The notes under the pieces are model-generated. The model did no database searches, was not told the DNA's origin, and saw nothing but the letters and a program-made list of their open reading frames with translations. Made by a program: the position numbers and the translations under genes. A stretch of DNA of 64,000 nt from Oscillospiraceae bacterium. Its GTDB lineage: Bacteria; Bacillota; Clostridia; Oscillospirales; Oscillospiraceae. Shown in pieces: positions 1 to 64,000 of this stretch. The DNA lies in NCBI GenBank assembly GCA_902778665.1, contig CACYYN010000004.1, forward strand, positions 1 to 64,000, written 5' to 3'. Each line of letters begins with the position of its first letter. The first letter of the stretch is position 1.

Positions 1-585
1 AGAGAAACGGCAGATAACATGAATCAGCTTCTGTTGTGCAGCCGATACGGAAAGAAAGAACTGTATCTGATCAAATTTGCTGCTGGCCTTACTTGGATTC
101 TGGCAGCGGCATTCCTTTTGCTTCTTGCGATATTCACCCCTTATTCCCTTGTTTACGGGATGGAAGGGATGGGGGAAATGCTGCAGCTGGTAAAGCCGTG
201 GTCCATGCTTCCGTATACGCTCGGACAAATGCTGGGGGTGTACGTAGGGATTTACCTTCTTGCAGCGGTCCTTTTTGCCGCTGTGACCATGCTGCTGTCT
301 GTGATTACACAGAATCAGCCCGCTGTGACCTGCGGATTGTTGGGATATCTGATCATTGATCTGTTTGCAAATCTTCCGGATCGCTTCGGCATCATACAGA
401 GAATATGGCTTCTCCGGCCGAATACGGTTTTGATGAATACAGGATTTACCAATTACCGACTGATACATCTGGCGGGCAGATTGTTTTTGAACTTTCAGGC
501 GGCGCCTGTAATATACGCTGTGATTATCATGGCAGCATTTTTGATTGGACGGTGGAAATACCGTAGGCTTCAAGTCGGGAATTGA
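1..585 (+). CDS. ABC-2 type transporter permease, 5' end outside the window
   Basis: The reading frame is open from base 1, so the true start lies left of the window. About 194 residues remain. At least four hydrophobic segments are visible (roughly residues 27-50, 78-102, 110-123 and 168-183 counted from the Met at 19), followed by a basic end (KYRR). The opening stretch, with an acidic start and then LLLCSRYGKKELYLIKF, resembles the cytoplasmic loop of ABC-2 permeases that precedes a membrane helix. It would be the membrane part of an ABC exporter whose ATPase lies outside the window. The substrate cannot be told. A strong hairpin follows the stop codon. Confidence 0.6.
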   Translation, partial: RETADNMNQLLLCSRYGKKELYLIKFAAGLTWILAAAFLLLLAIFTPYSLVYGMEGMGEMLQLVKPWSMLPYTLGQMLGVYVGIYLLAAVLFAAVTMLLSVITQNQPAVTCGLLGYLIIDLFANLPDRFGIIQRIWLLRPNTVLMNTGFTNYRLIHLAGRLFLNFQAAPVIYAVIIMAAFLIGRWKYRRLQVGN

Positions 586-611
586 TGCCCATGTAAAGAA
601 AAATGAGAAAT

Positions 612-646
612 CGGCGGCACCGGAGTGATCAGTTCCGGTGCCGCCG
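612..646. terminator. Bidirectional terminator hairpin
   Basis: A perfect 13-bp stem (612-624 with 634-646, cggcggcaccgga on the 5' arm) with a 9-base loop lies between two converging genes. A T-run follows a few bases later on each strand. It probably ends both the permease gene and the small minus-strand operon. Confidence 0.7.
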
Positions 647-656
647 TTGCAGATTT

Positions 657-920
657 TTACTGCTGAGATTTTGCCTTCGTAGTACGCTTCTTCTGCTGGG
701 GCTTTTCAGAAAGGGCTTCTTCCTGCTTCTGTGAGACGGTTGTTTCTGACTGCTCAGATGCTGGCCCGAGGGTGAAGGATTCCTTCCTCGCATCCACCTT
801 GTAGCGGCTACCCGTCACGCAGTCAATTCCATATACCAGAACGATTCCTCCAATGGCAGCATACAGCTTGCCGTTCGCGCTGTTCATCATTTTTCTCATC
901 ATCTCCATTTTTGACATCAT
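657..920 (-). CDS. Small membrane protein of unknown function
   Basis: An 87-residue protein I do not recognise. The N-terminal part is short and Met/Lys-rich, then one hydrophobic segment (about residues 19-33) is followed by a charged tail rich in Lys, Gln and Glu that ends KKRTTKAKSQQ. A good Shine-Dalgarno site (ggaaggag) lies 6 bases before the ATG at 920. The start overlaps the stop of the upstream HTH gene as ATGA, so the two are likely translationally coupled. A single membrane anchor with a cytoplasmic basic tail is plausible. Confidence 0.5.
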   Translation of the reverse strand: MMSKMEMMRKMMNSANGKLYAAIGGIVLVYGIDCVTGSRYKVDARKESFTLGPASEQSETTVSQKQEEALSEKPQQKKRTTKAKSQQ

Positions 921-1156
921 GTTGTCTCCTTCCGATACTGCTTGCCGATCTTCTTTGCTTCAATGAGGTAGTAATAAATGTTGCGTTCGCTGTCGTCCAG
1001 CTTCTTGGCGATTTCTGGAACAGAGAAGCCAAAGAATTCTTTCAGCACGATAGCTTTGGCGAATTTCGGATTCTTCTTGTCCATCACCCGGCTCAACTGC
1101 CTTGGAGATGTGGTGGCATCCACAATAGTGGCAAGGCGTTGCGGTGAGATGAACAT
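917..1156 (-). CDS. Small helix-turn-helix protein, sigma region 4-like
   Basis: The C-terminal half (LKEFFGFSVPEIAKKLDDSERNIYYYLIEAKK) reads as a helix-turn-helix of the sigma-70 region 4 type, so DNA binding is likely. I placed the start at the Met at 1156, giving 79 residues. The frame is open up to an ATG at 1240, but the extra residues look unlike protein and neither ATG has a clear Shine-Dalgarno site. No region 2 is present, so it is not a complete sigma factor. It may be a stand-alone regulator or the remnant of one, expressed with the small membrane protein that overlaps its stop. Confidence 0.45.
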   Translation of the reverse strand: MFISPQRLATIVDATTSPRQLSRVMDKKNPKFAKAIVLKEFFGFSVPEIAKKLDDSERNIYYYLIEAKKIGKQYRKETT

Positions 1157-1274
1157 GGATGTGTATAGTAAATAAAGATAGGGCGCTGTTCTGCTGCGAG
1201 TCCTGAATTGCATACCGGGGAATAAGCGGAACGCTGCCATATTTGAACTTTGTGAAAATAAAGCGCTTGTTAGG

Positions 1275-1303
1275 TTGCGAAAAGCAGCAGAATTCTGTAT
1301 AAT
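1275..1303 (+). promoter_or_regulatory. Sigma-A promoter of the thioredoxin-domain gene
   Basis: TTGCGA at 1275-1280 and TATAAT at 1298-1303 are separated by 17 bases. Transcription would start near 1310. An 8-base direct repeat ATCTGATC (1307-1314 and 1319-1326) spans that point and could be an operator. Confidence 0.65.
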
Positions 1304-1386
1304 TCTATCTGATCAGAAATCTGATCGGTTTGTGAGAAACGTTTTTTTCGAAAACTCATACACATTGAAAGAAAAGGAGTAGAGGT

Positions 1387-3765
1387 ATGAAAAAAATCAT
1401 CAGTATCCTGCTGTCGGTTCTTTTGCTGGCTTCTCTGCCGCTCGCGGCTTTTGCCGATGCTGACGGGCAGGAGTCCATTTCCTTCAGCATGACCGGGCTG
1501 ACTTTGACAGCGCCCTCTTCATTTAAAGAAACCAAAGGAATCCTGGATATTCAAGACTGGGGCGAGCTCATGTCCGGCAGCGGCATCCGCTATGCGTCAA
1601 TCTACTATGTGGCCATGGAACCGGAAGCCTATGAGACCTTTATGACCAGTGAAGAAGTCACGGAAGAGGAGCTTGATGCCTACTTCAAAGCAATCAATCC
1701 TCTTTGCGAGATCTACAGTGTGGACGGGAACCGCGATTTTTCTGCCGTTAACGCTATGTTTAACTCCGCATACGGGACTATTCCCGATGCCGAGACGGAG
1801 GAAGTGCTGAATCCTGACTATGCTTCCGAAATTGCAAAAGTAGGGGAATATACCTTCTTCCGCTATCAGGAACCGGGAGATGACTATGAAGCCGGCATTG
1901 ATGCCGCATTCAAAGATGAATATCTCTCCGTAAGAGACACCGTGGAAGAACTGCTGGCCCATGCCAGCTTCTATGCCCCGCAGCAGCCTTATGAAGGACT
2001 GGAGGGGTCAAAGGTTGCCCACTTCGAGACCACGGATATAGACGGCAACCCCGTTTCCAGCGAGGAGCTGTTTGCTCTCCACGAAGTGACGATGGTCAAC
2101 ATCTGGGCGTCCTGGTGCGGTCCCTGCATCGGAGAGATGCCGGAGCTTGCTGCCATGAATGAACGCCTGGCGGAGAAGGACTGTGCCATCGTCGGCATCC
2201 TCTATGACGGGGATGATCCTGTTGCATTGGAAACCGCAAGAGGTATACTGGAAGATGCCGGCGTGACCTACACGGTGATTCTGCCTCCGGAGAATATAGA
2301 CGAGGTGTTTGCGTTTGACGCATTTCCCACCACCTTCTTTGTTGACAGAGAAGGCAACTTCGCTGCGGCACCGGTTGTGGGTGCCTATGTGGAGAGTTAT
2401 GAACCGGCTATTGCCGCCATCCTGGGGGAAATACCTGCGGAAGCAGAAGCCGCAGTTGACACGGAAGCCGGGGCAACAGAAGCTGAGCTGACAAAAGCTG
2501 CACCGAGCACTGAGAATGCAGAAGCAGCTTCCAACAAGTCCATCCATGTTACGGGTAAGGCTGTGGGCCTCGGTGAGGCGGATGCATGGATCAACGATTC
2601 CACCATTGATCTCACGGTGGACGGGCAGGGAGAGGCCTTCGCCGTGGAGGGAGACGTGGTTTTCCACGGTGAGGATCCCATCCATACCATCGTCTGGGTG
2701 GATGACGACGGACTGTACTTCACCTTTCCCGAGCTTTCAGATGAACAGTACTACATCAGCCGTGACACGATGCAGCAACTGAAAGTGTCTGTTGAAGCAG
2801 GCAGTGATTCCGGCATCAGTGTGGACGCTATGACAGCTTCTCTGGATCCCGGTGCCGTCATGGAGCTGATGTTCCACGCAAGAGAATATCTCAACATCAT
2901 TTCCGGTATCCGCAATGAGAACAACACCGAGACGGGCACGGCAGATTACGAGCTTCCTGGGCTGAAGGAGACCGTACCCTGCAAGATTACCACCTTTACG
3001 CCAAGCAAAGAGGAGTGGAGCAATATGCTCACCCAGCTGGTTGAAAAGGTTCAGAATGATGACGCATTCATGCGTGTGGTCGAGTCCGGCCTAAAGGCCA
3101 AGTACGCTGCAGACAGTCAGGGCTACGCCACTGAAGAGGAATATGTGTCTTCCGTGATGGAGAGCTTCCGGTCGGCATTGGATTCCATGCATAGCAGCGT
3201 GGACAGTATTGCTTCCATGCTCGACGGAACCGTCTTTGAAATGGCCATGGCAGAAGATGACGACCATATCGTATCTGTCAAGGGGACCAACGCGACTTAT
3301 GGCATGGGATTGGGGTATGAGACCTTCGGCACCATTGCCGAGGGACGCAGAGATGCCCTTGTGATGTACACCGGCGATACAGCTGAGGTTCTGTGCCTCA
3401 ATACTGCTGCCGAGGATGAAAACGGCATCAGCGGCAAGCTGGAAAGCGAGGCACTTCAGGCTGTTATCAATTACGCCTTCGGGAAAGGTTCCCCCTATTT
3501 AGAAGTGCGCGGTGAGGTGGGTGAAACCACTGGCTTTACGCTTACTGTGACGGATGATGCGGAAGGCATTCTGGCGCTGCTGGCGTTTGACAGCTATGAC
3601 GAGACTGCAAAGACCGACAAAGCCTTCGAAATCCGCACTCTGATCCGGGATACCGATGCTTCAGTCACCATTCCGGAAGGAGAACCGACGGAGCTCACCA
3701 CCGAGGAGGAGATCCGCGATACCCTGACGGCACTCTTTCAAGACAAGCTCCCTTCCGCAGCATAA
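1387..3765 (+). CDS. Secreted protein with a TlpA-like thioredoxin domain and a long unknown C-terminal region
   Basis: The 792-residue protein starts with a signal peptide (Lys-rich start, hydrophobic core, cleavage near AFADA at residues 20-25) and has no lipobox, so it is likely released outside the membrane. Residues about 205-350 form a thioredoxin/TlpA-like domain with W243-C-G-P-C247 and a cis-Pro region near AFPTTFF, suggesting a thiol-disulfide role. A linker rich in Ala and Glu follows. The last 410 residues, rich in Asp, Glu and Thr with repeated beta-like stretches, match no family I recognise. Residues 25-200 are also unassigned. There is a good Shine-Dalgarno site (aaaaggag) and its own promoter, so it is probably monocistronic. 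Confidence 0.7.
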   Translation: MKKIISILLSVLLLASLPLAAFADADGQESISFSMTGLTLTAPSSFKETKGILDIQDWGELMSGSGIRYASIYYVAMEPEAYETFMTSEEVTEEELDAYFKAINPLCEIYSVDGNRDFSAVNAMFNSAYGTIPDAETEEVLNPDYASEIAKVGEYTFFRYQEPGDDYEAGIDAAFKDEYLSVRDTVEELLAHASFYAPQQPYEGLEGSKVAHFETTDIDGNPVSSEELFALHEVTMVNIWASWCGPCIGEMPELAAMNERLAEKDCAIVGILYDGDDPVALETARGILEDAGVTYTVILPPENIDEVFAFDAFPTTFFVDREGNFAAAPVVGAYVESYEPAIAAILGEIPAEAEAAVDTEAGATEAELTKAAPSTENAEAASNKSIHVTGKAVGLGEADAWINDSTIDLTVDGQGEAFAVEGDVVFHGEDPIHTIVWVDDDGLYFTFPELSDEQYYISRDTMQQLKVSVEAGSDSGISVDAMTASLDPGAVMELMFHAREYLNIISGIRNENNTETGTADYELPGLKETVPCKITTFTPSKEEWSNMLTQLVEKVQNDDAFMRVVESGLKAKYAADSQGYATEEEYVSSVMESFRSALDSMHSSVDSIASMLDGTVFEMAMAEDDDHIVSVKGTNATYGMGLGYETFGTIAEGRRDALVMYTGDTAEVLCLNTAAEDENGISGKLESEALQAVINYAFGKGSPYLEVRGEVGETTGFTLTVTDDAEGILALLAFDSYDETAKTDKAFEIRTLIRDTDASVTIPEGEPTELTTEEEIRDTLTALFQDKLPSAA

Positions 3766-3821
3766 CGGAAAGAGAGATTTGAACCGCAAAGCTTACGGCG
3801 ATTAGAGTTTCATAAAAATCA

Positions 3822-3870
3822 GCACTCCCTCAGCTGCTATCCGGCAGTTGGGGGAGCGCATTTTATTTTA
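3822..3870. terminator. Bidirectional terminator between converging genes
   Basis: A long imperfect stem pairs 3822-3837 with 3844-3859 (one mismatch, two G-T pairs). It is followed by TTTTATTTTA on the plus strand and by a T-run on the minus strand. It serves the thioredoxin-domain gene and the regulator at 3889. Confidence 0.7.
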
Positions 3871-3888
3871 CCAGGGTCCTATCAGCTT

Positions 3889-4965
3889 TTATTTTTTCAG
3901 GTCCATCTTTTTTCGCCTACGGCTGACATAGCGTTCCAGATGACCTTCATTGAGAAACTCTGCCAGCACCAGCTGGTTGTAAACCGGCACGGGGCAGGTG
4001 AGATGCTGCAGCGTTTCTGCCCAGCCGTCCGGAAGCGGATCTGGGAGAATGAGAAAAGCGGTACGCAGTGCTGAGGCAATAATTTTAGAGAAGGAGTTTA
4101 CATACAGCACCCGACCGGGCAACAGAGAGAAGATAGAATCGGCCCGCTGCTGCAGCGGAGCGAGCTCTGAGTCGTAGTCATCCTCCACAATCACGGCATT
4201 GTGAGCCTCTGCCCAGTGAGCGTATTCACGGCGTTTGGCCGGAGTGGCGGTTACACCGCTGGGGTAACTGTGGTAGGGCGTCACGTGCAGGACACCGGCG
4301 TCACAGTTTTCCAGGGCTGGAGATGAGATCCCGTCGGAGGCCATGGGCAGCAGTCGGCATACCGCCCCGCAGGATTCATAGGTTCTGCGAATAGTTTCAT
4401 AAGAAGGGTCCTCAATGCCGAAAGGCCGTTCTCGCCCGAGAAGGCGGACGACGAGACCGTAGAAGTATTCCGACCCGGAGCCGATGACAATCTGCTCCGG
4501 CCTCACCTGCAAGGATCTGCTCCTTCCCAGCCATGCCGCAATGGCCTGCCGCAGCTCCATGCATCCGCAACGGGGGGAGACATCCAGTATCCGCTTCCCC
4601 TGTCTGGTCAAAACATCGCGCATAGTGCGGGATAGTATGCTGAAGGGAAAGTCTTCCGGAGCGGAGCGGGAGGCCTGCATATCCTCCAGCGTGGGCCTTT
4701 GAGGCAAGGGAGCGGAAGAGGGAAGACCGTCGAAGCTGACAATAAAACCGCTTCTCGGCCTTGACTCCGTATATCCCTCATCCGTGAGAAGGGCGAGGGC
4801 ATGCTCCACCGTGATGACGCTCAAACCCAGCTCTGCTGCCAGCACACGCCGGGAAGGCAGTTTTGTGCCCTTCGGCAGCACGCCGCTCACAATGTCTGAC
4901 CGCAGCTGGTGATAGAGTTGCATGTAGGCGCTCTCGCCGGAATGCCTCTCAATGCGGTAGTTCAT
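3889..4965 (-). CDS. MocR/GntR-type PLP-dependent regulator, C-terminally truncated
   Basis: Residues 1-72 are a GntR winged helix-turn-helix (LPSRRVLAAELGLSVITVEHAL). An aminotransferase fold I domain follows, with the MocR hallmark EDDYDSEL and the PLP lysine in NSFSKIIAS. MocR proteins are usually about 450-490 residues. This one stops at 358, just after HLERYVSRRRKK, where the small C-terminal domain should begin. Nothing in the remaining 40 bases before the terminator continues the domain in any frame, so the 3' end was lost. It may be a pseudogene or may still bind DNA. It starts 5 bases after the MscS gene ends, so the two are co-transcribed. Confidence 0.8.
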   Translation of the reverse strand: MNYRIERHSGESAYMQLYHQLRSDIVSGVLPKGTKLPSRRVLAAELGLSVITVEHALALLTDEGYTESRPRSGFIVSFDGLPSSAPLPQRPTLEDMQASRSAPEDFPFSILSRTMRDVLTRQGKRILDVSPRCGCMELRQAIAAWLGRSRSLQVRPEQIVIGSGSEYFYGLVVRLLGRERPFGIEDPSYETIRRTYESCGAVCRLLPMASDGISSPALENCDAGVLHVTPYHSYPSGVTATPAKRREYAHWAEAHNAVIVEDDYDSELAPLQQRADSIFSLLPGRVLYVNSFSKIIASALRTAFLILPDPLPDGWAETLQHLTCPVPVYNQLVLAEFLNEGHLERYVSRRRKKMDLKK

Positions 4966-4970
4966 TGCTC

Positions 4971-5756
4971 TCAGCTTCCGCTGATCACGCGTACGGCAGG
5001 CGCCTGAACGCCATTTTCACCCAGCTTTTCGGTTACGGCCTGGGTCAGATCAAAATACACATCCCAATAATCGGCGGATTTGCACCATGCCCTGGCAGTG
5101 AACTGCATGGCCTCATTGGTTCCGCCGGAGAGACGGGCAAAGGGGGCAGGATCATCAAGCACTTTTTCGTTTGAACTCATGGCCTCGAGAATCAGCTTCT
5201 GGATGGCAGCGGGGCTTTCACTCTTGGCGCAGGCAAATGTAAGGTCCACACGGCGGGTATCCTCGGCGGAGTAGTCGATGATGTTGGCATTCATCAGAGA
5301 GCCGTTGGGCACATGGATGCGGCAATTGTCCGGGGTGTTGAGCACAGTGTAGAAAAGGGTTATCTCTTTTACCACGCCGGATACTCCCGCCGCCTCCACA
5401 AAGTCACCTACTTTGAAAGGCTTGAAAATCACCATCATGATGCCGCCTGCCAGGTTGGCAAGAGATCCCTGCAGCGACAATGCCACGGCGGCGCCAGCAG
5501 TGCCCAGCACCGTGATGACAGATGCCATCGGTACGCCGAGAATGGACACGATGGAGACTATCAGAATCACATACAGCAACCATTTCACTGCACTGTTGAT
5601 AAATGTGCGGGTGTTGGGTTCAATTTTGTCCAGGCCCTTGATTTTGTCCATCAGGCCGAGAATCTTTTTAATGGCAAACTTCCCTACAAACCAGACCACA
5701 AGGGCCAGAAGAACCTTACCTACAATAGAAGTGCAGAACTCAGCAAAGGTGCTCAT
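4971..5756 (-). CDS. mscS: Small-conductance mechanosensitive channel, MscS family
   Basis: The 261-residue length is near the family norm. Three hydrophobic segments are visible. The third is the Gly/Ala-rich pore helix (VLGTAGAAVALSLQGSLANLAGG), and the conserved KPFKVGDFVE beta-domain entry follows. The C-terminal half is the cytoplasmic vestibule. It acts in the cytoplasmic membrane as a pressure-release valve on osmotic downshift. A strong Shine-Dalgarno site (aggagg) precedes the ATG. The truncated MocR-type gene follows directly. Confidence 0.93.
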   Translation of the reverse strand: MSTFAEFCTSIVGKVLLALVVWFVGKFAIKKILGLMDKIKGLDKIEPNTRTFINSAVKWLLYVILIVSIVSILGVPMASVITVLGTAGAAVALSLQGSLANLAGGIMMVIFKPFKVGDFVEAAGVSGVVKEITLFYTVLNTPDNCRIHVPNGSLMNANIIDYSAEDTRRVDLTFACAKSESPAAIQKLILEAMSSNEKVLDDPAPFARLSGGTNEAMQFTARAWCKSADYWDVYFDLTQAVTEKLGENGVQAPAVRVISGS

Positions 5757-5834
5757 GATGTTTTCCTCCTGTTATAAAAGATATGTTAACATCCTAACAC
5801 AACATGGCTTTCTCTTGGAAATTAAAACAAAAGA

Positions 5835-5889
5835 TTTCAAAAAAACAGCAGAATGCACAAAAAGCTAAGCTCAGATTTGTACATTCTGC
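5835..5889 (-). terminator. Terminator after gatD
   Basis: On the minus strand, gcagaatgtacaaa pairs with a complementary arm ending gcattctgc (plus-strand arms 5848-5863 and 5876-5889). A run of seven Ts follows. It lies 18 bases after the gatD stop. Confidence 0.7.
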
Positions 5890-5906
5890 CGATTGCTTTT
5901 CGGATA

Positions 5907-6653
5907 CTATCCGTGGTTTTTCTGATGGGAAAAGCGGGCGAGCATCTCGTCATGGGCGCTGATCTCCGGTGCATCATCCAGAGGTGCAAGCTCCGTCGTG
6001 CCGTACTTTCGTTGCAGGGCGGTGAGAAGGAGAAAGTCACAGAAGGCGGGGTTTTTCGGCAGCAGGGGACCGTGGCTGTAGGTGCCGAAAACATTTTTGT
6101 AGCGGGCACCCTCCGTTCCGTCCTTTCCGTTGTTGCCGTAGCCCGACAGGACCCTGCCCAGTGGCCTGACACCGCTGCCCAGCATGGTTCTACCGCTGTG
6201 GTTTTCAAATCCTACCACGGTGCTCCCGCCGGATTCCTCTTCGCAGGTAAAGCTGTAGTTGCCGATCATTCTGTCTTTTGAGCCCACGGTGTACAGGTCC
6301 AGCACGCCGATAAAATCGCAGCGCTGCCCCTCAAAGGTTTCGTAATAGCTGCCCAGCATCTGGTAGCCGCCGCAGATGGTGAGAAATGTCACCCCATCCT
6401 CCGCCGCGTCACGGATTTCCCTGTCTTTTCCCCGATGGAGATCCTCCAGAAGAACCTGCTGCTCAAAATCCTGCCCGCCGCCGATGAAGATCAGGTCAGC
6501 CTTCCCCAGGTCGGCCTTTTCCCCGATGGGCAGCCGGGTGACGTTGGCATCAATCCCTCTCCAGTTCAGACGCCGGCATAGGGTGATGATGTCGCCCCGG
6601 TCACCGTAGAGATTGAGCACGTCGGGATACATATGGCAGATGTTCAGTTCCAT
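5907..6653 (-). CDS. gatD: Lipid II isoglutaminyl synthase, glutaminase subunit GatD
   Basis: This is the glutamine amidotransferase half of the MurT-GatD complex, which amidates the D-Glu of lipid II at the inner face of the membrane. The fold is CobQ/CobB-like class I amidotransferase with nucleophile Cys94 in LTICGGYQ and His194 in TYSHGPLLPKNP. The start was set at the Met at 6653 because gagagg lies just upstream, overlapping the murT stop. Codons further upstream would overlap murT. This gives 248 residues, usual for GatD. It is encoded directly after murT, as in other Gram-positives. Confidence 0.93.
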   Translation of the reverse strand: MELNICHMYPDVLNLYGDRGDIITLCRRLNWRGIDANVTRLPIGEKADLGKADLIFIGGGQDFEQQVLLEDLHRGKDREIRDAAEDGVTFLTICGGYQMLGSYYETFEGQRCDFIGVLDLYTVGSKDRMIGNYSFTCEEESGGSTVVGFENHSGRTMLGSGVRPLGRVLSGYGNNGKDGTEGARYKNVFGTYSHGPLLPKNPAFCDFLLLTALQRKYGTTELAPLDDAPEISAHDEMLARFSHQKNHG

Positions 6654-6666
6654 GTTTCGCATCCTC

Positions 6667-8037
6667 TCATTCCCAGAATTCCGTTCCGCCCACATGGCGG
6701 ATGATTACGGTGCGCAGATCCACCATGGCTGTATAGGTGGGCATGATGAAAACGGGCAGCGACTCCTTCGTGAGGGAGGTGACCAGCGCTTCATAGTCCC
6801 GTTCTTCCGCGATCACGCTCTCCTCCAACCCGGCGTATTTCACACGCACGTGCATGTCGCCTGCCCGATCACCGGAGACAATCACCTTTGTCAGATTCGG
6901 CCTGAGCGCAGTCAGTCTTTCAAAGTCAGCATCCCAGATCCAGGAAACATCCGTCCCGTCGGCGCCTCGGTCGTTGAGGCAGATGACGAGGATGTATTCC
7001 TCCTGCACGCTCTGGAGAAACTCCAACACCTGGTTGCATCCGGCCGGGTTTTTCACCAGCATCACTCTTGTTCCGCCGGCGAGGTCAAACTTTTCCATCC
7101 GGCCGAAGCCGCACTGGAAGCGGGCAGGGGCTGTCACGGCTGTCTCCGCAGGGATGCCGAATTCCGTCAGCGCGGCGACGCATCCTGCGGCGTTGTAGAT
7201 GTTGTATACCGCCGGCAGGTTCACATCCATCCGGTAGGTCTTTTCCCCGATCTGCATTTTGGTGCTGCTGCCGTCAGGGCGTGTTTCCGTCACGGCCGTA
7301 ACGGCGTATTGAGCCTTCTGCCGGCTGTAGCCGCAATGGGGGCACTGAAATCCGCCAAGGTGGGCGTAGGTGATGTAGCTGTAGTCATATTCCGTTTTGC
7401 AGCGGATGCAGTGGGTGGCGTCCGAGATCTCCGGCTTCTCCCGGGAGGCGACGGCACCCTTCTCCAGCCCGTAAAAGACAGCTCTGTTGGGCAGATCCAG
7501 TGCCAGGGAAGAGGTGAGGGAGCAGTCGGCATTGAGGCAGAGCACCGCATCCGATGCACCCCGAATCCCGAAGCGAATGTTTTCTAGGGTGTGAGTCACC
7601 TCACCATAGCGGTCCAGCTGGTCGCGAAAGAGATTGGTCACCAGAATCACCTTCGGCTTCAGCTGTGCGAACACGGTTCTTGAAGCAGCCTCGTCGCACT
7701 CAATTACGGCGATGTGCCTGCGCATTTTTCCCGTGAGGGAGCAGTTCATCACAAACTCGGTCACAACCCCGCTCATCAGATTAGCCCCGGAGCGGTTTGC
7801 AAAATAATCCAGACCCTGTTCGGCAAAGGCCTCCTCAATCATACGGCTGGTGGAGGTTTTCCCGTTGGTGCCGGTCACGGCTATGGTTTTCACATCCCGT
7901 GCCAGAATGGAAAGCAGATTGGGGCAGATCTTCACAGCCCACCTGCCGGGCATAGCCGTTCCGCCCCGATGCAGCAGGCGGGAGAGAAAGCGCAGTATTT
8001 TACAGACCAGTATGGCCAGAAAGGCTCGAAAATTCAT
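6667..8037 (-). CDS. murT: Lipid II isoglutaminyl synthase, Mur ligase-like subunit MurT
   Basis: This is the ATP-dependent half of MurT-GatD. The N-terminus has a hydrophobic segment, then the Mur ligase P-loop GTNGKTS (about residues 56-62). A four-Cys zinc ribbon (CIRC and CPHC, about residues 203-225) is a MurT hallmark, and the C-terminal DUF1727-type domain follows. The start at 8037 is preferred over the in-frame ATG at 8049 because ggag lies 6 bases before it. It is 456 residues long. The gatD start lies 13 bases past its stop. Confidence 0.93.
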   Translation of the reverse strand: MNFRAFLAILVCKILRFLSRLLHRGGTAMPGRWAVKICPNLLSILARDVKTIAVTGTNGKTSTSRMIEEAFAEQGLDYFANRSGANLMSGVVTEFVMNCSLTGKMRRHIAVIECDEAASRTVFAQLKPKVILVTNLFRDQLDRYGEVTHTLENIRFGIRGASDAVLCLNADCSLTSSLALDLPNRAVFYGLEKGAVASREKPEISDATHCIRCKTEYDYSYITYAHLGGFQCPHCGYSRQKAQYAVTAVTETRPDGSSTKMQIGEKTYRMDVNLPAVYNIYNAAGCVAALTEFGIPAETAVTAPARFQCGFGRMEKFDLAGGTRVMLVKNPAGCNQVLEFLQSVQEEYILVICLNDRGADGTDVSWIWDADFERLTALRPNLTKVIVSGDRAGDMHVRVKYAGLEESVIAEERDYEALVTSLTKESLPVFIMPTYTAMVDLRTVIIRHVGGTEFWE

Positions 8038-8280
8038 GAGAGTCTCCATAAAACTGTATACATAATATTATTACCACACTATTATCTTCCGATCTATCCG
8101 GATCCGAAGCAGGCAGCACCCCGGCACGGATTTCGGCCGAGCCTGTGATAACGTTCCCTTATTTTATCAGAAGAGAGGGGACAAGGCAAGGATAACACGT
8201 GCCGGATGCTTATTTTTGTGGATATTTTTCCGGAACTGTGCTAAGATAGGAAAAAACTTTCACATCTCTCTGGAGCGTCT

Positions 8281-10140
8281 ATGAAATTCAAGAGAATTCT
8301 TCCCATTCTTTTGGCACTTTGCCTTTTTGTGCCGCTTCTTTCCGCCCCGGCGTTTGCTGCGGTGGATCCGCCCCATCTTCAGAGTGCCGATGCCGCCCTC
8401 GTGGTGGACATGAACACCGACACCATCCTCTATGAGCTGAATAAGGATCAGTTTCATTCCATCGCCAGCCTTACCAAGATTATGACCTGCCTGCTGGCAG
8501 TGGAGGCAGTGGAGCGGGGCCAGGTGAACCTGGACGATCAGGTGACGGCCCAGGCTGATGTTCTCCAGGGGCTGGACGTCAGTTCCTCCAACGCCAACAT
8601 CCAGCCGGGAGAGACCCTCACTTTTGAAGATCTGATCTACTGCGCGCTGGTTCACTCTGCCAACGACGCGTGCAATGCCATCGCCACCCACGTGGCAGGA
8701 AGCATCGGGGCATTTGTCAACATGATGAATGACCGGGCAGATTCTCTCGGTTGCATCAGCACCCATTATAACGACACCTGCGGTATGCTCAACCGCACCG
8801 AGGGCCATTTCTCCTGCCCCTATGACCTGTATCTGATCACGAGAGAGGCCATGTCGCACCCACTCTTTGCCAGAGTCTGCGGCACGGCGGATTATCATGT
8901 CCACGGCACCAATTACCGGCCCGACGGGTTCGACATCCACAATTCCAACGCCCTCATGAGCACCGACGGCCTCTACGGCAACGGCTACATTTATGACGGT
9001 GTTGTGGGCGTGAAAACCGGATTCACCAAGCCTGCCGGCTACTGCCTGGTCTCCGTCTGCCAGCGGAAGGATTCCCGCATCATGGCCATTGTCTTAGGTT
9101 GCAACGGCCCCCTGACCTACACCTTCGCCGGCGATTACCAGAACTTCCAGGACAGCGTTACCCTCTATGAGTGGGCCTTCTCCAACTTCACCAACAAAAC
9201 CATCTTCCTCGCGGGAGAACCCATGCAGCGCTTCCCGGTGGAAAATGCCAAAAACAAGGGTACGGTGGCCCTCTGCGCCTCTGAGACGCTGGTACTGCTG
9301 GTCCCCAATGACATTCAGCAAAAGGAAATTGTCACCGAGATTATTCCGGATACGGGTGCCCTGGTTGCTCCTGTGAAGGGCGGCACGGAGATCGGCACCA
9401 TCAATGTCTACGTCCGGGGTGAGAAATACGCCTCTGTCCGCCTCACGGCGGATGCTGATGTGGAGCTGGATGCAAAAATCATCCGCAACCAGAAAATCCA
9501 CGATTTCTTCACCTCCTCCACCCTGAAAACCGTTCTCATCGCTCTTGTGATCCTGTTTGTGCTTCTGGTTGCCCTTCGCATCTTCTCCCGCTTCTACCGC
9601 AGGGCACAGGTGGAGAGAAGAGTCTGGGAGCGGGAGCAGCAGCGCGATGCGGAGAGAAGAACCCCCATTCGGGTTGACCGCCGCCCGGAGGATGCTCGCC
9701 CGGTGCGGGAGCATTCCGGCACACAGGTCCACACAGTGCAGCGCCCGGCGCAGCAGACCTATGCCGATGCCGGCAGCCGCAGCGTTTCCTATCATCAGCA
9801 ATCGGCTCCCCATCCTGTACAGCCGCATGCCGCTGGTTCGGCCCGCCCGCAACAAAATGCTCAGGCCGGCCGCACTCCCGTGCAAGCGGTTCCGCGGCAG
9901 GGGACTGCTCCCCGTCCTGCTGAGAGCACGGGCCAGGCCTTTCCGCCCTCTCCTTCTGCACAGAGCAAAGGGACGAAGATCCAGCGGATTCAGCGCCCGG
10001 CCTCCGAGTCCCAGGGTGTCCGGGCGGGAGATCACGATATCTCCACCCTGATCGGGCGCGACTCCGCCACGCCTACCCACTCCGAGGAAGACCTGGACGA
10101 GCTCCTCGCTTCCTTCCGCCGGGAATACGGGGATAAATAA
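8281..10140 (+). CDS. D-alanyl-D-alanine carboxypeptidase (S11 family) with a long cytoplasmic tail
   Basis: A signal peptide (cleavage near APAFAA) leads into a penicillin-binding S11 domain. It has all three catalytic motifs: S63-L-T-K66, S126-A-N128 and K245-T-G247. A PBP5-type C-terminal beta domain follows. The enzyme trims the terminal D-Ala of peptidoglycan stems outside the membrane. Instead of the usual short amphipathic anchor there is a full transmembrane helix (about residues 416-437). After it comes a cytoplasmic tail of about 180 residues rich in Arg, Gln, Pro and Ala, ending in an acidic DLDELLASFRREYG motif. The tail is unusual and could bind cytoplasmic partners. A terminator follows. 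Confidence 0.88.
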   Translation: MKFKRILPILLALCLFVPLLSAPAFAAVDPPHLQSADAALVVDMNTDTILYELNKDQFHSIASLTKIMTCLLAVEAVERGQVNLDDQVTAQADVLQGLDVSSSNANIQPGETLTFEDLIYCALVHSANDACNAIATHVAGSIGAFVNMMNDRADSLGCISTHYNDTCGMLNRTEGHFSCPYDLYLITREAMSHPLFARVCGTADYHVHGTNYRPDGFDIHNSNALMSTDGLYGNGYIYDGVVGVKTGFTKPAGYCLVSVCQRKDSRIMAIVLGCNGPLTYTFAGDYQNFQDSVTLYEWAFSNFTNKTIFLAGEPMQRFPVENAKNKGTVALCASETLVLLVPNDIQQKEIVTEIIPDTGALVAPVKGGTEIGTINVYVRGEKYASVRLTADADVELDAKIIRNQKIHDFFTSSTLKTVLIALVILFVLLVALRIFSRFYRRAQVERRVWEREQQRDAERRTPIRVDRRPEDARPVREHSGTQVHTVQRPAQQTYADAGSRSVSYHQQSAPHPVQPHAAGSARPQQNAQAGRTPVQAVPRQGTAPRPAESTGQAFPPSPSAQSKGTKIQRIQRPASESQGVRAGDHDISTLIGRDSATPTHSEEDLDELLASFRREYGDK

Positions 10141-10212
10141 GACAGGGGCGATTCTCCGCATCAAATCAGAAATTAAACGGAAGCAGGATAATCTGCTGTA
10201 CCTGATAAGATG

Positions 10213-10250
10213 AAAGTAGACACTGAAACGTGCTTACTTTCTTTTTTGTT
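10213..10250 (+). terminator. Terminator after the carboxypeptidase gene
   Basis: Arms 10213-10223 and 10230-10240 pair over 11 positions with one mismatch around a 6-base loop. CTTTTTTGTT follows. Confidence 0.75.
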
Positions 10251-10860
10251 CCTCTTCATTCGGATAAACTGATTCGCGTATAGCAAGAGATGCTGGAGGC
10301 GGCTGACCGCAAGGACTCCTCCTGCTTCGGTTCGTTCGGGTGCTGCTCCGGCAGCTGTTAGGGCTGCAGTGTCGGCACCTGCCTCATTCCAGCATACTGA
10401 AGGATCATGCCAACCCTCAACCGTATATTTCCGAAATCACCATATTCAACTCAGTTCGCAGGTTTACATGAAAAAGATGATGTATCACAAGGACTATGTT
10501 TATCAGTTGAAGCGAACCGCTCCGAAAGAAAACGGGGTGGTTTGCTGTTTTCATCGGCGAGATGGCGAAGTTGCTGGATGCGAGATCTATGCGGCAGAGA
10601 GGCAGGGGAGACTGCGAGAAAAGAAGGAAGGAGGCGACAGTGTAGCCCTGCCGTCACACGAATGTCGCCAAGAAATAAAGAAAGATATAGAGAAAGAGAA
10701 AGAATTCTACAGCACCTTACGGTGCTGTATGTCGGATAATGAATGTCCGACGCATCATGAAAGCGAGGAAAACGCTGGGGCTTCAGCAGGTGGTGAAAGA
10801 CACCGGGCCGTCAAAGGGGGAGAGAATGCCCTTGCCGGACCGGGTACCGGGATAAAGAAA
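10251..10860 (+). other. Stretch without a convincing gene, possible remnant of a phage-type replication protein
   Basis: Frames stay open here for up to 193 codons (10369-10950), but no start has a good ribosome site and none gives a recognisable protein. One frame contains RQGRLREKK, then HECRQEIKKDIEKEKE. Such basic, then Lys/Glu-repeat stretches are common in phage replisome-organiser or DnaD-like proteins of Firmicutes, so a decayed fragment is possible. An Ala/Pro-rich stretch is readable at about 10310-10390. Two hairpins lie in tandem at 10709-10728 (perfect 8-bp stem) and 10731-10751 (6-bp stem). The identification is weak. Confidence 0.2.
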
Positions 10861-10864
10861 AAAT

Positions 10865-10887
10865 CCTGCCGGCAAAGTGCAGGCAGG
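10865..10887 (-). terminator. Terminator after glnS
   Basis: A 10-bp stem (10865-10874 with 10878-10887, one mismatch, 3-base loop) is followed on the minus strand by ATTTTTTCTTT. It lies just past the glnS stop. Confidence 0.8.
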
Positions 10888-10909
10888 AGTGAAAATGTAG
10901 TGCGAGATA

Positions 10910-12598
10910 TTATTTGCTGTAGCTGTCCTTCAGGGCGACGCTGCGGTTGAAGACAAGGTGATCCGGTCTGGCATCCCGGTTGTCCAGGCAGAAGTAGCCC
11001 TGCCGCATGAACTGGAAGCCTTCGCTGTCCTTACCGTTCTCCGGCATGGCAATCTCAGCCAGAGAGGCCTCCACCTTGCACCCAGTGAGAATCTGCAGGC
11101 TGTCGGGGTTCAGGCAGTCCAGAAAGTTCTTGTCCGGGCCGTCGGGGTCGGGGTCTGCGAAGAGGTAGGAGTACATCCGTACCTCGGCATCCATGGCGGT
11201 TTTACTGTCCACCCAGTGGATGGTGGCGCCCTTCACCTTGTGGCCGTCGGCAGGGTTGCCGCCCTTGCTGTCGGGCTGATACTCGCAGAGAATTTCGGTA
11301 ACGTTGCCGTTTTCGTCCTTCACACAGCCGGTGCAGGTGACGAGATAGGCACCCTTGAGGCGCACCTCGTTGCCCGGATAGAGACGTTTGTATTTGGGAG
11401 GCGGAACCTCTTCAAAGTCCTCACGCTCCACATAGAGGGTGCGGGAGAAGGAGATCTCTCTCGTGCCGGCGGATTCATTCTTCGGGTGGTTTTCCACGGT
11501 GATGGTTTCGCTCTGCCCCTCGGGATAGTTGGTGATGGTCAGTTTGACAGGATCGAGCACTGCCATAACGCGCTTTGCGTTGTCGTCCAGATCCTTGCGC
11601 AGGCAGCTCTCCAGCAGAGCCCAGTCCACGGTGGAGTCATTTTTCGCCACGCCGATAGTCTCGCAGAAATTGCGGATGCTTCTGGAGGTATAACCTCTTC
11701 TGCGAAGGCCACAGAGGGTGGGCATGCGGGGATCATCCCATCCGGAGACATAGCCGTTCTCCACCAGCTGACGCAGCTTGCGCTTGCTCATCACGGTGTA
11801 ATTGATGCCGAGGCGGGCAAACTCGATCTGTCTGGGTTTGTGGTAGGGGATGGAAACATTGCTCACCACCCAGTCATACAGGGGGCGGTGTGCCTCATAT
11901 TCCAGGGAGCAGAGGGAGTGGGTGATGCCCTCCAGCGCGTCCTGAATCGGGTGGGCAAAGTCATACATGGGGAAGATGCACCATTTCGTACCCTGACGGT
12001 GGTGCTCAATATAGCGGATGCGGTAGAGCACGGGGTCGCGCATGTTGAAGTTGCCGCTGGTCAGGTCAATTTTGGCACGCAGGGTATAGCGGCCCTCTTC
12101 AAACTCGCCGTCGCGCATGCGCCGGAAGAGATCCAGGTTTTCCTCAACAGGTCTGTCACGCCAGGGAGAGACTGCCGGATGGGAGGTGTCGCCCCGGTAT
12201 TCACGGAACTGCTCCGGGGTCAGCTCACACACGTATGCCAGGCCCTTCTTAATCAGCTCAATGGCGTATTCGTAGGTTTTCTCAAAATAGTCTGACCCGT
12301 AGAACAGTCTGTCACCCCAGTCAAAGCCGAGCCAGCGGATATCCTGCTGGATGGCGTCGACAAATTCGGTGTCCTCCTTGGCAGGGTTGGTGTCATCAAA
12401 ACGCAGGTTGCACAGCCCACCGAATTTCTCGGCTGTGCCGAAGTCAATGGTCAGTGCCTTGCAGTGACCGATGTGGAGATAGCCGTTGGGCTCCGGCGGA
12501 AACCGGGTGTGAACGGTCATGCCCTCGAACTGACCGCCCTCGGCAATATCCTCATCGATGAACTGCTCAATAAAGTTTCTGGAAATATTTTCGTCCAT
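10910..12598 (-). CDS. glnS: Glutaminyl-tRNA synthetase
   Basis: This class I synthetase charges tRNA-Gln with glutamine. Visible are PPEPNGYLHIGH with HIGH at residues 42-45, the catalytic-domain stretch LRFDDTNP, and the second signature as VMSKRKL near residue 270. The C-terminal half is the anticodon-binding beta-barrel domain. I chose the ATG at 12598 because gggaga lies 6 bases upstream. This gives 562 residues, close to E. coli GlnRS. Many Firmicutes lack GlnRS and make Gln-tRNA through GatCAB, so this gene points to a lineage that acquired direct charging. It has its own promoter and terminator. Confidence 0.95.
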   Translation of the reverse strand: MDENISRNFIEQFIDEDIAEGGQFEGMTVHTRFPPEPNGYLHIGHCKALTIDFGTAEKFGGLCNLRFDDTNPAKEDTEFVDAIQQDIRWLGFDWGDRLFYGSDYFEKTYEYAIELIKKGLAYVCELTPEQFREYRGDTSHPAVSPWRDRPVEENLDLFRRMRDGEFEEGRYTLRAKIDLTSGNFNMRDPVLYRIRYIEHHRQGTKWCIFPMYDFAHPIQDALEGITHSLCSLEYEAHRPLYDWVVSNVSIPYHKPRQIEFARLGINYTVMSKRKLRQLVENGYVSGWDDPRMPTLCGLRRRGYTSRSIRNFCETIGVAKNDSTVDWALLESCLRKDLDDNAKRVMAVLDPVKLTITNYPEGQSETITVENHPKNESAGTREISFSRTLYVEREDFEEVPPPKYKRLYPGNEVRLKGAYLVTCTGCVKDENGNVTEILCEYQPDSKGGNPADGHKVKGATIHWVDSKTAMDAEVRMYSYLFADPDPDGPDKNFLDCLNPDSLQILTGCKVEASLAEIAMPENGKDSEGFQFMRQGYFCLDNRDARPDHLVFNRSVALKDSYSK

Positions 12599-12629
12599 AT
12601 TCATTCTCCCAATTGTAGAGTCTTTGCTT

Positions 12630-12658
12630 ATTATAGCGGAATTCCATCTTAAATACAA
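12630..12658 (-). promoter_or_regulatory. Promoter of glnS
   Basis: On the minus strand, TTGTAT (12653-12658) and TATAAT (12630-12635) are separated by 17 bases. The predicted start is about 25 bases before the glnS ATG. Confidence 0.7.
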
Positions 12659-12760
12659 CCATTATTTCTGCGCGCACGGGCAGGGGATGGCGCCTGTGGT
12701 TTTAGCTAAATATGACGAAAATTCATAGATAAAAAGGAATAATTTTTCAAAAACACACAA

Positions 12761-12789
12761 TTGACGAATGATGGCACAGCCGTTAAAAT
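12761..12789 (+). promoter_or_regulatory. Promoter of the liv operon leader
   Basis: TTGACG at 12761-12766 and TAAAAT at 12784-12789 are separated by 17 bases. Transcription would begin near 12796, only about 26 bases before the leader-peptide ATG. Confidence 0.7.
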
Positions 12790-12821
12790 ATACACCAGAA
12801 ACGAGATGAAAGGAGCGCACC

Positions 12822-13013
12822 ATGAACTTTGCAAGCAGCATGAAAAAGTCATATGCCGCAGCGTCCGTGAATACAGGCGCTTCCTTTGCACGCTCTTCTC
12901 TCGGACTTATTGCGGACGCCCTGCGGGCGTCCGTTTCTGTTATTATTCCGGGGGTACTTGTATTCAGATTGCTTCCCGGGGTAAATCATATATTGAATCT
13001 GCGGATCGCCTAA
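12822..13013 (+). CDS. Candidate leader peptide of the liv operon
   Basis: A 63-codon frame begins 6 bases after a strong Shine-Dalgarno site (aaaggag, 12809-12815), directly behind a promoter. Residues 38-63 are crowded with branched-chain residues: 14 of 26 are Val, Ile or Leu, including adjacent Ile-Ile and Val-Leu-Val. The gene sits upstream of a branched-chain amino acid transporter, so ribosome stalling in this part could sense Val/Ile/Leu supply. Its last codons (12999-13005) can pair with the 5' arm of the hairpin at 13044. One caution is that the U-rich bases after the internal hairpin also favour hydrophobic codons by chance. Confidence 0.5.
   Translation: MNFASSMKKSYAAASVNTGASFARSSLGLIADALRASVSVIIPGVLVFRLLPGVNHILNLRIA
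12913..12940 (+). terminator. Intrinsic-terminator-like hairpin inside the leader frame
   Basis: A perfect 8-bp stem (cggacgcc 12913-12920 with ggcgtccg 12926-12933) is followed by TTTCTGTTATTATT. It lies within the leader-peptide frame, so translating ribosomes would open it. Confidence 0.55.
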
Positions 13014-13043
13014 GCGCATCCAGAAACCAACCTGAACATTCGG

Positions 13044-13070
13044 GCGGCTCCGCAGCAGATGCGGGGCCGC
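13044..13070 (+). terminator. Second leader hairpin before livK, candidate attenuator
   Basis: An 11-bp stem (13044-13054 with 13060-13070, one G-T pair) with a 5-base loop is followed by TTTGATGTTAT, a modest T-run. The 5' arm segment 13049-13055 (tccgcag) is also complementary to 12999-13005 (ctgcgga) at the end of the leader peptide, so the two structures exclude each other. Confidence 0.55.
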
Positions 13071-13123
13071 TTTGATGTTATAAACCGCATTCCCTAATTA
13101 TTATTCAAAAAAGGAGAAAAAAC

Positions 13124-14254
13124 ATGAAGAAAGTATTTGCAATCATCCTCGCTGCGGCAATGGTCTTTGCACTCGGCGCATCCGCCTTTGCAGACGGTGC
13201 CTTCAAAATCGGCGGTACCGGTCCTCTCACCGGTGGCGCAGCTATCTACGGCAATGCAGCGGCCAACGGCGCAGCAATCGCTGTGGAAGAGATCAACGCT
13301 CTCGGCGGCATCCAGTTCGAGCTCAAGTATGAAGACGATACCCACGATGCAGAGAAGGCCATCAACGCCTACAACACCCTGAAGGACTGGGGCATGCAGA
13401 TCTCTCTGGGCAGCGTTACCTCCACCCCCTGCGTGGCAACTGCTTCCGAGACCTATGATGACCGGATCTTTGCCATCACCCCCTCCGCCTCTGCAGTAGC
13501 AGTCACCGAGGATAAGGACAACATGTTCCAGATGTGCTTTGCCGACCCCAACCAGGGCTCCGCTTCCGCCCAGTATATCATGGACAAGGGCCTCGCTTCC
13601 AAGGTCGCCGTGATCTGGAAGAATGATGACGTTTACTCCAAGGGCATCTACGAGACCTTTAAGGCAAAAGCTGCTGAGCTGGGTCTTGAGCTGGTCAGCG
13701 ACACCACCTTTGCCGACGGCAACGACACCGACTTCTCTGTTCAGGTTGCCGATGCACAGGCCAACGGCGCAGAACTGATCTTCCTCCCCATGTACTACAC
13801 CCCGGCTTCCCTGATTCTTGCCCAGGCTGACAAGATCGGCTACACCCCGAAATTCTTCGGTGTGGACGGTATGGACGGCATCCTGACCCTGGAAGGCTTT
13901 GACACCGCTCTCGCAGAGGGCGTCATGCTCCTCACTCCGTTCAATGCTGACGCTACTGATGAGAAGACCGTCTCCTTCGTTACCAAGTACCAGGAAAAGT
14001 ACGGCGAGATCCCCAACCAGTTTGCTGCTGACGGCTATGACTGTGTCTATGCCTACTGCCAGGCTCTCACCAACGCTGGCTGCACACCCGACATGAGCGC
14101 AGAGGAGATCTGCGATGCCATGATCGAGCAGTTCACCACCATGACCTTCAACGGCATCACCGGCGATAACATGACCTGGGGCACTGACGGTGCTGTCACC
14201 AAGGGCCCGAAGGGCATGGTCATCAGCAACGGCGCCTATGTCGGCATGGATTGA
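13124..14254 (+). CDS. livK: Branched-chain amino acid ABC transporter, substrate-binding protein
   Basis: A signal peptide (cleavage near ASAFA-DG) is followed by a periplasmic-binding-protein type I fold of the Leu/Ile/Val receptor family. Typical stretches are FKIGGTGPLTGGAAIYG near the mature start, AINAYNTLKDWGMQISLGSVTSTPC, and a C-terminal FAADGYDCVYAY. No lipobox Cys is visible after the signal peptide, so how the protein stays at a Gram-positive surface is unclear. A strong Shine-Dalgarno site (aaaggag) precedes the ATG. It is the first gene of livKHMGF and collects the ligand for the LivHM-LivGF membrane complex. Confidence 0.92.
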   Translation: MKKVFAIILAAAMVFALGASAFADGAFKIGGTGPLTGGAAIYGNAAANGAAIAVEEINALGGIQFELKYEDDTHDAEKAINAYNTLKDWGMQISLGSVTSTPCVATASETYDDRIFAITPSASAVAVTEDKDNMFQMCFADPNQGSASAQYIMDKGLASKVAVIWKNDDVYSKGIYETFKAKAAELGLELVSDTTFADGNDTDFSVQVADAQANGAELIFLPMYYTPASLILAQADKIGYTPKFFGVDGMDGILTLEGFDTALAEGVMLLTPFNADATDEKTVSFVTKYQEKYGEIPNQFAADGYDCVYAYCQALTNAGCTPDMSAEEICDAMIEQFTTMTFNGITGDNMTWGTDGAVTKGPKGMVISNGAYVGMD

Positions 14255-14355
14255 TCGGCGATACCCTGCAAACCATTTACGGGAGGGAAGGGAGCAACGC
14301 TCCTCCCTCCCATCCCAAAAGCTTCTAAACTGAGTAAAAGGATCTGAAAACTGCT

Positions 14356-15231
14356 ATGTCCTTCCTTTATTTCCTGATTAACGGAATCAGTCTCGGAAGC
14401 ATATATGCAATCATCGCTCTTGGATATACCATGGTTTATGGTATATCCAAGATGCTTAATTTCGCTCACGGCGATGTGATTATGGTGGGTGCGTATATCT
14501 GCTTCTTTTCGCTGACGCGTTTCAATCTCCCGCCTCTCGTCGCGGTGGCGGCTGCGATGCTTGTGTGCATGGTGCTGGGCATGACCATAGAAAAGCTTGC
14601 CTACAAGCCCCTCCGCCAGGCCACATCTCTTGCCGTACTGATCACAGCCATCGGCGTGAGCTATCTGCTGCAGAATCTGGCCCTGCTGCTGTTCTCTCCC
14701 AATGTGAAGGTCTTCCCCTCCATTGTGGGCAACGGCAAAATCTCTATGGGCGATATTGTGGTGTCCCACGTCACCATTGTCACCATCATTGTCTGCATCG
14801 TGATCATGGTGGGCATGACACTCTTTACCGGGCGCACCAAAATAGGCAAGGCCATGCGCGCCTGCTCGGAGGATAAGGCGGCGGCGCAGCTGATGGGCAT
14901 CAATGTGGATGCCACCATCTCCGTCACCTTCATCATCGGCTCCGGCCTCGCAGCCATCGCCGGTGTGCTGCTCTGCTCCACCTATCCCACCCTGGTGCCC
15001 ACCACCGGCTCCATGCCGGGCATCAAGGCCTTTACGGCGGCGGTTTTCGGCGGCATCGGTTCCATCCCCGGGGCATTTCTCGGCGGGCTGCTGCTGGGCA
15101 TTATTGAAATTTTTGCCAAGGCCTATATCTCCACGCAGATTTCCGATGCAATCGTTTTTGCCGTGCTGATTATCGTGCTTCTTGTCAAGCCTACCGGGCT
15201 TCTCGGCAAAAAGACACGGGAGAAAGTCTGA
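14356..15231 (+). CDS. livH: Branched-chain amino acid ABC transporter permease LivH
   Basis: A 291-residue polytopic membrane protein of the LivH family. Recognisable parts are LYFLINGISLGSIYAIIALGYTMVYGI at the start, NFAHGDVIMVGAY, and the cytoplasmic coupling stretch GRTKIGKAMRACSEDKAAAQLMGIN that contacts the ATPases. It forms the membrane channel with LivM. It lies 101 bases after livK, and livM follows after 8 bases. Confidence 0.93.
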   Translation: MSFLYFLINGISLGSIYAIIALGYTMVYGISKMLNFAHGDVIMVGAYICFFSLTRFNLPPLVAVAAAMLVCMVLGMTIEKLAYKPLRQATSLAVLITAIGVSYLLQNLALLLFSPNVKVFPSIVGNGKISMGDIVVSHVTIVTIIVCIVIMVGMTLFTGRTKIGKAMRACSEDKAAAQLMGINVDATISVTFIIGSGLAAIAGVLLCSTYPTLVPTTGSMPGIKAFTAAVFGGIGSIPGAFLGGLLLGIIEIFAKAYISTQISDAIVFAVLIIVLLVKPTGLLGKKTREKV

Positions 15232-15239
15232 GGTGGCGT

Positions 15240-16301
15240 ATGGGTAAAACAATCAGAAACAGCAGGACAAGAACCGTCAACTTTATCACCTACGCTCTTG
15301 TCATTATCGCCTATATTATTCTCCAGTCCATGGTGTCCAGCGGGAATATCAAATCCGTGCTCAAGGGCATGCTGGTGCCTATCTGTGCCTATATCGTTAT
15401 GGCAGTCTCCCTGAACCTGACCGTCGGCGTGCTGGGCGAGCTGAGTCTCGGACATGCTGGCTTCATGTCGGTGGGTGCCTTCACGGGCGTCACGGCTGCC
15501 ATGGCCATGTTTTACGGCATCCCTGGTGTCGCCCCCTGGCTTCGCCTTCTGGTGGGCATGGTGACGGGTGCAGTCTTTGCAGCCGTTGCCGGGCTTCTCA
15601 TCGGCATTCCGGTGCTCCGCCTGAGGGGGGACTATCTTGCCATCGTCACCCTTGCATTCGGAGAGATTATCAAATCTCTGATCAATAACCTCTATGTGGG
15701 GTTTGACAGCAAAGGCTTCCACCTTAGCATGCTGGAGGATAAGACCAATCTTCTCGAAGGCGGCAAGCTGATTATCGGCGGCCCCATGGGGATTGGCGGC
15801 ATCAAGAAGATCTCCAACCTCACAGCAGGCTTTATTCTGGTAATGATCACCTTGATTGTGGTCTTTCACATCATGAACAGCCGATCCGGCCGTGCCATTA
15901 TGGCCATCCGCGATAACCGTATCGCAGCCGAGAGCGTGGGCATCAACGTCACCAAGTATAAGCTCACGGTCTTCACCATTTCGGCGGCTCTTGCGGGTGC
16001 TGCGGGCGCTCTGTTTGCCATGAACTACTCCACCATCGTGGCCAACAAGTTCGATTTTAACACGTCCATTCTGGTTCTGGTGTTTGTGGTGCTGGGTGGA
16101 TTGAGCAATATGCTGGGGTCTGTCATTGCTGCGGCTGCACTGACCATTCTGCCCGAGGCGCTGCGTCAGTTTTCCGAATACCGCATGCTGGTGTATGCCA
16201 TCGTGCTGATTCTCGTGATGCTGGCCACCAATAACCCTGCCCTCCGGGCACTGATTGATAAGCTGAAGCCGGGCAGGAAAAACGAGGAGAAGGAGGGGTA
16301 A
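15240..16301 (+). CDS. livM: Branched-chain amino acid ABC transporter permease LivM
   Basis: A 353-residue membrane protein of the LivM family. It has LTVGVLGELSLGHAGFMSVGA, the loop RLRGDYLAIVTLAFGEIIK, and the coupling region SRSGRAIMAIRDNRIAAESVGIN that docks on LivG/LivF. The charged C-terminus (KPGRKNEEKEG) is cytoplasmic. It pairs with LivH to form the translocation path. livG starts 3 bases after its stop. Confidence 0.93.
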   Translation: MGKTIRNSRTRTVNFITYALVIIAYIILQSMVSSGNIKSVLKGMLVPICAYIVMAVSLNLTVGVLGELSLGHAGFMSVGAFTGVTAAMAMFYGIPGVAPWLRLLVGMVTGAVFAAVAGLLIGIPVLRLRGDYLAIVTLAFGEIIKSLINNLYVGFDSKGFHLSMLEDKTNLLEGGKLIIGGPMGIGGIKKISNLTAGFILVMITLIVVFHIMNSRSGRAIMAIRDNRIAAESVGINVTKYKLTVFTISAALAGAAGALFAMNYSTIVANKFDFNTSILVLVFVVLGGLSNMLGSVIAAAALTILPEALRQFSEYRMLVYAIVLILVMLATNNPALRALIDKLKPGRKNEEKEG

Positions 16302-16304
16302 GGC

Positions 16305-17150
16305 ATGAGCACAAAGAAAGAAACCGTTCTCGTCCCGATGCCCTCCGTCAATATGATTCCGGAGCGGGATTTTGATAAATCCCCCGCACTGGAGTGCATT
16401 AATCTGGGTATTTCCTTCGGCGGGCTGAAAGCTGTGGAAAACTTCAACATTGCCCTGGGGCGCACGGAGATTTCCGGCCTGATCGGCCCCAACGGGGCGG
16501 GGAAGACCACTGTTTTCAACCTGCTCACCAAGGTTTATGAGCCAACGGAAGGCACGATTCTGCTGGAGGGGAAGGACACCAAGTCTCTCACGACGGCGCA
16601 GGTCAATCAGGCCGGTATTGCCAGAACCTTCCAGAATATCCGCCTGTTCCAGAACCTCACCGTGGAGGACAATGTCAAGGTAGCGATGGATTCCCAGATG
16701 AAGTATTCTCTCCTCAGCGGCATTCTCCGTCTGCCTTCTTACTGGAAGGAGGAGCGGGTTGCCCGGGAGCGTGCAATGGAGCTGCTGAGCATCTTCAACA
16801 TGCAGGATCTGGCAGATACCAAGGCGGGCTCTCTGCCCTACGGCGCCCAGAGACGTCTGGAAATCGTTCGCGCCATGGCAACCAATCCCACCATTCTTCT
16901 GCTGGACGAGCCCGCTGCCGGCATGAATCCCTCGGAAACTGCTGAGCTGATGGAGAACATCTCCCACATCCGGGATATGTTCCACATTGCCATTCTGCTC
17001 ATCGAGCATGACATGAACCTGGTGATGAACATCTGCGAGGGCATTGCCGTGATGAATTTCGGCCGCATCATCGCCAAGGGCACGCCGTCCCAGATTCAAG
17101 CGAACCCGGCTGTGATTGAGGCATACCTGGGAAAGAAGAAGGAGGCGTGA
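16305..17150 (+). CDS. livG: Branched-chain amino acid ABC transporter ATPase LivG
   Basis: An ABC ATPase with Walker A GPNGAGKTT, a Q-loop stretch GIARTFQNIRLF, a signature-region variant PYGAQRRLEIVRAMA and Walker B ILLLDEPAAGMNPSE, then a switch His in LLIEHDM. These are typical of LivG rather than LivF. About 30 extra N-terminal residues precede the usual start of the fold. It energises import through LivHM. Its end and the livF start are separated by one base. Confidence 0.93.
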   Translation: MSTKKETVLVPMPSVNMIPERDFDKSPALECINLGISFGGLKAVENFNIALGRTEISGLIGPNGAGKTTVFNLLTKVYEPTEGTILLEGKDTKSLTTAQVNQAGIARTFQNIRLFQNLTVEDNVKVAMDSQMKYSLLSGILRLPSYWKEERVARERAMELLSIFNMQDLADTKAGSLPYGAQRRLEIVRAMATNPTILLLDEPAAGMNPSETAELMENISHIRDMFHIAILLIEHDMNLVMNICEGIAVMNFGRIIAKGTPSQIQANPAVIEAYLGKKKEA

Positions 17151-17151
17151 G

Positions 17152-17859
17152 ATGGGAATTATCCTGAAAGTGGAGAACATCAATGTCTATTACGGCAACA
17201 TTCATGCCATCAAGGATGTCTCCTTTGAAGTGAATGAGGGCGAAATCGTCACACTGATTGGAGCAAACGGAGCAGGGAAATCCAGCTCCCTCAACACCAT
17301 CACCGGCCTGCTCCGGAGCAGAACGGGGTCCATCGAGTTCGATGGGGAGAATATCTCCCACACGCCTGCGCATAAAATCGTCAGCAAGGGTCTCGCCCTG
17401 GTGCCCGAAGGCAGAAGAATCTTCCAGCAGATGACCGTGAAGGAAAATCTGGATATGGGTGCCTATACCGGCAGAGACGGTTTTGACGACCGCCTGGCGG
17501 AGGTTTACGAACGTTTCCCCCGTCTGAAGGAGAGAGAAAAACAGATCGCCGGCACGCTCAGCGGCGGCGAGCAGCAGATGCTGGCCATGGGCAGGGCTTT
17601 GATGAGCTCCCCGAAGCTGCTGATGCTGGATGAGCCCTCCATGGGTCTTGCGCCGATTCTGGTGGAGCAGATTTTCGATATTATTTCATCTCTTCACAAG
17701 GCAGGCACCACCATTTTGCTGGTGGAGCAGAATGCACAGGCTGCCCTGGCCGTGGCAAACCGTGGCTATGTGCTGGAGACGGGAAGAATTGTCACCAGCG
17801 GCACCGGCAGAGAGCTGCTCAATTCTGCTGCCATCAAAAAAGCCTATCTGGGCGGTTAA
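17152..17859 (+). CDS. livF: Branched-chain amino acid ABC transporter ATPase LivF
   Basis: An ABC ATPase with Walker A GANGAGKSS, signature LSGGEQQMLAMGRAL and Walker B LLMLDEPSMGLAP, which is the LivF form. I placed the start at 17152, directly after the livG stop with aaggagg just upstream. An earlier in-frame ATG at 17116 lies inside livG. The product is 235 residues, the usual LivF length. It completes the transporter. No terminator is visible before the valS promoter 8 bases later, so some read-through into the valS T-box is possible. Confidence 0.93.
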   Translation: MGIILKVENINVYYGNIHAIKDVSFEVNEGEIVTLIGANGAGKSSSLNTITGLLRSRTGSIEFDGENISHTPAHKIVSKGLALVPEGRRIFQQMTVKENLDMGAYTGRDGFDDRLAEVYERFPRLKEREKQIAGTLSGGEQQMLAMGRALMSSPKLLMLDEPSMGLAPILVEQIFDIISSLHKAGTTILLVEQNAQAALAVANRGYVLETGRIVTSGTGRELLNSAAIKKAYLGG

Positions 17860-17866
17860 TTTCCGC

Positions 17867-17895
17867 TTGACTTTTCGGAGACGGCATTTTATAAT
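17867..17895 (+). promoter_or_regulatory. Promoter of valS
   Basis: TTGACT at 17867-17872 and TATAAT at 17890-17895 are separated by 17 bases. Transcription would begin near 17902, at the start of the T-box leader. Confidence 0.75.
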
Positions 17896-17901
17896 TCCCT
17901 T

Positions 17902-18157
17902 AATTGCTGTGAAGGGCAGGAGTACGCAGAATTTGCATGTTCAGAGAGAAGGCGGCCGGTGAAAGCCTTTCATTGCAGGCTGCGGAAGGTCGGCCCGGAG
18001 CTCCGGGGGTGAAAGGTGTAGTAAGTCCCGGCGGGCGATTCCCGTTACAGGATCAGGGGCATAAATGCCCTGCAGAGTGCCGCAATTTTTGCGGAAGTCA
18101 GGTGGGACCGTGGTAAGTTTTTATCACCCTGAGGTTTATCCTCAGGGTTTTTCTTTT
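17902..18157 (+). promoter_or_regulatory. T-box riboswitch controlling valS
   Basis: The leader has the order of a T-box. An AGTA motif is at 17921-17924, and a distal stem I loop GGTGAAAGCC is at 17958-17967. The specifier region is near 18016-18023, where every plausible register (GTG, GTA, GTA) is a valine codon. A T-box sequence aggtgggaccgtgg at 18100-18113 would pair with the tRNA acceptor end. The terminator has an 8-bp stem (18127-18134 with 18140-18147) and TTTTTCTTTT. Uncharged tRNA-Val should stabilise the antiterminator and turn valS on. Confidence 0.88.
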
Positions 18158-18198
18158 CGGAAAAACCCTGGGAGATTTCAGAGAAGGAGGAGTTCGAA

Positions 18199-20838
18199 AT
18201 GAAAGAACTTCCGAAAGTGTACGACCCGAAAAAGGTCGAAAAGAAAATCTACGACATGTGGATGGACGGGAATTATTTCCGTGCGGAGATTGACCCGAAG
18301 AAAAAGCCTTTCAGTATTGTGATGCCGCCCCCCAATGTTACGGGGCAGCTCCATCTCGGCCATGCTATCGATGCCACCCTTCAGGACATTCTGACCCGCT
18401 ATAAGCGCATGCAGGGCTATTCCGCCCTCTGGCTTCCGGGTGTGGACCATGCCGGCATCGCCACCCAGATCAAGGTGGAGGAAGAGCTGCGCACCAAGGA
18501 AGGCCTGACGCGCTACGATCTCGGTCGTGACCGCTTCCTGGAGCGTGTATGGGCATGGAAAGAGCATTTCGGTAACCGCATTGTGGAGCAGCAGAAGACG
18601 CTGGGCGTCTCGGCTGACTGGAGCCGTTCCCGCTTCACGATGGATGATGTCTGTGCAAAGGCTGTGCGCGAAACCTTCTGCGATCTCTATGAAAAGGGCC
18701 TTATTTACAAGGGCAGAAGAATTATCAACTGGTGCCCCCACTGCCGCACGGCGCTTTCCGATGCGGAAGTGGAATATAAGGATATTCCCGGCCATTTCTG
18801 GTATATCCGCTATCCGGTTGAGAACTCCGATGAGGAGTTTATCATCGCCACCACACGGCCTGAAACCATGCTGGGCGACACCGGCGTTGCCGTGAACCCT
18901 GCGGATGAAAAATATCAGCATCTGGTTGGCAAAAACGCGATTCTCCCGCTGGTGGGCAGAAAGTTGCCGATCGTGGCGGATGATTACGTGGAGCTGGGCT
19001 TCGGTACCGGCGCCGTGAAAATGACCCCCTGCCACGACCCCAACGACTATGAGGTTGCCCTTCGGCATAACCTGGAGATGATTCAGGTGATTGACGAGGA
19101 TGCGAAGATCATCAACGACGGCTGCGGCGGCAGATATGACGGGATGGACCGCTACGAGTGCCGCGAGCAGATTGTGAAGGATCTGGAAGAGCAGGGTTAC
19201 CTGGTGAAGGTGGAAGATTACAGTCACAACGTGGGCTGCTGCTACCGCTGCGGAACTACCGTGGAACCTATGACCAGCCCTCAGTGGTTTGTTAAGATGG
19301 CACCTCTGGCTGAGAAGGCCATAGAGGTTGTAAAGGACGGCCGGATTAAATTCGTGCCGGAGCGTTTTACCAAGACCTATCTCAACTGGATGGAGAACGT
19401 GCATGACTGGTGTATCTCCCGCCAGCTCTGGTGGGGCCATCAGATTCCTGCGTGGTATTGCGATGACTGCGGCCATATCACCGTCAGCAGGGAAGATGCC
19501 TGCGAGTGTGAAGCCTGCCACAGCAAAAAGATCCATCGGGAAGAGGATGTGCTGGACACCTGGTTTTCTTCGGCTCTCTGGCCCTTCAGCACCATGGGCT
19601 GGCCGGATCATACTCCTGAGCTTGATTACTGGTATCCCACGTCCGTCATGGTGACCGGGTATGACATTATCTTCTTCTGGGTTGCCCGTATGATCTTCTC
19701 CGGTATGGAGCAGATGAAGAAGGAGCCGTTCAAAACGGTCTTTATTCACGGTCTAGTGCGTGACAGTCAGGGCAGAAAGATGTCCAAATCTCTCGGCAAC
19801 GGCATTGACCCCATTGAAATGATTGATCAGTACGGGGCGGACGCACTGCGCTTCAACCTGATCACCGGTAACTCTCCCGGAAACGACATGCGTTTCTATG
19901 TGGAGAAGTGCGAGGCAATGCGCAACTTCTGCAACAAGATCTGGAATGCCTCCCGTTTTGTCATGATGAATCTCACCATAGACAAAAATGAGCTCCCGGA
20001 AAAGCTGGAGATCGAAGACAAATGGATTCTTTCCAAGCTCAACGATACCATCCGCGAAGTAAACATCAACATGGATGCCTATGAGCTGGGTGTTGCCTCC
20101 GGCAAGATTTATGACTTCATTTGGGACACCTATTGTGACTGGTATATAGAGCTCACCAAGCCCCGGCTGAACGCCGATAACGAGGAGCTTCGCATCAATA
20201 CGCAGAAGGTGCTGCTGTATGTCCTCACGGAGATACTCAAGCTTCTCCATCCGTTCATGCCGTTCATTACCGAGGAGATCTGGCAGGCACTGCCGCATGA
20301 GGAAAATGCACCCTCTGCTCTGATGATCTGCTCTTACCCCGCCTATGACGAGAAGCTCTCCTACCGCGAGGATGAGGCGAACTTTGAAATGGTGATGGAT
20401 GCCATCAAGGCTGTGCGTGCCCGCCGCGCCGAGATGAATGTTCCTCCCTCCAGAAAGGCCCATCTGTTCATTGTGACGGACAGGAAGGCGGCTTTCGAGG
20501 CAGGGCAGACCTACATCTCCAAGCTTGCGTACTCCAGCGATGTGTCCATCCTCTCCGACCTGCCAGCTGACAGCGACAAAATGGTTTCCGTGATCACCGA
20601 TAATGCACGTCTCTTCATGCCGATGTCTGACCTGGTTGACTTTGAGGCGGAGCGGGCAAGACTCACAAAGGAAATTGAAAAGACCGAAAAGCTGATCGCC
20701 GGTCAGGATGCAAAGCTTGCCAATACAAACTTCGTCTCCAGAGCGCCGGAGGCGGTTGTCAACGCCGAACGTGAGAAGAAGACGAAACTGGAAGCATTAC
20801 TTGAAAACCTGAAGCTCAGTTTGAACAATCTGGGTTAA
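18199..20838 (+). CDS. valS: Valyl-tRNA synthetase
   Basis: This 879-residue class I synthetase charges tRNA-Val. Visible are PPPNVTGQLHLGHA (HIGH-type motif near residue 52), the large editing domain (ATTRPETMLGDTGVAV) that hydrolyses Thr-tRNA-Val, and K527-M-S-K-S531. An anticodon-binding helical domain and a C-terminal coiled coil (about residues 815-875) follow. The length is normal. gaaggaggag lies before the ATG. It is controlled by the T-box immediately upstream and follows the liv transporter genes, so valine uptake and use are adjacent. Confidence 0.97.
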   Translation: MKELPKVYDPKKVEKKIYDMWMDGNYFRAEIDPKKKPFSIVMPPPNVTGQLHLGHAIDATLQDILTRYKRMQGYSALWLPGVDHAGIATQIKVEEELRTKEGLTRYDLGRDRFLERVWAWKEHFGNRIVEQQKTLGVSADWSRSRFTMDDVCAKAVRETFCDLYEKGLIYKGRRIINWCPHCRTALSDAEVEYKDIPGHFWYIRYPVENSDEEFIIATTRPETMLGDTGVAVNPADEKYQHLVGKNAILPLVGRKLPIVADDYVELGFGTGAVKMTPCHDPNDYEVALRHNLEMIQVIDEDAKIINDGCGGRYDGMDRYECREQIVKDLEEQGYLVKVEDYSHNVGCCYRCGTTVEPMTSPQWFVKMAPLAEKAIEVVKDGRIKFVPERFTKTYLNWMENVHDWCISRQLWWGHQIPAWYCDDCGHITVSREDACECEACHSKKIHREEDVLDTWFSSALWPFSTMGWPDHTPELDYWYPTSVMVTGYDIIFFWVARMIFSGMEQMKKEPFKTVFIHGLVRDSQGRKMSKSLGNGIDPIEMIDQYGADALRFNLITGNSPGNDMRFYVEKCEAMRNFCNKIWNASRFVMMNLTIDKNELPEKLEIEDKWILSKLNDTIREVNINMDAYELGVASGKIYDFIWDTYCDWYIELTKPRLNADNEELRINTQKVLLYVLTEILKLLHPFMPFITEEIWQALPHEENAPSALMICSYPAYDEKLSYREDEANFEMVMDAIKAVRARRAEMNVPPSRKAHLFIVTDRKAAFEAGQTYISKLAYSSDVSILSDLPADSDKMVSVITDNARLFMPMSDLVDFEAERARLTKEIEKTEKLIAGQDAKLANTNFVSRAPEAVVNAEREKKTKLEALLENLKLSLNNLG

Positions 20839-20844
20839 AGAGAA

Positions 20845-20980
20845 AAAATGAAACCCCCTCTGTTTTAAACAGAGGGGGTTGCTCAATTGACGTTTGAGCG
20901 GCTTACAGCTCACAGCGAAGGTAAAATTTATCGCGGGCCGTAAGCAAGAACCGTTGCATTTAACCCGTTTCTTGAACTGT
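20845..20980 (-). ncRNA. Unassigned structured small RNA with its own promoter and terminator
   Basis: On the minus strand a consensus promoter (20985-21013) drives about 135 bases that fold into consecutive hairpins. In transcript order these are a stem CAAGAA/TTCTTG closing 20945-20974, a 9-bp stem closing 20901-20945 with an inner GCGA/TCGC stem, a 6-bp stem closing 20881-20899, and a strong terminator at 20852-20880 with a T-rich run beyond it. No reading frame explains it. It lies between the valS stop and the minus-strand gene at 21081 and points toward valS. I do not recognise it as 6S, SRP, tmRNA or RNase P RNA. The function is unknown. Confidence 0.65.
20852..20880. terminator. Terminator between valS and the small RNA
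   Basis: A 14-bp stem (20852-20865 with 20867-20880, aaccccctctgttt on the plus-strand 5' arm) has almost no loop. On the minus strand it is followed by TTTCATTTTTTCTC, so it best ends the small RNA. It may also stop transcripts leaving valS. Confidence 0.75.
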
Positions 20981-20984
20981 ACCT

Positions 20985-21013
20985 ATTATAACCAAAAATA
21001 GAGCATTTGTCAA
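20985..21013 (-). promoter_or_regulatory. Consensus promoter of the small RNA
   Basis: On the minus strand, TTGACA (21008-21013) and TATAAT (20985-20990) are both perfect and are separated by 17 bases. This is the best promoter in the window. It drives only the structured RNA, implying strong expression. Confidence 0.85.
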
Positions 21014-21080
21014 CAGGTAAAACGAAAGAAATTTAGCTATTTTGCAATAAATGCCCAAATAATAACGGGAAATTCAAGAA

Positions 21081-21776
21081 TTACCGAGAAACATTAACAT
21101 TTCCTTCACAGGAAATTCCGTAAATCTCGACAGGCTGACTGTTGAAATTGACATAGGTGCCGTTAAATTCCCACTCACAGGAAAGGGGCAGAGAAACACT
21201 TTCTCCTGCCTTCAGGGGCACGGAAAAGGCATAACGCCCGAGCTCGGTGCTCTGCGGCTGGTTGAGGGATGCATTGACCGGGGCTGCATCCATCCGGTGG
21301 GAATCATCTCCAAGACGAATGGTCAGGCCGACTTTCGGTTCATTCCCATAGGTCAGGGCATAGTGATCGGCATAGACAACAACCTGCACCTGGGCATAAT
21401 CGTCACCCGCGGTGGAAGCATTCCAGTCTGCGTGAATATTCAGAAGCAGCGCCCGGCCGGATTCAATGCTGCCGTTTCCAAGAGGCAGAATCACAGGTTC
21501 CGGAGTGGGGGTTGGCACATAGGGTGTAGGCGTAGGGGGAGGAGCAGTGGGTTCGGGTGTGGCCTGAACGGGGGAAGGGGTTGTGATATTCTCCGCCGGG
21601 GCAGGAATCGCTGCCTGATCCGGATACTGTGTCTGATTCTCCTCCCGTATGGAGAATCCCGGAGAGAGGGGACTGCTGCCGCCCTCATCCGGCGTGCGCA
21701 TAATCATAAAGATTGCGCCGATGACTGCCAGAAAAAGCAGTAAAAATAGAACAATGCGTCCTGTCATTCTGTGCAT
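21081..21776 (-). CDS. Membrane-anchored extracytoplasmic protein, unknown function
   Basis: A 231-residue protein I do not recognise. One N-terminal transmembrane helix (about residues 8-26) is followed by a Pro/Thr/Ser-rich linker (about residues 45-95, repeats such as PTPTPYVPTPTPEP) of the kind that spans a cell wall. A C-terminal domain of about 135 residues has alternating hydrophobic stretches suggesting a beta sandwich (YAQVQVVVYADHYALTYG). A ggaaagg Shine-Dalgarno site precedes the ATG. It follows the SGNH-like gene on the same strand after 48 bases, so the two are probably co-transcribed and may act together at the surface. Confidence 0.65.
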   Translation of the reverse strand: MHRMTGRIVLFLLLFLAVIGAIFMIMRTPDEGGSSPLSPGFSIREENQTQYPDQAAIPAPAENITTPSPVQATPEPTAPPPTPTPYVPTPTPEPVILPLGNGSIESGRALLLNIHADWNASTAGDDYAQVQVVVYADHYALTYGNEPKVGLTIRLGDDSHRMDAAPVNASLNQPQSTELGRYAFSVPLKAGESVSLPLSCEWEFNGTYVNFNSQPVEIYGISCEGNVNVSR

Positions 21777-21824
21777 GGTACTTTCCTTTCCGACCGGAAT
21801 ACGGTCTGAAACAGCTGAGCTGTT

Positions 21825-22655
21825 TCAGGCTCTGGGGAGGGCATGTGTGCGCACATAACGCATGAAGGTTTCCAGACCCGCACGGTTGAGCGTTTTGCCG
21901 TTGGAGGAGGCATAGCGGTTTAACAGCTGCACGCTCTCACTCACTGCCTCCTGGGTGTTGAGAAAATATGCTCCGGTATCGCGGCATACGAGCTGCACCC
22001 AGTCATTTCCGTCACTGATTACGCCCACCGAAAGACCGTCACTCCCGTTGTAGCCTGCTATCACGCCGGGCAGGCCGCAGCAGATAATACGCGTGTCAGG
22101 GCTGGCGGCCTGGATCTCTTTGACAAGACCGTCGTAGTAGGTGATAAACGTGTTTTCATCCACACTGGTCAGTCCGTCTTCTCCGATGGCAATCATCAGG
22201 ACCTCAGGTTTGGAGATCATTGCTGCACTCACCGGAGATATCTCGCTTCCGTCATTGGGATAACGGATAACCGCGCTGTTCAGCGTGTCCATTTTCAGGC
22301 TGCCGGTGGGGGAACCCCACACCTTGTTGCTGTCCACAAGCCCGAGATCCCGGAGGCCGATATAGGTGCTGTCCACCAGGAAGGTGATCGAGGAGGTATA
22401 ACTGTCTCCACCGTCGGCTGTCTCACCCAACAGATGCAGAGGGCCGCGGGCATTGCCGCTGCCGAGAGCACTGGAAGTGAGGTCGGCAGTGTTGGTCTGG
22501 GCCGGGGCGTAGAGAGTATAGTCAAATCCCTGCTCGGGCGGCGTATACCGGCGGAACATGGCAAAAATCAGCCCAACAAAGATGAACAGGAAGCAGATAA
22601 AAATCCCTGCCACCCACACCATATTTTTCAGCGTTGTGAATCTGTTCTGTTTCAT
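21825..22655 (-). CDS. Membrane-anchored SGNH-hydrolase-like protein
   Basis: A 276-residue protein with one N-terminal transmembrane helix (about residues 13-34). The outer part resembles an SGNH/GDSL hydrolase: a first block ITFLVDSTYIGL in place of GDSR, then LMIAIGEDGL and FITYYDGLVKEIQAASPDTRIICCGLP, which match the central block of such enzymes. A C-terminal NRAGLETFMRYVRTH lacks an obvious Asp-x-x-His pair, so catalytic competence is doubtful. Possible roles are esterase or acetyl-transfer chemistry on wall polymers, or a non-enzymatic binding fold. It is paired with the gene at 21081. Confidence 0.5.
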   Translation of the reverse strand: MKQNRFTTLKNMVWVAGIFICFLFIFVGLIFAMFRRYTPPEQGFDYTLYAPAQTNTADLTSSALGSGNARGPLHLLGETADGGDSYTSSITFLVDSTYIGLRDLGLVDSNKVWGSPTGSLKMDTLNSAVIRYPNDGSEISPVSAAMISKPEVLMIAIGEDGLTSVDENTFITYYDGLVKEIQAASPDTRIICCGLPGVIAGYNGSDGLSVGVISDGNDWVQLVCRDTGAYFLNTQEAVSESVQLLNRYASSNGKTLNRAGLETFMRYVRTHALPRA

Positions 22656-22668
22656 ATCTCAATATAGC

Positions 22669-22701
22669 ATACCTTCGGCACCGGATGAATGCCGAAGGTA
22701 T
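22669..22701. terminator. Perfect intercistronic hairpin
   Basis: A perfect 12-bp stem (22669-22680 with 22690-22701, ataccttcggca on the plus-strand 5' arm) with a 9-base loop lies between the EF-G-like gene and the SGNH-like gene. No good T-run follows on the minus strand. It may terminate weakly or act as an RNA-processing or stability element. Confidence 0.5.
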
Positions 22702-22721
22702 GGATGAATTGGATTTTTGGA

Positions 22722-24719
22722 TTATTCTGCTTCGGCAGCCTTTGCTTCGGCAATAACCTTTTCCTGAACGTTGCCAGGAGCTTCCTGGTAACGGACAAAC
22801 TTGCAGGTGAACGTGCCACTGCCCTGGGTCATGGAACGGAGATCGATGGTATAGGTGCTCATTTCAGCCATCGGAACTTCCGCTTCAATGGTGGTCATTC
22901 CTTCATCAGCCGGCATGGAACCCATCATGGTGCCGCGGCGCTTGGAGTTGATGTCGCCGATGATAGCACCCTGATATTCATCAGGAATCGTGACAAACAG
23001 CTGGCCGATAGGCTCGAGGATGGTGGGCTTTGCCCTGGGGATACCGTCCTGATAGGCAAGGCGGGCTGCAGTCTGGAATGCCATATCGTTGGAGTCAACC
23101 GGGTGATAGGAGCCGTCGTACAGGGTTGCCTTCAGGCCGACCAGCGGATATCCTGCCAGAACGCCCTTCTGCACTGCGTTGCGCAGACCCTTTTCAACAG
23201 ACGGGAAGAAGTTTTTCGGAACAGAGCCGCCGAACACTTCTTCAGCAAAGATCATATCGTCCTGCTCTTCCTGCGGCTCGAAGCGGATCCATACATCACC
23301 GAACTGGCCGCTGCCGCCGGACTGCTTCTTGTGACGACCATGGGCTTCCACCTTGCTCTTGATCTTCTCGCGGTAGGCAACGCGTGCGGGGAGAAGGTCG
23401 GTTTCCACATTGTAGAGATTCTTGAGCTTGGAGCAGAGAACACCGATTTGGATATCGCCGGCGCCGGAGATAACCATCTGGTGAGTCTCGGGGTTGTTGT
23501 AGAGAGAGAAGGAGATGTCTTCCTCGTTGAGCTTAGAGAGGCCGGCTGCAACCTTGTCATCCTGGCCCTTGGTCTTCGGGGCGATAGCCATGGAATACAT
23601 GGGTTCGGGAATCTCGATTGCCGGGAGTTCGATATCGTCCTTGGAGTCGGTGAGTGTGTCACCGGTTTTCCAGTCCATCTTGCCGACGGCAACAATGTCA
23701 CCGCAGCAGGCATCGGCAACTTCCACGTTCTTCTTGCCGGTCATGGTGTAAAGACGACCCAGCTTATCATTGGAGGAAGCACGTACATTGCGCAGTGTGG
23801 CACCTGCAGCAACGGAGCCGGACATCATTTTAACCAGACTGTACTTGCCGAATTTATCGGAGATGGTCTTGAACACAAAACCGACAACCGGGCTTGCCTT
23901 CTCTTCGGGAGCCGGGCAGTAATCCGTGATGCCCTGGAGAATAGCCTCAGTGCCAACATTGGTCATAGCATCGCTTGCGAACACGGGAACAACCGCACGC
24001 TCTGCAACACCGACCTTCAGGCCTTCAATAATGTCCTTCTCATCCAGTTCCATGGTTTCAAAGAACTTTTCCATCAGCTCTTCGGTTGCACCGGCAGCTG
24101 CTTCCATCAGCTCTGCGCGCATGTCTTCCACATGGCCGGCATCGGCTGCGGGGATAGCAACCTTGGAGGTCTTCGCACCGTTTGTCATATAGCAGGTGTT
24201 GTGAACCAGGTCAATAACGCCCTTGCCGTCGCTGGTGGGAATGGTGACCGGGCAGACGATGCTGCCGTACTTCTTCTTCAGGTCTTCCAGAACCTTGAAG
24301 TAATCACCGTGCTCTTCATTGCATTTGGAAATGCAGAACATGACCGGCTTGTTTGCTGCCTTGAGATACTTCCAGCAGCGGTCGGCACCGACGGAGAGAC
24401 CGTCTTTGGCCGTGCAGAGAATCATACCTGCTTCCACGGCACGGATTGCGCAGAGCACTTCACCTGCAAAGTCAAAGAAGCCCGGCGTGTCCAGCACGTT
24501 GATCTTGCGGCCTGCAAACGTTACAGGGGCGATGGAAAGGGAAATGGAGATCTGGCGGCTGATTTCTTCGGCATCGTAGTCGCAGACGGTGTTACCGTCA
24601 GCAACTTTGCCGAGACGGTCGATCGCGCCGGTGACATACAGCATGCTTTCAGCAAGGCTGGTCTTGCCAGAATTACCATGGCCCATCAGAGCGATGTTGC
24701 GAATGTTTTTTGTTTCCAT
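22722..24719 (-). CDS. Elongation factor G-like GTPase, paralogue of FusA
   Basis: A 665-residue translational GTPase of the EF-G-like (FusA2-type) family. G1 is G13-H-G-N-S-G-K-T20, the switch I region reads YDAEEISRQISISLS as in this family, and G3 is DTPG at 77-80. The G4 motif, NKxD in most relatives, reads S131-K-C-N134, so the guanine-reading Asp is replaced. Domains II, III, IV (GGSGQFGDVWIRFEPQ) and V (RRGTMMGSMPADEGMTTIEAEVP) are present. It is not the main EF-G, which normally sits with rpsL-rpsG-tuf. The role of this family is poorly known. Confidence 0.88.
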   Translation of the reverse strand: METKNIRNIALMGHGNSGKTSLAESMLYVTGAIDRLGKVADGNTVCDYDAEEISRQISISLSIAPVTFAGRKINVLDTPGFFDFAGEVLCAIRAVEAGMILCTAKDGLSVGADRCWKYLKAANKPVMFCISKCNEEHGDYFKVLEDLKKKYGSIVCPVTIPTSDGKGVIDLVHNTCYMTNGAKTSKVAIPAADAGHVEDMRAELMEAAAGATEELMEKFFETMELDEKDIIEGLKVGVAERAVVPVFASDAMTNVGTEAILQGITDYCPAPEEKASPVVGFVFKTISDKFGKYSLVKMMSGSVAAGATLRNVRASSNDKLGRLYTMTGKKNVEVADACCGDIVAVGKMDWKTGDTLTDSKDDIELPAIEIPEPMYSMAIAPKTKGQDDKVAAGLSKLNEEDISFSLYNNPETHQMVISGAGDIQIGVLCSKLKNLYNVETDLLPARVAYREKIKSKVEAHGRHKKQSGGSGQFGDVWIRFEPQEEQDDMIFAEEVFGGSVPKNFFPSVEKGLRNAVQKGVLAGYPLVGLKATLYDGSYHPVDSNDMAFQTAARLAYQDGIPRAKPTILEPIGQLFVTIPDEYQGAIIGDINSKRRGTMMGSMPADEGMTTIEAEVPMAEMSTYTIDLRSMTQGSGTFTCKFVRYQEAPGNVQEKVIAEAKAAEAE

Positions 24720-24791
24720 GTGTTGATTCCTCTCTCAGTAATATGTGCAAATTGATATAAGAAAACAGGTTCTTAAACGCGTTACCGATTA

Positions 24792-24820
24792 ATTATACAC
24801 TACCGGCATTCCTTATGCAA
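24792..24820 (-). promoter_or_regulatory. Promoter of the EF-G-like gene
   Basis: On the minus strand, TTGCAT (24815-24820) and TATAAT (24792-24797) are separated by 17 bases. The ATG is about 70 bases downstream. Confidence 0.7.
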
Positions 24821-24883
24821 CCCAAAAATTAAAATTCAAAGGTTGGTTTTCCTCTTTTTTCTTGAGATGTGCAGCGGGAGACG

Positions 24884-24912
24884 TTGCAAGTGCGTCCTCC
24901 TTGCGGTATAAT
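24884..24912 (+). promoter_or_regulatory. Promoter of the lipoprotein-trmH-dprA-topA operon
   Basis: TTGCAA at 24884-24889 and TATAAT at 24907-24912 are separated by 17 bases. No other strong promoter or terminator is seen in the same direction until 34849, so it may drive eight genes. Confidence 0.65.
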
Positions 24913-24966
24913 ATCAATATAATATCAGAAAAGAAGAGCAAATTCAACGCCCCCGGAGAACTGATT

Positions 24967-26370
24967 ATGAAATACAACGGCAAAAACCTGATAGCACTTC
25001 TGCTCCTCTGCTGTCTGCTGTTTTCTTCCTGCGGCAAACAGCAGCCTCACACCGAACATTACGAGGTGGTGGACGGAAAAATCGTTCTTGTAGAGGGGGA
25101 CGAAGGGGATGGAGCTGATATCATCCACACCGGGTATGACGACCCCGCTCCCGGTGAGGCCGCTTCGGCTGACGGGACATTGAGCAGCGACGGTGCTGCC
25201 GGATTCCCGGATGATGAGGAATACAACAGCCTGCAGGAGGGAGATGCCCAGATCGGAGCTCTGCAAGCGAGGCTTCTGACGGCGTGTGACGCCTCCCGCG
25301 AGATTTATCTCGCGGCGGATAAGGGCACTGCCCGTAATGTGACTCTCTCGGCAAATGACATTGCGTCCATGCTCACTGCTATCGCCGGGGCAGGTTACCC
25401 CGCACAGGACAGTGCCGGCAATTTTGACCTGCAGGGTTATGAGATAATGGATTCCTTCTGCACCGCAGCGGCCTATTCCGCGGAAGATACCAGCGGAACG
25501 TACATGATTGTCTACCCGGACGGGCACATCAGCGCCTTCATGCTCTCCAGAACGGATGGGGTATGGCACCTTTATTCCACCTCCGCCGCCTGGAATGAAG
25601 ACGGCACCACCAGAATCTACTCGGAGGGCCGGTACGCCGTGGGCAATGTGCGCTATACCAGCAAGGGCTGGCTGATCTACACCCGCGACACGTCAGACTT
25701 TGATGAAAACCAGCGCTCCAATACCGACGCCTATGTGATGATTCGTGTGATGCCGCTGAGCGCTGAGGCCAAGATGCTCTGTCAACGCTATGTGGAGCCG
25801 GTGGGATACTTTGAAAATAACCTTTTCATCACCGACTGGAATGAACAGAACTTTGCTCCCATTGACTTCAACAGCCTTTACGCCTATATTTTTGCCATGT
25901 ATAACGGCACCGAGATGCTCTCCTCCTACAACGCCCGTACCTACTACCACTCGGTAGCGAGCACCAAACTCTACCTGGTCCCGCAGGATATTTTTGAAAA
26001 CAATGTGGGCGTTTTCTTTCGGGTCAGTTCCCAGACGCTGCGGGCAATCTCTGACTATGTGCCGGAGCTGAAGGGCTATCTCTTCCTTGGCTATGACACC
26101 GATTATTTTAATGTTACCCCTCGCACCCCCTTCCCGGAGGTGGTCAGCTATACCTATAATGCCGACGGCACCATCACCATGGTGGTGGACGCCGTCAACC
26201 CCTGGTACGGTTCGGATAAGTCCTTCCGCCACGAGCTGACGGTCCGCCCGGGCAACGGGGTAAACTTCCAATATGTATCCAACCGGGTTCTGGAGGCGGA
26301 CAGCACCATGCTGCCCAGCCAGAAGCTGTCCGCAATGCTTAATGTGGAGCGGGCAAAAACGCCGTATTAA
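24967..26370 (+). CDS. Lipoprotein of unknown function
   Basis: I chose the ATG at 24967, where ggag lies 8 bases upstream. It gives a classic lipoprotein signal (YNGKNLIALLLLCCLLFSSC with Cys20 as the lipidated residue). An earlier in-frame ATG at 24862 lies upstream of the promoter. The mature part of about 450 residues starts with an acidic, low-complexity stretch. It then has a globular region rich in Tyr and Trp (VWHLYSTSAAWNEDGTTRIY, GWLIYTRDTSDFDENQ) and a beta-rich end. I do not recognise the family. Leading a housekeeping operon is odd for a surface lipoprotein. Confidence 0.7.
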   Translation: MKYNGKNLIALLLLCCLLFSSCGKQQPHTEHYEVVDGKIVLVEGDEGDGADIIHTGYDDPAPGEAASADGTLSSDGAAGFPDDEEYNSLQEGDAQIGALQARLLTACDASREIYLAADKGTARNVTLSANDIASMLTAIAGAGYPAQDSAGNFDLQGYEIMDSFCTAAAYSAEDTSGTYMIVYPDGHISAFMLSRTDGVWHLYSTSAAWNEDGTTRIYSEGRYAVGNVRYTSKGWLIYTRDTSDFDENQRSNTDAYVMIRVMPLSAEAKMLCQRYVEPVGYFENNLFITDWNEQNFAPIDFNSLYAYIFAMYNGTEMLSSYNARTYYHSVASTKLYLVPQDIFENNVGVFFRVSSQTLRAISDYVPELKGYLFLGYDTDYFNVTPRTPFPEVVSYTYNADGTITMVVDAVNPWYGSDKSFRHELTVRPGNGVNFQYVSNRVLEADSTMLPSQKLSAMLNVERAKTPY

Positions 26371-26388
26371 TTTTAAATAGTAGAAAAA

Positions 26389-27147
26389 ATGGAAAAAATC
26401 ACTTCAAGAAAAAATCGAATGATTGCCGAACTGCGAGAACTGGGCAGAAGTGCCGAAGTACGCCGGGAGAAAGGAGCCTTCCTTTGTGACAGCCCCAAAC
26501 TGCTGCAGGAAGCATTGCTCTGCGGTGCGGGGATCTCCTCCGTCTTCTGGAAAGAAGGGGGAGCCGAGCCGTTGCCGGTTTCCGTGCAGGAGCAGTATCT
26601 CCTGCCGGCAGACCTGTTTGAATATGCCTCACCCATGGTTTCAAGCCCCGGCCCGCTCTTTGTGTGTGCCATGCCGCACGAACTCTCTTCTGTTGCTCCC
26701 CGGAATGCCATTGTGCTGGAAAATGTGCAGGACCCCGGCAATGTGGGCACTGTGATCCGCACGGCAAACGCCCTGGGCATCGGGGCGGTGCTGCTGGTTG
26801 GGGCATGTGCCGATCTCTACCATCCGAAAACCGTGCGGGCAACTATGGGTGCAATCTTCCGTCAGCGGGTGGAGAAGCACACCGTTGCCTCTCTGCAGCG
26901 GCTGCTTTCCGCCTGGAAGATGCCGCTTGCGGGGGCTGTGCTCTCCGAGCGGGCGGAAAGTATCCTGCAAATCGACCTCACTTGCTGTGCCTGCGCTGTC
27001 GGCAGTGAGGGGAGCGGCCTGAGCCGGGAGCTGATCGACCTGTGCAGCAGGGAAGTGATCATCCCCATGCAGCCGGAGAGTGAATCGCTCAACGCTGCGG
27101 TTGCTGCTTCCATTATTATGTGGGAGATGAGGGGGAGAGCAGTATGA
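26389..27147 (+). CDS. TrmH/SpoU-family RNA 2'-O-methyltransferase
   Basis: A 252-residue SPOUT methylase. It has an N-terminal substrate-binding domain (GAFLCDSPKLLQEAL), then the three SpoU motifs: IVLENVQDPGNVGTVIRTANALG, AVGSEGSGLS, and IIPMQPESESLNAAVAASIIMWE with the knot-forming SLN. It should methylate the 2'-OH of a nucleotide in rRNA or tRNA using SAM. The exact target cannot be read from sequence. The gene lies 18 bases after the lipoprotein gene, and its stop overlaps the dprA start as ATGA. Confidence 0.88.
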   Translation: MEKITSRKNRMIAELRELGRSAEVRREKGAFLCDSPKLLQEALLCGAGISSVFWKEGGAEPLPVSVQEQYLLPADLFEYASPMVSSPGPLFVCAMPHELSSVAPRNAIVLENVQDPGNVGTVIRTANALGIGAVLLVGACADLYHPKTVRATMGAIFRQRVEKHTVASLQRLLSAWKMPLAGAVLSERAESILQIDLTCCACAVGSEGSGLSRELIDLCSREVIIPMQPESESLNAAVAASIIMWEMRGRAV

Positions 27148-28349
27148 ATTCTTCACTACTCTATTGGATCTGGTTGTCCTCCCTGCTGGACGTCTCTCTC
27201 AATGCCAAGGCTGCGGTGATGGAGATCTTCGGCAGTGCGGAGGAGGCTTTTTATGCCCCTGCTGGCGCTTTTAGCGGAATAGACGGCATCACCCGTCGGG
27301 ATGCCGAGCTTCTGGAGGCGAGGGATCTGACCGTAGCCGAATTAATCCCTGCTCTCTGCGAGCGGGCGGAAGTTCGCATTCTGACCATAGAAGATCCGGA
27401 CTATCCCCGACGTCTGAAGGAAATCTTCTCTCCTCCGGCGGTGCTCTATGTTCGCGGTCGTCTGCCGGACCTGGATTCAGGCGTGCCTGTTGCTGTTATC
27501 GGCACCCGAAAGGCCAGTCCCTACGGAATCCGGATGGGCAGAAATATCGCCTACGAGCTTTCAAAATGCGGCAGCATTGTGGTCTCCGGCCTTACGCAGG
27601 GGGTTGATGCCGCGGCGGCCGAAGGTGCACTTGCCGCCGGCGGCGTCTGTGTGGGGGTGTTGGGCACGCCGATTGCTGATGCAAAAAACAGCCTTGCTCT
27701 CCGCGTCTGCCGCAGGGGTGCTCTGATATCGGAGTATGCCCCCGGTACACCTCAGAGAAAGTCATTCTTCCGTGACAGAAACCGCATCGCCGCCGGAATT
27801 TCCACTGGGGTGGTGGTGACAGAAGCGCCGGAGAAGTCCGGTACCCGTCTTTTCGTAGCGGAGGCTTTGGAACAGGGCAAGGAGATATTCGCCGTACCCG
27901 GCAATGCCGACAGCGAGAATTCCGCCGGCACCATCCGCTTTCTGCGGGAGGGTGCCCAGCTGGTAACACGGGGCTGGGAGGTAGCGGAAGAGCTGAATCT
28001 TGCCTATCCCGGCGTGCTGGATCCGGACTGCAGAGAAACCTTTCCACGGCTTCCGGAGGAGGCTCCGAAGCGCGAAGAAAAGAAAAAACCTTCCGCGGAG
28101 GCTTCAAAAAAACGTCTTGACAAGCCGCAAACCCATTGCTATATTGACATAACAGATAAGCTTTCCGCTCTTCCGGAGGTGCAGCAGCAGGTTGCCCTGG
28201 CGGTGATCGCCGGGTCCACCGGTGCGGATCAGATTATCGAAGCTACCGGGCTGGAGGCAAAGGCAGTGCTCTCCGCCCTTACCATGCTGGAAATCCGCGG
28301 CATAACCACCCGGGATGCTTCCGGCAGAATTATCATTCGAGAAGGATAA
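27144..28349 (+). CDS. dprA: DNA-processing protein DprA
   Basis: DprA binds incoming single-stranded DNA and loads RecA during natural transformation. The Rossmann-type core is clear: VAVIGTRKASPYGIRMG, GSIVVSGLTQGVDAAA, VGVLGTPIADAKN and AGISTGVVVTEAPEKSGTRL. An N-terminal SAM-like region and a C-terminal winged-helix domain (about residues 335-401, ADQIIEATGLEAKAVLSALTMLEIRG) flank it. The start is the ATG at 27144, overlapping the previous stop, with a ggggag ribosome site. The protein is 401 residues. topA follows directly, a common order in Firmicutes. Confidence 0.94.
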   Translation: MNSSLLYWIWLSSLLDVSLNAKAAVMEIFGSAEEAFYAPAGAFSGIDGITRRDAELLEARDLTVAELIPALCERAEVRILTIEDPDYPRRLKEIFSPPAVLYVRGRLPDLDSGVPVAVIGTRKASPYGIRMGRNIAYELSKCGSIVVSGLTQGVDAAAAEGALAAGGVCVGVLGTPIADAKNSLALRVCRRGALISEYAPGTPQRKSFFRDRNRIAAGISTGVVVTEAPEKSGTRLFVAEALEQGKEIFAVPGNADSENSAGTIRFLREGAQLVTRGWEVAEELNLAYPGVLDPDCRETFPRLPEEAPKREEKKKPSAEASKKRLDKPQTHCYIDITDKLSALPEVQQQVALAVIAGSTGADQIIEATGLEAKAVLSALTMLEIRGITTRDASGRIIIREG

Positions 28350-28367
28350 GTGAGGAAAAACAACAAT

Positions 28368-30755
28368 ATGCCTGCGAAGAAAAATCTCGTGATTGTCGAG
28401 TCGCCTGCCAAGGCCAAGACGATCGAGAAGTATCTCGGAAATAAATATACGGTCAAAGCCTCCATGGGTCACCTGCGTGATCTTCCCAAAAGCTCACTCG
28501 GTGTGGACCTGGAGACCTTTGAACCCAAATATATCTCCATGCGGGATAAGACACAGGTGATCAAAGAGCTGAAAACGGAGGCAAAGAAGGCCGACACCGT
28601 TTTCCTCGCGACGGACCCTGACCGCGAGGGAGAGGCCATCTCCTGGCATCTCAAGGAGCTGCTGGCTCTGCCGGATGAGAAGGCAAAGCGGGTAACCTTC
28701 AACGAGATCACCAAAAATGTGGTGACGAAAAGCATCCAGAATCCAAGAGAGATCGATCAGAATCTGGTCAACGCCCAGCAGGCACGGCGTGTGCTGGACC
28801 GCATTGTGGGCTACCAGCTCTCTCCCATGCTTTGGCATACCGTGAAATACGGTCTGTCTGCCGGCAGGGTGCAGTCTGTTGCCGTGCGCATGGTGGTGGA
28901 TCGTGAAAATGAGATCCGTGCATTCCAGAAGGAGGAGTACTGGCATCTCGATGCTGTGCTCAGCCCGGTATCGCCGGAGAACGGCAAGTCCTTTACCGCC
29001 CGGTATTTCGCACCGGAGGGGGTAGAAAAGAAACAGACGCTCCGCACCAAGGAAGAGACGGACGCTATTATTGAAAAGATTTCTCAGGCTCCTTTTTCCG
29101 TAAAAAAAGTCACAAGAAGCCAGAAGCCGAGAAAGCCTTCCGCTCCGTTTCGTACCTCTACGCTGCAGCAGGAGGCTTCCCGCAGACTGAATATGACACC
29201 TCGCCGCACGATGATGATTGCGCAGCAGCTGTATGAAGGGGTGGAGATCAGCGGGCGCGGCAGCATCGGCCTTATTACCTACATGCGAACCGACTCACTC
29301 CGAATCTCCGAAGAGGCCATAGCCGCGGCGAGAAACTATGTTTCCGGCGTCTACGGAGATTCCTTCGTCCCCAAATCCGCCCGGCATTTTCAGACCGGTG
29401 CGGGTGCCCAGGATGCCCATGAGGCAATCCGGCCCTCCGATGTCAGCATCTCTCCCGAAGAGATCCGCGGTGATCTCACAAGGGAGCAGTATATGCTCTA
29501 TCGCCTGATCTGGCGCAGATTTGTCGCTTCCCAGATGGCGGATGCGATCTATGACGAGGTCACGGCCGATATGCTCTCTGCCGGATATATCTTCCAGGCC
29601 CAGAGCTCCGAAGTGCGCTTCAAGGGCTTTACCGTGCTGTATGAAGAGGCGAAGGACGAAGAGTCCGACGAACTGTCCGGCAAGCTTCCCTATCTGGAGG
29701 AGGGGCAGGGGCTCACCTTTGTCAAGGCTATTGCCGACCAGCAGTTTACCCAACCGCCAAGACGCTATACCGAGGCCACCCTGATTCAGGATATGGAGAA
29801 AAAGGGCATCGGCCGTCCGTCTACCTATGCGGCAACGGTTGCCACCATTTCCTCCCACGGTTATGTTTCCAAGGAGGGCAAGTATCTGCAGCCTACGCCT
29901 CTGGGAGAGGTCGTTACCGGTTTTCTGGAAGATCATTTCTCCGATATTGTGGATGTGAAATTCACCAGCAATATGGAGACGAACCTGGACCAGATTGAAA
30001 ACGGCAGCGAGGAGTGGAAGAGCGTTCTACGCCGTTTCTACGATGATTTCAGCAAAGAGATAGCTGTTGCAGAAAAGGCGACCGATGGCGTGCGCCTGAA
30101 GGTCCCCGATGTGGAGACTGACGAGATCTGCGACGTCTGCGGCGCAAAGATGGTGAAAAAACGGGGCCGCTTCGGAGATTTCCTCGGCTGCTCCAACTTC
30201 CCGACCTGCAATTTCACCAAACCCATCGTCATTGAGATGCCGGGTAAATGCCCAAAATGCGGCGGCAGAATTCTCAAGCGTACCTCTAAAAACAATAATG
30301 TCTACTATGCCTGTGAAGAGAATAAACCCCTCTGCTCCTTCCGTGCTGAGCAGATGCCGGAAGAGGAGACCTGCCCCCGCTGTGGCAGCAAGGTTATTCC
30401 ACAGACTGACGATGATGGCAAGGTAACCTACGTCTGCGAGCGCAATCTCCAGCGTCGCTGTGATTTTATCACCTGGGACGTACCCACCAAGGACTTCTGC
30501 CCATCCTGCGGTAAAACCCTGTTTAAGCGCAGCGGACGAGGCCAGGCCAGAACCTTCTGCGAGAACGAAGCCTGCGAGAAGTTCGTGCCGCTGGAAGAGC
30601 GGGGTTACCGGAAAAAGCAGACAAAGGAGGAGATCTCCGCCGACACAAAAGAGACTTCCGCCAAGACCGCTGCAAAAACACGGAAATCCGCTAAAACCAC
30701 AAAATCGTCCGGGACTGCCGCATCAGCAGGTACCCGCGCCAGGAAGCCGAAATAA
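28368..30755 (+). CDS. topA: DNA topoisomerase I
   Basis: This type IA topoisomerase relaxes negative supercoils. It has an N-terminal TOPRIM domain (NLVIVESPAKAKTIEKYLG and DPDREGE) and catalytic Tyr305 in LITYMRTDS. The C-terminus has four zinc ribbons (CDVC, CPKC, CPRC and CPSC, about residues 588-750). The last 50 residues are a Lys/Ala/Thr-rich basic tail that probably contacts DNA or RNA polymerase. I used the ATG at 28368, which gives the family-standard start; a GTG at 28350 is possible. It is 795 residues long. Confidence 0.96.
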   Translation: MPAKKNLVIVESPAKAKTIEKYLGNKYTVKASMGHLRDLPKSSLGVDLETFEPKYISMRDKTQVIKELKTEAKKADTVFLATDPDREGEAISWHLKELLALPDEKAKRVTFNEITKNVVTKSIQNPREIDQNLVNAQQARRVLDRIVGYQLSPMLWHTVKYGLSAGRVQSVAVRMVVDRENEIRAFQKEEYWHLDAVLSPVSPENGKSFTARYFAPEGVEKKQTLRTKEETDAIIEKISQAPFSVKKVTRSQKPRKPSAPFRTSTLQQEASRRLNMTPRRTMMIAQQLYEGVEISGRGSIGLITYMRTDSLRISEEAIAAARNYVSGVYGDSFVPKSARHFQTGAGAQDAHEAIRPSDVSISPEEIRGDLTREQYMLYRLIWRRFVASQMADAIYDEVTADMLSAGYIFQAQSSEVRFKGFTVLYEEAKDEESDELSGKLPYLEEGQGLTFVKAIADQQFTQPPRRYTEATLIQDMEKKGIGRPSTYAATVATISSHGYVSKEGKYLQPTPLGEVVTGFLEDHFSDIVDVKFTSNMETNLDQIENGSEEWKSVLRRFYDDFSKEIAVAEKATDGVRLKVPDVETDEICDVCGAKMVKKRGRFGDFLGCSNFPTCNFTKPIVIEMPGKCPKCGGRILKRTSKNNNVYYACEENKPLCSFRAEQMPEEETCPRCGSKVIPQTDDDGKVTYVCERNLQRRCDFITWDVPTKDFCPSCGKTLFKRSGRGQARTFCENEACEKFVPLEERGYRKKQTKEEISADTKETSAKTAAKTRKSAKTTKSSGTAASAGTRARKPK

Positions 30756-30785
30756 TCGGCTTCTTCTTGATAAGAAAGGAAAATC

Positions 30786-32114
30786 ATGAATCACCTGACT
30801 CCGGTAACTGTGGTCGGGGCGGGCCCTGCCGGGAGCGAATGTGCCTGGCAGCTGGCAAAACGGGGCATTCCCGTCCGCCTCATAGATATGAAGCCGGCAA
30901 AAATGACCCCTGCCCATACTTCGCCCTACTTTTCCGAGCTGGTCTGCTCCAACTCTCTCCGGTCCGATGAACTGGCCAACGCGGTGGGACTGCTGAAGGC
31001 GGAGATGCGTGCCCTCGGATCTCTCTTTCTCGAGAGTGCCGATGTTAACCGCGTCCCGGCAGGCGGTGCTCTGGCGGTAGACCGGGTGGGTTTTGCCCGC
31101 TATATCACAAATAAGCTCACTTCCCGGGACAATATCGAGATCGTCTCCGAGGAGGTTACCGCTATTCCGGAAGGGGAGGTGGTCATCGCCTCCGGCCCTT
31201 TAAGCAGTGACACCATAGCTGACCGAATCCAGATGCTCTGCGGGCAGGAGGGGCTGCATTTCTACGATGCGGTAGCTCCCATCGTCACGCTGGAAAGTGT
31301 TGATATGTCCAGTGCTTTTTTCGCCTCCCGCTACGACAAGGGGACTGCAGATTATGTTAACTGCCCAATGGACAAAGATGAATATCTCGCTTTTGTCTCC
31401 GAGCTTGCCAAAGCAAAGGAGGCTCCTATCCACGGCTTTGATGACGGGGCGGTTTTCGAAGGTTGCATGCCCGTTGAAGTAATGGCCCGCAGAGGGGTCG
31501 ACACCCTGCGTTATGGCCCCCTGAAGCCTGTCGGGCTTGTTGATCCGCGTACGGGCAGAGAGAATTACGCGGTTGTGCAGCTGCGCAAGGATAATGCCGA
31601 CGGCACCCTCTATAATCTGGTGGGGTTTCAGACGCACCTTACCTTCGGCGAGCAGAAGCGGGTCTTCTCCATGATTCCGGCCCTGAAGGATGCCCAGTTT
31701 ATGCGCTACGGTGTGATGCACCGCAATACCTTTCTCAACAGCCCCCGCCTGTTGGATCGCTATTATCGGCTGAAAAGCGACTCACGCATCAGCTTCGCCG
31801 GTCAAATGACGGGTGTGGAGGGCTATGTGGAGTCCGCCGCCTCCGGCATGCTGGTGGGCATTGAAACGGCAGCGCGGATTCTGGGGCTGCCACCGGCTGA
31901 CTTCCCGCAGGAGACGGCAATCGGGGCGCTGGCTCAGTATATCTCCTCCGGCAGTGTGGGCGATTTTCAGCCTATGAACATCAATTTCGGCCTGATCACA
32001 CCTCTTGGATACAGAGTGAAGGGCAAACGGAATAAAAACGCGGAGATTTCCGCCCGGTCCCTCCGGTGGATCGGAAACATGATAGAGGAAAGAAAAGGGG
32101 AACTGTTTTCATGA
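30786..32114 (+). CDS. trmFO: tRNA (uracil-54-C5)-methyltransferase, folate- and FAD-dependent
   Basis: TrmFO makes ribothymidine at position 54 of tRNA using methylenetetrahydrofolate and FADH2. The FAD-binding start VTVVGAGPAGSECAWQLAKRG and the family stretch SPYFSELVCSNSLRSDELANAVGLLKAEM are clear. GQMTGVEGYVESAASGMLVG and FQPMNINFGL appear near the end. The 442-residue length is normal. topA-trmFO is a conserved pair in Firmicutes. The stop overlaps the plsX start. Confidence 0.96.
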   Translation: MNHLTPVTVVGAGPAGSECAWQLAKRGIPVRLIDMKPAKMTPAHTSPYFSELVCSNSLRSDELANAVGLLKAEMRALGSLFLESADVNRVPAGGALAVDRVGFARYITNKLTSRDNIEIVSEEVTAIPEGEVVIASGPLSSDTIADRIQMLCGQEGLHFYDAVAPIVTLESVDMSSAFFASRYDKGTADYVNCPMDKDEYLAFVSELAKAKEAPIHGFDDGAVFEGCMPVEVMARRGVDTLRYGPLKPVGLVDPRTGRENYAVVQLRKDNADGTLYNLVGFQTHLTFGEQKRVFSMIPALKDAQFMRYGVMHRNTFLNSPRLLDRYYRLKSDSRISFAGQMTGVEGYVESAASGMLVGIETAARILGLPPADFPQETAIGALAQYISSGSVGDFQPMNINFGLITPLGYRVKGKRNKNAEISARSLRWIGNMIEERKGELFS

Positions 32115-33127
32115 AGATTATCATCGATGCCATGAGCGGTGACAATGCACCGCAGGAAATTGTTGCCGGCGCCGTGAAAGCGGCAGATGAACTGGGGGTA
32201 GAAATTGTATTCGTGGGGCGTGAGGCGGAAGTGCGTGCCTGCCTCGGCAGCAGGGCAGATGCCTTTCCCGTTATAAACGCGGATGACGTTATTACCATGG
32301 AGGATGATCCCAGCACTGCCACCCGCAGAAAGAAGAATTCCTCTATGGCGGTTGCTCTGCGTCTTCTCTCCGAGGGCGAGGGCGATGCCATGGTTTCGGC
32401 CGGTTCCACCGGGGCTCTGCTCACTGGGGCAACCCTCACCGTGGGGAGAATCAAGGGCATCCGTCGAGCGGCGCTGGCGCCCGTCCTCCCGGCGGGAGAG
32501 CACGGCGTTATGCTGATTGACTGCGGGGCAAATGTGGAATGCACCCCGGAGTATCTCCTCCAGTTTGCCTATATGGGCAGTTATTATGCCAGCCGGATCA
32601 TGGGCTGCGAAAGCCCACGAGTGGGCCTTCTTAATGTGGGTACGGAAGACACCAAAGGCGGCGAGCTGCAGCACCGCACTTTCGCCCTCCTGAAGGAAGC
32701 GAGCGAAAACGGTCGGATCAATTTTATCGGCAATGTGGAAGGCACCACAGTTTTCTCCGGTGATGTGGACGTGGTAGTGTCGGACGGGTTTACCGGCAAC
32801 GTACTTCTCAAGACTACCGAGGGTGTGATCCGGTTTATGATGAAGGCGCTCAAGGGCGTATTCTATAAGAGCACAAAGAACAAGCTTGCTGCGGCGGTGA
32901 TCAAAAAAGACCTGGGTGAGATGAAGAAGTCCTTTGATCCCAATGAGGTGGGCGGAACGGCTCTCATCGGAATCAGCAAGCCGGTGGTCAAGGCCCACGG
33001 CTCGTCCAATGCCCAGTCCTTCTTCGCAGCTATCCGCCAGGCTGTTATCTTTGCCCGGAGCGGTATGATTGATGACATCAAAAACAACATCGACTACATG
33101 AAAATCAGGGCGGAAAAGCAGGAATGA
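32111..33127 (+). CDS. plsX: Phosphate acyltransferase PlsX
   Basis: PlsX makes acyl-phosphate from acyl-ACP for phosphatidic acid synthesis at the membrane surface. The start MKIIIDAMSGDNAP is the family signature. VISAGSTGALLTG-like and SDGFTGNVLLKTTEG segments are visible. I placed the start at 32111, overlapping the trmFO stop (ATGA). This gives 338 residues. In many Clostridia acpP lies between plsX and rnc. Here rnc follows directly with an ATGA overlap, so acpP is elsewhere. Confidence 0.95.
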   Translation: MKIIIDAMSGDNAPQEIVAGAVKAADELGVEIVFVGREAEVRACLGSRADAFPVINADDVITMEDDPSTATRRKKNSSMAVALRLLSEGEGDAMVSAGSTGALLTGATLTVGRIKGIRRAALAPVLPAGEHGVMLIDCGANVECTPEYLLQFAYMGSYYASRIMGCESPRVGLLNVGTEDTKGGELQHRTFALLKEASENGRINFIGNVEGTTVFSGDVDVVVSDGFTGNVLLKTTEGVIRFMMKALKGVFYKSTKNKLAAAVIKKDLGEMKKSFDPNEVGGTALIGISKPVVKAHGSSNAQSFFAAIRQAVIFARSGMIDDIKNNIDYMKIRAEKQE

Positions 33128-33840
33128 ACAGAAAACCCAATTCCGCTCCTCCCTTCCGGACAGACTATACTGCTCTGGAGAAGAAAATCGGCTACACCTT
33201 CCGTGATTCCGCTCTTCTTGAAACGGCACTTACCCACAGCTCCTATACCAACGAAAACAGCGGCAGATACCCCTGCTATGAACGCCTGGAGTTTCTGGGC
33301 GATTCCATCCTCGGCTTTGTGACGGCTGAGTTTCTCTTTCACCATGAGCCCCGGATCCCCGAGGGGAGAATGACAAGGCTGCGCTCCGAGCTGGTGTGTG
33401 AGCAGAGCCTGCACCGTGTGGCACAGGAGCTATCCATCAGTGACTATATGCGCCTCGGCAGAGGAGAGGAACACAGCGGCGGCAGGCAGAGAAAGTCAGT
33501 TCTGGCGGATATGGTGGAGGCCGTTATCGCAGCTATCTATCTGGATGCGGGGCTTGAGCGAGCAAAGCAGTTTATACTGGACGTGCTGCTCAGCCATGCC
33601 GAAATCGGCGAGGAGCACCGGAGTGTTGACAGCAAAACCGAGCTGCAGGAGCTGATGCAGCAGGACGGAGAGTGCTCCATCCGCTATGAGGAGGTCTCGG
33701 AGAGCGGGCCCGACCATAACAAGACCTTCACCTTCCGCGTCCTCATCAACGACGTACCCTCCGGTGAGGGAACCGGCAGGACGAAAAAAGAAGCAGAGCA
33801 GCAGGCTGCTGCCCGTGCACTGGAGATGCGCAGGCCGTGA
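33124..33840 (+). CDS. rnc: Ribonuclease III
   Basis: This RNase cleaves double-stranded RNA in rRNA and mRNA processing. It has the catalytic motif ERLEFLGDSILGF (about residues 56-68), a second acidic patch DMVEAVIAAIYLDAG, and a C-terminal dsRNA-binding domain (KTELQELMQ to the end, with TKKEAEQQAAARAL). The 238-residue length is normal. Start and stop overlap the neighbours plsX and the radical SAM gene, showing tight coupling. Confidence 0.96.
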   Translation: MNRKPNSAPPFRTDYTALEKKIGYTFRDSALLETALTHSSYTNENSGRYPCYERLEFLGDSILGFVTAEFLFHHEPRIPEGRMTRLRSELVCEQSLHRVAQELSISDYMRLGRGEEHSGGRQRKSVLADMVEAVIAAIYLDAGLERAKQFILDVLLSHAEIGEEHRSVDSKTELQELMQQDGECSIRYEEVSESGPDHNKTFTFRVLINDVPSGEGTGRTKKEAEQQAAARALEMRRP

Positions 33841-34856
33841 GTGCACGCGAGAGTATCATCCCGGTCTTTGTGCCCCACTGGGGGTGCCCGTATCATTGTG
33901 TATTCTGCAATCAGCGACAGATCTCCGGGGCAAAAAAACCGGCGTCACCGGATGATGTGCGCCGTGCCGTTCAGAGTGCACTTGCCCTTCTACCCTCCGG
34001 ATCAAAGCCTCAGCTGGCCTTTTACGGCGGCAGCTTCACGGCCATTCCCGTGCAGGATCAGGAAGCTCTCCTTACAGCGGCAAAGGAGATTCTGGACAGT
34101 GGATTGATCTCCTCGATCCGCCTCTCCACAAGACCGGATGCGGTTGACGATGCTGTGCTTTCACGTCTTCACGGTTTTGGCGTGGAGACGGTGGAGCTGG
34201 GCGCCCAGTCCATGTGCGATGAGGTGCTTGCCCTTTCCGGCAGGGGCCACACAAGTGCCGATGTGGAGTATGCCTCCCGGCTGATCAAAGCATCCGGCTT
34301 TCGTCTGATTCTACAGATGATGACCGGCCTTCCGGGTGACAGTCCGGAACGGAGTATCCGCACGGCAGAAAAAATCATTGCCCTTCGACCGGACGGGGTT
34401 CGGATCTATCCTACCGTTATCGTGCGGGATACCATGCTCTATGATCTATGGCAGACTGGGCAGTATACCGAGCACACAGTGGAAGATGCCGTCTCCCTCT
34501 GTGCCCGCCTTTTGCCTATGTTCGAGAAGGCTTCCATTCCTGTTATCCGTCTCGGTCTCAACCCCACGGAGGAGCTTTCCGCCGGAGGCGCTGCAGCAGG
34601 AGCCTATCATCCGGCTCTTGGAGAGCTGGTGAAAAGCCGTATGATCCGATCTGAGGCGGAAGAGCGCCTCGCCGGCATTGTGCCCGGCAGCAGGGTTTGC
34701 CTCTTCGTCCATCCGAAAAAACTCTCTCAGATGGCAGGGCAGCATAAGTGCAACATCACCTACCTGCAGGAGAAGTTCGCCCTCTCCGGCCTGGCCGTCT
34801 GCTCGGATCCCGCTCTTTCCGAACAGGAAATCCGCATAAAAACAGACCGGCAGTGA
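33837..34856 (+). CDS. Radical SAM protein, Elp3-like
   Basis: The iron-sulfur motif is C17-x3-C21-x2-C24 in WGCPYHCVFC, followed by LAFYGGSFTAIP and EIGAQ-like VETVELGAQSM, as in Elp3/YhcC-type radical SAM proteins. There is no acetyltransferase domain, so it is not a full Elp3. The start is a GTG at 33837 overlapping the rnc stop (GTGA). This gene is often found between rnc and smc in Clostridia. Its reaction is not known to me. It is the last gene of the operon, and a terminator overlaps its stop. Confidence 0.85.
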   Translation: MSARESIIPVFVPHWGCPYHCVFCNQRQISGAKKPASPDDVRRAVQSALALLPSGSKPQLAFYGGSFTAIPVQDQEALLTAAKEILDSGLISSIRLSTRPDAVDDAVLSRLHGFGVETVELGAQSMCDEVLALSGRGHTSADVEYASRLIKASGFRLILQMMTGLPGDSPERSIRTAEKIIALRPDGVRIYPTVIVRDTMLYDLWQTGQYTEHTVEDAVSLCARLLPMFEKASIPVIRLGLNPTEELSAGGAAAGAYHPALGELVKSRMIRSEAEERLAGIVPGSRVCLFVHPKKLSQMAGQHKCNITYLQEKFALSGLAVCSDPALSEQEIRIKTDRQ

Positions 34857-34892
34857 GAAACAGAAGTGAGAAACAGATCTCACTGCCTTTTT
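34849..34892 (+). terminator. Terminator of the topA-rnc operon
   Basis: ggcagtgaga (34849-34858) pairs perfectly over 10 bp with tctcactgcc (34878-34887), followed by TTTTTAG. The 5' arm includes the stop codon of the radical SAM gene. Confidence 0.75.
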
Positions 34893-34933
34893 AGATTCAT
34901 CCATATTGTCTTTTGATGCTTGAATAAAATCAA

Positions 34934-34968
34934 AACACCGGACCTGAAGAAATCTCAGGTCCGGTGTT
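34934..34968 (-). terminator. Terminator of glgA
   Basis: A perfect 14-bp stem (34934-34947 with 34955-34968, aacaccggacctga) with a 7-base loop is followed on the minus strand by TTTGATTTTATT. It lies 40 bases past the glgA stop. Confidence 0.85.
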
Positions 34969-35007
34969 GGAATATTTGTATTTAGTGACTGCAGGTTGAA
35001 CCGTGAC

Positions 35008-36777
35008 TTACGGTTTAAGCTCCAGGTAGAGGGAGCGGTACTGGGTTGCGGAGTTCTCCCAGGACACGTCCTTTTCCAGATCGCGTATAACCATCTCATC
35101 CCAGCGTTCCCGTTCGGTGAAGTAGAGGGTTTTTGCACGGTTGATGGCATCGAGCAGGAGTCCGGTTTCATAGCGGTCAAAGCTGAAGCCGTTGCCTTCA
35201 TTGGTGAACTGATTGTAGGGCTGCACGGTGTCCTTCAAACCGCCGGTCTCACGCACCACAGGGATGGTGCCGTAGCGCATGGCGATGAGCTGTGTCAGGC
35301 CGCAGGGCTCAAACTGACTGGGAACCAAAAATGCATCGGCACCGGCATAGATCAGATGTGCACGGCTCTCGTCATACATGATGTTGGCACAGACGCTGCC
35401 TTTGTAGGTGTTCTCGTAGTAGCGGAAGGCATCTTCATAGCGCCCGTCACCGGTGCCGAGAACCACAAACTGGGTGTTGCCGTCCATGATCTGGGAGAAA
35501 ATGGCATTGATCAGATCAAGACCCTTCTGGTCGGTCAGACGGGAAATCAGACCGATGACGAACTTGCCGTCATCCTGCTCGAGACCGAGTTTTTCCTGCA
35601 GAGCGCGCTTATTCTCCTTCTTTTTCTCCAACGCATCAGCAAGCGTGTAATTTGCGGCGAGCAGTTTGTCTGTTGCGGCATTCCAGATGTCCACATCAAT
35701 TCCGTTGACAATACCGCGGAGCTTGGGGGCATGGTAGCGCAGATGGGAATCAAGACCTTCCCCGTAATACGGGGTCTGAATCTCCCAGGCGTAGGTGTTG
35801 GACACGGTGGTGATCATATCCGTATAGGCAAGCCCGCCCTTGAACATATTCACGGTGTTCTCATCCTGCAGGAAGACGTTGTAGTTGAACAGGCCGTCAG
35901 GCAGGCCGGACCAGTATTTCAGCCGCGGGATATCGCACATTCCCTGGAAGCGGAGATTATGGATGGTGAGCATGGACTTTGCGCTGGCGACTTTTGTGCC
36001 GGCAAACTCCGTGCGGAGATACACAGGGACAAGCGCAGCCTGCCAGTCATGGCAGTGGATGATGTCGGGGATCCAGTCCATATAATTCAGGGCGGCCAGA
36101 GCTGCCTTGGCAAAATAGCAGTATTTGGGAATATCATCGTACAGGTTGGTGTAGGGGTTGCCCCAGCTGAAGAATTCATCATTGTCGATGAAGTCATAAA
36201 CCACGCCGTCCCATACATATTCCATAATGCCGACGTAATAGGTGTGTCCGTCCGAGCAGAGGTCCATCATGAAGTCACCGCGGTAGACCATCTTTTCCTG
36301 ATACTCCCAGGGGATGCATCTGTAGCGGGGCAGGATTACCTTCACATCACAGTTCTGCCGGGTGAGTGCTCTGGGGAGAGCATACATCACATCGCCCAGA
36401 CCGCCGGTTTTCACAAAGGGATAGCACTCTGAGCCGATAAAGGCTACGCTGCGTCTCGGCTGGGGCAGAGTTTCTTCCGAAACAGGTGCAGGAGCGGCTT
36501 CTGTTGCCTCGGCCTTTTTTGCACGCTTTGCCGGGGCTTTCTTCTTCGGGGCTTCTTCTGCATCGACAGTTACGGCTTTTGCGCTTTTGCGGGCTGCTTT
36601 TTTGGGCTCTGCCTTCTCGTCAGCTGTTTTTGCAGCAGCCTTCCGGGCAGTGGGCTTTTTTGCGGCAGATTCGTCATCTGCTTTTTTCTTCCTTGCGACA
36701 GGCTTTTTCTCTGCGGCAGCTTCCTTTATTTCAACTTCCTTCGCTGCTTCTGCAGCGTCTTTTTTCTTGGCTGGCAT
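35008..36777 (-). CDS. glgA: Glycogen synthase with a Lys/Ala-rich N-terminal extension
   Basis: The catalytic part (about residues 109-589) is a GT5 glycogen synthase: SVAFIGSECYPFVKTGGLGDV with the ADP-glucose-binding KTGGL, HCHDWQAALVP, VNGIDVDIWN, and VPSQFEPCGLTQLIAMRYGTIPVVRETGGL. It elongates alpha-1,4-glucan from ADP-glucose. Before it lie 108 residues almost wholly of Lys, Ala, Glu and Pro with repeats such as KKPVARKKK and KKAPAKRAKK, like a histone H1 tail. A good Shine-Dalgarno site (gaggag) places the start at 36777, before this tail. The gene is inverted between the rnc operon and smc. No other glycogen gene is near. Confidence 0.93.
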   Translation of the reverse strand: MPAKKKDAAEAAKEVEIKEAAAEKKPVARKKKADDESAAKKPTARKAAAKTADEKAEPKKAARKSAKAVTVDAEEAPKKKAPAKRAKKAEATEAAPAPVSEETLPQPRRSVAFIGSECYPFVKTGGLGDVMYALPRALTRQNCDVKVILPRYRCIPWEYQEKMVYRGDFMMDLCSDGHTYYVGIMEYVWDGVVYDFIDNDEFFSWGNPYTNLYDDIPKYCYFAKAALAALNYMDWIPDIIHCHDWQAALVPVYLRTEFAGTKVASAKSMLTIHNLRFQGMCDIPRLKYWSGLPDGLFNYNVFLQDENTVNMFKGGLAYTDMITTVSNTYAWEIQTPYYGEGLDSHLRYHAPKLRGIVNGIDVDIWNAATDKLLAANYTLADALEKKKENKRALQEKLGLEQDDGKFVIGLISRLTDQKGLDLINAIFSQIMDGNTQFVVLGTGDGRYEDAFRYYENTYKGSVCANIMYDESRAHLIYAGADAFLVPSQFEPCGLTQLIAMRYGTIPVVRETGGLKDTVQPYNQFTNEGNGFSFDRYETGLLLDAINRAKTLYFTERERWDEMVIRDLEKDVSWENSATQYRSLYLELKP

Positions 36778-36823
36778 AATAATCTCCTCACATGTCATCA
36801 ACTTTTGCCGGGTAGGTAGCATT

Positions 36824-36852
36824 ATTATATCAAACGTCTGGAAAAGATGCAA
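36824..36852 (-). promoter_or_regulatory. Promoter of glgA
   Basis: On the minus strand, TTGCAT (36847-36852) and TATAAT (36824-36829) are separated by 17 bases. The ATG is about 45 bases downstream, which supports the start ahead of the lysine-rich tail. Confidence 0.7.
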
Positions 36853-36928
36853 GTACCAGGGCGGAACAGAAAAGACAAAGAATGCCCGGATTTGGCCAAA
36901 AAGAAGCAATACTGCAGCAAACTCTGCC

Positions 36929-36957
36929 TTGAAAAGCAGGGGGCGTTATGATAAAAT
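36929..36957 (+). promoter_or_regulatory. Promoter of smc
   Basis: TTGAAA at 36929-36934 and TAAAAT at 36952-36957 are separated by 17 bases. Transcription would begin near 36964, after the in-frame ATG at 36948. That rules the ATG out as the smc start and supports the TTG at 37005. Confidence 0.7.
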
Positions 36958-37004
36958 ACCTTGAATTACCGGTTCCGAACGGGACCGTTGAGGAGAAGTT
37001 ACTT

Positions 37005-40000
37005 TTGTATTTAAAGGCATTGGAAATTCAGGGGTTCAAGTCTTTTGCGGATAAGACCCGCCTTACGTTTGAAAAAGACATCACGGGCATAGTAGGACCC
37101 AACGGTTCGGGAAAATCGAACATCAGCGATGCTCTTCTCTGGGTTATGGGCGAGCAGCGCACCAAAACGCTGCGTGGCAGCAAAATGGAAGATGTGATTT
37201 TCGGCGGGACGGCGCTTCGCAGCCCGATGGGTTTTGCAGAGGTCTCTCTAGTCATCGATAACACTGCCCGCATTTTCGACAGCGACAGCCCTGAGGTGGA
37301 GCTGACAAGGCGGTATTACCGCAGCGGAGACAGTGAATACTTCATCAACCGGGAACAGGTTCGTCTGAAGGATATCAACGCTCTGCTCTTTGACACGGGC
37401 CTCGGGCGTGACGGCTATTCCGTCATCAGCCAGGGGAAAATAGCGGATATTATCTCCACCAAAAGCACCGACCGGCGTGAGGTCTTTGATGAGGCCGCGG
37501 GAATTTCCCGTTATCGCTATCGGAAGGAAGAGGCAGAACGCCGCCTGGAGCGTACAGATGAGAATCTGCTCCGCATCAACGATAAGATAGAAGAGCTTGA
37601 GATGCAGGTCGGGCCGCTGAAGGAGCAGTCGGAGAAGGCAAAGAAATATCTTGTGCTCCGTGACGACCTGAGAATTCGTGAGATTTCTTCCTGGATGACC
37701 ACACTGGACAATCTGCATGAGAAGGCAGCCGGCATCCAGCATGAGTATGAAGAAGCGAAAACCGCATTGGAAAAGGCAAAGGCAGAGCTCGAAGCCCTCT
37801 ATGCTGCCTCCGGCAGTCTGACGGAGCGCATGCACCGGAAGGATGAGGAGAGTGAGCAGGCGAGAGAGCGGCTTTCGGCCAAAGAGGCGGAAGGCGCAGC
37901 CTGTGAGTCTGCTCTGGCGGTCATCCGGGCAAATATTGCCAGCAGTGAGGCATCGGCACAACGTCTGGAAGAGGACATTGCCGAGCAGGAAAACCGTGCT
38001 GAAGATGTGCGCGGCAACATCGCGGAGAGCGAAAAGCGCCTCCAAACAATCGGAGAGGAACTGGACGCTCTGCAGAGCGAGATCGCTGCGAACAACAATG
38101 TGATCTCCGGCTGCCGCATGAAAATCTCCAGCCGGGAACAGGCACTCAACGATGCCACCGAAAAAGCCAATCGCCTCTCAGTGGAGAGCCGCAGCATGGA
38201 TAGCCGCATTATGATGCTCTCCGAAATGGAGAAGGATTTTGAGGGTTATTCCAAGGCAGTCAGGACGGTGATGCGTGAGTCTTCCCGCGGAATTATCCGT
38301 GGGGTGCACGGCCCTGTTTCCAATCTGATTCGGGCGGATGATGAATGCGCCCTCGCCGTCGAGACCGCACTGGGAGCGGCCGGACAGAATATTGTGATCG
38401 ACACCCGAAATGACGGCCGTGCTGCCATCGAGATGCTCAAGAGAACAGACAGCGGCAGAGCAACCTTCCTTCCGCTTGATACCATAAAGGGCAGCGTCAT
38501 GAAGGACGGGCCGGTGAATGACCCGGGCTTCGTAGGCATCGCCTATGATCTGGTGGCGTTTGATGCGAAATACAGTCAGATCATGGCGAGCCTTCTCGGA
38601 AAAACTGTAGTGGTGGAGTCTCTTGCCGATGCCATCCGTATTTCCCGAAACAGCGGCGACCGTTACCGCATTGTTACGCTGGACGGGCAGATGGTCCACG
38701 CCGGCGGTTCCATGACAGGCGGCAGCGCTGCAAAGGGAACCGGTATTCTGTCCCGTGCCAATGAGTTGCAGAAGCTTCGGGAAAAACGGAAGGCACTGGA
38801 GAAAGAGATCACTGTTTGCCGGGATCAGCTGGAGAAAGCCCGGTCTGCGCTGGCAGTGGTGAGAAATGATCTGGATATCGCCATGGAGGACAGAAATGCC
38901 CTCGCCGCGAAGGATTCCTCTCTGCGGGCGGAGAATTCTGCAGTACAGAATACGGAAAAGCAGTTCAGGCTTCTTCTAGAGAGTCTCTCGGGGGACAGCG
39001 ATGCCCGCAGAAATGCCATAGCTGATGCCAGACGTCAGATTGAGTCGCTCAGACAACAGGCGGGAAAGAAAGAAGAGGAACTGGCAGCCTTTAAGGAACA
39101 GGCGGGTTCAATCCGCCGAGAGATCGACGAGATCAGCAAGGCCAAGCTGGAGCTGGAAGGACGCCGCACCCGAACGGAAAAGACGACCCAGGAGCGCAGC
39201 ACGGATATTATTGAGCTGGAGAGAAAAGCTGCCCGTATCGAGCAGAAAAAGGTTTCCTCCGATTTGGAGGAGAAGCAGATTCTCGACAAGCTGTGGGACA
39301 ACTATGAGCTTAGCCATTCCGCGGCTCAGGCTCTGCGGCAGCCGGTGGAGAATCTTCAGAAGCTCAACCGTGAAATTGCAGATCTCCGGCGGCAGATTGC
39401 AGCCCTCGGCACACCGAATCTTGGTGCCATTGAAGAATATGAGCGTGTCAGCACGCGCTATGAATTCCTTGCTTCCCAGCGGGATGATGTGGAGAAGGCG
39501 AAAAACGAGCTTCTGGGCATCATCCGGGATGTGACAAAAGAAATGAAAGCGGTCTTTTTAGACCAGTTTTCCCGCATAAACGAGGCCTTCCAGCAGACCT
39601 TTAAAGACCTTTTCGGGGGCGGAAAAGCTTCCCTCGAACTGGAGGATCCGGAAAATGTGCTGGAATGCGGCATCGAAATCCGGTGTCAACCGCCGGGCAA
39701 GGCCCTCTCCAGCCTGACGCTGATGTCGGGTGGAGAGATGGCGTTTGTGGCAATTGCCCTGTATTTTGCCATTCTGAAAGTGCGGCCTACACCCTTCTGC
39801 GTGATGGACGAGATCGAAGCTGCACTGGACGAGGCAAACGTCAACCGGTTTGCCGATTATATGCGTGATATGTCGGAACGCACGCAGTTTATCGTCATCA
39901 CCCACCGCCGGGGAACCATGGAAGAGGCAGATATGCTTTACGGCGTGATGATGCAGGAAAAAGGTGTTTCCACGGTTCTGGAGCTTGATTACGATCAGGC

Positions 40001-40022
40001 ATCAAAAACAGCAGAGGAGTAA
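37005..40022 (+). CDS. smc: Chromosome-partitioning ATPase Smc, short-armed
   Basis: The start is a TTG at 37005 with aggagaag upstream, giving the family-standard LYLKALEIQGFKSFADKT. Head motifs are GPNGSGKSN (Walker A), LMSGGEMAFVAIAL (signature) and FCVMDEIEAALDE (Walker B). The hinge lies at about residues 430-570 (RGVHGPVSNLIRADDECA to GGSMTGGS), flanked by two coiled-coil arms. The total is 1005 residues, against nearly 1190 in Bacillus; each arm is about 70-80 residues shorter, so the pairing is kept. It acts with ScpA/ScpB in chromosome folding. ftsY follows after 4 bases. Confidence 0.95.
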   Translation: MYLKALEIQGFKSFADKTRLTFEKDITGIVGPNGSGKSNISDALLWVMGEQRTKTLRGSKMEDVIFGGTALRSPMGFAEVSLVIDNTARIFDSDSPEVELTRRYYRSGDSEYFINREQVRLKDINALLFDTGLGRDGYSVISQGKIADIISTKSTDRREVFDEAAGISRYRYRKEEAERRLERTDENLLRINDKIEELEMQVGPLKEQSEKAKKYLVLRDDLRIREISSWMTTLDNLHEKAAGIQHEYEEAKTALEKAKAELEALYAASGSLTERMHRKDEESEQARERLSAKEAEGAACESALAVIRANIASSEASAQRLEEDIAEQENRAEDVRGNIAESEKRLQTIGEELDALQSEIAANNNVISGCRMKISSREQALNDATEKANRLSVESRSMDSRIMMLSEMEKDFEGYSKAVRTVMRESSRGIIRGVHGPVSNLIRADDECALAVETALGAAGQNIVIDTRNDGRAAIEMLKRTDSGRATFLPLDTIKGSVMKDGPVNDPGFVGIAYDLVAFDAKYSQIMASLLGKTVVVESLADAIRISRNSGDRYRIVTLDGQMVHAGGSMTGGSAAKGTGILSRANELQKLREKRKALEKEITVCRDQLEKARSALAVVRNDLDIAMEDRNALAAKDSSLRAENSAVQNTEKQFRLLLESLSGDSDARRNAIADARRQIESLRQQAGKKEEELAAFKEQAGSIRREIDEISKAKLELEGRRTRTEKTTQERSTDIIELERKAARIEQKKVSSDLEEKQILDKLWDNYELSHSAAQALRQPVENLQKLNREIADLRRQIAALGTPNLGAIEEYERVSTRYEFLASQRDDVEKAKNELLGIIRDVTKEMKAVFLDQFSRINEAFQQTFKDLFGGGKASLELEDPENVLECGIEIRCQPPGKALSSLTLMSGGEMAFVAIALYFAILKVRPTPFCVMDEIEAALDEANVNRFADYMRDMSERTQFIVITHRRGTMEEADMLYGVMMQEKGVSTVLELDYDQASKTAEE

Positions 40023-40026
40023 TACT

Positions 40027-40932
40027 ATGGGATTTTTTGACAAGATGTTTTCCGGCCTGACCAAAACCCGGAAAAATATGGTAGAACTGGAGGAGCTTTT
40101 TCAGGATTACGCTCCTGACAGTGAAGATTTTTATGATGATCTGGAGGAACTTCTCGTCCTGTCGGACGTGGGTGTGGAAACCGCCGAGAGTGTCGTTAAA
40201 GGCATGCGCAAGCTGACCTGGGAACGCCGTTTTCGCAAGGGCTACGAGGCAAGGGAAGGGCTGATTGAACTGCTCTCCAAAATCCTCAATGTGGGCAGCC
40301 CTGCACTAAAGCTGGATTCCAAACCTTCCGTAATCCTGATGACGGGTGTTAACGGTGTGGGTAAAACCACCAGCATTGGCAAGCTGGCAGCTCAGCTGAA
40401 AAAAGAGGGCAAGAGCGTGCTTCTCTGTGCGGGTGATACCTTCCGTGCAGCAGCAGCCGAGCAGCTGGGCATCTGGGCCGAGCGCTCAGGAGCAGATTTT
40501 GTCCGCCATGAGGAGGGGAGTGACCCTGCCGCAGTGGTATATGATGCGATCTGTGCTGCGAAGGCGAGAGGCATTGACGTGGTGATCGTGGATACGGCCG
40601 GCCGGCTTCACAACAAGCAGAATCTGATGAACGAGCTGTCCAAAATACGCAGAGTGATCACCCGTGAACTTCCGGATGCGGATGTGGAGACCCTGATGGT
40701 GCTCGATGCCACCACTGGTCAGAACGGTCTGATCCAGGCGGAGCAGTTTTTGGAGACGGCGGGGCTGACCGGCATCATCCTCACAAAGCTGGACGGCACG
40801 GCTAAGGGCGGTATCGTTTTCGCCATAGCCAACAAGCTGAACCTTCCTGTAAAATATGTGGGTGTCGGTGAGCAGATTGATGATCTCATCCCCTTTGATT
40901 CCAAAACCTTTGTGGAGGCGCTGTTCAAATGA
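40027..40932 (+). CDS. ftsY: Signal recognition particle receptor FtsY
   Basis: This is the SRP-type GTPase that docks ribosome-SRP complexes at the membrane. It has the N domain, then GVNGVGKTTSIGKLAAQL (G1), DTAGRLHNKQNLMNEL (G3) and TKLDGTAKGG (G4 and downstream). The start at 40027 (gaggag upstream) gives 301 residues. The acidic A domain is minimal, as in other Firmicutes. smc-ftsY is a conserved pair. The stop overlaps rdgB as ATGA. Confidence 0.96.
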   Translation: MGFFDKMFSGLTKTRKNMVELEELFQDYAPDSEDFYDDLEELLVLSDVGVETAESVVKGMRKLTWERRFRKGYEAREGLIELLSKILNVGSPALKLDSKPSVILMTGVNGVGKTTSIGKLAAQLKKEGKSVLLCAGDTFRAAAAEQLGIWAERSGADFVRHEEGSDPAAVVYDAICAAKARGIDVVIVDTAGRLHNKQNLMNELSKIRRVITRELPDADVETLMVLDATTGQNGLIQAEQFLETAGLTGIILTKLDGTAKGGIVFAIANKLNLPVKYVGVGEQIDDLIPFDSKTFVEALFK

Positions 40933-41513
40933 AGCTGATTCTTGCCAGTAACAATGCCAATAAGCTGAGAGAGTTTCGCGAGCTGGTGAAAGGGCTTGAT
41001 ATCGAGCTCCTGAGTCAGCGGGAGGCGGGATGTGATTTTGAAGTGGAGGAAACCGGCACTACCTTTGAGGAAAACGCCTATCTGAAAGCCTCCGCTGTGA
41101 CGGAGGCTACGCACTGCGCTGCGGTTGCTGATGACTCCGGGCTGTGCGTCGATGCTCTGGACGGAGAGCCGGGTGTTTATTCTGCCCGATACGGACTGGG
41201 ACATGCTGCCTCTGATCGTGAACGCTATGAATATCTGCTGAAAAAGCTGGAGGGCGTGGAAAACCGCACGGCCCGCTTCGTGTGCTGCATTTGCTGCACC
41301 CTTCCTGACGGACGTGTGATCCGGTCCAGAGGCGAGTGTGAGGGAGAGATTATGCAGGATGCAAAGGGAAGCAACGGCTTCGGTTATGATCCGGTCTTTC
41401 ATCCCCTGTGCACGGAGAAACGAATGGCGGAGCTGACTCCGGAAGAAAAAAATGCCATATCCCATAGAGGCAAGGCTCTGCGTGCTTTCATAGAGCAGCT
41501 GCGCAGCCTGTAA
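40929..41513 (+). CDS. rdgB: dITP/XTP pyrophosphatase (RdgB/HAM1 family)
   Basis: This enzyme hydrolyses non-canonical purine triphosphates (ITP, dITP, XTP) and keeps them out of DNA and RNA. The family start LILASNNANKLREF, the Mg-binding ADDSGLCVDALDGEPGVYSARYG and NGFGYDPVF are all present. It has 194 residues, a normal length. The start overlaps the ftsY stop. Confidence 0.94.
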   Translation: MKLILASNNANKLREFRELVKGLDIELLSQREAGCDFEVEETGTTFEENAYLKASAVTEATHCAAVADDSGLCVDALDGEPGVYSARYGLGHAASDRERYEYLLKKLEGVENRTARFVCCICCTLPDGRVIRSRGECEGEIMQDAKGSNGFGYDPVFHPLCTEKRMAELTPEEKNAISHRGKALRAFIEQLRSL

Positions 41514-41537
41514 AATAACAGGAGAGGACGGAGCAAT

Positions 41538-44465
41538 ATGAATACCAGCCTTTATCTGGCACAATCCTATCAGGATGCATGGGGCGACTATCAGCGTTCG
41601 CTCCGAAACACGTCCTTTCCGGTGTGGGACTATGTGTTTTTAACAGCCAGCAATTCTCATCAGGCTGAGGGTTTTCGCGCCCAGCTTGAGGCACGGAGAG
41701 CGTTTCTCCCTGAGCGTACCGTCTTTGAAGTGATCCCCGATGAGGGGGGTGTCCGGATAGGCAGCGGGGGAGCGACGCTCTCCGTGCTTCGCGTCATCCG
41801 GGAAAAGGAATCATCCTTCACAGGCAAACGAATTCTCGTGATCCACAGCGGGGGTGACAGCCGGCGTATTCCCCAGTATTCCGCCCTGGGCAAGCTCTTC
41901 TCACCGGTGCCGCACGAGCTGCCGGACGGCCGCCCTTCTACCCTTTTTGATGAGTTTATGATTGCCATGTCTGCCGTCCCCGGCAGAATGAGGGAGGGGA
42001 TGCTCCTTTTAAGCGGAGATGTGCTGCTGCTGTTCAACCCGCTGCTGATTGATTACTCCGGCCACGGGGCCGCTGCTATCAGTTTTAAGGAAAATGTGAG
42101 CACCGGGAAAGACCACGGTGTTTTCCTCCGGGGAGAGGACGGAACCGTGAGAGCCTTCCTGCACAAGCAGAGCGAGGAGACGCTCACCGCTTCCGGTGCT
42201 GTGAACAGTCGTGGCGAGGTGGATATAGACACCGGTGCCGTGATTTTCGGTGTTGACATGCTGCAAAGCCTTTATGATCTGATCTCCCGCAACGGGCAGA
42301 CAGATGAGGAGAAATATTCTGCCTTTGTCAACGACAAAGTACGTCTGAGTCTTTACGGTGACTTTTTATACTGTCTTGCATCCGATTCCACACTGGAACA
42401 GTATTACCGGGAAAAGCCGGAAGGTGATTTCTGCACGGAACTTCTGAAAGCCCGTGAGCAGGTATGGGCTGCACTGAGGCCCTACCGGCTGAAGCTCCTG
42501 CGGCTGGCTCCCGCCAGATTTATTCATTTCGGCACCTCGGCTGAGCTTCTGCATCTGATGGATAAGGAAATCGGCCAGTTCAGCCATCTGGGATGGAACA
42601 GTCGGGTAAACTGCTCCATGGACAGAGGTGCAGGCTATAATTCCGTTCTTTCCGGTCGGGCAGAGCTGGGAGAGCACTGTTATCTGGAACATTCCTATAT
42701 CCACGGCGGCGCAAAAATCGGAGAGGGATGTGTGATTTCCTGCCTGGAAGTTCCGGGCGGAATGACCGTCCCGCCTCATACGGTTCTGCACGGCCTCAAA
42801 CAGATGAACGGCAGGTTTGTTTGCCGGATCTACGGAGTTTCGGACAACCCGAAAGAGTCTCTGCTGTTCGGGAAAAAGCTGGAGGGAGACTTCTGGGATC
42901 CAGACGAGGCCCATACCCTCTGGAATGCAAAACTCTATCCCGAATGCGATACGGTATCCGAAGCGGTTTCCATGGCAATGGAGCTCTTCCGCATGGGTAT
43001 GACGGGTGAATGGCCGGAGCAGTGGTTTGCACTGCCGAGAAAGTCCCTTGCCTCCGGCTTCCGGGATGCTGATGTCCGTGCAATTCTGAGCTGGAGCGGC
43101 AGGATGGGTGAGCTCGTTGCCATGAACCATATTTCTGCCATGATCCGGAAATCTGTGCCGGCTTCAAAAGGCAGCCTTCCTTCGTGCCTGACGGACGTGC
43201 AGGAGGCGTGGTTGCGGGATCATCTCAGCCGGGCAGATGTCAGCGAGGAAATGCGCCTTCACTATTATGTGGGGACAGCCCTCGGCACGGCAGAAGGCGA
43301 AAAGGAAGCCGCGGAAGCCTTTGCCTGTCTCCGCCGTGCCATTCTGAAGGAAACCCTCTCGGATCTCCGGGAAAACACGGACGCCAGAATTGTTATGGAG
43401 GAGCACACCGTTTCTCTGCCGCTGCGTGTCAACTGGGGAGGCGGATGGTCTGACACCCCGCCCTACTGCAACGAAAACGGAGGCACTGTGCTCAATGCGG
43501 CAATTCTTCTCAATGGGGAGCGCCCTGTGCGCGTAACACTGAGGCGGCTGACAGAGAAGAAAATTGTGTTTGAAAGCCGGGATATGGATGCCCGTGGGGA
43601 GTTTACCGCTATAGAGCCTCTGCAGCGAGTGGGGGATCCCTTTGATGCGTTTGTTCTGCAGAAGGCAGCTCTGCTCGCCTGCGGAATCCTGCCGGAATCA
43701 GGCGGCAGCCTTGATGCCGTGCTGGAGAGACTGGGCGGAGGGTTTTCCATGGATACGGAGGTTACAGGTGTTCCCCAGGGCTCAGGCCTTGGCACGAGCA
43801 GTATTCTGGCAGCTGCCTGCGTGAAGGCGCTTTGCGAATTCACGGGTATCCGCTATTCCGAATCAGACCTATACGGAAGAGTACTCTGCATGGAGCAGAT
43901 GATGTCTACCGGCGGCGGCTGGCAGGATCAGATCGGCGGTGTGACAGACGGCATCAAATACATCACCTCCCGTCCGGGGCTGAAGCAGAACGTGCATGTA
44001 GAGCATGTAGCGCTGGAGGAGGACGTCCTTGCAGAGCTGAACAGTCGCTTCGCTCTGATCTATACCGGGCAGCGGAGGCTCGCAAGAAACCTCTTGCGTG
44101 ATGTGGTGGGCCGATATATCGGCAACGAGCCGGATACGCTTTACGCCCTCAATGAGATACAGCGCAAGGCTGCCCTGATGCGTTTTGAACTGGAGCGCGG
44201 GCATGTGGACGCTTTCGCAGCTTTACTCAGCGAACACTGGGAACTGAGCAAGAAGATTGATGCCGGTTCCACCAATACGCTACTGGATCAGATATTCGAT
44301 GCCGTGGATGACCTGATCGACGGGCGAATGGTCTGCGGAGCGGGAGGCGGAGGGTTCCTGCAGGTAATGCTGAAGAAAGGTGTAACGAAGGAAATGCTTC
44401 AGGCAAGGCTCAAATCCGTTTTCCAGGATACGGATATCAACGTCTGGCCCTGCACCCTGATCTGA
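41538..44465 (+). CDS. fkp: Bifunctional L-fucokinase / GDP-L-fucose pyrophosphorylase
   Basis: A 975-residue fusion resembling Bacteroides Fkp (about 950 residues). The N-terminal half carries the nucleotidyltransferase region (RIGSGGATLSVLRVIREK, LVIHSGGDSRRIPQYSALGK) and a beta-helix-like stretch (GEHCYLEHSYIHGGAKIGEGCVI). The C-terminal part, from about residue 620, is a GHMP kinase: NWGGGWSDTPPYCNENGG, PQGSGLGTSSILAAA and MVCGAGGGGFLQVM. It turns salvaged L-fucose into fucose-1-phosphate and then GDP-fucose, the donor for fucosylated surface glycans. aggagagg precedes the ATG. No other fucose gene is near. Confidence 0.88.
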   Translation: MNTSLYLAQSYQDAWGDYQRSLRNTSFPVWDYVFLTASNSHQAEGFRAQLEARRAFLPERTVFEVIPDEGGVRIGSGGATLSVLRVIREKESSFTGKRILVIHSGGDSRRIPQYSALGKLFSPVPHELPDGRPSTLFDEFMIAMSAVPGRMREGMLLLSGDVLLLFNPLLIDYSGHGAAAISFKENVSTGKDHGVFLRGEDGTVRAFLHKQSEETLTASGAVNSRGEVDIDTGAVIFGVDMLQSLYDLISRNGQTDEEKYSAFVNDKVRLSLYGDFLYCLASDSTLEQYYREKPEGDFCTELLKAREQVWAALRPYRLKLLRLAPARFIHFGTSAELLHLMDKEIGQFSHLGWNSRVNCSMDRGAGYNSVLSGRAELGEHCYLEHSYIHGGAKIGEGCVISCLEVPGGMTVPPHTVLHGLKQMNGRFVCRIYGVSDNPKESLLFGKKLEGDFWDPDEAHTLWNAKLYPECDTVSEAVSMAMELFRMGMTGEWPEQWFALPRKSLASGFRDADVRAILSWSGRMGELVAMNHISAMIRKSVPASKGSLPSCLTDVQEAWLRDHLSRADVSEEMRLHYYVGTALGTAEGEKEAAEAFACLRRAILKETLSDLRENTDARIVMEEHTVSLPLRVNWGGGWSDTPPYCNENGGTVLNAAILLNGERPVRVTLRRLTEKKIVFESRDMDARGEFTAIEPLQRVGDPFDAFVLQKAALLACGILPESGGSLDAVLERLGGGFSMDTEVTGVPQGSGLGTSSILAAACVKALCEFTGIRYSESDLYGRVLCMEQMMSTGGGWQDQIGGVTDGIKYITSRPGLKQNVHVEHVALEEDVLAELNSRFALIYTGQRRLARNLLRDVVGRYIGNEPDTLYALNEIQRKAALMRFELERGHVDAFAALLSEHWELSKKIDAGSTNTLLDQIFDAVDDLIDGRMVCGAGGGGFLQVMLKKGVTKEMLQARLKSVFQDTDINVWPCTLI

Positions 44466-44501
44466 CGGGAGTTTCCCTTTGCACATCAGCACCGAAAGTT
44501 C

Positions 44502-44530
44502 TTGAAAAAAGAGAAATGATAGCATATAAT
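44502..44530 (+). promoter_or_regulatory. Promoter of the SPFH-murF transcription unit
   Basis: TTGAAA at 44502-44507 and TATAAT at 44525-44530 are separated by 17 bases. The next ATG lies 50 bases on, with gaaaggagat ahead of it. Confidence 0.75.
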
Positions 44531-44580
44531 TGAACGTAAGAAACCGAATGATTTTGTTTTGACAGAAAGGAGATCTCCTT

Positions 44581-45831
44581 ATGGGTCTGATCAATGCAGC
44601 AGTCAATTCCGTGGCAGGAGTTGCCCAGAGTCAGTGGAAGGATTATTTCTATTGTGATGCCATCCCGGCTGACGTTCTTGCCGTGAAGGGCAAAAAGAAA
44701 AGCACCGGTTTTTCCATAGCTGCGAAAGGAAATGAGAATGTTATTTCGGACGGCTCGGTTATCGCTGTGGCGGACGGGCAGTGCATGCTTATCACCGAGC
44801 AGGGCAGAGTTGTGGATATCTGTGCCGAATCCGGCGAGTACATCTACGACATGTCTTCTGAGCCCTCCGTCTTTACCGGTGATCTGGACGAATCGGTTCG
44901 GAAGGTTTTCGAGGAGATCGGCAAGCGTTTTACCTTCGGCGGAGTAGCGGGAAAGGATCAGCGTGTCTACTTCTTCAATACCAAGGAGATCGTGGGCAAT
45001 AAGTACGGTACTCCGAATCCTGTACCCTTCCGTATTATTGACCGGAATATCGGCCTGGATATCGATGTGGGGGTGCGCTGCTTCGGTGAATACAGCTACC
45101 GTATAGCAGATCCGATTCTGTTCTACACCAATATCTGCGGCAATGTAGCGGATAACTATACCCGCCAGAAGATCGACAGTCAGCTCAAGGCAGAGCTTCT
45201 CACGGCACTGCAGCCGGCATTTGCGGCTATCTCCGAAACGGGGATCCGTTATTCGGCCCTGCCCGGCCATGCATCGGAGATCTGTGAGGAATTGCGGGAG
45301 GCTCTCCGCACCAAGTGGAGAGAACTGCGCGGAATTGACATTGTGTCCTTCAGTATCATCAGCGCCACGATCAGCGATGAGGACGAGAAGATGATCAAGG
45401 AGCTTCAGCGTACAGCAGCTCTGAAGGATCCCGCGATTGCAGCAGCTCATCTGGCAGGTGCCCAGGCACAGGCCATGCAGGCAGCGGCTGCCAATTCTGC
45501 CGGTGCAGCTACAGGCTTTTATGCCATGAATATGGCAGCTCAGGCGGGCGGTATGAATGCCGCAAGTCTCTTCAATCTTGCCGCACAGCAGAATGCCTCT
45601 CAGCAGAGTGCAGCTCCCGCACAGCCTCAGAGTGCGGACAATTCCTGGGTATGCCCGTCTTGCGGCACGAAAAATCAGGGCAAGTTCTGCACGGAATGCG
45701 GAACGAAAAAACCTGCCAAGCTGAAATACAGGTGTGACAAGTGTGGATGGGTCCCTGCAGATCCGACGAAACCACCGAAATTCTGCCCGGAATGCGGCGA
45801 TCCGTTTACCACGGATGACGTTAATGCCTGA
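44581..45831 (+). CDS. SPFH-domain protein with C-terminal zinc ribbons
   Basis: A 416-residue protein. Residues 1-290 form an SPFH/stomatin-like domain of the bacterial YdjI/virion-core-like type (NPVPFRIIDRNIGLDIDVGVRCFGEYSYRI). A stretch rich in Ala, Gln and Met follows (about 290-350, including AQAQAMQAAAANSAGAATG). The end has two zinc ribbons with four CxxC pairs (CPSC, CTEC, CDKC and CPEC). No transmembrane helix is visible. Related Bacillus proteins (YdjI) are tied to membrane stress, but the role here is inferred only. murF starts 9 bases after its stop. Confidence 0.8.
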   Translation: MGLINAAVNSVAGVAQSQWKDYFYCDAIPADVLAVKGKKKSTGFSIAAKGNENVISDGSVIAVADGQCMLITEQGRVVDICAESGEYIYDMSSEPSVFTGDLDESVRKVFEEIGKRFTFGGVAGKDQRVYFFNTKEIVGNKYGTPNPVPFRIIDRNIGLDIDVGVRCFGEYSYRIADPILFYTNICGNVADNYTRQKIDSQLKAELLTALQPAFAAISETGIRYSALPGHASEICEELREALRTKWRELRGIDIVSFSIISATISDEDEKMIKELQRTAALKDPAIAAAHLAGAQAQAMQAAAANSAGAATGFYAMNMAAQAGGMNAASLFNLAAQQNASQQSAAPAQPQSADNSWVCPSCGTKNQGKFCTECGTKKPAKLKYRCDKCGWVPADPTKPPKFCPECGDPFTTDDVNA

Positions 45832-45840
45832 GGCAGCGGA

Positions 45841-47193
45841 ATGTTTGGTTTGACTGTTTCCGAAGCCGCCGCGATTTGCGGCGGCTCGGTTTCTGATATG
45901 AAGTGTGATGCCGAAATTACCTCCGTCGCTATAGACAGTCGTGCCGTAATGCCCGGCAGTCTTTTCGTGGCCTATCGGGGAGAGCGGACGGACGGACATC
46001 GCTTTATCACCTCGGCTTTGGAAAAGGGTGCTGTCTGTGCCCTTGCTGAGTACTTGCCGGAGGGAGTAAGCGGACCGGTGATTATCTGTGAGGATGTACA
46101 GTTTGCGCTGGAAAAGCTGACGGCTGCCTTCCGTTCTATGCTCACCATTCCCGTAATCGGCATTACGGGCAGTGTCGGCAAGACCACTGCAAAAGAGATG
46201 GTTTCCTCCGTGCTTGCACAGCGTTATTGTGTGCACAAAACAGCAGGAAATCTCAATAACACCATCGGTCTTCCTGTTTCCATCGGCGGTATTCAGCGTG
46301 AGCATGAGGCGGCCGTGATAGAGATGGGCATCAACCATTTCGGTGAGATGGACCGTCTGGGGGCAATGGCAAAGCCCGACGTGATGCTTTATACCCGCAT
46401 CGGCCATGCACATCTGGAATTCCTTGGTGACCTGAACGGTGTGTTTCGCGCAAAGACTGAGGTCCTATCCCACATGCGCCATGACGCACTGGTGATTTAC
46501 AACGGAGATGACCCGTATCTTACGCCGCTTCACGAAAGAGAAAATCATCTGAGTTTCGGCAGAGGAAAGCAGTGTGATGTGCGGGCAGATAATGTCTCCT
46601 TCACGGATGACGGCACCATTCGCTGTGACATTGCTTTTCATAACCGCCGTATTCCCGTCCGCGTGAATTCCTTTGGGGAGCATATGGTCTATGCTGCTTT
46701 GGAGGGTGCTGCTGTGGGATTTGCCATGGGGCTTTCGGATGAAGAGATCGTCGCGGGCATTGCCTCCTATGAGACGGTTGGAAGACGTTTTTCCTGCCGG
46801 AACACCGGCTTTATTCGCCTGATTGACGATTGCTATAACGCAAATCCCGATTCTGTGCGCTCCTCGATCGATTCTCTGATGGACTTCCCCACAAGGCATG
46901 TCTGCGTTCTGGGTGAGATGCTGGAGCTTGGCCGTGACAGCGAAAAAATGCATTATGAAGTGGGGGCTTACGCCCGGGAAAAGGGCGTTGATCTGATGCT
47001 GCTCAGCGGACCACTCTGCGCCCATACGGCGGAAGGCTTCGGCGAAAATGCTCTGTTCTATCCGGACAAAGCATCACTGATGGCAGCGATCCCGTCCCGA
47101 CTCCGACAGGGGGACACCGTGCTGGTGAAGGCATCACTTGGTTCAAAATATGCCGAGATTTCCGACTTTCTGAACAATTATCATCCAGATTAA
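45841..47193 (+). CDS. murF: UDP-MurNAc-tripeptide--D-Ala-D-Ala ligase MurF
   Basis: MurF adds D-Ala-D-Ala to the UDP-MurNAc-tripeptide in the cytoplasm. The P-loop GITGSVGKTTAKEMV, the Mur ligase stretch TAGNLNNTIGLPVSI and EMGINHFGEM, and C-terminal DDCYNANPDSVRSSID are typical. The N-terminal domain has SVAIDSRAVMPGSLFVAYRGERTDGH. It is 450 residues. It lies outside the mraY-murE cluster found at 60-62 kb. Confidence 0.95.
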   Translation: MFGLTVSEAAAICGGSVSDMKCDAEITSVAIDSRAVMPGSLFVAYRGERTDGHRFITSALEKGAVCALAEYLPEGVSGPVIICEDVQFALEKLTAAFRSMLTIPVIGITGSVGKTTAKEMVSSVLAQRYCVHKTAGNLNNTIGLPVSIGGIQREHEAAVIEMGINHFGEMDRLGAMAKPDVMLYTRIGHAHLEFLGDLNGVFRAKTEVLSHMRHDALVIYNGDDPYLTPLHERENHLSFGRGKQCDVRADNVSFTDDGTIRCDIAFHNRRIPVRVNSFGEHMVYAALEGAAVGFAMGLSDEEIVAGIASYETVGRRFSCRNTGFIRLIDDCYNANPDSVRSSIDSLMDFPTRHVCVLGEMLELGRDSEKMHYEVGAYAREKGVDLMLLSGPLCAHTAEGFGENALFYPDKASLMAAIPSRLRQGDTVLVKASLGSKYAEISDFLNNYHPD

Positions 47194-47229
47194 GGAGCAA
47201 GCACATAACAGATATGAAAGGATCAGATT

Positions 47230-48477
47230 ATGAAAAGTGAAATCCGGGATCTCTCCCTTGCAGCCTCCGGTGCCCGTAAGATTGAATGGGTTGAGCGCAA
47301 CTGTGATCTTCTTCGCACGCTCCGTGCCGAATTCCGGCAGACGCTTCCGTTTCAGGGAAAAAAGATAGCCCTCTCCGTCCATCTGGAAGCAAAGACTGCC
47401 TTCCTTTGCAAAGTGCTGCAGGCAGGCGGTGCCGAGATGTATGTCACCGGCTCCAATCCGCTCTCCACACAGGATGATGTGGCAGCGGCCCTTGTAGCAG
47501 ACGGCATGGAGGTGCATGCCTGGTATGGTGCCACCGAGGAGGAGTATTTCTCCCATATCCGCCATGTGCTGGAAAACGGCCCCAACATCATCATCGATGA
47601 CGGCGGAGATCTCATCAACATGATCCACAATGAGATGCCGGAGCTGATCCCTGATATCATCGGCGGGTGCGAGGAAACCACCACCGGTATCAACCGTCTG
47701 GAGGCAATGAACCGTGCCGGGAAGCTGGCCTTTCCCATGATCAGAGTCAACAACGCAGCCTGCAAGCATTTTTTTGATAACCGCTACGGGACCGGTCAGT
47801 CGGTGTGGGACGGCATCTGCCGTACCACCAATCTGATTGTGGCCGGCAAGGTTGTGGTGGTTTCCGGCTACGGCTGGTGCGGAAAGGGCACTGCTCTGCG
47901 AGCAAAGGGGTTGGGAGCCCGGGTTGTCGTCACAGAGGTGGATCCGATCCGTGCTCTGGAGGCGGTGATGGACGGATATGATGTCATGCCCATGAAGGAG
48001 GCAGCAGCCGTGGGAGATTTCTTTGTCACCGTTACCGGCTGCGACAGGATCATCGGCGAAGAGATCTTCCCCCTGCTCAAAGACGGGGCCATCCTCTGCA
48101 ATGCCGGCCACTTCGACACGGAGATCGATATGGCCGCTCTTCGCTCCGTGGCTTTGGAGCAACGGGAACAACGCAAAAACATTATGGGCTATCATCTTCC
48201 CAACGGACGGTGGATTTTTGTGCTGGGTGAGGGCAGACTGGTGAATCTGGCCTGTGCTGACGGACACCCTGCCGAGATTATGGATATGAGTTTTGCCATT
48301 CAGGCATTGTCTGCAAAATATCTGGTAGAACACGCAGGGCAGATGACGGAAAAACTCATCGACGTACCCTATGAGGTAGACCGAGGCGTCGCAGAGCGTA
48401 AGCTCGCCTTCATGGGCAAGAAAATCGATATCCTCACACCGGAGCAGGAGCGGTATCTCAACAGTTACAATTTATAA
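47230..48477 (+). CDS. ahcY: Adenosylhomocysteinase-family hydrolase
   Basis: The NAD-binding fold is clear (VVVSGYGWCGKGTALRAKGLGARVVVTEVDP), as are the substrate-domain stretches NPLSTQDDVAAAL, IIDDGGDL and NRYGTGQSVWDGI. It should split S-adenosylhomocysteine, or possibly S-inosylhomocysteine, to homocysteine. At 415 residues it lacks the insert of proteobacterial forms and resembles the short archaeal/thermophile type. It lies between murF and a methionine sulfoxide reductase gene. A weak ribosome site (aaagga) precedes the ATG. Confidence 0.92.
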   Translation: MKSEIRDLSLAASGARKIEWVERNCDLLRTLRAEFRQTLPFQGKKIALSVHLEAKTAFLCKVLQAGGAEMYVTGSNPLSTQDDVAAALVADGMEVHAWYGATEEEYFSHIRHVLENGPNIIIDDGGDLINMIHNEMPELIPDIIGGCEETTTGINRLEAMNRAGKLAFPMIRVNNAACKHFFDNRYGTGQSVWDGICRTTNLIVAGKVVVVSGYGWCGKGTALRAKGLGARVVVTEVDPIRALEAVMDGYDVMPMKEAAAVGDFFVTVTGCDRIIGEEIFPLLKDGAILCNAGHFDTEIDMAALRSVALEQREQRKNIMGYHLPNGRWIFVLGEGRLVNLACADGHPAEIMDMSFAIQALSAKYLVEHAGQMTEKLIDVPYEVDRGVAERKLAFMGKKIDILTPEQERYLNSYNL

Positions 48478-48480
48478 TGT

Positions 48481-48954
48481 ATGATGAAGACAGACTATAA
48501 GCTTCTTTCGCAGCAGCTGGAATCCCTCATTGCAAGGGTTCCGTATCTCACGGCAAATCTGGCCAATGCCTCAGCTCTGCTCTGGCAGGAGCTGGATTGC
48601 ATCAACTGGGCGGGGTTCTACCTCGCTGAGGGCGATGTGCTTGTGCTGGGGCCATTCCAGGGGAAGCCCGCATGTATTGAAATTCCTTACGGGAAGGGTG
48701 TTTGCGGCACGGCTTTCCGTTCCGACAGCACGGTAGTGGTGGATGATGTGCATCAGTTCCCGGGCCATATCGCCTGTGACTGCGCTTCCAACTCTGAAAT
48801 TGTCATTCCGCTCCACAGAGATGGCAGTGTGATCGGGGTTCTGGATATCGACAGCCCGCTTTTCTCGCGTTTCACACCGGAGGATCGGGCCGGGCTGGAA
48901 GCCTTCGCTTCCATTCTCGAGGAGCATCTGTTTATGACCGGAGGACAGGGTTAG
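48481..48954 (+). CDS. msrC: Free methionine-(R)-sulfoxide reductase (GAF domain)
   Basis: A 157-residue single GAF domain with the fRMsr cysteines. C65, C75 and C99 keep the spacing (10 and 24) of the three Cys in the E. coli enzyme; C101 is extra. Family stretches are NWAGFYLAEGDVLVLGPFQGKPAC, GKGVCGTAF and DIDSPLFSRFTPED. It reduces free methionine-R-sulfoxide, not protein-bound methionine. It sits directly after the ahcY gene, so both feed the methionine pool. No clear Shine-Dalgarno site is seen, so it may depend on coupling to ahcY. Confidence 0.93.
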   Translation: MMKTDYKLLSQQLESLIARVPYLTANLANASALLWQELDCINWAGFYLAEGDVLVLGPFQGKPACIEIPYGKGVCGTAFRSDSTVVVDDVHQFPGHIACDCASNSEIVIPLHRDGSVIGVLDIDSPLFSRFTPEDRAGLEAFASILEEHLFMTGGQG

Positions 48955-48955
48955 A

Positions 48956-49975
48956 ATGATCGATAAAGTCATAGAGATCGAAAGAATTGAAGATGTCATC
49001 AATGTGTTCGGATCCTTTGACCAGAATCTCAGAATTCTGGAAGGGGAGCTGGGAGTCAAGGTTCTGGACAGGGAGGATGTTCTCCACGTCTGCGGGGAGC
49101 CGGAAGATGTGATTCTTGCGGAAAAGGCCATCGGCGGCCTGCTGACGCTTGCCTCGAAGGGCGAGACCATCAATGACCAGAACGTCCGGTATGTCCTCAA
49201 GCTGGTGCGGCAGGGCAGAGAGGATAAAATCAGCGAGCTGGTGGGTGATGTGATCTGCATTACGGCAAACGGCAAGCCCATCAAGCCAAAGACCATCGGG
49301 CAGAAGCTTTACTGTGATGCCATTGCCTCCAACACCATCACGGTGGGTGAGGGTCCTGCAGGCACGGGAAAATCCTATCTGGCCGTGGCTGCGGCGGTTG
49401 CTGCCTTCCGGGCTGAGGAGGTCAACCGTATTATCCTTACCCGCCCGGCGGTGGAGGCCGGTGAGCGGCTGGGCTTTCTGCCCGGGGACCTGCAGAGTAA
49501 GGTAGACCCTTACCTGAGGCCGCTGTACGATGCTCTGTTCGACATGCTGGGTGTGGAGACCTACCAGAAATATCTGGAGAAGGGCAGCATTGAGGTGGCG
49601 CCGCTTGCCTATATGCGAGGCCGCACACTGGATGACAGCTTTATCATTCTTGATGAGGCGCAGAATACCTCCGGTGAACAGATGAAAATGTTTCTGACAC
49701 GTCTGGGGTTCGGTTCCAAGATGGTCATTACCGGGGATGTTTCCCAGATTGACCTGCCGGAAGATAAAACAAGCGGCCTGAAGGTAGCCATGAAGGTGCT
49801 GGACGGAATTGACGATGTGGCCATCTGCACTCTGACGGGGGCTGATGTGGTACGCCATCGTCTGGTGCAGCGAATTATAGAGTCTTATGAGGAATACGAG
49901 AAGAAGCAGCCGAAAACGCCCGAACCGGGCAGACCGGCCGCCGGTAGGAAATACAGAAGGAGGCCGGAGCGATGA
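48956..49975 (+). CDS. phoH: PhoH-family ATPase
   Basis: A 339-residue protein with an N-terminal KH-like region and a PhoH ATPase domain: GPAGTGKSYLAVAAAV (Walker A), LTRPAVEAGERLGFLPGDLQ, FIILDEAQNTSGEQMKMFLTRLG (Walker B) and ITGDVSQIDLP. It is probably an RNA-linked ATPase, often encoded next to ybeY and thought to help rRNA processing. It is the first member of the conserved block phoH-ybeY-era-recO, with an ATGA overlap into ybeY. Confidence 0.94.
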   Translation: MIDKVIEIERIEDVINVFGSFDQNLRILEGELGVKVLDREDVLHVCGEPEDVILAEKAIGGLLTLASKGETINDQNVRYVLKLVRQGREDKISELVGDVICITANGKPIKPKTIGQKLYCDAIASNTITVGEGPAGTGKSYLAVAAAVAAFRAEEVNRIILTRPAVEAGERLGFLPGDLQSKVDPYLRPLYDALFDMLGVETYQKYLEKGSIEVAPLAYMRGRTLDDSFIILDEAQNTSGEQMKMFLTRLGFGSKMVITGDVSQIDLPEDKTSGLKVAMKVLDGIDDVAICTLTGADVVRHRLVQRIIESYEEYEKKQPKTPEPGRPAAGRKYRRRPER

Positions 49976-50457
49976 ATGAAATAGCTGTCAGCCGGGAGAA
50001 GAAAAACCTGGGCCATCCCAATGCAGCACGGCTGATTCGCGAAGCAGCAAACCGGGCTCTTGAAGCGGAGGGAATCCGTGAACACTGCATTATCTCCGTC
50101 CTCCTGACGGACGATGAAGGCATCCGGACAGCCAATCGGGAATTCCGGAATACGGACGCAGCTACCGATGTGCTCTCCTTTCCCCTTAACGAGCTTCAGC
50201 CGGGGGATTTTCGTGCGGAGGATTGCGAAAAAGAGATGGAGACCGGTGCTGTTTTATTGGGTGACATGATGATCAACCTTGCCAGATGTGAGCAGCAGGG
50301 AGAGGAATACGGCCACGGGTTTAATCATGAGATTCAGTATCTGACGGTGCATTCCGTTCTCCATCTGCTGGGCTATGACCATGTGGATGAAGGGGAGATG
50401 AAGAGACAGATGCGAAGCCGGGAAAAAGTGATTATGGGAGAAAAGGAAAATGACTGA
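49972..50457 (+). CDS. ybeY: Endoribonuclease YbeY (rRNA maturation)
   Basis: A 161-residue metalloenzyme of the UPF0054 family. The zinc site is HSVLHLLGYDH (H-x3-H-x5-H), preceded by TDVLSFPLNE. It takes part in 16S rRNA 3' end maturation and ribosome quality control. A diacylglycerol kinase gene often follows ybeY in Firmicutes and is missing here. The era start lies 8 bases inside its 3' end. Confidence 0.95.
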   Translation: MNEIAVSREKKNLGHPNAARLIREAANRALEAEGIREHCIISVLLTDDEGIRTANREFRNTDAATDVLSFPLNELQPGDFRAEDCEKEMETGAVLLGDMMINLARCEQQGEEYGHGFNHEIQYLTVHSVLHLLGYDHVDEGEMKRQMRSREKVIMGEKEND

Positions 50458-51337
50458 ATCAGCAATCATTACTGTATGCGGCAGGCCCAATGTGGGCAAA
50501 TCCACCATGACCAATGCTCTGGTGGGGGAGAAGATCGCCATTGTCTCCAGCAAACCGCAGACCACCAGAAACCGGATTATGGGCATTGTCAACCGGGGCG
50601 ATACCCAGTTTGTCCTTCTGGATACACCGGGCTTCATCAAACCACGCAACCGTCTGGGCGACTATATGGTAAATGTTGTGAAAGAGAGCGTCACCGATGT
50701 GGACTGCGTGCTCTTTCTGGTGGAGCCGGTCACAGAGATCGGCCCGGGTGAGATTGCCCTGATGGAAAAATTGCAGGAGAGTGGGGCACCCGTGATTCTT
50801 GTCATCAACAAGATTGACACGGTAGAGAAGGAAAAGCTGCTTGCTGTTATTGCAGCGTATTCTGAGGCTTTCGATTTTGCAGCGGTTGTCCCCGTCTCCG
50901 CAAAGAATGGGGACGGGCTGGACATTCTGCTGGAGGAGATGCAGAAGTACGCATCCGAAGGCCCTCATCTCTTCCCGGACGATATGATCACCGATCAGCC
51001 GGAAAGACAGATCTGTGCGGAACTGGTGAGAGAGAAGATCCTTCGCTCCCTGGATAAGGAAGTTCCCCACGGTACTGCAGTGGAAATCACCAAATTTTCC
51101 GAACGGGAGAACGGCATCGTTGATGTCGAGGCTACCATTTACTGCGAGAAGGCCAGTCATAAGGGAATTCTCATCGGCAAGTCCGGCTCCATGCTCAGAA
51201 AAATCGGAGCGGAGGCCAGAGAGGATATGGAGGCGCTCCTTGGCACAAAGGTTTTTCTCCAGACCTGGGTCAAGGTCAAGGAGAACTGGCGTGACAGCGA
51301 GGTCCAGATCCGGAACTTCGGTTACCGGAACGACTGA
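50450..51337 (+). CDS. era: GTPase Era
   Basis: Era is a GTPase that binds the 3' end of 16S rRNA during 30S assembly. G1 is GRPNVGKST, G3 DTPGF and G4 NKID. The C-terminal KH domain includes GILIGKSGSMLRKIGAEAREDME. The 295-residue length is normal. The start overlaps ybeY by 8 bases, and the stop shares a base with the recO start (TGATG). Confidence 0.97.
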   Translation: MTESAIITVCGRPNVGKSTMTNALVGEKIAIVSSKPQTTRNRIMGIVNRGDTQFVLLDTPGFIKPRNRLGDYMVNVVKESVTDVDCVLFLVEPVTEIGPGEIALMEKLQESGAPVILVINKIDTVEKEKLLAVIAAYSEAFDFAAVVPVSAKNGDGLDILLEEMQKYASEGPHLFPDDMITDQPERQICAELVREKILRSLDKEVPHGTAVEITKFSERENGIVDVEATIYCEKASHKGILIGKSGSMLRKIGAEAREDMEALLGTKVFLQTWVKVKENWRDSEVQIRNFGYRND

Positions 51338-52086
51338 TGGCCTTTTCGGGATCCGACGCGCTTGTTTTGCGTGAGGTCCGCTACAAGGAGGCGGACAGAA
51401 TCCTCACTCTTTTTACCCATGACCGGGGCATCCTCACGGCCAGGGCTCGGGGAGCTCTGCGGAAAAGCAGTAAAATCGCTGCCGCAACCCAGCAGCTTAC
51501 CCTCTCGGAGATGACCTTCTTTGAAAACAGGAACCGCCTGATTGTACAGGAGGCTTCCGTCAAAGAGCCCTTTGAGGGCCTGCGTCAGAATTTTGAATCG
51601 TTTGCCCTCGGCTGCTACTTTGCCGAGTGTGTGGAGACACTGGTACAGGAAGGGGAAGAAGAAAACGAGACCTTTCAGCTGATTCTCAACTGTCTCTATG
51701 CCCTCAGCCATGAGCTCTGCGATGCAAGAGTGATCAAGGCGGCATTTGAAGTTCGCCTGATGTGCCTCATGGGCTACACACCCGATCTCTCTGCCTGCAT
51801 CGTCTGCGGAAAGGAGCATCCGGAATCTCCGCTTCTCGGGGTGGAGACGGGGCATATCTGCTGCCGGACCTGCCGGGATGCGGCTTTCGGATCTGCCGTA
51901 ACACTCTGTGATGCCTCCCTGGCCGCTATGCGCTATCTGGTCAGTGCACCGGCTCGCAGGCTGTTTTCCTTCAAAGTGTCGGAGGACGCCCTGAAGCGCC
52001 TGAGCGATGCATCCGAACGATATCTGCTTGCCCAAGCCGGGAGAGGTTTCTCCACTCTGGACTACTGGAAGAAATTTACAACCTGA
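51337..52086 (+). CDS. recO: DNA repair protein RecO
   Basis: RecO helps load RecA on SSB-coated DNA in the RecFOR pathway. It has an N-terminal OB fold (LVLREVRYKEADRILTLFTHDRGILTARARGA) and a helical C-terminal part. A four-Cys zinc site lies at about residues 150-178 (CIVC, then CCRTC). The 249-residue length is normal. It is coupled to era and followed after 23 bases by mutS2. Confidence 0.93.
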   Translation: MAFSGSDALVLREVRYKEADRILTLFTHDRGILTARARGALRKSSKIAAATQQLTLSEMTFFENRNRLIVQEASVKEPFEGLRQNFESFALGCYFAECVETLVQEGEEENETFQLILNCLYALSHELCDARVIKAAFEVRLMCLMGYTPDLSACIVCGKEHPESPLLGVETGHICCRTCRDAAFGSAVTLCDASLAAMRYLVSAPARRLFSFKVSEDALKRLSDASERYLLAQAGRGFSTLDYWKKFTT

Positions 52087-52109
52087 TACAACCTGATCTT
52101 GAAACTGTT

Positions 52110-54485
52110 ATGAGCTTTTTTGAAAAATCATTATTGACACTGGAACTGCCTGCAGTGCTGAAAATGCTTTCGGAACAGGCAGTGAGTGCTCCTGCCAAGG
52201 AGCAGTGCCTTGCACTGATGCCTTCTGTAGAGCATGCAGAAGTTGCCCTCCGCCTGGAGGAGACTACCTGTGCCTGCACCATGATGACGGTGCGGGGCAG
52301 CCCCTCCTTCTCCGGCGTGAAGGATATCCGGCCTTCTCTGGCCCGTGCTGATCTGGGCGGTGCCCTGAACACCCGTGAACTGCTGGATATTGCAGCGCTT
52401 CTCCGGTGTGCAAGGCTGGTGAGAGGTTATGTGGCGGATGACAGTGTAGGCAGAACGAAAATTGACCACCTTTTCTCTGCCCTTCGCGCCAACAAATATC
52501 TGGAGGAGAAAATCTCCTCCTCCATCACCGGAGAGGATGAAATTGCAGACGGAGCCTCCTCCGACCTGGCTGATCTCCGCCGTAAAATGCGTGCGGCAGC
52601 ATCCCGTGCCAGAGAAGCCCTACAGAAGATTATTTCCTCGCCTTCCTATGCCAAAGTGCTGCAGGAGCCGATTATCACCATGCGCTCCGAGCGCTATGTG
52701 GTCCCGGTAAAGGCGGAATATAAAAACTCGGTTCCCGGCCTGGTGCATGACATCTCCGCCACCGGCGCAACCCTGTTTATCGAGCCCATGGGGGCTGTCA
52801 AGGCAAACAATGAGCTGCGGGAGCTGGCGGCAAAGGAGAAGCTGGAGGTGGAGCGGATTCTTGCGGAGCTGTCCGCAGAGTGTGCTGCCCACCGGGCAGA
52901 TATGGAGTCTGACTGGTATCTGCTGGTTCGGCTGGATGTGATTTTTGCCAAAGCAAAGCTCTCCTACGCACTGGGCTGCAGTCCTGCTGTACCGGGAAAT
53001 GAGATTGTCCTTCGCCGGGCACGTCATCCCTTGCTGAACCGTGACACTGCCGTACCCATCGATGTGGAGCTGGGGCGCGGATTTGACACTCTGGTCATCA
53101 CCGGCCCCAACACGGGAGGTAAGACAGTCAGTCTCAAAACCATCGGCCTGCTCTCGGCCATGAACCAGTGCGGGCTTCACATCCCTGCTTCTGACGGCAG
53201 CACCCTTCCGGTTTTCAGTCATATTCTGGCAGATATCGGTGATGAGCAGAGCATTGAACAGAATCTCTCCACCTTCTCTGCCCACATGACCAATATTGTC
53301 AACATTCTTGAGGAGTGTGACGAGCACTCTCTGGTCCTTTTTGATGAGCTGGGTGCCGGCACTGACCCTGCAGAGGGTGCGGCCCTAGCGGTGTCCATTA
53401 TCGAGCATGTGCGAAAGAAGGGGGCAGTGATCGCTGCCACCACCCACTATACAGAGCTGAAGTTTTATGCTACCAACGAACCCGGGGTTCTCAATGCCTC
53501 CTGCGAGTTTGATATTGAGACACTGCGGCCAACCTACCATCTGCTGATGGGCATTCCGGGCAAGTCCAACGCCTTTGCCATTTCCCGTCGGCTGGGGCTT
53601 CGGGATGATATCATTGAGGACGCGAAAAACCGTGTCAGCACCGACAATGCAAAGTTTGAGGCCACAGTGGAGAAGCTGGAGCAGATGCGTGTTCTGCTGG
53701 AGAAGGACAGAGAAGCCCAGCAGCAGAAGCTGCGTGAGGCGGAGGACAATGCCCGTCAGGCTGCCCGCGTGAAGGCTGAGCTGGAGGTTCGGCTGGAGAA
53801 GGCGGATGTGAAAGCCCGGCGAGAGGCCGAGCGGATCATTGGAGAGGCGAGAGAAACTGCTGAGCGTGTTTTTGCCGAGCTGGATGAGATGAAAAAGCAT
53901 CTCAATGAGGAAGATGATGTCCATCGTATCAATACGGCTCGCAATGAACTGCGGCGAAGTCTCAATGATGCAGAAAACAGCCTCAATCCTGCCCAGACAC
54001 CTCAGGAAGACACCCGGCAGTCCGCCCGTGAAATTCGGGTGGGCGATATGGTAGAGATCCGTTCCATGGGCATTCATGCGGAGGTCATTTCCGTTTCACA
54101 GGACCGTACGCTTACCCTCAAGGCCGGTGCCATGACCGTTTCTGCCAAGGAGAATGAGGTCTATCTGCTGGAAGGAAAGGCTGCACAGAAGCCGAAAAAG
54201 AAGCAGGCTGTTTCATCCGGGGCATCTCTTCGCTCCTCAGCCTTTCATCCGGAAGTTGACCTCCGGGGAATGGAATCTATTGAAGCCGTCGCTACGGCCG
54301 AGCAGTTTATTGACGGTGCGGTCATGGCAAAGGTGTCTCCCATCCGCATCATTCATGGCAAGGGCACAGGTGCCCTCCGTACGGCTATTCATCAGATGCT
54401 GCGACGCAATAAAGCAGTGAAATCCTTCCGGCTCGGTGTTTTCGGAGAAGGTGAAACCGGCGTTACGATCGTGGAGTTGAAATAG
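52110..54485 (+). CDS. mutS2: Endonuclease MutS2
   Basis: A 791-residue MutS homologue without the mismatch-recognition domain. Walker A is GPNTGGKTVSLKT (near residue 332). The Walker B region is LVLFDELGAGTDPAEGAALAVSIIEH, followed by a long coiled coil (about 510-630). The C-terminal Smr nuclease domain starts near residue 713 (VDLRGMESIEAVATAEQFID, IIHGKGTGALRTAIH). It acts on recombination intermediates and, in Bacillus, on collided ribosomes. An inverted repeat at 54513-54531 follows the stop. Confidence 0.96.
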   Translation: MSFFEKSLLTLELPAVLKMLSEQAVSAPAKEQCLALMPSVEHAEVALRLEETTCACTMMTVRGSPSFSGVKDIRPSLARADLGGALNTRELLDIAALLRCARLVRGYVADDSVGRTKIDHLFSALRANKYLEEKISSSITGEDEIADGASSDLADLRRKMRAAASRAREALQKIISSPSYAKVLQEPIITMRSERYVVPVKAEYKNSVPGLVHDISATGATLFIEPMGAVKANNELRELAAKEKLEVERILAELSAECAAHRADMESDWYLLVRLDVIFAKAKLSYALGCSPAVPGNEIVLRRARHPLLNRDTAVPIDVELGRGFDTLVITGPNTGGKTVSLKTIGLLSAMNQCGLHIPASDGSTLPVFSHILADIGDEQSIEQNLSTFSAHMTNIVNILEECDEHSLVLFDELGAGTDPAEGAALAVSIIEHVRKKGAVIAATTHYTELKFYATNEPGVLNASCEFDIETLRPTYHLLMGIPGKSNAFAISRRLGLRDDIIEDAKNRVSTDNAKFEATVEKLEQMRVLLEKDREAQQQKLREAEDNARQAARVKAELEVRLEKADVKARREAERIIGEARETAERVFAELDEMKKHLNEEDDVHRINTARNELRRSLNDAENSLNPAQTPQEDTRQSAREIRVGDMVEIRSMGIHAEVISVSQDRTLTLKAGAMTVSAKENEVYLLEGKAAQKPKKKQAVSSGASLRSSAFHPEVDLRGMESIEAVATAEQFIDGAVMAKVSPIRIIHGKGTGALRTAIHQMLRRNKAVKSFRLGVFGEGETGVTIVELK

Positions 54486-54592
54486 TGCCTCATGCACAGC
54501 TCTTTGCGGGTGAATCTGATTGTCAGATTCGTGAGAAAATCAGGCGAGGAATGCATCGAAAATGTTGAAATCCACCAAATATCAACTGGTAG

Positions 54593-54621
54593 TTGACGTT
54601 TGATGAAAAATATGATATTTT
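54593..54621 (+). promoter_or_regulatory. Promoter of the HPr gene with an overlapping palindrome
   Basis: TTGACG at 54593-54598 and TATTTT at 54616-54621 are separated by 17 bases. A perfect inverted repeat, tcaact-ggt-agttga (54582-54596), overlaps the -35 box and could be an operator. Confidence 0.55.
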
Positions 54622-54654
54622 ACATTCGTATTTTATGGTAAGGAGCGGAGGATT

Positions 54655-54918
54655 ATGGTATCCAAAGAGGTAGTTATTAATAATCAGGTTGGTCTTCATG
54701 CAAGACCTGCGACTTTCTTTATCCAGAAAGCCAATGAGTTCAAGAGCAGCATCTGGGTCGAAAAGGACGAGCGCCGTGTCAATGCGAAGAGCCTTCTCGG
54801 TGTTCTTTCCCTCGGTATTGTAAAGGGGACTGCAATTACCATCATCGCTGACGGTGCAGATCAGGACGAGGCCATTGATACCCTTTCCGCACTGATCGAT
54901 TCTGACTTCTCTGAGTAA
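54655..54918 (+). CDS. ptsH: Phosphocarrier protein HPr
   Basis: An 87-residue HPr. His15 in GLHARPA is the site phosphorylated by enzyme I, and Ser46 in NAKSLLGVLSLG is the site for HPr kinase, giving carbon-catabolite control typical of Firmicutes. Crh proteins lack His15, so this is HPr proper or an HPr-like paralogue. Enzyme I (ptsI) is not next to it. A Shine-Dalgarno site (gcggagg) precedes the ATG. It has its own promoter and terminator. Confidence 0.92.
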   Translation: MVSKEVVINNQVGLHARPATFFIQKANEFKSSIWVEKDERRVNAKSLLGVLSLGIVKGTAITIIADGADQDEAIDTLSALIDSDFSE

Positions 54919-54937
54919 TCTCAATTTGACGAAAAAG

Positions 54938-54967
54938 GGCGTGCTTGTAAGAGCACGCCTTTTTTTA
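54938..54967 (+). terminator. Terminator of the HPr gene
   Basis: A perfect 8-bp stem (ggcgtgct 54938-54945 with agcacgcc 54952-54959) is followed by eight Ts. It lies 20 bases after the stop. Confidence 0.9.
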
Positions 54968-54980
54968 CAGGAGGAACCCT

Positions 54981-56852
54981 TTGAACCCTGAGCTGGACAC
55001 CCTGCGGGCCAAGGCGAATAACCTGCCGTTACTCCCCGGGGTCTATATTATGCTGGACCGGCATTCAGAGGTTATCTATGTCGGCAAGGCAAAAAAACTG
55101 AAAAACCGCGTCAGCAGCTACTTCCACGGCGATCATCTGCCCAAAGTTGCGGCCATGATCGATAAAATTGCGGATTTTAACGTCATTGTAGCCAACAGTG
55201 AGTTTGAGGCGCTGATTCTGGAGAATTCCCTCATCAAGCGCCACAAGCCCCACTACAATATTCTGCTGAAGGACGACAAGGGCTATCCCTTTATTCGCAT
55301 TGACAGGCGAAAGGCATACCCTGTGATGTCAGTCGCTTCCAGACACCTGGATGACGGAGCAGATTACTTCGGCCCCTACGGAGGCCGCAGTGTCTCCCAT
55401 GAGATCATCCGCTCCATCTGCCGTGCCCTACTCCTGCCGGACTGCAACAGATCATTCCCTGCAGAGGTGGGGAAAGAGCGACCCTGCCTGAACTATCACA
55501 TCGGCACCTGTGAAGGATGGTGCCTTCCGGAGAAGACGGCAGAGGAATACCGGGCGAGGATGGAACAGGCGGCTCTCGTGCTGGAAGGCCGCAGCGACGA
55601 CCTGATTGCCGACCTGCGGGAGAAAATGGAGGCTGCTGCCGAGGAATACCGTTTTGAGCTGGCTGCCCGTTATCGGGACAGAATGCGGGCTGTGGAGGCA
55701 CTGGTGAATCGTCAGCGTGTCATATCCACCGCCTTTCATGATACCGATGCCCTTGCCTTCTGCCGTGGTGCACTTTGCTGCTTTTCCGTGCTGCATTTTT
55801 CCAACGGAGATCTGGCAGGGAAGGAGACTGTGGTTATCGATGAACCCATTGAGGACGATGCCGAAGCGATCTCCGATATTGTTCGCCAGTATTATCTTCC
55901 CCGGGAAGGGATGCGTCCTTCCGTTATTCTCCTGCAGACTGAGCCGGAGGACAAGGAGGAGCTGGAGGCTTTCTTAAGTGAAGGAAACCGCAGAAAAGTC
56001 CATCTGGAGGTGCCGCAACGGGGTGAGCGCCGCCGCCTTCTGGAGATGGCGGAGATGAATGCTTCCGAGGAAATCCTGCGCCGTACCACGGAAAGCCGCA
56101 GGCGTTCCAAAACACTGGAACTGCTGCAGAAGATGCTGGGGCTGGAGCACTTCCCGGAGCGGATTGAATCCTTTGACATCTCCAACCTGGGCAACACGGG
56201 CATTGTGGCAGCGATGGTGGTTTTCAAAGACGGCAAACCCCTCAAGCGTGATTACCGCAAGTTTCGCATGAAGGATATGCCCATGCAGGATGACTATGCC
56301 TCCATGTATCAGGCTGTTTACCGCCGTTTTCGCAGAGCCTCGGAGGGGGATGAGAAATTCTCCTCGCTGCCGGATCTGCTGCTGATTGACGGAGGAGACG
56401 TTCATGCTGCCACAGCCTGCCGGGCTCTCAGCGATGTGGGCATCAGCCTGCCGGTGTTCGGCATGGTGAAGGATGACCGGCATCGTACACGGGCTCTCAT
56501 CACGCCGGGCGGGCAGGAAATCGGCATTCAGGGCACCCAGGCTGTGTTTTCTCTCATCGGCCGTATCCAGGAGGAGACTCACCGCTTCGCCATTGAATAT
56601 CAGCGCTCTCTGCGTTATGAAAGCTACGGGTCCGAGCTGGATGCCATCCGGGGTGTCGGTGAACAGCGTAAGGGTGAACTGCTGAAAGCATTTAAAACCG
56701 TGAAGGCCATTCGGCTTGCTTCTCTTGATGAGCTGAAGGCTGTTGTGCCGAAGAACACGGCGGAGGCGGTTTACCGTCACTTCCGGGAGAAGGAAGCGTC
56801 AAAGAATCCGGGCTTAGATATACAGGAAGAAGAAGGGGAGGAAGAGCCGTGA
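54981..56852 (+). CDS. uvrC: Excinuclease ABC subunit C
   Basis: UvrC makes the two incisions in nucleotide excision repair. The N-terminal GIY-YIG-type domain has LPLLPGVYIMLDRHSEVIYVGKAKKLKNRVSSYF. A UvrB-binding UVR stretch lies near residue 210. The RNase H-like nuclease has RIESFDISNLGNTGIVAAMVVF and PDLLLIDGGDVH. A C-terminal helix-hairpin-helix follows (LDAIRGVGEQRKGELLKAF). The start is a TTG at 54981 behind aggagg. It is 623 residues. Its 3' end overlaps rsmD. Confidence 0.96.
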   Translation: MNPELDTLRAKANNLPLLPGVYIMLDRHSEVIYVGKAKKLKNRVSSYFHGDHLPKVAAMIDKIADFNVIVANSEFEALILENSLIKRHKPHYNILLKDDKGYPFIRIDRRKAYPVMSVASRHLDDGADYFGPYGGRSVSHEIIRSICRALLLPDCNRSFPAEVGKERPCLNYHIGTCEGWCLPEKTAEEYRARMEQAALVLEGRSDDLIADLREKMEAAAEEYRFELAARYRDRMRAVEALVNRQRVISTAFHDTDALAFCRGALCCFSVLHFSNGDLAGKETVVIDEPIEDDAEAISDIVRQYYLPREGMRPSVILLQTEPEDKEELEAFLSEGNRRKVHLEVPQRGERRRLLEMAEMNASEEILRRTTESRRRSKTLELLQKMLGLEHFPERIESFDISNLGNTGIVAAMVVFKDGKPLKRDYRKFRMKDMPMQDDYASMYQAVYRRFRRASEGDEKFSSLPDLLLIDGGDVHAATACRALSDVGISLPVFGMVKDDRHRTRALITPGGQEIGIQGTQAVFSLIGRIQEETHRFAIEYQRSLRYESYGSELDAIRGVGEQRKGELLKAFKTVKAIRLASLDELKAVVPKNTAEAVYRHFREKEASKNPGLDIQEEEGEEEP

Positions 56853-57391
56853 GAGTGATCACAGGATCCGCCAGAGGCAGAAAACTGAAAACCCCATCCG
56901 GCAATGATGTCCGGCCTACGACGGACAACGTCAAGGAAGCGATTTTCAATATCCTGCGCGATGATGTTGAGGGCAGGCGGGTGCTGGACCTTTTTGCCGG
57001 CACCGGCCAGCTGGGCATTGAGGCGCTGAGTCGTGGCGCCCGAGAGGCCGTGTTTGTGGATTCCTCGCCGGAATCTCTCAAAATTGTGAAGGAGAATCTG
57101 GCATTGTGCCGCTTCTCTGCAGCAGTGGTCCGTTCTGATGCTGTCTCGTTTCTCAGCCGAGGCGGGAAGTATGATGTGATCTTTATCGATCCGCCCTATG
57201 CATCAGATCTCTATGAAAAAGTACTGGAGAGCATCAAATTATTTGACATCCTGTCGGAAGGTGGTATAATTGTGGTGGAATCTGACCGTGACCGCCCCCT
57301 TCCCGATATGGACCCGCCCTACCGCATCCTCTGGGACTATCGTTACGGCAAGGTCAGAATTCGCACCTACACAAGGGAGAACCAGCAATGA
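56849..57391 (+). CDS. rsmD: 16S rRNA (guanine966-N2)-methyltransferase RsmD
   Basis: A 180-residue SAM-dependent methylase. The family start MRVITGSARGRKL, RPTTDNVKEAIFNIL, SAM motif DLFAGTGQLGIEALSRGA and catalytic FIDPPYAS are all present. The start is a GTG at 56849 overlapping the uvrC stop, and the stop overlaps coaD as ATGA. rsmD-coaD is a conserved pair. Confidence 0.95.
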   Translation: MRVITGSARGRKLKTPSGNDVRPTTDNVKEAIFNILRDDVEGRRVLDLFAGTGQLGIEALSRGAREAVFVDSSPESLKIVKENLALCRFSAAVVRSDAVSFLSRGGKYDVIFIDPPYASDLYEKVLESIKLFDILSEGGIIVVESDRDRPLPDMDPPYRILWDYRYGKVRIRTYTRENQQ

Positions 57392-57879
57392 GCATAGCAA
57401 TCTGCCCGGGGAGCTTTGATCCCATCACCCTCGGCCATCTCAACATTATCCGCCGCACTTCAAAGATTTTTGATGAGGTCATCGTCTGCATCATGCACAA
57501 TGCCTCCAAAACTTCTCCTTTGTTCACTGTGGAGGAGAGGCTTGATATGGTCAGGCGTGCCGTATCCCGTTATCCCAATGTGAGGGTTGATGCCCAGTCC
57601 TGCCTGCTGGCGGAATATGCCAAACAGTTTGAGGGAGCGGTTATCGTCAAGGGGCTTCGGGCCGCTTCCGATTTTGAATATGAATTTCAGATGAATCTCA
57701 TCAACAAGAATATCAACCCCAATCTGGAGACCATGTTCCTCACAGCCGACGGGAAGTATACCTTCCTCAGTTCTTCTGTCGTGCGGGAGATGGCAGCCTA
57801 CGGGGCGGATATCACAGGGCTTGTCCCCAATGAGCTGATCAAAGAAATTGAAAATAAAGTAAAGCAACGGAGGGTATAA
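57388..57879 (+). CDS. coaD: Phosphopantetheine adenylyltransferase CoaD
   Basis: CoaD makes dephospho-CoA from 4'-phosphopantetheine and ATP. The nucleotidyltransferase start CPGSFDPITLGHLNIIRR contains the T/HxGH-type motif (TLGH). VKGLRAASDFEYEFQMNLINK and FLSSSVVREMAAYG complete the active site. It is 163 residues, a normal length, and is coupled to rsmD. Confidence 0.97.
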   Translation: MSIAICPGSFDPITLGHLNIIRRTSKIFDEVIVCIMHNASKTSPLFTVEERLDMVRRAVSRYPNVRVDAQSCLLAEYAKQFEGAVIVKGLRAASDFEYEFQMNLINKNINPNLETMFLTADGKYTFLSSSVVREMAAYGADITGLVPNELIKEIENKVKQRRV

Positions 57880-57886
57880 CAGACCT

Positions 57887-58414
57887 ATGGACAATTCGAA
57901 CGACATTTTGGAACTGCTTGACATCCTCTACGGGATGGTCAACGAAGCCTGGGGCGTTCCTCTCGGCAATGACAAGTGCATTATTGAGCGGGAAAAAGCC
58001 ATTGATATCATCAATGACATCAAAGCAGCCCTTCCTTCCTCCATTTCCGAATCCAAACGCCTGGTGGCCGCAAGGGATGAATTCATCGGCAATGCCAAGC
58101 GTGAGGCTGAGGCTCTGCGCAAAAATGCAGAGGAGCAGGCCAGCCGCCTGGTGGATGAGCAGGAGATCGTCCGTGTCGCCCGGGAAAAGAGCACCCAGAT
58201 GCTCACGGATGCTGAGCGCAAAACAAGCGAGCTCAAGCGCGTGGCCAGTCAGTATGTGGATGAGATCATGCGCAGGGCCGAATCTTCCCTGAATGATGCT
58301 CTCACCACCGTTCGTCAGACCCAGAGTGCATTCCAGGGCAATAACCCTGTCCAGGCAGCACCTGTGGAAGAGGAGAATCCCGAGACCGAGGAAGACGAAG
58401 AAGGCTGGGCATGA
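57887..58414 (+). CDS. Coiled-coil protein of unknown function following coaD
   Basis: A 175-residue protein. The first 45 residues (DILELLDILYGMVNEAWGVPLGNDKCIIEREKAIDIIND) look like a short helical domain. Residues about 55-145 are a continuous charged coiled coil resembling subunit b/E/H of rotary ATPases or DivIVA-type helices. The tail is acidic and Pro/Glu-rich. No membrane segment is visible, so it is not a real F0 b subunit. It lies 7 bases after coaD, where similar proteins are often found in Clostridia. The function is unknown. Confidence 0.7.
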   Translation: MDNSNDILELLDILYGMVNEAWGVPLGNDKCIIEREKAIDIINDIKAALPSSISESKRLVAARDEFIGNAKREAEALRKNAEEQASRLVDEQEIVRVAREKSTQMLTDAERKTSELKRVASQYVDEIMRRAESSLNDALTTVRQTQSAFQGNNPVQAAPVEEENPETEEDEEGWA

Positions 58415-58497
58415 TTCTGCCCTTTTCCTTTCCTGACACCACACCTTGTAGTGACAAAGGGGAGAGGAACACCAAGTCCTGTGTCAAGACAAAAAAT

Positions 58498-58521
58498 AGC
58501 GCCTGTAAGGCGCTTTTTTTG
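58498..58521 (+). terminator. Terminator after the coiled-coil gene
   Basis: A 6-bp stem (agcgcc 58498-58503 with ggcgct 58509-58514) with a 5-base loop is followed by seven Ts. It separates the uvrC-coaD unit from the mraZ promoter. Confidence 0.8.
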
Positions 58522-58588
58522 TTCCAAAAATCGGCAATAATTGTCGCTTTATGGAATAAAAAAGACGAAATAATACAAAAAGTTTCAC

Positions 58589-58617
58589 TTGCTTTTTGTG
58601 GAGGCACCCCATATAAT
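58589..58617 (+). promoter_or_regulatory. Promoter of the mraZ operon
   Basis: TTGCTT at 58589-58594 and TATAAT at 58612-58617 are separated by 17 bases. The repeats of the MraZ operator begin at the next base. Confidence 0.75.
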
Positions 58618-58653
58618 AGTGGTGAAAAGTGGATATTAAGTGGTGCAAAGTGG
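58618..58653 (+). promoter_or_regulatory. MraZ operator, four AGTGG repeats
   Basis: AGTGG occurs at 58618, 58628, 58639 and 58649, that is at 10-11 base spacing on one face of the helix. Three of the four are AAGTGG. MraZ is known to repress its own operon through short direct repeats, of AAAGTG type in mycoplasmas and TGGG type in E. coli. Placement from the -10 box to the start codon suits repression of initiation. Confidence 0.7.
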
Positions 58654-58663
58654 GGTGCTCACC

Positions 58664-59080
58664 GTGACAGGAGAATATAAACATTCGCTGGATAGCAAAG
58701 GTCGTATTTTTATTCCTGCACGGCTCAGGGAAGAACTGGGAGAGGTGTTTTACATCACTCTTTCTATGGATAAATGTCTCAATGTTTACAGCAGTGAAAG
58801 CTGGCAGGCCCTGTCGGACAGGGTCAGTGCGATGCCGTATATCAACCAGAGGAAAATGCGGCCTCTGTTTGCCAATGCTGCCCGCTGTGAGCTGGACGCC
58901 CAGGGTCGTGCATTGATTCCCGCTCCGCTGCGGGAGTATGCAGGTTTTACAAAAAATGTAATGGTGATCGGCTGCAACAACCATGCCGAGTTATGGGATC
59001 CGGATCTCTGGACAGAGATCTGTGAAAAAGAGAAGAGCGCAGAGAATATTGCTGCGGTTCTTCAGGAGCTGGCTTTCTGA
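58664..59080 (+). CDS. mraZ: Transcriptional regulator MraZ
   Basis: MraZ carries two AbrB-like swapped-hairpin DNA-binding repeats, both visible: GEYKHSLDSKGRIFIPARLRE and CELDAQGRALIPAPLRE. It binds repeats upstream of the division and cell-wall cluster and represses it. I chose the GTG at 58664, which gives a near-standard start (TGEYKH) and 138 residues. GTG codons at 58640, 58643 and 58655 are also in frame, but they overlap the operator and have no ribosome site. The stop shares a base with rsmH. Confidence 0.93.
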   Translation: MTGEYKHSLDSKGRIFIPARLREELGEVFYITLSMDKCLNVYSSESWQALSDRVSAMPYINQRKMRPLFANAARCELDAQGRALIPAPLREYAGFTKNVMVIGCNNHAELWDPDLWTEICEKEKSAENIAAVLQELAF

Positions 59081-60018
59081 TGGAACAGGCAAAACATATT
59101 CCGGTGCTCCTGCAGGAGTGTCTGGAGAATCTGGCCATCCGGCCGGATGGAATTTATCTGGACGGAACGCTCGGTCTGGGCGGGCATTCCTTTGAAATTG
59201 CCTCCCGGCTTACCTCCGGCCGTCTGATCTGCCTGGACAAGGACGATTTTGCCCTGCGTTCGGCTGCCGAGCGGCTCGCTCCGTTTCGGGAGCGGGTTAC
59301 CTTTGTTCATTCCGATTTTCGCTACGCTTCGGATGTGGTGTCTTCTATGGGCTGCGGACCTGTTCAGGGCATGCTGTTTGATCTCGGCGTGTCTTCGCCC
59401 CAGCTGGACGATGCCTCCCGAGGCTTTTCCTACATGCAGGATGCTCCTCTTGATATGCGGATGGACCGCACTTCCTCTCTTACGGCATCCGATGTGGTGA
59501 ATGGTTATGACGAGGAGGAGCTGGCTCGAATTTTCTTTGAGTATGGGGAAGAGCGTTATTCCAGGCGCATTGCCGCAGCAATCATTTCGGCCAGAGCTGT
59601 CAGCCCTTTGGAGACGACGGGCGAGCTTGTATCTGTCATCCGCTCTGCCATGCCTGCTGCTGCCCTGCGGGAAAAGCAGCATCCGGCCAAGCGGTGTTTT
59701 CAGGCCATCCGCATTGAGGTGAATGATGAGCTGGGAGCCGTGCGTGATATGATGCGTACTGCACCGGATGCTCTTGCACCCGGAGGCCGGCTTTGTGTCA
59801 TCTCTTTCCACTCCCTGGAAGACAGAATTGTAAAAACAGAAATCCAGAAACGGGAAAACGGGTGCACCTGTCCCAGGGAGGCACCGGTATGTACCTGCGG
59901 TTTTATAAGAACGCTGAAAAGCGTCACCCGCAAACCAATCACAGCCTCCGAAAAGGAGCTGGATGAAAATCCACGGTCCCGCAGTGCCAAACTCCGGGTC
60001 GCGGAACGTGTAGGATAA
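59080..60018 (+). CDS. rsmH: 16S rRNA (cytosine1402-N4)-methyltransferase RsmH
   Basis: RsmH (formerly MraW) methylates C1402 in the ribosomal P site. The start HIPVLLQECLENLAIRPDGIYLDGTLGLGGHS, LDKDDFAL, FDLGVSSPQLDDASRGFSY and the C-terminal FHSLEDRIVK are family signatures. The 312-residue length is normal. It is coupled to mraZ. In most Firmicutes ftsL and a transpeptidase gene follow; here murE follows after 17 bases. Confidence 0.96.
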   Translation: MEQAKHIPVLLQECLENLAIRPDGIYLDGTLGLGGHSFEIASRLTSGRLICLDKDDFALRSAAERLAPFRERVTFVHSDFRYASDVVSSMGCGPVQGMLFDLGVSSPQLDDASRGFSYMQDAPLDMRMDRTSSLTASDVVNGYDEEELARIFFEYGEERYSRRIAAAIISARAVSPLETTGELVSVIRSAMPAAALREKQHPAKRCFQAIRIEVNDELGAVRDMMRTAPDALAPGGRLCVISFHSLEDRIVKTEIQKRENGCTCPREAPVCTCGFIRTLKSVTRKPITASEKELDENPRSRSAKLRVAERVG

Positions 60019-60035
60019 GGAACTTCTTTAGCGTT

Positions 60036-61493
60036 ATGAAACTCAATGAACTGACTGAAAAACTAATCATACTGGGGGGCAATGCATCTCCCGACACGGA
60101 GATCACCGGCATTGCCTATAACTCCCGCAGCGTGAAAGAGGGCTATATCTTTGTGGCAATTCGCGGTCTCCAGTCTGACGGGCACCGTTTTATCCCGGCG
60201 GCCGTAAAGGCGGGAGCGGCTGTGATCGTCTGTGAATCTGCACCGGAGGAGGAGATTCCCTATCTTCTGGTGGAGAACAGCCGCCTTGCGCTTTCTCTCC
60301 TCAGTGCAGCCTTCTTCGGCTATCCTGCGAAGGAGATGAAGCTCATCGGCATTACGGGCACCAGCGGCAAAACCACCACCACGCACCTCATCAAGCACAT
60401 GCTGGAGGAGACAACAGGCGACAAGGTGGGTCTTGTGGGCACCAACGGCAATCTGATCGGCAACGAACCGATCCACAGTGAGTTTACCACACCGGAAAGT
60501 CTGGAACTGCAGGGCCTTTTCCGGCACATGGCGGATGCAGGATGTGCCTGGGCAGTGATGGAAGTGTCTTCCCATTCCCTTGCACAGGACAGGGTAGGGG
60601 GGCTGCATTTTGATGTGGCCGCTTACACCAATCTTTCCCAGGATCATCTCGACTTCCATGGAACCATGGAGGCATATGCGCAGGCAAAACGTCGTCTCTT
60701 CGATATGTGCACCCGAGCCTGCTTCAATCTGGATGACGCCTGGACGCATGTGATGATGCAGGGAGTAACATGCCCTATGCTCACATCATCTGCCTCTGAG
60801 GGAACCGCAGCAGATCTGAAAGCGGAAAATATCCGCATGACGGCACAGGGTGTGACCTTCCGTGCCGTTTACCGGGGCGAGGCAGAAGAGGTTTCACTCC
60901 CGATTCCCGGCATGTTTTCTGTCCATAATGCGCTGACAGCTCTTTCCGTCTGCCTCGCTGCGGACATTCCTTTTCATGCCTGTGCTGCGGCACTCTGCAC
61001 GGCAAAGGGTGTGAAGGGCAGAGTGGAGGCAGTGCCGACAGGCAGTGATTATTCCGTTATCATCGACTATTCCCATAAGCCGGACGCACTGGAAAATGTG
61101 CTGAAAACCCTTCGCCCGGTCACGAAAGGCAGGCTCATCACGCTCTTCGGCTGCGGCGGCGACAGGGACAGAACCAAGCGACCCGTGATGGGCAGAGTTG
61201 CAGCCGATTATTCCGACTTTGTCATCGTCACCAGCGATAATCCCCGCACGGAGGATCCTCTTGCCATTATTGCCGAGATCACGGTGGGGCTGAAGGACTC
61301 TGCCACACCCTCCGTAACCATTCCTGACCGGATCGAGGCGATCCATTATGCACTTGACAACGCGCTTGCCGGTGATGTAATATTACTTGCCGGTAAAGGG
61401 CACGAAGACTACCAGATTATCGGCCACGAAAAACATCATATGGATGAACGTGAAATAGTGTCCGATTATCTGAAGGAAAAGGGCATCTTATGA
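60036..61493 (+). CDS. murE: UDP-MurNAc-tripeptide synthetase MurE, probably meso-DAP adding
   Basis: MurE adds the third stem residue to UDP-MurNAc-Ala-Glu. The P-loop is GITGTSGKTTTTHLIKHML, and HQ/EVSSH-type VMEVSSHSLAQDRVGGLHFD is present. The substrate motif SDNPRTEDP (DNPR) is the form that binds meso-diaminopimelate, so the wall is probably DAP-type. The 485-residue length is normal. The Shine-Dalgarno site is weak (aagga about 13 bases before the ATG). The stop overlaps mraY. Confidence 0.95.
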   Translation: MKLNELTEKLIILGGNASPDTEITGIAYNSRSVKEGYIFVAIRGLQSDGHRFIPAAVKAGAAVIVCESAPEEEIPYLLVENSRLALSLLSAAFFGYPAKEMKLIGITGTSGKTTTTHLIKHMLEETTGDKVGLVGTNGNLIGNEPIHSEFTTPESLELQGLFRHMADAGCAWAVMEVSSHSLAQDRVGGLHFDVAAYTNLSQDHLDFHGTMEAYAQAKRRLFDMCTRACFNLDDAWTHVMMQGVTCPMLTSSASEGTAADLKAENIRMTAQGVTFRAVYRGEAEEVSLPIPGMFSVHNALTALSVCLAADIPFHACAAALCTAKGVKGRVEAVPTGSDYSVIIDYSHKPDALENVLKTLRPVTKGRLITLFGCGGDRDRTKRPVMGRVAADYSDFVIVTSDNPRTEDPLAIIAEITVGLKDSATPSVTIPDRIEAIHYALDNALAGDVILLAGKGHEDYQIIGHEKHHMDEREIVSDYLKEKGIL

Positions 61494-62497
61494 GTATCAG
61501 GCTTATTACGGCATTTGTTATATCGGTTCTGTTTGCAACCCTCTTCGGGCGGTTCTATGTTCCGTGGCTCCGCCGGCAGAAGGCCGGGCAGGAGATCCGG
61601 GAGGACGGGCCGACCTGGCACAGCACAAAGGCCGGCACGCCTACCATGGGCGGCGTGATCTTTATTCTCGCCTCCGCTCTCGGTATTTTAACCGTGGGGT
61701 TTGCAGACATGCTGCAGGGGCAGTTTCTGCATTTCTTTGTCTTCCTCTTTGCTCTCGCTTTCGGTGCCATCGGCTTTCTGGATGACTGGGAAAAACTGAA
61801 AAAGAAGCAGAACCTGGGCCTCACGGCAAAGATGAAGTTTCTGCTTCAGCTGGCAGCGGCACTGCTGTTTGTCGTTTTGATGGAGCGCTTCGGCATTATC
61901 AGCAGCCGGGTCTATATCCCTTTCTTCAATCGTTTTCTCACGGTGCCCCGGTGGCTTTACTACATTGCTTCAGCCTTCATTATCTGCGGTACGGTCAATG
62001 CCGTGAATATTACCGACGGGATTGACGGCCTGGCTGCCGGCACATCCATCCCCGTGTTTCTTTTCTTCGTCGCCGTGACCTATCGTACCGGCCGGCATGC
62101 GGAACTGGGCGTATTTGCCTCTTCTCTTCTCGGCGGGCTGGTAGGATTTCTCTTCTACAATTTCAATCCGGCAAGAGTCTTCATGGGTGATACGGGTTCC
62201 CTCTTCCTCGGCGGAGCACTGGCCGCCATGGCCTTTGCCTATGATATGCCGCTTATCCTTGTGACGCTGGGCTTTGTCTTCCTGGTGGAAACCCTCTCCG
62301 ATATTATCCAGGTCACCTACTTCAAGCTCACCCACGGCAAACGTGTGTTTAAAATGGCCCCGTTCCACCATCATCTGGAGCTGGGCGGATGGACGGGGAA
62401 GAAGTGGAAGGAAAAAGAGCTCTTCTGCCTCTTCACCGGTGTCTCCCTCTTTTTTGCCATTCTCTCCTTCCTCGGCGTCGCAGGAAGAACATTCTGA
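61490..62497 (+). CDS. mraY: Phospho-MurNAc-pentapeptide transferase MraY
   Basis: MraY makes lipid I at the membrane from UDP-MurNAc-pentapeptide and undecaprenyl phosphate. Among many membrane helices the conserved loops are readable: PTMGGVIFIL, FLDDWEK, NAVNITDGIDGLAAGTS, NPARVFMGDTGSL and the HHH loop MAPFHHHLELGGW. It has 335 residues. The start overlaps murE (ATGA). A terminator follows, so murD, ftsW and murG are not in this cluster. Confidence 0.96.
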   Translation: MSIRLITAFVISVLFATLFGRFYVPWLRRQKAGQEIREDGPTWHSTKAGTPTMGGVIFILASALGILTVGFADMLQGQFLHFFVFLFALAFGAIGFLDDWEKLKKKQNLGLTAKMKFLLQLAAALLFVVLMERFGIISSRVYIPFFNRFLTVPRWLYYIASAFIICGTVNAVNITDGIDGLAAGTSIPVFLFFVAVTYRTGRHAELGVFASSLLGGLVGFLFYNFNPARVFMGDTGSLFLGGALAAMAFAYDMPLILVTLGFVFLVETLSDIIQVTYFKLTHGKRVFKMAPFHHHLELGGWTGKKWKEKELFCLFTGVSLFFAILSFLGVAGRTF

Positions 62498-62518
62498 ATG
62501 ATCAGCTGCTCTGATAAA

Positions 62519-62547
62519 AATCCGGCCGTATCGGCTGGATTTTTTTC
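62519..62547 (+). terminator. Terminator of the mraZ-mraY operon
   Basis: A 10-bp stem (62519-62528 with 62532-62541, one G-T pair) with a 3-base loop runs into TTTTTTT. It lies 22 bases after the mraY stop. Confidence 0.85.
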
Positions 62548-62694
62548 ATACGGGCTGCTATAATATATGATAAAATATTCATGATCTACCTGCATGAGCC
62601 TTCCCTGGAGAAAATCCACGGGGAGGCAGAGGCCTGGTACGGTGCGGAATAATCCCCGGGGCAGAATCTGCTGCGTGGATATCTCGCTATGATA

Positions 62695-62739
62695 AAAAGC
62701 ATCAGCCGCCTTCCGAAAAGGAAAGCAGCTGATGCTTTT
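62695..62739 (-). terminator. Terminator of proA
   Basis: aaaagcatcagc (62695-62706) pairs perfectly with gctgatgctttt (62728-62739) around an inner small stem. On the minus strand it ends in CTTTTTATC. It lies about 32 bases after the proA stop. Confidence 0.8.
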
Positions 62740-62770
62740 CAATAGGGCATTTATTTCTGTAGGTCCGTTT

Positions 62771-64000
62771 TTATTTCCGGATCTGTCCGTCCCCGGTGAG
62801 GATATAACGGTAGGTGGTCAGCTCCTCCAGCCCCATGGGACCCCGTGCGTGAAGCTTCTGGGTGGAAATGCCCATTTCACACCCCAGCCCGAACATTCCT
62901 CCGTCTGTGAAGCGGGTGGAGGCGTTGATATAGACCGCTGCGCTGTCCACATTGTCGGCAAAGTAGGCGGCGTTTTCCGGCGTCTCTGTGAGAATGGCCT
63001 CGCTGTGATGGGTAGAGTGAAGCGCAATATGCTCCACCGCTTCCTCCACATCCTTTACCACCTTTACGGCCAGAATATAGTCCAGAAACTCCGTGTCAAA
63101 ATCGGTGGGGGAGGCGGGGGTACCGTCTATGATGCCGGCTGCCTCTTCACTCAGCCTCAGCTCCACAGGCACCTTGCCTGCAGCAATGCGCTCATCCACC
63201 AGAAGCTTTTTCAGCTTCGGCAGAAACTCCCGGGCGATGGCACGGTTCACCAGGCAGATTTCCTCCGCATTGCAGACGGAGGGACGCTGGGTTTTGGCGT
63301 TTTCAATGATGCGCAGTGCTTTATCCTGATCAGCCGTTTCGTCCACATAGACGGTGCAAATGCCCGTCCCTGTCTCAATGCAGGGCACGGAGGCGTTCTC
63401 CACGCAGTTGCGGATGAGCCCTGCTCCGCCTCTCGGTATCAGCAGATCCACCTGCCCTTTGGCACGCATCAGCTCCATGGCACTGTCATGGCTTGTGTCA
63501 TCAAGAATGCTGATAAGCTCTTCCGGCAGCCCCTGCTGCTTCAGGCCCGAACGCATGGCGTTTACAATGGCATGGGAGGACCGGAAGGCTTCCTTTCCGC
63601 TGCGAAGGATGCAGACATTTCCGCTTTTCAGGCACAGGGCTGCAGCATCCGAGGTGACGTTGGGCCGGCTTTCGTAGATAATGGCAATCACACCCAGCGG
63701 CACGGCAACCTTTTTCAGTTCAAGCCCGTCAGCTGTTGTACGCTCAGCGAGGATTCTGCCCACAGGGTCGGGCAGGTGCACCACGTCCCGGATGCCCTCT
63801 GCCATGCCGTGAATCCGCTCCTCGGTCAGCAGCAGCCTGTCCAGCTTCACATCGCTGATTTTTCCTCTCGCTGCGTCCATATCGGCGGCATTTTCTTTCA
63901 GGATGTTCTCCGCCTGCTCCTCAATCGCCTTTGCCATGGCGAGAAGGGCGTTGTTCTTCTCCTCACTGCCCAGATGGGCGAGGTGTTTTTTCGCTTCGGC
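62771..64000 (-). CDS. proA: Gamma-glutamyl phosphate reductase, 5' end outside the window
   Basis: ProA reduces gamma-glutamyl phosphate to the semialdehyde with NADPH, the second step of proline synthesis. The frame stays open to the window edge (21 codons past the Met at 63937, including [25 protein letters not shown], which matches the usual ProA start). The true start is therefore to the right of the window. [29 protein letters not shown], the catalytic Cys in [12 protein letters not shown], and [26 protein letters not shown] near the end are family marks. proB would be expected upstream, outside the window. Confidence 0.96.

Follow-up and report, generated by a model that had tools for sequence, protein, structure and literature searches.

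In the window, the whole stretch of 64,000 nucleotides from an Oscillospiraceae bacterium that was analyzed here, the end of the valS gene is faced by a putative transcription unit on the opposite strand, which raises the question of what kind of RNA this unit specifies. The first-pass annotation had described a strongly expressed, independent and possibly undescribed structured RNA. According to the comparative sequence data presented below, the locus almost certainly belongs to a multicopy family of stand-alone small RNA genes (1 to 3 copies found per genome) that are characterized by a promoter of their own, two tandem hairpins, conserved loops and a terminator. The more extensive reading, in which the members of this family additionally act by pairing in trans with mRNAs, is evenly balanced when taken as a whole.

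The predicted transcription unit opposite valS

The features deduced for this locus are compiled in Table 1. The perfect sigma-A promoter that had been noticed on the minus strand was recovered without deviation from the consensus, and the strong expression claimed for the RNA is a prediction from this promoter. Counting promoter-like sites of all scores, five were present in the 1001-base region compared with 0.6 expected. The proposed organization of about 135 bases in end-to-end hairpins was likewise reproduced, with three hairpins followed by the terminator. Two further details had to be corrected: the terminator stem, previously given as 14 bp, is one pair shorter, and the region is not devoid of a reading frame, as an 18-codon frame starts with the AUG in loop 1, although the deduced peptide is not conserved across the family.

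Table 1. Coordinates of the deduced features in the window
Feature	Position	Strand	Description
Sigma-A-type promoter	TTGACA 21013-21008; TATAAT 20990-20985	minus	17-nt spacer; 12 of 12 consensus matches
Predicted transcript	20843-20977	minus	about 135 nt; start placed by the -10 box and end by the terminator
Hairpin 1	20945-20974	minus	9-position stem with one A-G mismatch in the window copy; both partners vary in 8 of 9 pairs (nine copies)
Loop 1	20954-20965	minus	GGUUAAAUGCAA, 12 nt; UUNAAUGNA kept in 9 of 9 copies (alignments)
Hairpin 2	20902-20944	minus	CUUAC...GUAAG as outer stem, then an asymmetric internal loop and an inner stem with GA/UC closure
Loop 2	20919-20930	minus	UAAAUUUUACCU, 12 nt; carries ACCUU, anti-Shine-Dalgarno-like (alignments)
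Hairpin 3	20881-20899	minus	in 5 of 8 complete copies; mostly invariant where present
Intrinsic terminator	20852-20880	minus	13 pairs; the T tract behind it extends to 20843

Folding of the 136-nt stretch yielded -51.6 kcal/mol with a z score of -5.8, and none of 200 shuffled sequences folded as well. Without the terminator (99 nt), the z score of the window copy was -1.95, with 8 of 200 shuffles being as good, while four other copies treated in the same way reached z scores of -3.1 to -4.3. Since the fold score of the window copy is mostly contributed by the terminator, the single-sequence fold provides modest evidence and the comparison of copies represents the real test. Accordingly, the form of hairpin 1 listed in Table 1, with nine positions and a 12-nt loop, derives from that comparison and differs in detail from the single-sequence fold of the window copy.

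The valS gene is located on the plus strand, with the stop codon ending at 20838, i.e. 5 bases from the predicted 3' end of the RNA (20843) and 14 bases from the terminator stem (20852). As claimed before, no same-strand gene follows directly downstream of the RNA. No plus-strand terminator was detected after valS (20839-20900) in a search of the region 20500-21500, so that read-through from valS could yield a transcript antisense to the RNA. A cis element of valS, acting as antisense RNA or as convergent terminator that tunes the valS end, would agree with the short distance between the two ends, but this reading is barely credible, as no other copy was found beside a gene matching the window valS in the flanks examined and no plus-strand terminator was found in the said region. 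A riboswitch, leader or attenuator is likewise not indicated, because valS is convergent and all eight complete copies of the family end in their own terminator. The view of an independent RNA was sustained by its own promoter and terminator and by the differing neighbour genes of the copies. At the other end of valS, a T-box leader is situated directly upstream of the gene at 17900-18134 (127.7 bits), which is the sole match in the whole window to reach an Rfam gathering score.

A small family with covarying hairpins

With blastn, 3 of the 99 genomes searched yielded related sequences, and the genome of the window itself proved to contain a second copy. A covariance model built from five copies recovered these five with at least 94 bits in the 102 genomes of the genus, and weaker matches were added: the copies L016, L015 and L011 were accepted despite weak scores of 6e-4 to 6e-3 per genome. 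A second model built from eight copies added L206, absent from the listing of the first model, at an E value of 0.012; it assigned 66 and 63 bits to L015 and L016, as expected by construction because both are members of that model. The four weakest copies (L016, L015, L011 and L206) were accepted on the basis of loop motifs, promoter and terminator, with L011 being cut off so that no terminator is readable. Altogether, nine copies, eight of them complete, were accepted in 4 of the 102 genus genomes. Three copies belong to the window genome G000 (the window copy on contig C4, C26:19871-19974 and C26:31033-31127), two to G024, one to G058 and three to G103, one of the latter being cut by a contig end.

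Outside the genus, the model searches of 197 and 300 genomes matched one genome each, in both cases the own genome only. A pattern search of 394 genomes matched two, namely the own genome and one (L215) judged to be a chance match, with one match in the backwards control. Among 40 genomes searched in addition to these, some of them already covered, three matched: G103, G024 and one with hairpin 1 only (L216); none was accepted from outside the genus. Within the genome contigs, 51 stretches fitted the pattern, including two family members (from G024 and G058). In viral contigs, a loose pattern fitted at least 120 stretches, and the 80 listed loci that were checked with the five-copy model gave no match at E values up to 1; a tighter pattern fitted four stretches, in which the model matched nowhere at the site of the pattern, apart from which an unrelated 14.3-bit match occurred in L231. 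By these searches the family appears to be narrow, with 4 of 102 genus genomes and no accepted member beyond the genus. As the large model searches scored 13 to 39 candidates per genome, this distribution is a lower bound and diverged copies may have been missed.

Several candidates were dropped. L203 (G012) and L205 (G027) are GC-rich and lack, by eye, the family promoter and the loop motifs, whereas the pattern matches L020 and L022 (no matches in backwards controls) and L215 (one) were judged to be due to chance from the matched letters alone. L216 (G064:C125, minus strand, 1574-1501), from another family of the order, matches hairpin 1 only: it forms a perfect hairpin whose loop end AAAUGCAACG is the same as in hairpin 1, and no hairpin 2 was seen. 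The loci L204, L207, L210 and L012 (G027:C9, G000:C13, G117:C79 and G130:C18) were set aside as a separate, terminator-like dispersed element with the pattern GGAATCCGGTTAAAT...CTTACAG..CGTGATAA...CTGTAAG or similar; T tracts follow in the three readable cases, and the element lies directly 3' of a same-strand ORF in L204 and L207. This second element and the RNA family have GGUUAAAU, CUUAC and UGAUAA in common. A combined pattern, drawn from both, matched seven sites in the 102 genomes (three of the family and four of the second element) and none in the backwards controls.

The structural comparison of the accepted copies yielded strong covariation in hairpins 1 and 2, where both partners vary in 20 of 23 pairs of the nine-copy alignment, with the two helices of hairpin 2 contributing 12 of 14 pairs. 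In total, 21 of 28 pairs in this alignment change on both sides and 93.3% of the cells pair, compared with 34-44% when the partners were slid, which also lowered the covariation score from 0.570 to 0.05-0.10; these values refer to an alignment that was fitted to the structure. In a MAFFT alignment of five copies that was not fitted to the structure, 95% of the cells were paired and 10 of 29 pairs changed on both sides, compared with 30-42% and at most five pairs after sliding. Moreover, RNAalifold predicted the same 29 pairs from the sequence-only alignment of five copies, and the covariation anticipated for homologues was thereby borne out.

The promoter and the terminator are not part of the covariance models. 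A promoter with exactly 17-nt spacing and 9 to 12 of 12 consensus matches precedes the core of hairpin 1 by 15-23 nt in all nine copies, whereas such sites occur at 0.37% of random positions and 1.4% of positions in AT-rich stretches; the cut-off and the distance range of this test were fixed after the copies had been seen. A terminator was present in all eight complete copies, compared with 2.2% of random positions, and the predicted RNAs of these copies comprise 132-144 nt. Five copies had been found without recourse to these signals, through their sequence or a strong model score, and for them the promoter (5 of 5) and the terminator (5 of 5) constitute independent evidence. This does not apply to the weakest four, as the signals were used for their acceptance. 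By eye, a sequence resembling GAACAATTATGTAAACC directly adjoins the -35 box in the three type B copies (L008, L009 and L010), and a similar stretch, TTAACATAATG, is present in the other orientation upstream of the L015 promoter; these upstream stretches are possible operators.

With respect to the genetic neighbourhood, the window copy is flanked by valS and by a gene presumably specifying a secreted protein, according to its translation. Judged again from the translations, we take other copies to be flanked by genes for an amidohydrolase-like and a transporter-like protein, a nucleotide-kinase-like protein and a double-glycine-leader-like peptide, or CobW-like and GGDEF-like proteins. No gene was common to the neighbourhoods among the flanks compared, and these differences argue that the RNA is neither the leader of one particular gene nor tied to valS. 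The only copies with shared neighbours among the compared flanks are those of G024:C75 and G103:C77, which are positional orthologues. Small ORFs with double-glycine-type leaders (LDQVNGG and LTQVNGG) that look bacteriocin-like by eye were noticed in L197 (6371-6685) and L207 (593-946 in reverse-complement coordinates), the former near the RNA copy L016 and the latter near the second dispersed element.

The dispersal of copies at unrelated sites in several genomes would also be compatible with a mobile or repeated element devoid of a regulatory role, as would the observation that the gene upstream of the G024:C20 copy has a relative in the window (35008-36909, 82% identical) that lacks an RNA copy of its own there. 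This explanation is nevertheless extremely improbable, since the sequences diverge widely and yet the pairs, loops, promoter and terminator are kept, and since two of the copies are positional orthologues. A phage or plasmid origin was rejected, as the window sequence matches nothing in the phage or plasmid collections.

Conserved loops and candidate modes of action

The loop motifs are constant while the stems vary: all nine copies contain UUNAAUGNA within loop 1, and all nine have UAA...ACYU within loop 2. Loop 1 occupies 12 gap-free alignment columns in every copy, with single-sequence folds closing it further in some of them, e.g. L015 and L206, and loop 2 is 12 nt long in six copies, whereas it has 13 nt in two copies and 11 nt in one. 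The sequence ACCUU is located next to the inner stem of hairpin 2 in eight of the nine copies and is replaced by ACUUU in the ninth. The three complete copies without hairpin 3 (L016, L015 and L206) contain CU-rich, largely open tails with CCUCC, UCUCC or UCCUU. No such tail is present in the window copy, which contains a single one of the seven CU-rich 5-mers scanned, namely CCUUC, situated at the margin of loop 2 and with a mean unpaired value of 0.6.

In the proposed mechanism, the conserved loops of about 12 nt that are held out by the two tandem hairpins, together with the CU-rich tail in three copies, would pair in trans with the ribosome-binding regions of mRNAs and thereby decrease translation; differing upstream sequences might allow the copies to respond to differing signals. 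The promoter present in nine of nine copies and the intrinsic terminator in eight of eight are as expected for a trans-acting base-pairing sRNA, and pairing is favoured by the ACCUU of loop 2 and the open CU-rich tails, since this type of sequence pairs with Shine-Dalgarno regions in Firmicute sRNAs like LhrC (PMC4132741). The 14-nt complement of loop 2, allowing one mismatch, was found ten times in four genomes, five times in the RNA genes themselves and five times elsewhere, compared with seven matches of the backwards control, i.e. without excess, and by eye neither ATG nor GTG is present in the 15 nt downstream of any of the five outside sites. Hairpin 1 displays a regularity of geometry that exceeds the needs of seed pairing and would suit protein contact, and the missing CU-rich tail of the window copy and the narrow range of the family likewise speak against the proposed reading. 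Pairing in trans is accordingly put forward as a tentative mechanism that falls slightly short of even probability.

The regular geometry would fit about as well to a protein-binding RNA, in which the two hairpins present conserved loops of similar length to an RNA-binding protein, either titrating it or acting in a complex. CsrB and RsmZ are protein sponges of this kind, containing hairpins with a conserved loop motif in several copies, and GGA in hairpin loops is the signal recognized in the Csr/Rsm systems. The family resembles these RNAs in its hairpins with conserved loop motifs and in the occurrence of several copies, in this case in three of the four genomes, and differs from them in its loops of about 12 nt. 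The conservation of the loop motifs beside freely changing stems, the gap-free loop 1 and nearly constant loop 2, and the lack of an excess of long complements are all consistent with protein binding. On the other hand, GGA occurs in loop 1 of one of the nine copies (L010) and in no loop 2, which does not qualify the RNA as a CsrA/RsmE sponge, no common neighbour gene was found, and the CU-rich tails of three copies would be left unexplained. Protein binding is therefore considered rather unlikely, albeit a serious competitor of pairing in trans.

The AUG of loop 1, which a short spacer separates from an upstream GG, is kept in all nine copies and could start a short peptide of a small mRNA or dual-function RNA. 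The window copy and that of G024:C75 indeed encode related 18-aa peptides, and peptides of 9 aa that resemble one another are specified by the three type B copies, but the frames of the eight complete copies comprise 18, 18, 9, 9, 9, 23, 31 and 65 aa, that of L016 passes through the terminator without a stop codon, the frame in which loop 2 is read is not the same in the two main types, and the nucleotide changes track the stems. With frames and peptides not conserved, peptide coding was rejected as the shared product, and a coding or dual function is given a low probability. Type I toxin-antitoxin systems comprise a hydrophobic toxin ORF opposite an antisense RNA; the short ORFs of the family lack conservation, and by eye no hydrophobic product was apparent among them.

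An equally low probability is assigned to a self-folded module based on a kissing contact between loops 1 and 2 (GGUUAAAU with AUUUKACC), which would give rise to a compact tertiary RNA with a possible sensing or binding function. By reading, eight of eight pairs are possible in L008 and seven of eight in the window copy, and 77.5% of the cells are paired compared with at most 54.7% after sliding; 159 of 500 shuffles, however, reach this percentage. Moreover, only one of the eight pairs changed on both sides, which 59 of 500 shuffles also reach, and five of the eight depart only by broken pairs. Loop-loop kissing is thus possible in terms of sequence and not supported by covariation. A further, unlikely interpretation would be a new tandem-hairpin class, in which the two loops of about 12 nt form one surface by kissing or by docking of an unknown protein instead of serving as plain antisense seeds, and in which the AUG loop imitates a translation start; it would constitute an undescribed regulatory device of ruminant-gut Oscillospiraceae.

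Relation to known RNA families

At the window RNA, no family of Rfam 15 reached its gathering score, the best sub-threshold match being 21.7 bits against a cut-off of 55, and for seven other copies (without the partial L011) a permissive search with E values up to 1 returned nothing on the RNA strand. On the opposite strand, a match of SSRC10 (25.1 against 56) touches the end of the L014 copy. The statement that the RNA is not 6S, SRP, tmRNA or RNase P was upheld, as none of the corresponding Rfam families, including RF00013 (6S RNA), matched there and a separate 6S RNA is encoded elsewhere in the window genome (G000:C2:95235-95433, 53.7 bits, above its cut-off), which argues against the window RNA being 6S. 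The suggestion of an undescribed RNA holds in the sense of an uncatalogued family. This family is judged to be real and of an ordinary kind, its unusual traits being the clean design with two loops and the narrow range. In the literature searched, the regulatory RNAs of the Oscillospiraceae, Faecalibacterium, Ruminococcus and rumen group seem little charted. Because the family is compact, covaries clearly, and combines two conserved loops with promoters and terminators of its own, its function is directly testable. If the RNA pairs with mRNAs, multicopy sRNA regulation would have arisen once more in the Firmicutes; in the case of protein binding, a hitherto unknown RNA-binding partner would be implied.

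Like the window RNA, 6S RNA is an independent structured small RNA with a strong promoter, but it forms one long bulged hairpin, which the window RNA does not. RoxS and IsrR are stand-alone sRNAs of Firmicutes with C-rich loops, whose pyrimidine motif could face Shine-Dalgarno sequences. The family shares with them the stand-alone organization and an exposed pyrimidine motif and differs by the ACCUU within an otherwise A/U-rich loop and by the lack of an Rfam match. Among the papers listed on sRNAs of Oscillospiraceae and the ruminant gut, on covariance surveys and on the loop sequences, none deals with the family as judged by title and opening of the abstract, and supplementary lists of candidates, e.g. 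those of Fremin and Bhatt 2021 (PMC8040213), may overlap with it.

The report on LhrC of Listeria (PMC4132741) describes multicopy sRNAs with redundant CU-rich sites and CUCCC loops that pair with Shine-Dalgarno regions. Measured against this description, the loops of the family carry UUNAAUGNA and UAA...ACYU instead of CUCCC and match no Rfam family, and the redundancy of CU-rich sites, which LhrC has in a loop, in a single strand and also in the terminator loop, is not seen in the window copy, where loop 2 alone carries such a site. On the other hand, the family resembles LhrC in the single-stranded CU-rich segments of three of its copies, in the occurrence of several copies per genome, in a repeated loop motif and in a layout of two stem-loops that includes the terminator.
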